A stretch of 17,465 nt of DNA from the NCBI GenBank assembly GCA_029556545.1, contig JAKQEQ010000092.1, forward strand, positions 1 to 17,465, given 5' to 3'. Of the stretch, positions 1 to 17,465 are shown piece by piece (positions within the stretch are counted from its first letter, which is position 1; every line of letters starts with the position of its first letter). Position numbers and translations under genes: made by a program. Origin of the DNA: Candidatus Hydrogenedentota bacterium. GTDB taxonomy: Bacteria; Hydrogenedentota; Hydrogenedentia; Hydrogenedentales; JAGMZX01. The notes under the pieces were generated by a model. It was not told the DNA's origin. It searched no databases and saw only the letters and a program-made list of their open reading frames with translations.

Positions 1-572
1 ACGGTGAGTGGGCCGGTGATGTTGTCAAACGCGACATCCCAGCCATCAAACACCCAGCCTACATTGGCCGCGACTATGGGGGCAACAGCAGCATCGCCAT
101 GGGCGATGGTCTGTACGAGATCACCGCCGCCAGTGCGTGTACCCTTGCCGTCCAGGTCGAAAGTCACTTGATGAGTGGCCACGCTGTATTGGGCGGTTAC
201 GGTCAGTGCACCGGTGATGTTGTCAAACGGGACGTCCCAACCGTCAAATACCCAGCCTACATTGGCCGCGACTATGGGGGCAACCGCAGCATCGCCGTGG
301 GCGATGGTCTGTACGAGATCACCGCCGCCAGTGCGTGTGCCCTTGCCGTCCAAATCGAAGGTCACCGTATAGGTGGCCACGTTGTACTGGGCGGTAACGG
401 TGAGGGGGCCGGTGATGTTGTCAAACGCGACATCCCAGCCATCAAACACCCAGCCTGCATTGGCCGCGACGATGGGGGCAACCGCAGCATCGCCGTGAGC
501 GATGGTCTGCACCAGAGCGCCGCCGCCAGTGCGTGTGCCCTTGCCGTCCAGGTTGAAGGTGACGGTGTAGGT
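1..572 (-). repeat. Tandem 198-bp in-frame coding repeats (two full units plus one cut by the edge)
   Basis: The motif GTTGTCAAAC recurs at 21, 219 and 417, an exact 198-bp period (66 codons). In protein order the units are 572-375, 374-177 and 176-1 (cut by the window edge). The copies differ by scattered substitutions and no frame-changing indels. Such close similarity suggests recent expansion or gene conversion, and copy number may vary between strains or be collapsed in assemblies. Confidence 0.92.
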
Positions 573-1373
573 ATTCGAAGTCCATTGCGCGTACAGCGTG
601 TGGTTGGATGTCGCGCCTACGATGGTTGTGGCCGTCACCAGCGTGCCGCCAGTAGACGCTGTATACCATCCGTTGAATGTATAGCCCGTGCGTGAAGTCG
701 TACCCAATGTGCCATAAGCTGCGTTGTAGGTTACGGGCTTGGAGGCTGGACTCGGCGTGGAACCACCCTGTGCGTCAAAGGTCACCGTGAAGTTCTTGGG
801 GGTGCCTTCAATCGAAACATTGTCGAGCCGGGCGCCAGGGTAATCGCCCGAGCTCGTCTGGGTGACACCCTGGAATGTGAATTTCAAACTGGTAATGGGG
901 CTCGGGAAGCTCGTCAGATCCACTGTCCTCACTACCCAGCCGCCTGTTGCGTATACGGTTAGCATATCCGTAGTATTCACCGTCGCCTTGATCCAACATT
1001 GACCAGTAGTACGTTGGTCATTATTGCACGAGAATCTCAGCGTTAATGGGTTGTAGCCGGCGGGATTGATTGAAAACGGCTCGCTTGTCGTAGCTGTACT
1101 TGCGACATTCCTTTGAACCCAGATTATTTGAACGTCCGCTCTCCATTGCATGTCGGCGTCGCCCCTCGTCCAACGATTATTGGCAAAGGGGTCGGTGGAA
1201 AAACTTTCCGGCTGACCGTTTGTTCGGTAGAGGGTCGTCTGCCCGTAAGCCGCGCAGCAAAGCACGCTAAAGAGCAGCATTGTAACACTCAATAAGACGG
1301 AGCGTGCCAAGCCATTTGATAATCTTAGTCTGGGGCGTATCGTCGGGACATTTGTGATCTTACTTTGGGACAT
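1..1373 (-). CDS. Secreted protein with Listeria-Bacteroides (InlB B-type) repeats, C-terminus beyond window
   Basis: Open from ATG at 1373 through the left edge (457 codons and still open), so the C-terminus is missing. The start is supported by AAAGGA at 1382-1387, 8 nt upstream. Residues 24-44 form a hydrophobic signal peptide with likely cleavage after AYG (residue 44). Residues 45-190 are an unrecognised beta-rich module ending in ARLDNVSIEG, which resembles the last strand of carbohydrate-binding jelly-roll domains (inference). Residues about 195-265 match the Listeria-Bacteroides repeat pattern (VTFDAQGG... GYTFNGWYTA... LYAQW). From residue 268 follow near-identical 66-residue units with GWVFDGWDV and GTRTGGG motifs. 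Proteins of this type are exported or surface-anchored, and the repeats act as spacers or adhesive stalks. Any anchor or sorting domain would lie outside the window. Ligand unknown. Confidence 0.88.
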   Translation of the reverse strand, partial: MSQSKITNVPTIRPRLRLSNGLARSVLLSVTMLLFSVLCCAAYGQTTLYRTNGQPESFSTDPFANNRWTRGDADMQWRADVQIIWVQRNVASTATTSEPFSINPAGYNPLTLRFSCNNDQRTTGQCWIKATVNTTDMLTVYATGGWVVRTVDLTSFPSPITSLKFTFQGVTQTSSGDYPGARLDNVSIEGTPKNFTVTFDAQGGSTPSPASKPVTYNAAYGTLGTTSRTGYTFNGWYTASTGGTLVTATTIVGATSNHTLYAQWTSNTYTVTFNLDGKGTRTGGGALVQTIAHGDAAVAPIVAANAGWVFDGWDVAFDNITGPLTVTAQYNVATYTVTFDLDGKGTRTGGGDLVQTIAHGDAAVAPIVAANVGWVFDGWDVPFDNITGALTVTAQYSVATHQVTFDLDGKGTRTGGGDLVQTIAHGDAAVAPIVAANVGWVFDGWDVAFDNITGPLT

Positions 1374-1406
1374 GGTGTGTGTCCTTTCGTTTTTGCTTTT
1401 CACCCT

Positions 1407-1425
1407 CCTGCCCCGCGGGGGCAGG
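1407..1425. repeat. GC-rich perfect hairpin in the leader of the repeat-protein gene
   Basis: CCTGCCCC and GGGGCAGG flank GCG, giving an 8-bp stem starting 34 nt upstream of the minus-strand ATG at 1373. Read on the minus strand it is followed by an A-rich stretch rather than a T-tract, so it does not look like an intrinsic terminator of that strand. It may be a leader structure. The 209-bp gap 1374-1582 holds nothing else I can support, and no clear promoter for the downstream gene. Confidence 0.5.
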
Positions 1426-1582
1426 CACAGCATCACACAAAGTAGGCATGCAGTCCGTTCGAGTCCTGTCCGGCACAGCGTTATCCGGAAAGACAAGGCG
1501 GAACCACGATCATATCCTGTTTTGCGCCTCATCTCTGCTGCCTTTCATGCTATGAGTTGGAGCTTCACAAATTCTTTAGCGT

Positions 1583-2629
1583 TCAAGACGTAATCGTTGT
1601 TCTGCGCGCTTTCAGTTCCACGCACGGGATGAGCCGCTCGACGGGCGCCTTGCCCGGATCGGCGATCAACTCGAGCATGAGTTTCGCCGCTTCCCGGCCC
1701 ATCTCCTCGACCGGTTCCTTCATTGTCGAAAGACTGATGCCGCTGTAGGCCGTGACGGGCAGATCGCCCATGCCCATCAGCGCGACGTCGTCGGGAACCC
1801 GGACGCCCAAGGCGTGGAGTTCCTCGAGCGTCGCCAGCGCCAAGGCGTCGTTTATCGCGAAGAGCGCACCCGGGTGTTCGCCGCCGGGCGCAAACATGCG
1901 GCGCAGAGCGTCGGTCAGGACTTGAGGTCCCGAGGAACCCACGGGGAGCGAGACAAACCCGCGGCCGCTCGCGGGCATGCCGGCTTCCCGCAGCACGGTG
2001 AGCGCGGTTTTCTCTCGGACTCGGTGCATCCGCATGGGGTAGTCCACGCTGACGACTCCGATCCGCCTGCGCCCCGTTGCGATCAAATACTCCATCGCCA
2101 TGTGTGCCGCGGGTCCGGCGTCCCACGCGACGAAACTCAAATCGCGCACGTCCTCCGGACAGTCCCCCAGCAGCACCACGGGCACGCCGGTACGCTGGAA
2201 ATAGGCATAGATTTCGGCCTCTGCAGGGACGGGCTGGCAGATGATGCCCTCGTCCCGTCTTTCGACGCAGGCGCGCAGTTCCTTGCGGGCGCGCCAGGGC
2301 ACGTTTTCGTGGACGGAGATGAACGCCGTGTGTTCGGTCTCATCGAACACGTTGTTCATTCCTTCCAGGATGCCCCGGGCCCATTCGAGCCTGAGGTCGA
2401 TCAGGACGAGGCCGATGGAACCGGACCGACGCAGCCGGAGGTTGCGGGCTATGCCGTTGGGCACGTAGGCAAGATCCGCGGCGGCCTTCAAGACCCGCTG
2501 GGTGGTCTCGGAGGATATCTTGCGGCGTTTGGCCTCGCCGCGCATTACGATGGCCACGGTGGACTGGGAAACGCCGGCGCGCCGGGCCACATCCACACTG
2601 CTTGCCGCCTTGTTTTTGGAACGGTTCAC
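1583..2629 (-). CDS. LacI/GalR-family transcriptional regulator
   Basis: Encodes 348 residues, the usual length for the family. I chose GTG at 2629 because GGAGG (2636-2640) sits 6 nt upstream; an upstream in-frame ATG at 2689 would run the coding sequence through an operator palindrome and lacks support. Residues 11-30 form the LacI helix-turn-helix (SSVDVARRAGVSQSTVAIV), followed by the hinge-helix region YVPNGIARNLR (residues 55-65). The rest is a periplasmic-binding-protein-like sensor (GSIGLVLIDL..., VPVVLLGDCP, RRRIGVVSVDYP, GALFAINDALALATLEELHALGVRVPDDVALMGMGDLP) that normally binds a sugar or sugar derivative. The gene has a strong promoter bearing two operator-like palindromes, so autoregulation is likely. 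The divergent neighbour is a large secreted glycosidase, so control of glycan use is the simplest reading. The effector cannot be named. Confidence 0.93.
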   Translation of the reverse strand: MNRSKNKAASSVDVARRAGVSQSTVAIVMRGEAKRRKISSETTQRVLKAAADLAYVPNGIARNLRLRRSGSIGLVLIDLRLEWARGILEGMNNVFDETEHTAFISVHENVPWRARKELRACVERRDEGIICQPVPAEAEIYAYFQRTGVPVVLLGDCPEDVRDLSFVAWDAGPAAHMAMEYLIATGRRRIGVVSVDYPMRMHRVREKTALTVLREAGMPASGRGFVSLPVGSSGPQVLTDALRRMFAPGGEHPGALFAINDALALATLEELHALGVRVPDDVALMGMGDLPVTAYSGISLSTMKEPVEEMGREAAKLMLELIADPGKAPVERLIPCVELKARRTTITS

Positions 2630-2635
2630 CTTGCG

Positions 2636-2640
2636 CCTCC
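2636..2640 (-). promoter_or_regulatory. Shine-Dalgarno fixing the GTG start of the LacI regulator
   Basis: GGAGG on the minus strand, 6 nt from GTG at 2629. This decides the non-ATG start against the in-frame ATG at 2689, which lies beyond the operator. Confidence 0.8.
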
Positions 2641-2643
2641 ATT

Positions 2644-2657
2644 GTACTACGTAGTAC
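2644..2657. promoter_or_regulatory. Operator-like perfect palindrome O1 (GTACTACGTAGTAC)
   Basis: A 14-bp perfect palindrome with central CG, typical of LacI-family operators. It lies in the 5' leader of the LacI-type gene, just upstream of its Shine-Dalgarno. A related site (O2) is centred 65 bp upstream, about six helical turns, a spacing compatible with cooperative binding or looping. Binding is inferred. Confidence 0.75.
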
Positions 2658-2708
2658 CCACAGCGTGACTTTGCTCCTGCCCCGTGCAAAGCCGCTGATT
2701 CGCCTTGA

Positions 2709-2722
2709 GTACTACGTTATAC
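2709..2722. promoter_or_regulatory. Operator-like imperfect palindrome O2 over the -10 box
   Basis: GTACTACGTTATAC shares the full left half-site of O1 and differs at two positions in the right half. The deviating half supplies the TATAAC -10 hexamer on the minus strand, so a bound repressor would cover the -10 and the start point. Confidence 0.7.
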
Positions 2723-2744
2723 CAGAATCCGACCCCGGTGTCAA
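2716..2744 (-). promoter_or_regulatory. Sigma70-type promoter of the LacI-family gene
   Basis: On the minus strand, TTGACA (2744-2739), a 17-bp spacer, then TATAAC (2721-2716). The -35 is consensus and the -10 matches 5 of 6. Transcription would start near 2709, leaving a leader of about 80 nt that contains O1. Confidence 0.82.
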
Positions 2745-3115
2745 GACAAAAAATGGGGCCCGCCCCGCGCCCCGGAACAGGACCGCAGGAATTACGTCAT
2801 CCGACTCTCGCCTTTTTGCCGGAACCGCAGTTGCGCGTCAAGGTGCTGGCCGCGTGCCCAAGGGCTTTAGCCTGCTTCGTAGTCCCCTATTCGCGCTCGT
2901 CCGCGCCCCCCTTTCCCCGGTCGCACAGGAGGGGGGAAGGGCAGACAGGAATGTCCGCTCCACAAGGTCCCCTCAAGATGCCCATGCCACGCGATTGAAG
3001 CACATGGGCAAGATGCCTATGCCACGCGCTCGCCGCTTGCTTTCGCGTCGTGTCTCCCTGCACGCTTATGGGGCGGACGATGGAAACGCCGCGGGCAGGA
3101 AGGAGAACACAGCAT
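2745..3115. other. Intergenic stretch upstream of the glycosidase gene
   Basis: About 370 bp between the LacI promoter and the plus-strand glycosidase start. I see no convincing gene: the frames open here lack ribosome binding sites and family resemblance. It contains C-rich and G-rich runs able to fold imperfectly (2906-2941) and two copies of a 19-bp repeat (2975-3028). No strong sigma70 promoter for the glycosidase gene is evident; AAGGAG at 3100-3105 is its Shine-Dalgarno. Confidence 0.6.
2975..3028. repeat. Short direct repeat, AAGATGCCYATGCCACGCG, twice at 35-bp spacing
   Basis: Copies at 2975-2993 and 3010-3028 differ at one base (C/T). The intervening CATGGGC can pair with the GCCCATG / GCCTATG inside the repeats, so small hairpins are possible. 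Looks like a dispersed intergenic repeat family, but genome-wide copies cannot be seen here. Confidence 0.6.
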
Positions 3116-6100
3116 ATGAAGACGGCATGCTTTAGCGGTTCGGGTTTGTCCGGGGCAGGGCGCGGGACCGGATGTTCTTTGTCACGTCGGGTCTTCGCGG
3201 GGCTGATGGCGCTGGTAGTGGGGAGTGTGGCCGTCCATGCCGACGTGTTTGTGTCGCCGAACGGGTCCGACGACAACCCGGGGACGAGGGATAAGCCTTT
3301 CGCCACGCTGGAACGGGCCCGGGACGCCGTTCGGGAAATGCGGCGCAGTGGCGCGCTGCCGAAAGACGGCGTGACCGTGTGGCTGCGCGGCGGCGACCAC
3401 GCGCGGACAACGGTTCTGGAACTTACGGCGGAAGACTCGGGCACGGCAGAGGCGCCTATCGTGTGGCGCGGCTACGGCGGGGAGCGGGCGCGCGTGATCG
3501 GCGGGCGCGTGATCAGCGGTTTCCAGCCGGTGGAGGATGACTCGGTGCGCGCGCGGCTGGCGCCCCAGGCGAGGAACCATGTGCTCGTGGCTGACCTTCG
3601 CGCCCAAGGCATTCAGGATTACGGGGAACCGCGGTCGCGGGGGTTCGCGAGGCCGACCGCGCCCGCGCACGGGGAACTCTTCTTCGGCGGCATGCCCATG
3701 ACGGTGGCGCGGTGGCCGAATACAGGCGATTGGGAACACATTGCGGGCTTTCCGGAAGAGGGCGGCGTGGACGACGGTCATGGCACGAACATGGGGGCGC
3801 TTCCCGCCGGGTTCTTCTATGAAGGCGACCGGCCGTCCCGCTGGGAAAACGCCGACGACATCTGGGTGCATGGATACTGGGCCTATGATTGGGCGAACAG
3901 TTATGAGCGCATCGCGGAGCTGGACCCTGTACGCCGTCTTGTTCGGACCGCGGAACCGCATGGGAACTACGGTTTTATCAAGAAACAGCGTTTCCACTTT
4001 CTGAATATCCTGGAAGAACTCGACGAGCCGGGCGAATGGTTCCTGGACCGGCGGACCGGCATGATCTACTTCTGGCCTCCCGCGCCGATCGCATCCGGCG
4101 AGGTGTTGTTCTCGTTGCTGGAGCAGCCGCTGGTGAGATTGACGGACGCGAGTCATGTCGAGCTGCGAGGCATTGTGTTCGAGGCGACGCGCGGCAACGC
4201 GATCGAGATCACGGGCGGCGAGGGGAATAGCGTCGCCGGTTGCCTTCTTCGGAACATCGGCAACTGGGCCGTGATCATCAACGGCGGCACGAACCACAGC
4301 GTTCGCGGTTGCGACGTGTGGGACACGGGCGACGGCGGCGTATCGATGAGCGGCGGGGACCGCCGCACGCTCGCGCCCGGCAACCACGTGGTGGAGAACT
4401 GCCACTTCCAACGGCAGGGCCGCTGGTCGAAGTGCTATGTGCCCGCGGTCTCGATGAACGGCGTGGGATTGCGGGCGTCTCACAATCTCATCCATGACCA
4501 CCCGCACGCGGCCATCCTGTTCGGCGGGAACGACCACCTTATCGAGTTCAACGATATCCACCACATTGCGCTCGAAACGGGCGACGTGGGCGCGATCTAC
4601 GCGGGCCGGGACTACACGATTCGCGGCAACCGCATCCGACGCAACTACATCCACGAGACCGGGGGCGTGGGCATGGGTTCGATGGGCGTCTACATGGATG
4701 ACTGCGTCAGCGGAACCGAGGTTTTCGGGAACGTGTTCTACAAGGTCCACTGGGCGATGTTTATCGGCGGCGGGCGGGATCACCGCGTCGAGAACAACCT
4801 CTTTGTCGACTGCGACCCGGCGGTGCGCGCCGACGCGCGGGGCCTCGACAGGAGTCCGGTCTGGCGCAACATGGTGGACAAGACGATGCGGGACCGGCTG
4901 AACGCGGTTCCGCTTGAACTTTATCGTGAACGGTATCCGGAATTGAAGACCCTCGACGCCTATTACGGCCCGCCGGGCGGCGAGCCGATTGTCGGGGACG
5001 CCTTCACGGGCATCCCTCCCGAGGGCAACGTGATTGCGCGGAACGTGTGCATCGGCGCATGGAAGGAGATCACGTGGCACGCGGATGAGAAGACGTTTGA
5101 TATTCGAGACAATTTCGTCACGGATGACATGGGGCAGGTCGGCGGTCCCAAGACCGGCTTCAAGCTGCCCGCGGATTCGCCGGCTTGGGAAAACGGCTTC
5201 AAGCCGATTCCCTTTGACGAGATCGGCCTACGACCCGACGCGGACCGGGAACGGCTCGCACGCATGCACGGGACGTTGCATCGGGCGGCATGGATGGCGG
5301 AGGGTACTTACGGCGTAATGACGCACTATCTGATTGCGCCGCCGGGGTCGTCGGCTGAAGAGCGGACGGCCGCATTCAACGGGACCGTCGCAGCGTTCGA
5401 TCTGGACTTCTTCCTGCGACAGTTTGAGGACAGCCGCGCGGATTGGCTGATCTTCACCATCGGGCAGAATACGGGCTATTACTGCGGTCCGAATGCGTTT
5501 CTTGACCGCGTCGCGCCGGGCCACACCTCGGAAAGGAATCTGGTTCTGGAGCTTGCGGAGCGGGTGCAGAAACTGGGTAAGCGCTTCATCGCGTACCTGC
5601 CCGCTGAAGTGGCCGGACAGAGCGATGAGATCAAGCGGGCTTTCGGCTGGGACGAGAGCGATCAGAGCGCGTTTCTCCGGAATTACCTGGAATTTGTGCG
5701 GGCATACGCGACGGTTTTGGGCCGGACCTGTGATGGCTGGTGGTTTGACGGGTGCTATGATCCCATCCACAAAGGAGCATGGAACTGGCAGGATTGGAGC
5801 GACGCCGCGCGATTGGGGAACCCGGATGCCGTAATTGCTTTCAATGACGGCGCTTTCTGCGTGGGACGCGAGAAGCCGGTGTCGCCGTTGCAGGATTACC
5901 ACGCGGGCGAGGTCCATATGCTGGAAGAGAGCAGGATTCGCTTTGACTTCATGACCCCGGCGAAGGACGTTTACAGGAATGAAGATGGGTACTTGCGCGT
6001 GCGCGGGAAAGCCCCGGTCTACTACATGCCAACGTCGCAGTTCGTCGACGGCGTCCAGTGGCACGCATTGGTTCCCATCGATTCGTCGTTCATGGCGCCC

Positions 6101-6280
6101 GTGATTCCGGATCAGCATTACGAGGACGGGGCGCTCCTCAAGTTCCTCATGGACTGCAAAGCGGTTCGAGGAGCGGTCACGCTGAATGTGCCCATCGACA
6201 CGTCAAACGGGCACATACCCGCCGCGACCGCGGCGCAGATCAAACGCCTGGGTGAAGCCCTTGTTCAGGAGTCCCGATAG
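3116..6280 (+). CDS. Secreted two-domain glycosidase: GH141-like beta-helix plus GH29-like C-terminal domain
   Basis: Encodes 1054 residues. ATG 3116 follows AAGGAG (3100-3105); the longer frame from 3050 adds 22 residues before the signal peptide. Residues 23-42 (SRRVFAGLMALVVGSVAVHA) form a signal peptide with an SRR motif that could be Tat-type. Residues 43-110 carry the opening seen in GH141-like right-handed beta-helix proteins (DVFVSPNGSDDNPGTRDKPF, ATLERARDAV), and to about residue 700 there are parallel beta-helix rungs (NHVVENCHF, IRGNRIRRNYIHETGG, VENNLFVDCDPA). Residues about 720-1054 form a separate domain with DWLIFTIGQNTGYYCGPN (776-793) and CDGWWFDGCYD (872-882), resembling GH29 alpha-L-fucosidases; D878 is the likely nucleophile by comparison. 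Both families have fucosidase members, so a bifunctional enzyme on a fucose-bearing glycan is plausible. Substrate is inferred, not shown. Confidence 0.83.
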   Translation: MKTACFSGSGLSGAGRGTGCSLSRRVFAGLMALVVGSVAVHADVFVSPNGSDDNPGTRDKPFATLERARDAVREMRRSGALPKDGVTVWLRGGDHARTTVLELTAEDSGTAEAPIVWRGYGGERARVIGGRVISGFQPVEDDSVRARLAPQARNHVLVADLRAQGIQDYGEPRSRGFARPTAPAHGELFFGGMPMTVARWPNTGDWEHIAGFPEEGGVDDGHGTNMGALPAGFFYEGDRPSRWENADDIWVHGYWAYDWANSYERIAELDPVRRLVRTAEPHGNYGFIKKQRFHFLNILEELDEPGEWFLDRRTGMIYFWPPAPIASGEVLFSLLEQPLVRLTDASHVELRGIVFEATRGNAIEITGGEGNSVAGCLLRNIGNWAVIINGGTNHSVRGCDVWDTGDGGVSMSGGDRRTLAPGNHVVENCHFQRQGRWSKCYVPAVSMNGVGLRASHNLIHDHPHAAILFGGNDHLIEFNDIHHIALETGDVGAIYAGRDYTIRGNRIRRNYIHETGGVGMGSMGVYMDDCVSGTEVFGNVFYKVHWAMFIGGGRDHRVENNLFVDCDPAVRADARGLDRSPVWRNMVDKTMRDRLNAVPLELYRERYPELKTLDAYYGPPGGEPIVGDAFTGIPPEGNVIARNVCIGAWKEITWHADEKTFDIRDNFVTDDMGQVGGPKTGFKLPADSPAWENGFKPIPFDEIGLRPDADRERLARMHGTLHRAAWMAEGTYGVMTHYLIAPPGSSAEERTAAFNGTVAAFDLDFFLRQFEDSRADWLIFTIGQNTGYYCGPNAFLDRVAPGHTSERNLVLELAERVQKLGKRFIAYLPAEVAGQSDEIKRAFGWDESDQSAFLRNYLEFVRAYATVLGRTCDGWWFDGCYDPIHKGAWNWQDWSDAARLGNPDAVIAFNDGAFCVGREKPVSPLQDYHAGEVHMLEESRIRFDFMTPAKDVYRNEDGYLRVRGKAPVYYMPTSQFVDGVQWHALVPIDSSFMAPVIPDQHYEDGALLKFLMDCKAVRGAVTLNVPIDTSNGHIPAATAAQIKRLGEALVQESR

Positions 6281-6350
6281 TCGTCGTTGCGGCCACCGTG
6301 ATCAGCCTCGTGACACGTGCGGGGCGAGTTATAGCCGGGCGGCCCCTTCG

Positions 6351-7571
6351 TTAGACCGTGAGTCCGGCGAGGTCCACCTCGAGGCGCTTATTCTCAGCCA
6401 TCAATTCCTTCAGGGTCATGCGGTCCTTGCGGGCGGCGGCTTCTCGTCCGAGGATGGTGACGAGACAGCCGTCGACCGAACGTCGGACGGTCGGGTTGTC
6501 GTGGCGGCCCTTGACGATGTCGTCGTGGAAGGTGGCAATGTTACGCACGGCGCCAGCCGCGTAGAGGTTGTCGACCGTACCGCCTTCATACTCTTTTGGT
6601 CCGCCGCGCAGGAAGGCGCTGCCCCAGTAATTGAGTTGCGCATAGGCGGACGCGCCGTAGACCTGACAGGTGAGGGCGCCCGGGGCCGTGTTGGGCAAGG
6701 CCACGGCCGCGTGGTTCAGGACGAGGCCGTCGTCAAACTCGTACACGACGGAGCAGACGTCCCGCGCGTCGCCGTGCGGCTCGGGGCGGCAGACACGAGA
6801 CGCGCCCGAGGCCGCCACTGGATTATCGCCGATGACCCATAACGCCGCGTCGACGGCGTGGATGTCGTAATTCACGATGTAGTCGCCGCCGAGGGCCACG
6901 TCGTTCACCCAGATCAGGCCTTGCAGGCGGCTCTCGATGGTGGCCGTCTTCGGCGGGTCCTGGAAGCCGCCGCCGTAGCCGTAGGTCTGTACATAGGCGA
7001 GGCTGCCGAGGCCGCCATCGAGGATGCGCTGTCGCACTTCGATGTTGACGGGGTCGGTGGGCATCTGGTAGTCGACGAAGAAACAGCGGTCCTTGCGCGC
7101 GGCTTGTTGGGCCGCCGCGTCGATGGCGAGACAGCCAGGCACATCGACGGCCACGGGCTTGGCCATGTAGACATGGAGCCCGGCGTCGCACGCGGCGGCG
7201 GCGTGTTGCGGGAAGAAGTAGGGCGGCGTTTCGAGGAAGACGGCTTCGACGCCGCTCGCGATAAGGTCCCGATAGCCTGAAAGGCCGGAGAAGCAGTGTG
7301 AGTCCGGCACGTCGAATTGCCTGCCCACGCCCCGCGCACGTTCCGGGAAGTAATCCGCCACCGCCGCGATCTCGTAGCCGCCGTGGTCACGCACCATCGA
7401 GGCGATCATTCGGCCGCGTCCGCCCAAACCGATCGCGCCGGCCTTGATGCGGGAGTTGGCCGCGCTCCCGAGCGCGGTCGACGCGGCCATGACGAGAAAA
7501 GAGGTCGCGGCCGATTGCCGGACAAACCCGCGCCGCGTGATGCGTTCAGATGTGTCATTCCTGGAACTCAT
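6351..7571 (-). CDS. Tat-exported Gfo/Idh/MocA-family oxidoreductase
   Basis: Encodes 406 residues. ATG 7571 is preceded by GAGGG at 9 nt; a longer in-frame extension upstream has no family similarity. Residues 12-37 are a twin-arginine signal (TRRGFVRQSAATSFLVMAAS). Residues 43-140 form the NAD(P)-binding Rossmann fold (AGAIGLGGRGR, then VYMAKPVAV). The usual EKP motif is AKP, with Lys138 kept. GGDYIVNYDIHAVDAALW (from 228) supplies the conserved His238 and Asp241 of the C-terminal domain. Exported members are abundant in planctomycete-like genomes and act on sugars or sugar-like polyols, often with a tightly held cofactor. It is convergent with the glycosidase gene (70-bp gap) and divergent from the glycyl radical enzyme gene (205-bp gap). 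Substrate unknown. Confidence 0.9.
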   Translation of the reverse strand: MSSRNDTSERITRRGFVRQSAATSFLVMAASTALGSAANSRIKAGAIGLGGRGRMIASMVRDHGGYEIAAVADYFPERARGVGRQFDVPDSHCFSGLSGYRDLIASGVEAVFLETPPYFFPQHAAAACDAGLHVYMAKPVAVDVPGCLAIDAAAQQAARKDRCFFVDYQMPTDPVNIEVRQRILDGGLGSLAYVQTYGYGGGFQDPPKTATIESRLQGLIWVNDVALGGDYIVNYDIHAVDAALWVIGDNPVAASGASRVCRPEPHGDARDVCSVVYEFDDGLVLNHAAVALPNTAPGALTCQVYGASAYAQLNYWGSAFLRGGPKEYEGGTVDNLYAAGAVRNIATFHDDIVKGRHDNPTVRRSVDGCLVTILGREAAARKDRMTLKELMAENKRLEVDLAGLTV

Positions 7572-7695
7572 GGCGTTGATCCCTCGTTGGTCGTTGTGGT
7601 CCGCCGCGCAGTATGTGCGCGCGTGGGAGAGGCAATCAACCCGACATCGGCGGGGTCGGCGGGCGCGATTTCGTGGGCACGACGGCGGCGCGTTG

Positions 7696-7725
7696 TTGGA
7701 AGTGATTCCGGTTAGCCTATATACT
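7696..7725 (+). promoter_or_regulatory. Putative sigma70 promoter of the glycyl radical enzyme cluster
   Basis: TTGGAA (7696-7701), an 18-bp spacer, then TATACT (7720-7725); TATATA at 7718-7723 gives a 16-bp alternative. Transcription would start near 7732, about 45 nt before the ATG. It is the only AT-rich hexamer pair on the plus strand in the 205-bp divergent gap. A weaker minus-strand candidate for the oxidoreductase (TTGATT...CATACT) is not convincing. Confidence 0.5.
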
Positions 7726-7776
7726 GCCTTGGGGGGCCGGGGAACTGGGTTGCAAGCACACGAGAGCGGTCTTCCC

Positions 7777-10389
7777 ATGACACCGGACGTTATAACAGGG
7801 GTATCCCGCGACGCGGCGGTCGGAACCGCCTCGTGGGAAGGCGCGCGCATCGACCGGATGCGGCGGCGCTATCAGACGGGGGACGTGTTCATTTCGGTCG
7901 AACGGGCGAAACACTACACGGAGAGTTGGAGGGATACCGAAGGCAAGGGGGTGGCGCTGCCCGTGCGGGTGGCGCTCGCGATGAAGAACGTCTACGAGAA
8001 GATGACGCATTACGTGGACGCGGACGACCGGATAGCGGGGTATTGGACGGAGCGGTTCCTGGGATTTCCGATTGACATCGAGCGGGGTCAGTTCAATAGC
8101 GTTTTCGAAGCGGAATTGACGATGCCGCGGCTCCTGCGTTTTCGCGCCAAGTCCCTCGGGAAGGGCCTTGCCTACATGGTCCGCAAGGGCGTCCTGCGCG
8201 AGTTCCTTCGTAATCAGCGGCTTATCCGCGCGAACGGCATGCGGGCGTTGAACATGGAACTCAAGACCATGTCGCGGCGCGAGGTGAATCCCTACCAGAT
8301 TACAACACCGGACCGGAAAGTGCTGATCCGCGAATTGCTGCCTTATTGGAAAGGGCGCGCGATCGCGGACTGCCTCGAGGCCGAACTTCAGCAATCGGGG
8401 CTCTACTCGAAAGACATGTATGACTTCGTGATTGCCGTGCCTGGCAACACGTCGCGGCAGGTCATGATGATCAGTCCCGCGGCATCCATAGCCACCATTC
8501 AGGGGCACGTCATACCAAATTTTGACAGCGTGCTTGAGAAGGGGCTGCTAAGAATGGCCGCGGAGGTCGATGCGCGGCGTCTTGACGCGCCACCGGAAAC
8601 GCGGGAATTCTTCGAGGCCGTGAGTTGCGCGCTGGAAGGCGTGATCGTCTTCGCGCGCCGCCTCGCCGACGCGGTGGCGGTCGCGGCGGCGCGGGCGGAG
8701 TCGGCGGAGCAGCGCGCGGAAATGGAATCCATGCTTGCGATATGCCGTCGCTGCCCGTTGCACGCGCCCGCCACGTTCCGGGAGGCCGTCCAAAGTCTGT
8801 GGACGGTGAAGACGGCGGTCGAGCTTGCCTATCCCGTGAACCTGCACTGCTTTGGGCGGCTGGACCAGCAGCTTTACCCGTTCTACGCGGCGGACCTCGC
8901 GGCGGGCCGCATCACGCGGGAAGCGGCCACGGAACTCGTCGAGGAACTGCTGCTGAAGATCATGTCGTTGAACATACGCCCGGAGTCGAACATTCTGGGC
9001 AACTTCTATCACCGGTATCTCGGTTCGTCGCCGGTCACCCTCGGCGGGGTGAGGCCGGACGGCGCCGACGCCACGAACGAACTTACCTATATCTTTCTGG
9101 ACGCGGCGCACCGGTCGAAGGCTATCACGAATATCTCCGTTCGTATCAACCCCGGCACGCCGAATTCGCTGTTGGAACGGGTCGCCGAGTATCTTCAGGA
9201 GGGCACATCGAGTTTTTCGCTTTTCAATGACGCGGTGAATATCGAGGCTATGACGCGGCGTGGGTTCAGCGAGGAAGACGCGCGGGACTATGCCGTCATG
9301 GGCTGTGTGGAGACGACCTGCCCGGGCAAGACGGGCGGGATGAGCGCGAGCGCGCTGCAACTCTCGAAGGTCCTCGATATGACTCTCCGGAATGGGGACA
9401 TGCGGACGATTGCGGGCACCGTCCGCGGAGAAGGGCTGCGCACGGGCGACCCGAGCTCCTTCGAGTCGTTTGACGAACTCGTAGAGGCGTTCCTGAAGCA
9501 AGCGCGTCATCTTATCGCAAGAATTGTGGATGCCTCGAATCTGCGCGATCGCCTTTACGCGGAATGGCTGCCCGCGCCCATGATCTCGGCGTTCATCGAT
9601 GGTTGTCTCGATAGCGGGAGAGACGTCACGGCGGGCGGCGCGCGGTATGATCTGGCGGGAATCTCGATGATCAACGCGTTGGCGAACGTGTTCGATTCGT
9701 TGTTGGTGATCAAGAAACTTGTGTTTGACGAGAGACGATTCGGGCTCCGTGAATTTCTTTCGGCCATGGACGACAACTTCGCCTCGCGCCAGGATGTCTT
9801 GCATGCGGTGCGGCAGGTGAAGGGAAAGTGGGGCAACGGCGACTCGGACACGGACGCCATGGCCCGCCGCATCGCCGGGGAGTTGTTTGCGGAGACGTAC
9901 CGGCACACGAATTTCAGGGGCGGCCCGTTTGTCGTCTACATTATCAGCATGATTACCCACACCATCGACGGCCGACTCTCGGTCGCGTCCCCTGATGGAC
10001 GCAAGGCGGGCATGCCGTATGCCGCGAGCGGCAACCCGTATAATGTCGAGCATTGCGGCGTGACTGCGGCGCTGCGATCGGTGGCGGCGCTGCCGTTCGA
10101 GGATGTCATGGGCTGCGCGGTGAACATGAAGTTCCACCCGAACGCCATCGGGAAAGGACCAGTCGGTCGCGCGAAGTGGGCGGCGCTTCTTCGCACCTAC
10201 TTTCAGATGGGCGGCCCGCAGTTGCAGCCCACGGTGGCCGGCGCCGAGACGCTGCGCGCGGCCCAGCGCGACCCGGATCAGTATCGGGACCTGATCATCA
10301 AGGTGGGGGGGTACAGCACCTATTTCGTCGACCTGGGGAAGGAGATTCAGGAAGAAATCATCGCGCGCACCGAACATGCGGCTTCGTAG
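7777..10389 (+). CDS. Glycyl radical enzyme, PFL2 / dehydratase-lyase type
   Basis: Encodes 870 residues, typical for the family. ATG 7777 has a weak upstream GAGAG; an in-frame TTG at 7750 is an alternative. The PFL domain shows [16 protein letters not shown] and [14 protein letters not shown]. The catalytic loop AVMGCVE carries the thiyl Cys510 and Glu512, the Cys-x-Glu arrangement of glycerol/diol dehydratases, choline TMA-lyase and relatives rather than the Cys-Cys of true pyruvate formate-lyase. The C-terminal loop is [14 protein letters not shown], with the radical Gly at 845, 25 residues from the end. It departs from the usual R-V-[SA]-G-Y pattern (Lys for Arg, Gly before the radical Gly, Thr after Ser). 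The activase follows 14 bp downstream. Such enzymes are oxygen-sensitive, implying anaerobic metabolism. Substrate cannot be assigned from sequence alone. Confidence 0.93.
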
Positions 10390-10403
10390 CAGGAAGCACC
10401 GCC

Positions 10404-11315
10404 GTGTTGACAGGCACCGTCTTCGACATTCAGAACTATGCGATTTACGACGGCCCGGGCATTCGCACGGCGGTCTATCTCAAAGGCTGTCCCCTCCGTT
10501 GCTATTGGTGTCATAATCCGGAATCGCATCGCCCGACGCCCGAGATGGCATGGCGGCGCGAGCGGTGCGCCCGGTGCGGCGGTTGCGCGGCGGTCTGCCC
10601 GGAAGCGGCGTTGCGCGTGACGGAAGACGGCGTGATCCGCGATTGCGAGCGGTGCGCCGTGTGCGGGCGGTGTATCGCCGCGTGTCCTCGCGAAGCCATG
10701 GAGCGCGTCGGTTACGAGGTCACCGTGGAGGAAGTAGTCGCGGAAGTAGTGCGCGACAAGCCGTTTTTTGACAATTCCGGCGGCGGCGCGACGATCACCG
10801 GCGGAGAACCGACTTATCAAAGCGCGTTCTTGCTGGCGTTGCTTGATGCCTTGCGCCGGGAGGGCATTCATACGGCCATCGAGACTTGCGGTTATTACGC
10901 TGCGGAACTGAACCAATCCCTCGTTGACACGACGGACTTGTTTCTCTTTGACTTGAAGCACGTGGATTCCGAGGCGCACCGGCGCGGGACGGGGGTCCCG
11001 AATGAGCAAATCCTCGCGAATTTCAAGGCAGTGCTTGCCGCCGTGGGCGGTGAACGTATCACGCCGCGGATTCCGCTGGTTCACGGCTTCAACACGGCGC
11101 CCGACAGCATAGACGCGTTTGTCGCCTTCTTGAGGGCTTGCGGGTATGATGGCGAGGTGCATCTCATGCCTTGCCATCGTTGGGCGAGAGGAAAATACGA
11201 TCGACTGGGTCGACAGGACGCGTTTCGGGAGGACGGCGTGGTGGAGGAAAGCGCGTTGAGCGAAATTGCGGGGCGTTTTGCGGCAACGGGTCTTGTTCCG
11301 GTGTGCCACGGATAA
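10404..11315 (+). CDS. Glycyl radical enzyme activase (radical SAM, two extra 4Fe-4S sites)
   Basis: Encodes 303 residues, the expected length. GTG 10404 is preceded by AGGA at 9 nt and lies 14 bp after the enzyme it should activate, so the two are cotranscribed. The radical SAM motif is C29-x3-C33-x2-C36 ([15 protein letters not shown]). Next come two ferredoxin-like cluster motifs: C55-x2-C58-x2-C61-x3-C65P and C84-x2-C87-x2-C90-x3-C94P. The insert is typical of activases for dehydratase-type glycyl radical enzymes and is absent from PflA. TITGGEP (130-136) is the SAM-binding GGE motif. It abstracts the glycine H atom of the partner using SAM and a reduced cluster. The last codons lie in a 30-bp sequence repeated 102 bp downstream. 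Confidence 0.95.
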
Positions 11316-11323
11316 GGGAAGGG
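11294..11323 (+). repeat. 30-bp direct repeat, copy 1 (end of activase gene)
   Basis: Contains the last codons and TAA of the activase (TGCCACGGATAAGGGAAGGG). Copy 2 lies exactly 102 bp downstream with two mismatches in 30 positions. Together they bracket the heptamer array. Confidence 0.85.
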
Positions 11324-11324
11324 G

Positions 11325-11394
11325 CGAAGGGTGAAGGGTGAAGGGCGAAGGGCGAAGGGTGAAGGGTAAAGGGTGAAGGATGAAGGGTGAAGTT
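11325..11394 (+). repeat. Heptamer array (TGAAGGG)n, ten units
   Basis: Ten consecutive 7-bp units of the form YGAAGGG fill 11325-11394, with a few variants (TAAAGGG, TGAAGGA) and a last unit decaying to TGAAGTT. The period is exact, with no indels. It lies wholly between the activase stop and the next gene. Similar short heptamer arrays occur between genes in other environmental bacteria; slippage could change copy number. Confidence 0.92.
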
Positions 11395-11395
11395 T

Positions 11396-11425
11396 TGTTT
11401 CGGTGTGCCACCGATAAGGGAAGGG
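11396..11425 (+). repeat. 30-bp direct repeat, copy 2 (before the epimerase-SDR gene)
   Basis: A near copy of 11294-11323 with two substitutions (CGGTGTGCCACCGATAAGGG). Outside the activase reading frame it encodes nothing, so it looks like a duplicated piece of the activase 3' end. Its right end runs into AGGGAGGA, the ribosome binding site of the next gene. Confidence 0.85.
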
Positions 11426-11435
11426 AGGACGTCGA

Positions 11436-13241
11436 TTGAGAGTGCTGGTTACGGGCGCGGACGGCTTGCTGGGAAGCAACCTGGTCCGGCGGCTGCTCGA
11501 CAATGGCTACCAGGTTCGCGTGCTGGTCTATCCGGGCAGTGGATCGACGTCGCTCGACGGGTTGGATGTCGAGTGGGTCGAAGGCGACCTGCTCGACGGC
11601 GCACGCGCGCTTGCGGACACGATGCGAGGGTGCGAAGGCGTTTTTCACGTGGCGGCTATTACGGACCTCTGGGCAGACCCGGACTTTACGTGGAAAGTCA
11701 ATCTGGACGGTACGCGCAACGTGCTTGACGCCTGTGTGGCCGCGGGCGTGCGGCGCTTGCTTTTTGTGGGATCGGCGAGTTCCTTCGAGCCGGGCCCCAT
11801 GGAGAAGCCCGGCGACGAGTCGGGCGGCTTTCCCGAGGTTTATATCGGTACGGCGTACATGGAGTCGAAGCATCGGGCGGCGGAGCTTGTGCGCGCCTAT
11901 GTGCGCGAGAAGCATCTCGACGCGGTCATTGTCGCGCCGACCTTTCTTCTGGGCCCTTATGACACGCGGCCCAGCGGCGGCGAACTGGTGCGCCGCTTCT
12001 GCGAGAAAGGCATGCGGGTCACGTCTCCGGGCGGACGCAACTTCGCCCATGCGCGCGACGTGGCCGAAGGCGCGCGGCTTGCATTTGAAAAGGGGCGGGT
12101 CGGCGAGACGTACATCCTGGGGGGTGAGAACCTGGGCTACAAGGATTTCTTTGGGCGCGTGGGGCGGATCGTCGGACGGGACGGCCCTCGCGGCGTTCTG
12201 ACGCCGTCCGTTATTCTCGCCGCGGGTTCACTGGCGTCGCATATGGGCAAGATAACCGGGCGCAGGCCGAAGTTTGACAAGAACATTGCGCGGTTGTCAC
12301 TGCTGAACGCTTACTACAGTTCCGCCAAGGCGATTGCGGAACTCGGCATGCCGCAGACGCCCGTCGAGGCGGCGATCCGGGATTCCGTGCGTTCGCTCGT
12401 TGAATACGGGCACCTCTCGCTCGACGGGCGCGCGCAATTCTCCGGGAAGGTGTCGTTGGTGACGGGCGCGAGCCGGGGCGTGGGCTTCGCGACGGCGCGG
12501 GCGCTGGTGTTGCGCGGGGCGAAGGTCGTCATCACGGCGCGGGGCGCACAACGGCTCGCGGCGGCGCGGGCGGAATTGGAGGCGCTGGGCGGCGAGGTCG
12601 AGTCGGTTTGCGGCGACGTCGGCGTATACCGCGACGCGGAGCGGATGGCCGCCGCGGCCCTGGACCGCTTCGGACGCCTCGACATGGTGATCAACAACGC
12701 CGGTGTGTCCATGCGCGGGGCATTCGAGGAGCTTTCGCCGGAAGTGTGCCAAAGCGTGGCCGCGACGAATTTGATCGGGTGCCTGAACGTGTCAAAGGCC
12801 GCCATCGCCGAGATTGTCAGGAACCGGGGAAACCTCGTTTTCATTTCCAGTATCGCGGGACTTTTCGGCTTGCCCGGCGCGTCCGTCTACTGCGCCACGA
12901 AGAAAGCGCTGAGCGGCCTTGCGGAGTCCCTGCGGCTGGAGCTTATCCCGAAGGGGGTGCACGTGGGCGTGGTGTTTCTTGGTTTCACGGAACACGATCC
13001 CGAGAAGCGCATACTTGCGGCGGACGGCAGCCTCGTGCCGCCGGACCGGCCGGCGCATCACACGCAAGCCCATGCCGGGCGGCTAATCATTAACATGCTG
13101 GCGAAGCGCAAACGACAACTCATCATGACACCGGCGGGCAGGGTCGGCGCATGGGCCTACCGCGTGTCGCCCCGGCTTCTGGAGTGGCTGATCCTGAAGG
13201 CGCAGGCGGGGCAGTGGGGTATTTACAGGCGGTTTTCTTGA
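11436..13241 (+). CDS. Fusion of an NAD-dependent epimerase/dehydratase and a classical SDR
   Basis: Encodes 601 residues. TTG 11436 is chosen because AGGGAGGA lies 6 nt upstream and the Rossmann motif begins at once (MRVLVTGADGLLGSNL). Residues 1-330 are an extended SDR (TGADGLLG at 6-13; Y141-x3-K145 in AYMESK) like sugar epimerases and dihydroflavonol/3-beta-hydroxysteroid-type reductases. Residues 338-601 are a classical SDR with TGASRGVG (343-350), NNAG (420-423) and triad Ser472, Tyr485, Lys489. The two are joined in one frame through a short linker, so both active sites look complete. The usual state is separate proteins, and the fusion implies sequential or paired redox steps on one substrate, perhaps a lipid or sugar-lipid. 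The VTT membrane gene follows 23 bp downstream. Substrate unknown. Confidence 0.9.
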   Translation: MRVLVTGADGLLGSNLVRRLLDNGYQVRVLVYPGSGSTSLDGLDVEWVEGDLLDGARALADTMRGCEGVFHVAAITDLWADPDFTWKVNLDGTRNVLDACVAAGVRRLLFVGSASSFEPGPMEKPGDESGGFPEVYIGTAYMESKHRAAELVRAYVREKHLDAVIVAPTFLLGPYDTRPSGGELVRRFCEKGMRVTSPGGRNFAHARDVAEGARLAFEKGRVGETYILGGENLGYKDFFGRVGRIVGRDGPRGVLTPSVILAAGSLASHMGKITGRRPKFDKNIARLSLLNAYYSSAKAIAELGMPQTPVEAAIRDSVRSLVEYGHLSLDGRAQFSGKVSLVTGASRGVGFATARALVLRGAKVVITARGAQRLAAARAELEALGGEVESVCGDVGVYRDAERMAAAALDRFGRLDMVINNAGVSMRGAFEELSPEVCQSVAATNLIGCLNVSKAAIAEIVRNRGNLVFISSIAGLFGLPGASVYCATKKALSGLAESLRLELIPKGVHVGVVFLGFTEHDPEKRILAADGSLVPPDRPAHHTQAHAGRLIINMLAKRKRQLIMTPAGRVGAWAYRVSPRLLEWLILKAQAGQWGIYRRFS

Positions 13242-13264
13242 GGTCGAGGACCGGGGAGACAAGA

Positions 13265-13999
13265 ATGCGTGACGGGGACAAACCCGCAGTATCCGCAGGG
13301 GCCAGCGCACGGCTCTGGCCCAGGGCGTTGATCTTCTTGGTCGTCATCGCCGGTTGGTACGGGTTGTCGCGCGTAATCCCGCTTGAACGCTGGCTGCTGT
13401 CTGTCTTGGCGTGGGTCGAGGGGCTGGGGTTCGCGGGCGCGCTAATCTTCATGCTGCTGTACGTGCCGTCCTGCGTGCTCATGTTTCCCGACGTCCTGCC
13501 CAACGCAGCCGCGGGCGCCATCTGGGGCGTCGGCGTGGGAACCGTGGCCGTGTCGTTCGGGCGGGTTCTGGGGAGCGCGGCCACTTTTCTTCTGGTGCGG
13601 ACGATTGCGGGCCGGTGGGCCGAGCACAAGATGGCGGCCGACCCCAAGTTTGCCGCAGTGGCCGAGACCGTGGGAAGGGAGGGGTTTCGGATCGTGGTCT
13701 TGTTGCGCCTGTGCCCGCTGTTCCCGGTCATCATGCTCAATTATGCGCTTGGCCTGACGCGGGTGAGCCTCGCGGCCTATGCCGGGGGCACGCTGCTTGG
13801 CATGATCCCCCGAACGCTGTTCGTGGCTTATGTCGGTTCCGGGGCGCGATCGCTGGCCGACTTGGCGGGCGGCAATGCAACGCATCTTGCCGGCGATCCA
13901 TTGTTGTTCTGGGTCGGGCTGGTGATGAGTCTGGTTATCGTGGTCATCTTGGCCGCCAAGGCCCGGCGACTCATCAACGACGCGACGCGCAGGGGCTGA
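13265..13999 (+). CDS. TVP38/TMEM64-family (VTT/DedA-like) membrane protein
   Basis: Encodes 244 residues. ATG 13265 is preceded by GGGGAG at 6 nt. About six hydrophobic segments are visible (residues 20-38, 52-75, 82-112, 143-164, 168-191, 213-231). The VTT-domain signatures are FPDVLPNAAAGAIWG (74-88) and LLRLCPLFPVIMLNYALGLT (146-165), followed by a G-T-L-L-G-M-I-P loop (175-182). Family members sit in the cytoplasmic membrane; related DedA/VTT proteins have been linked to lipid transport or scrambling. It is separated from the epimerase-SDR gene by 23 bp and is probably cotranscribed. Its exact role here is unknown. Confidence 0.9.
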   Translation: MRDGDKPAVSAGASARLWPRALIFLVVIAGWYGLSRVIPLERWLLSVLAWVEGLGFAGALIFMLLYVPSCVLMFPDVLPNAAAGAIWGVGVGTVAVSFGRVLGSAATFLLVRTIAGRWAEHKMAADPKFAAVAETVGREGFRIVVLLRLCPLFPVIMLNYALGLTRVSLAAYAGGTLLGMIPRTLFVAYVGSGARSLADLAGGNATHLAGDPLLFWVGLVMSLVIVVILAAKARRLINDATRRG

Positions 14000-14018
14000 G
14001 GCGGCCAGATCGGCTCGT

Positions 14019-14421
14019 CTATTCTGACTCTTGTGCGAGACGCAGCACAGTCTGCCGGGTAGTGGCATTGAGCCGGAATCGTAACGAGTCGAGTCGGTCC
14101 AAGACGGGCCGCACGGCATCGAGCTTACCCTGTTCCTTCGCCACCAACAAGACGCCTGGTAGAGGTACCGGATCGGCGACGTGTTTATTCGTGGTTGGTC
14201 AAGTTGTGTGTTTAAGGCTGCCGAGGGCAGATTCTGGATTCCCGCTTTCGCGGGAATGACGAAAAGTGGCCGCGATTCTCCTGTCCGTCATTCCCGCGAA
14301 AGCGGGAATCCAGTAGAATTGGCGCAGATGCAAGAACGTGGACAACAGAGACATGAAAATGCTTCTTCAAAGCGTCTAAAGCGAACACGAAAGGAGACGT
14401 GTTACTGATGACTGCGGGCAT
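14019..14421 (-). pseudogene. Broken DUF3368/PIN-domain toxin gene, partner of the UPF0175 antitoxin
   Basis: Starts with ATG 14421, overlapping the antitoxin stop by 20 nt, as expected for a toxin-antitoxin pair. The first residues MPAVISNTSPFVFALDALKK match the DUF3368 N-terminus, including the catalytic-Asp-region equivalent NTSP. The frame then enters the palindromic element (14313-14234) and stops at 14212. In another frame, 14179-14019 encodes a typical DUF3368 C-terminus (LPGVLLVAKEQGKLDAVRPV, ...FRLNATTRQTVLRLAQE) ending at TAG 14019-14021. The middle of the PIN domain, roughly 90 residues with the remaining acidic residues, is missing. Insertion plus deletion best explains it. No functional nuclease is expected. 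Confidence 0.78.
14234..14313. repeat. Palindromic repeat element: two 28-bp inverted arms, each holding ATTCCC-N8-GGGAAT
   Basis: Arm 14234-14261 and arm 14286-14313 are exact reverse complements over 28 bp with a 24-bp loop. Each arm is itself a hairpin: ATTCCCGCTTTCGCGGGAAT at 14238-14257 and its complement at 14290-14309. The layout resembles a REP-type paired palindrome or a small non-autonomous element; the ATTCCC-N8-GGGAAT core has the form of the neisserial dRS3 repeat. It sits inside the broken toxin gene. Confidence 0.88.
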
Positions 14422-14668
14422 CGGTCACGTCCTGGCGCAGTTCTTCCTCGGTCAGCCGAAACGAGTCCACACCGTAGTCGGCGAGCTTGCTGAGGAATAC
14501 GGGCTTGGGCATATCGGCGAGATTTGCCGCCGCGCCCGAGGACAGACGACCCAATTCGTATAGCTTGACAGCCGTGAGCAGCCGCAGTTCCGCTCCAAAT
14601 TGCTCAGGCGATACGCCAAGCGCGAGCAACACCTCGTCGCTATACTCGACCGTGAGCGTTCTTCTCAT
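14402..14668 (-). CDS. UPF0175-family antitoxin
   Basis: Encodes 88 residues, the usual size. ATG 14668 follows AGGA at 8 nt. The sequence has the UPF0175 signature: MRRTLTVEYSDEVLLALGVS, then KLYELGRLSSGAAANLADM (residues 34-52) and a C-terminal FLSKLADYGVD. Members pair with DUF3368/PIN-like toxins; the antitoxin normally binds DNA through its N-terminal part and neutralises the nuclease. The stop overlaps the start of the toxin remnant by 20 nt. The antitoxin appears intact while the toxin is broken, so it may be an orphan kept for regulation or protection against a related toxin, or simply not yet decayed. Confidence 0.88.
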   Translation of the reverse strand: MRRTLTVEYSDEVLLALGVSPEQFGAELRLLTAVKLYELGRLSSGAAANLADMPKPVFLSKLADYGVDSFRLTEEELRQDVTDARSHQ

Positions 14669-14705
14669 TATGTCGTTCCTCTGCGCGTGTTCCTGACCGG
14701 CATCA

Positions 14706-14714
14706 AGTATAGCA
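14706..14714 (-). promoter_or_regulatory. Extended -10 promoter of the antitoxin gene
   Basis: TGCTATACT on the minus strand gives an extended -10 (TG-n-TATACT), about 38 nt before the ATG. No good -35 is visible, as is common for extended -10 promoters. No clear palindrome for autoregulation was found nearby. Confidence 0.55.
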
Positions 14715-14783
14715 CGGGGCTGGCGTGCGTGGTGTTTCTTCCGTCTACCACGCGTCGAAGGCCACGTTCGAAGATGGGTTGGG

Positions 14784-15983
14784 CTATAGGAGCGCGGCGC
14801 CCTTTATCGTCATGATCTCGTTGGTGGCGTCCATGATCTGGAGCAGCTTGGCGTCGCGCATGTGCTTTTCGAGGGCGTATTCCTTCGAGACGCCGTAGCC
14901 GCCGAGAATCTGCACCATCTCGACGGAGTGCTTCATGGCCATGTTCGTTGCGAAGACCCTGGCGGCGGCGGCGATCTTGAGGTCCCCAAGCCCCGTTGCG
15001 CCGAGAGTCCACGACGCCTTCCACAGCAGGCCGCGGGCGGCCTCGATCGCCTGAAACGCCTCGAACAGCCGAAACGCCACGGCCTGATGCTGCGCGATCG
15101 GCCTGCCGAACTGCACGCGTTCCTTGGCGTAGGACAACGCCTCTTCGTATGCGGCGCGGAGGAGACCGAGAGCCAAATAACCGACGCCGATGTTGCCCAC
15201 CGTCTTGATGGCGTTGTGAATCATGGGGTAGTGGTCGCCGGGCGGCATGATCATGTAGTCTTCCGGGACGCGCGCGTCTTCGAAGGCCACCTCGGCCTGA
15301 TTCAGCGCGCGCAGCCCCACCTTATCCAGGGCCTTGCCGCGCGTAACGCCCCGGCCATACGGCACGAGGAACACCCCGGAGCCGCAGATGCCTTTCGTGC
15401 GGTCCACGCAGGCGAAAACGAGGTAGAGGTCCGCGATGCCGCCGTTGCTCACGAAACTGGATTTCGCGCCCTGGAGGACATAGCCGTCGGCCGCTTTGGC
15501 GGCGGCGGTCTCGTGGTGCACTTCGGGATCAAAGTAGTTACTGCCGTCCGATCCGATGCCGGGCTCCGAACTTCCCCAGGCGGAAATATGCCGCGCCTCG
15601 ACGTCTTCGCAAAATGGGCGGACGTAAGCATCGATCAAGTCGGTCTTGTGCGGCGCGAGCACGCTTAGAAACGCCGGGGCCACGGACGCCGCCAGCAGTC
15701 CCGCGGCGATGCCGACGCCGCCCGCCGCGAGTTCCTCCCAGACCAGGCCCCTGGTCACGGGGTCGAGGCCGAGCCCGCCGTGCTCCTCCTTGATCCCCAT
15801 CTTGTGGAAGCCCAATTCGTAGGCTTGCCGCATGGCGTCGCGGAACACGTCGCTGCGAAACGCCTGATCCGGGTCGGCCATTCTATCGAGCGCGATCTCG
15901 GCGGGCCGGACCACGTCGCGCGCGAATCTCGCCGCCGTGTCGCGAATGGTCAGTTGGTCTTCGGACAAGTCGAAATCAACCAT
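14784..15983 (-). CDS. Acyl-CoA dehydrogenase family flavoprotein with Asp at the catalytic-base position
   Basis: Encodes 399 residues, normal for the family. ATG 15983 lies inside the end of the upstream gene (shared ATGGTTGA, 8 nt), so translation is coupled. It has the N-terminal helical domain (DLSEDQLTIRDTAARFARDV), a flavin-contact motif (SSEPGIGSDG, for TEPxAGSD), the C-terminal domain segment YAKERVQFGRPIAQHQAV, and LGGYGVSKEYALEKHMRDAK. The family catalytic Glu lies in I-[YW]-E-G-T; here the segment is IMDATNEI, with Asp385 in its place and Ala for Gly. I see no Glu at the alternative position used by isovaleryl- and long-chain-type enzymes. It may catalyse an unusual alpha,beta- or 1,4-dehydrogenation, or a non-dehydrogenation step. 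Substrate unknown; the partner is an acetoacetate-decarboxylase-family protein. Confidence 0.9.
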   Translation of the reverse strand: MVDFDLSEDQLTIRDTAARFARDVVRPAEIALDRMADPDQAFRSDVFRDAMRQAYELGFHKMGIKEEHGGLGLDPVTRGLVWEELAAGGVGIAAGLLAASVAPAFLSVLAPHKTDLIDAYVRPFCEDVEARHISAWGSSEPGIGSDGSNYFDPEVHHETAAAKAADGYVLQGAKSSFVSNGGIADLYLVFACVDRTKGICGSGVFLVPYGRGVTRGKALDKVGLRALNQAEVAFEDARVPEDYMIMPPGDHYPMIHNAIKTVGNIGVGYLALGLLRAAYEEALSYAKERVQFGRPIAQHQAVAFRLFEAFQAIEAARGLLWKASWTLGATGLGDLKIAAAARVFATNMAMKHSVEMVQILGGYGVSKEYALEKHMRDAKLLQIMDATNEIMTIKGAALL

Positions 15984-16833
15984 CGGCGAACTCCCAGTCG
16001 GTGCGCGAGAACGCGTGGGGAAGGAAGGTCTCGGGTTCCACCTCGGCCAGGACGTTCCCAGGCAACAACCGGTTGGTGCTGGTAAAGAAATAGGCGGCGA
16101 TCACCTGCTTGCACACAATCTCGCGCCACGGATCGTGAGGCGATTCCTCGAAGACGATCTCGCCGGCGCCCATCTCGAACATGTGATACTCGAATTCGTT
16201 TCGTTGTCTTACCAGAAGGACGGGGCCGTCGAATCCACGGCTCAGGTCCGCGGCCGGCATGTACTTGAACAGAAAATTAGGGCCAACCTTAAGCGGCGGC
16301 TCGTCGAGCGTCACCGAGAGTTCCGCGCGGACGGTGACGAATCGTATCCCGTGCCGCTCGATCCAACCTTCGGCGATGTTCCCGTCGCGATGCAGGGCAA
16401 CGCGGGCGAGTTTCTTTGGGAATCCGTAGATGTCGCGGCCATTGTGCATGCGGGCTTCGTCGTTCAGCGGCATGGCCAGACAGTAGTTTCCGATCTCGCC
16501 CGCATACTGGCAGCGGATAAAGATCGCGCCCTCTTGATAGCCAGGCCCGAGGTTCGTCTCCGGGAAATCCGCGATGTAACACAAGGCCCAGGGTTCCGCC
16601 GCGGGTTCGAGCGGCGGCGGCAGGAGCCGCGCGATGACTTCCGGTTCCGTCTCGTACAAGATGCCCAGCATCCGCGCGCCTGGAAACACGCGCACGGCCA
16701 ACCCGAAATAACGATCCAACTCTTCCGGTGTCTTGACAAAACCCATGCCGTCTGCTCTCCTCAGGTTTGTGTCCCTTGTCTCCTCGATATAGTCCGCATC
16801 CATCGGACTCCCCGTCCGCCGTCCCCCGATCAT
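15976..16833 (-). CDS. Acetoacetate decarboxylase (ADC) family protein
   Basis: Encodes 285 residues from ATG 16833 (AGAAGG just upstream) or 275 from ATG 16803 (GGGGAG just upstream); similarity starts after both, near GFVKTPEELDRYF. The ADC signature is RDIYGFPKKLARV, with adjacent Lys140-Lys141 (long-start numbering). In acetoacetate decarboxylase such a Lys forms the Schiff base and its neighbour tunes its pKa. Other family features are the MPLNDEARMHNGRDIYG lead-in and the KYMPAADLS region. Family members include true decarboxylases and many homologues that act as aldolase-dehydratases or on other 2-oxo or beta-keto acids, so a decarboxylase label would be too specific. The 8-nt overlap with the acyl-CoA dehydrogenase gene argues for a shared pathway. 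Confidence 0.87.
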   Translation of the reverse strand: MIGGRRTGSPMDADYIEETRDTNLRRADGMGFVKTPEELDRYFGLAVRVFPGARMLGILYETEPEVIARLLPPPLEPAAEPWALCYIADFPETNLGPGYQEGAIFIRCQYAGEIGNYCLAMPLNDEARMHNGRDIYGFPKKLARVALHRDGNIAEGWIERHGIRFVTVRAELSVTLDEPPLKVGPNFLFKYMPAADLSRGFDGPVLLVRQRNEFEYHMFEMGAGEIVFEESPHDPWREIVCKQVIAAYFFTSTNRLLPGNVLAEVEPETFLPHAFSRTDWEFADG

Positions 16834-16871
16834 TCTACCTTCTCGCTTACCATCCTATCAGATGTTCTTGA

Positions 16872-17465
16872 TCAGTCCACGACGTTGATGATGACCGCGT
16901 GGGTGAGATGCTTGTCATCGAAGGGGATTCGAATCTCGATTCGATGGTTTTCCACCGGCGCCGCGCCGTCTTTGGCGTAGGGGTTGTGTCGTTTGGCGGG
17001 CCAATGAATCGAGGCCGACGCCGGCAGTTCAAAATGACAACCGGCATAGCGGATGCCGCCGCCGACCGCGTCGGGATCGAGTTCGAAGGGCGACTCGCCG
17101 ATGAACATCTCCTGGTCGGCGTCGGTCTTGAGCGGCTTGCCGATGTGAGGTAGCAGCGTGAGATGCGCGGCGACCGGCTGGCCGGAACCGACGGTGGCGT
17201 CGAGTTGCAATCCCAGGCGCCGATCGTCGAAGACCGCGACGCGCACGCGGCATTCCTCCGGGCCGTACCTGAGGTCGAGTCCCAATGCGGGTTCCGTGAC
17301 CAGTTTGGCGGCATCGGGCACGTGATGCAGCGCGCCTCTCGGGAGGAAATCAGGCGATGCATCGCCGGGGGTATGGCGCAGCAGGGTGGTGTCGCCCACC
17401 GTGAACGTGCTCCACGCGGGCTGGAGTTTCGTATTGCCGCCGCCGAGGATCAGGCCGGTGCGGTC
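16872..17465 (-). CDS. C-terminal fragment of an unrecognised protein
   Basis: Open from the right edge to TGA at 16872-16874: at least 197 residues, N-terminus outside the window. The frame continues through GLILGGGNTKLQPAWSTFTV before the GTG at 17399, so that GTG is internal, not the start. The sequence is rich in predicted beta strands (CRVRVAVFDDRRLGLQLDAT, CHFELPASASIHW, HRIEIRIPFDDKHLTHAVII) and has no transmembrane segment or catalytic motif I can name. The mixture of short strands and polar loops suggests a beta-sandwich or carbohydrate-related end domain. It is followed 38 bp later by the ADC-family gene on the same strand and may share its transcript. No function is proposed. Confidence 0.75.
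   Translation of the reverse strand, partial: DRTGLILGGGNTKLQPAWSTFTVGDTTLLRHTPGDASPDFLPRGALHHVPDAAKLVTEPALGLDLRYGPEECRVRVAVFDDRRLGLQLDATVGSGQPVAAHLTLLPHIGKPLKTDADQEMFIGESPFELDPDAVGGGIRYAGCHFELPASASIHWPAKRHNPYAKDGAAPVENHRIEIRIPFDDKHLTHAVIINVVD

Follow-up and report, generated by a model that had tools for sequence, protein, structure and literature searches.

Our analysis indicates that a single gene of an uncultured Hydrogenedentota bacterium encodes what is, according to sequence comparisons and predicted models, one secreted protein consisting of two glycosidase modules of unrelated fold, which are normally encoded by separate genes. The component enzyme types are known, with one partner coming from a little-studied GH29-like family, but their combination in one chain is new. 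The gene (3116..6280, + strand) lies in the window, i.e. the entire stretch of 17,465 nucleotides analysed here, which is one complete contig of a single metagenome-assembled genome (6.1 Mb in 195 contigs, 96% complete); its open reading frame is intact, with no internal stop and a length of 1054 amino acids. A predicted export signal (residues 1-41, SRRVFAGLMALVVGSVAVHA; 3116..3238, +), suggested by a hydrophobic N-terminus at residues ~22-41 and in particular by the hydrophobicity of residues 26-40, precedes a GH141-type right-handed β-helix module (residues 42-700; 3239..5215, +), which continues via a junction (residues ~700-723; 5213..5284, +) into a GH29-like TIM-barrel module, probably of the FucWf4 type (residues 714-1054; 5255..6277, +). 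The AlphaFold2 model of residues 41-1054 has a mean pLDDT of 86.4, with low values mainly where the β-helix module ends and along the linker. Both searches and fold comparisons bear out the two-fold architecture put forward in an earlier note on this sequence, i.e. a GH141-type β-helix joined to a GH29-type TIM barrel with a catalytic Asp.

The GH141-like nature of the N-terminal ~700 residues, also anticipated in that note, is clear at the levels of sequence and fold. As a single sequence, this part finds PDB 9rx2 (7.9e-20) and the GH141 enzyme BT_1002 (2.2e-10), and a family profile made from 21 relatives aligns with 9rx2 from start to end (2.8e-59) and matches BT_1002 with E 1.1e-19. The best fold match is again BT_1002 (5mqp; Z 37.7 over 471 residues), with other β-helices reaching Z values of at most 31.8. 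BT_1002, the founding GH141 enzyme and an α-L-fucosidase acting on rhamnogalacturonan-II, thus shares the β-helix fold and the catalytic Asp pair with our N-terminal module, but the two are only 24% identical and the module is nearer in sequence to 9rx2. The GH141 insertion domain (PF21231, GH141_M) is matched partially, with 22.9 bits and therefore below the Pfam cut-off of 27; a match to this domain is present in 18 of the 21 relatives. The essential Asp residues of BT_1002, D523 and D564 (PMC10154630, PMC12786026), can be identified in its PDB chain because of their spacing of 41 residues, which assigns them to the Asp of YDVAGVY and the Asp of YTDEGSS. Alignments with 9rx2 and with a second GH141-like protein of the genome (L005) carry these positions over to D490 (4583..4585, +) and D528 (4697..4699, +), both of which are invariant across the 21 relatives, with D490 being the only one of the two that MAFFT places reliably.

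The family of this module is common in the class (matches in 63 of 68 genomes, with up to 75% identity), and most of the close β-helix relatives inspected terminate shortly past a conserved IGL/IGP stretch. Two relatives that are 75% identical to the N-terminal module, one in a planctomycete (G070:C49:54423-56447) and one in a different family of the same order as the window (G003:C17:6129-8171), have no shared neighbours, which may point to horizontal transfer. GH141 as a whole includes an endo-xylanase as well as endo-fucanases (PMC12786026); the latter, Wf141_1 and Wf141_2, can be likened to our module by family, i.e. by the GH141 fold and a probable polysaccharide substrate in common.

For the C-terminal module, the model of residues 714-1054 is a TIM barrel (pLDDT 90.5, pTM 0.91) that most closely resembles the GH29-like α-L-fucosidase FucWf4 of Wenyingzhuangia fucanilytica (PDB 9pnj, 9pnk; Z 29.4 over 282 residues), followed by the GH29 enzyme AlfB (Z 27.3) and GH107 endo-fucoidanases (Z 26.0). 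FucWf4 is also its best sequence relative having a structure (4.6e-15 with the single sequence, 8.7e-35 by profile), and their nucleophile Asp residues align, but identity is 18%, FucWf4 has ~200 residues preceding the barrel and it carries AHGT where the family of the C-terminal module has GQNT. FucWf4 itself lies outside the GH29 clusters in a network study and frees terminal α1,3/4 fucose from sulfated fucooligosaccharides (PMC11189522). Neither the C-terminal domain alone nor the whole protein gave a GH29 match in Pfam or NCBIfam (including PF01120, Alpha_L_fucos), so the homology to GH29 is seen through the family, 23 of whose 25 members match Alpha_L_fucos, at best with 6.7e-16. In a tree, this family together with FucWf4 is split from the canonical GH29 proteins of the genome with 100/100 support; some branches are long, and that of FucWf4, on the family's side of the split, is very long. 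The last ~330 residues, described as GH29-like in the earlier note, do form a GH29-type barrel with its Asp in the model, but one of a GH29-like kind, probably of the FucWf4 type, that lies outside the canonical GH29 proteins of the genome and has the HHDG motif replaced.

The C-terminal domain belongs to a GH29-like family that occurs in many phyla, stands apart from canonical GH29 and is normally a stand-alone secreted enzyme. The species-representative collection holds 233 loci, of which the best 80 are distributed over Hydrogenedentota, Armatimonadota, Planctomycetota, Verrucomicrobia/Lentisphaeria, Bacteroidota, Paenibacillaceae and others, and the nearest relatives (78% and 77% identical) stand alone, each with a signal peptide of its own. 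One branch of the family (L026, L033, L034, L035 and L037) carries an F5/8-type (galactose-binding-like) domain at the C-terminus, and its pocket motif has become MQxS/TR.

The catalytic apparatus of the barrel combines features of two glycosidase families. D878 in WWFDG (5747..5749, +), already singled out in the earlier note and invariant in the family, is located at a strand end (model residues 161-165) and aligns with the nucleophile of GH29 and GH107; in GH29 α-L-fucosidases such as AlfB and BT2970, which have the TIM barrel in common with our module, this Asp is found at the end of strand 4. D878 is thus the predicted nucleophile, and E932 in DYxxGE (5909..5911, +), likewise invariant, is the likely acid/base. 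E932 aligns with the catalytic His294 of GH107, a residue that stands in for Glu217, the acid/base of GH29 (PMC11943901). Since a Glu is present here in 25 of 25 members, the family appears to have its motifs arranged as in GH107 but the Glu as in GH29, and this Glu would correspond to the GH29-B acid/base. The GH107 endo-fucoidanases MfFcnA4 and P5AFcnA have a similar fold (Z 25-26) and share the motifs WFD...GNPxAxxAFN...DYTxG up to the acid/base position, but use a His there, and the likeness in sequence is restricted to part of the barrel. The 'WH' of QWHAL, considered as an equivalent of the GH29 'WE' acid/base, was rejected, as its His is a Gln in several relatives. H737 in GVMTH (5324..5326, +) is invariant and aligns with the first conserved His of GH29. 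GQNTGYYCGPN, however, had been mistaken for a GH29 motif: it aligns at a position where canonical GH29 proteins, the ones from this genome among them, show KHHDGF or KHHEGF in place of the GQNTGYY of the C-terminal module. We read HHDG as the fucose-pocket motif of canonical GH29 proteins, and the family has QN(T/S)G instead, with Q784-N785 (5465..5470, +) at the position of the His-His pair in our protein and the Gln invariant in 25 of 25 members.

What might such a protein do? Both modules are built like enzymes that act on fucose-containing polysaccharides. Our reading, which we regard as somewhat probable when taken as a whole, is that of a secreted two-module glycosidase whose modules act in turn on one branched, fucose-containing and possibly sulfated glycan. 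The β-helix with D490 and D528 would cut within, or at a branch of, the polysaccharide, and the barrel, using D878 as the nucleophile and E932 as the acid/base in a retaining double displacement, would take off an α-linked residue of L-fucose or of a close relative with L-galacto configuration. That fucose is the target of both modules is something we infer, because a xylanase and endo-fucanases are found in GH141 as well. The genome contains 42 sulfatase-domain matches and 8 Alpha_L_fucos matches; counting against fucose are the replacement of HHDG by QNTG, a search of the genome for canonical L-fucose isomerase (PF07881) that found none, and the window, in which no further fucose-specific gene is recognizable. 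As gene fusions hint at enzymes acting together, this one pairs a GH141-type enzyme, from a family whose roles (as fucosidase, xylanase or endo-fucanase) are unsettled, with a widespread GH29-like family among whose near relatives FucWf4 is the one characterized member found. It thereby provides a testable substrate hypothesis for both modules and could be a naturally occurring catalyst that processes fucosylated glycans in two steps.

The same two catalytic modules could also serve a different sugar, with the C-terminal and perhaps also the N-terminal module acting on e.g. α-L-galactose and the pocket substitutions reflecting a change in specificity. Several observations fit such a change, i.e. 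the invariant Gln in place of the first His of HHDG, the 100/100 separation (with long branches) of the family and FucWf4 from the canonical GH29 proteins of the genome, and precedents in both families, since GH29 already has an α-L-galactosidase (PMC11189522) and α-glucosidases (PMC10154630) and GH141 contains a xylanase (PMC12786026). However, the nearest solved relatives of known activity (FucWf4, AlfB and GH107) are described as fucosidases or endo-fucoidanases, and we consider another sugar a serious but rather unlikely explanation. Also doubtful, and going further, is the idea that the C-terminal module stands for an uncharacterized glycosidase family of many phyla, placed between GH29 and GH107 and with a sugar specificity of its own, so that the fusion, by naming the partner activity, would reveal a one-chain machine for an undescribed branched fucoglycan.

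The fusion is unusual, as the earlier note had expected, being known from this genome only among those searched. No second case was found in the 67 other genomes of the class, an 82-residue junction query gave no spanning match in 291 + 392 + 387 genomes (1,070, from three other phyla; in the sets of 392 and 387, matches with E <= 1e-8 only were considered), and none of the best 80 of the 233 loci of the C-terminal family is fused to a GH141-like β-helix. A planctomycete candidate, in which a 75% identical β-helix lies in an ORF running off its contig, was rejected as a second fusion since its last ~60 residues are unlike the barrel. Literature searches on 9PNJ, 9RX2, Hydrogenedentota GH141 and GH29-GH141 fusions yielded nothing useful. 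Genes of the two families mostly lie far from each other in other genomes, and the flanking genes of the window show no synteny with the loci of six relatives.

This single occurrence and the distance between the families elsewhere would suit functionally unlinked modules, i.e. a fusion that arose in one lineage through a chance arrangement of genes and leaves the modules with separate substrates or has turned one of them into a binding module. Against this stand the intact catalytic residues of both modules and the constraint on the C-terminal domain. Its lineage-specific codon changes in the window are 41 synonymous to 10 non-synonymous, compared with 38:16 and 51:15 in stand-alone relatives; being mostly synonymous and as constrained as in these relatives, they show that the domain is still under purifying selection. 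Moreover, the two types are neighbours in another phylum: on a contig from Victivallales (L070), 3 nt separate the end of a GH141-like β-helix gene, which has the equivalent Asp motifs (DAGAIY, GIYLD), from the start codon of a C-terminal-family gene (48% identical to our module) encoded on the same strand. This pair supports a functional link of the two families, although the adjacency may be due to chance because the 9.6-Mb genome concerned (G069) contains 68 matches to the fused protein. These are mostly to the β-helix, which appears strongly expanded in this genome. On balance, an accidental union of unrelated activities seems improbable.

The junction itself is precise. The β-helix part extends to its natural terminus, IGLRPDADRERLARMH (compare IGVYPDKDRKRMEKMR at the end of a relative with 75% identity), and is followed immediately by the sequence with which the mature barrel begins, GTLHRAAWMAEGTYG. 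A second signal peptide of the kind that stand-alone relatives of the C-terminal domain possess is missing, and we propose an in-frame fusion of two genes as the origin. Although the fusion comes from one metagenome-assembled genome of 195 contigs and has no second example, a misassembly that linked two separate genes in a chimeric contig is very improbable, because an in-frame join exactly between a natural protein end and a mature start, without a second signal peptide, would rarely arise from a chance chimera.

The substrate of the fused protein is not apparent from the neighbouring genes of the window, which include those for a LacI-type regulator, a Gfo/Idh oxidoreductase and a glycyl radical enzyme plus activase. 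The glycyl radical enzyme, which adjoins its activase (7444-11315, + for both), belongs to the PFL2/glycerol dehydratase group but scores below the cut-off of every NCBIfam enzyme of known function; a diol dehydratase, if that is what it is, would fit the use of deoxy-sugars. At 3-1532 (-), the window contains the start of a secreted-looking protein that is cut by the contig end and features Listeria-Bacteroides repeats and several near-identical units of ~70 residues (TVTFDLDGKGTRTGGG...). Finally, a second fusion is found at 11436-13241 (+), where an HpnA-like sugar epimerase and a short-chain dehydrogenase are joined in a single ORF of 601 residues.
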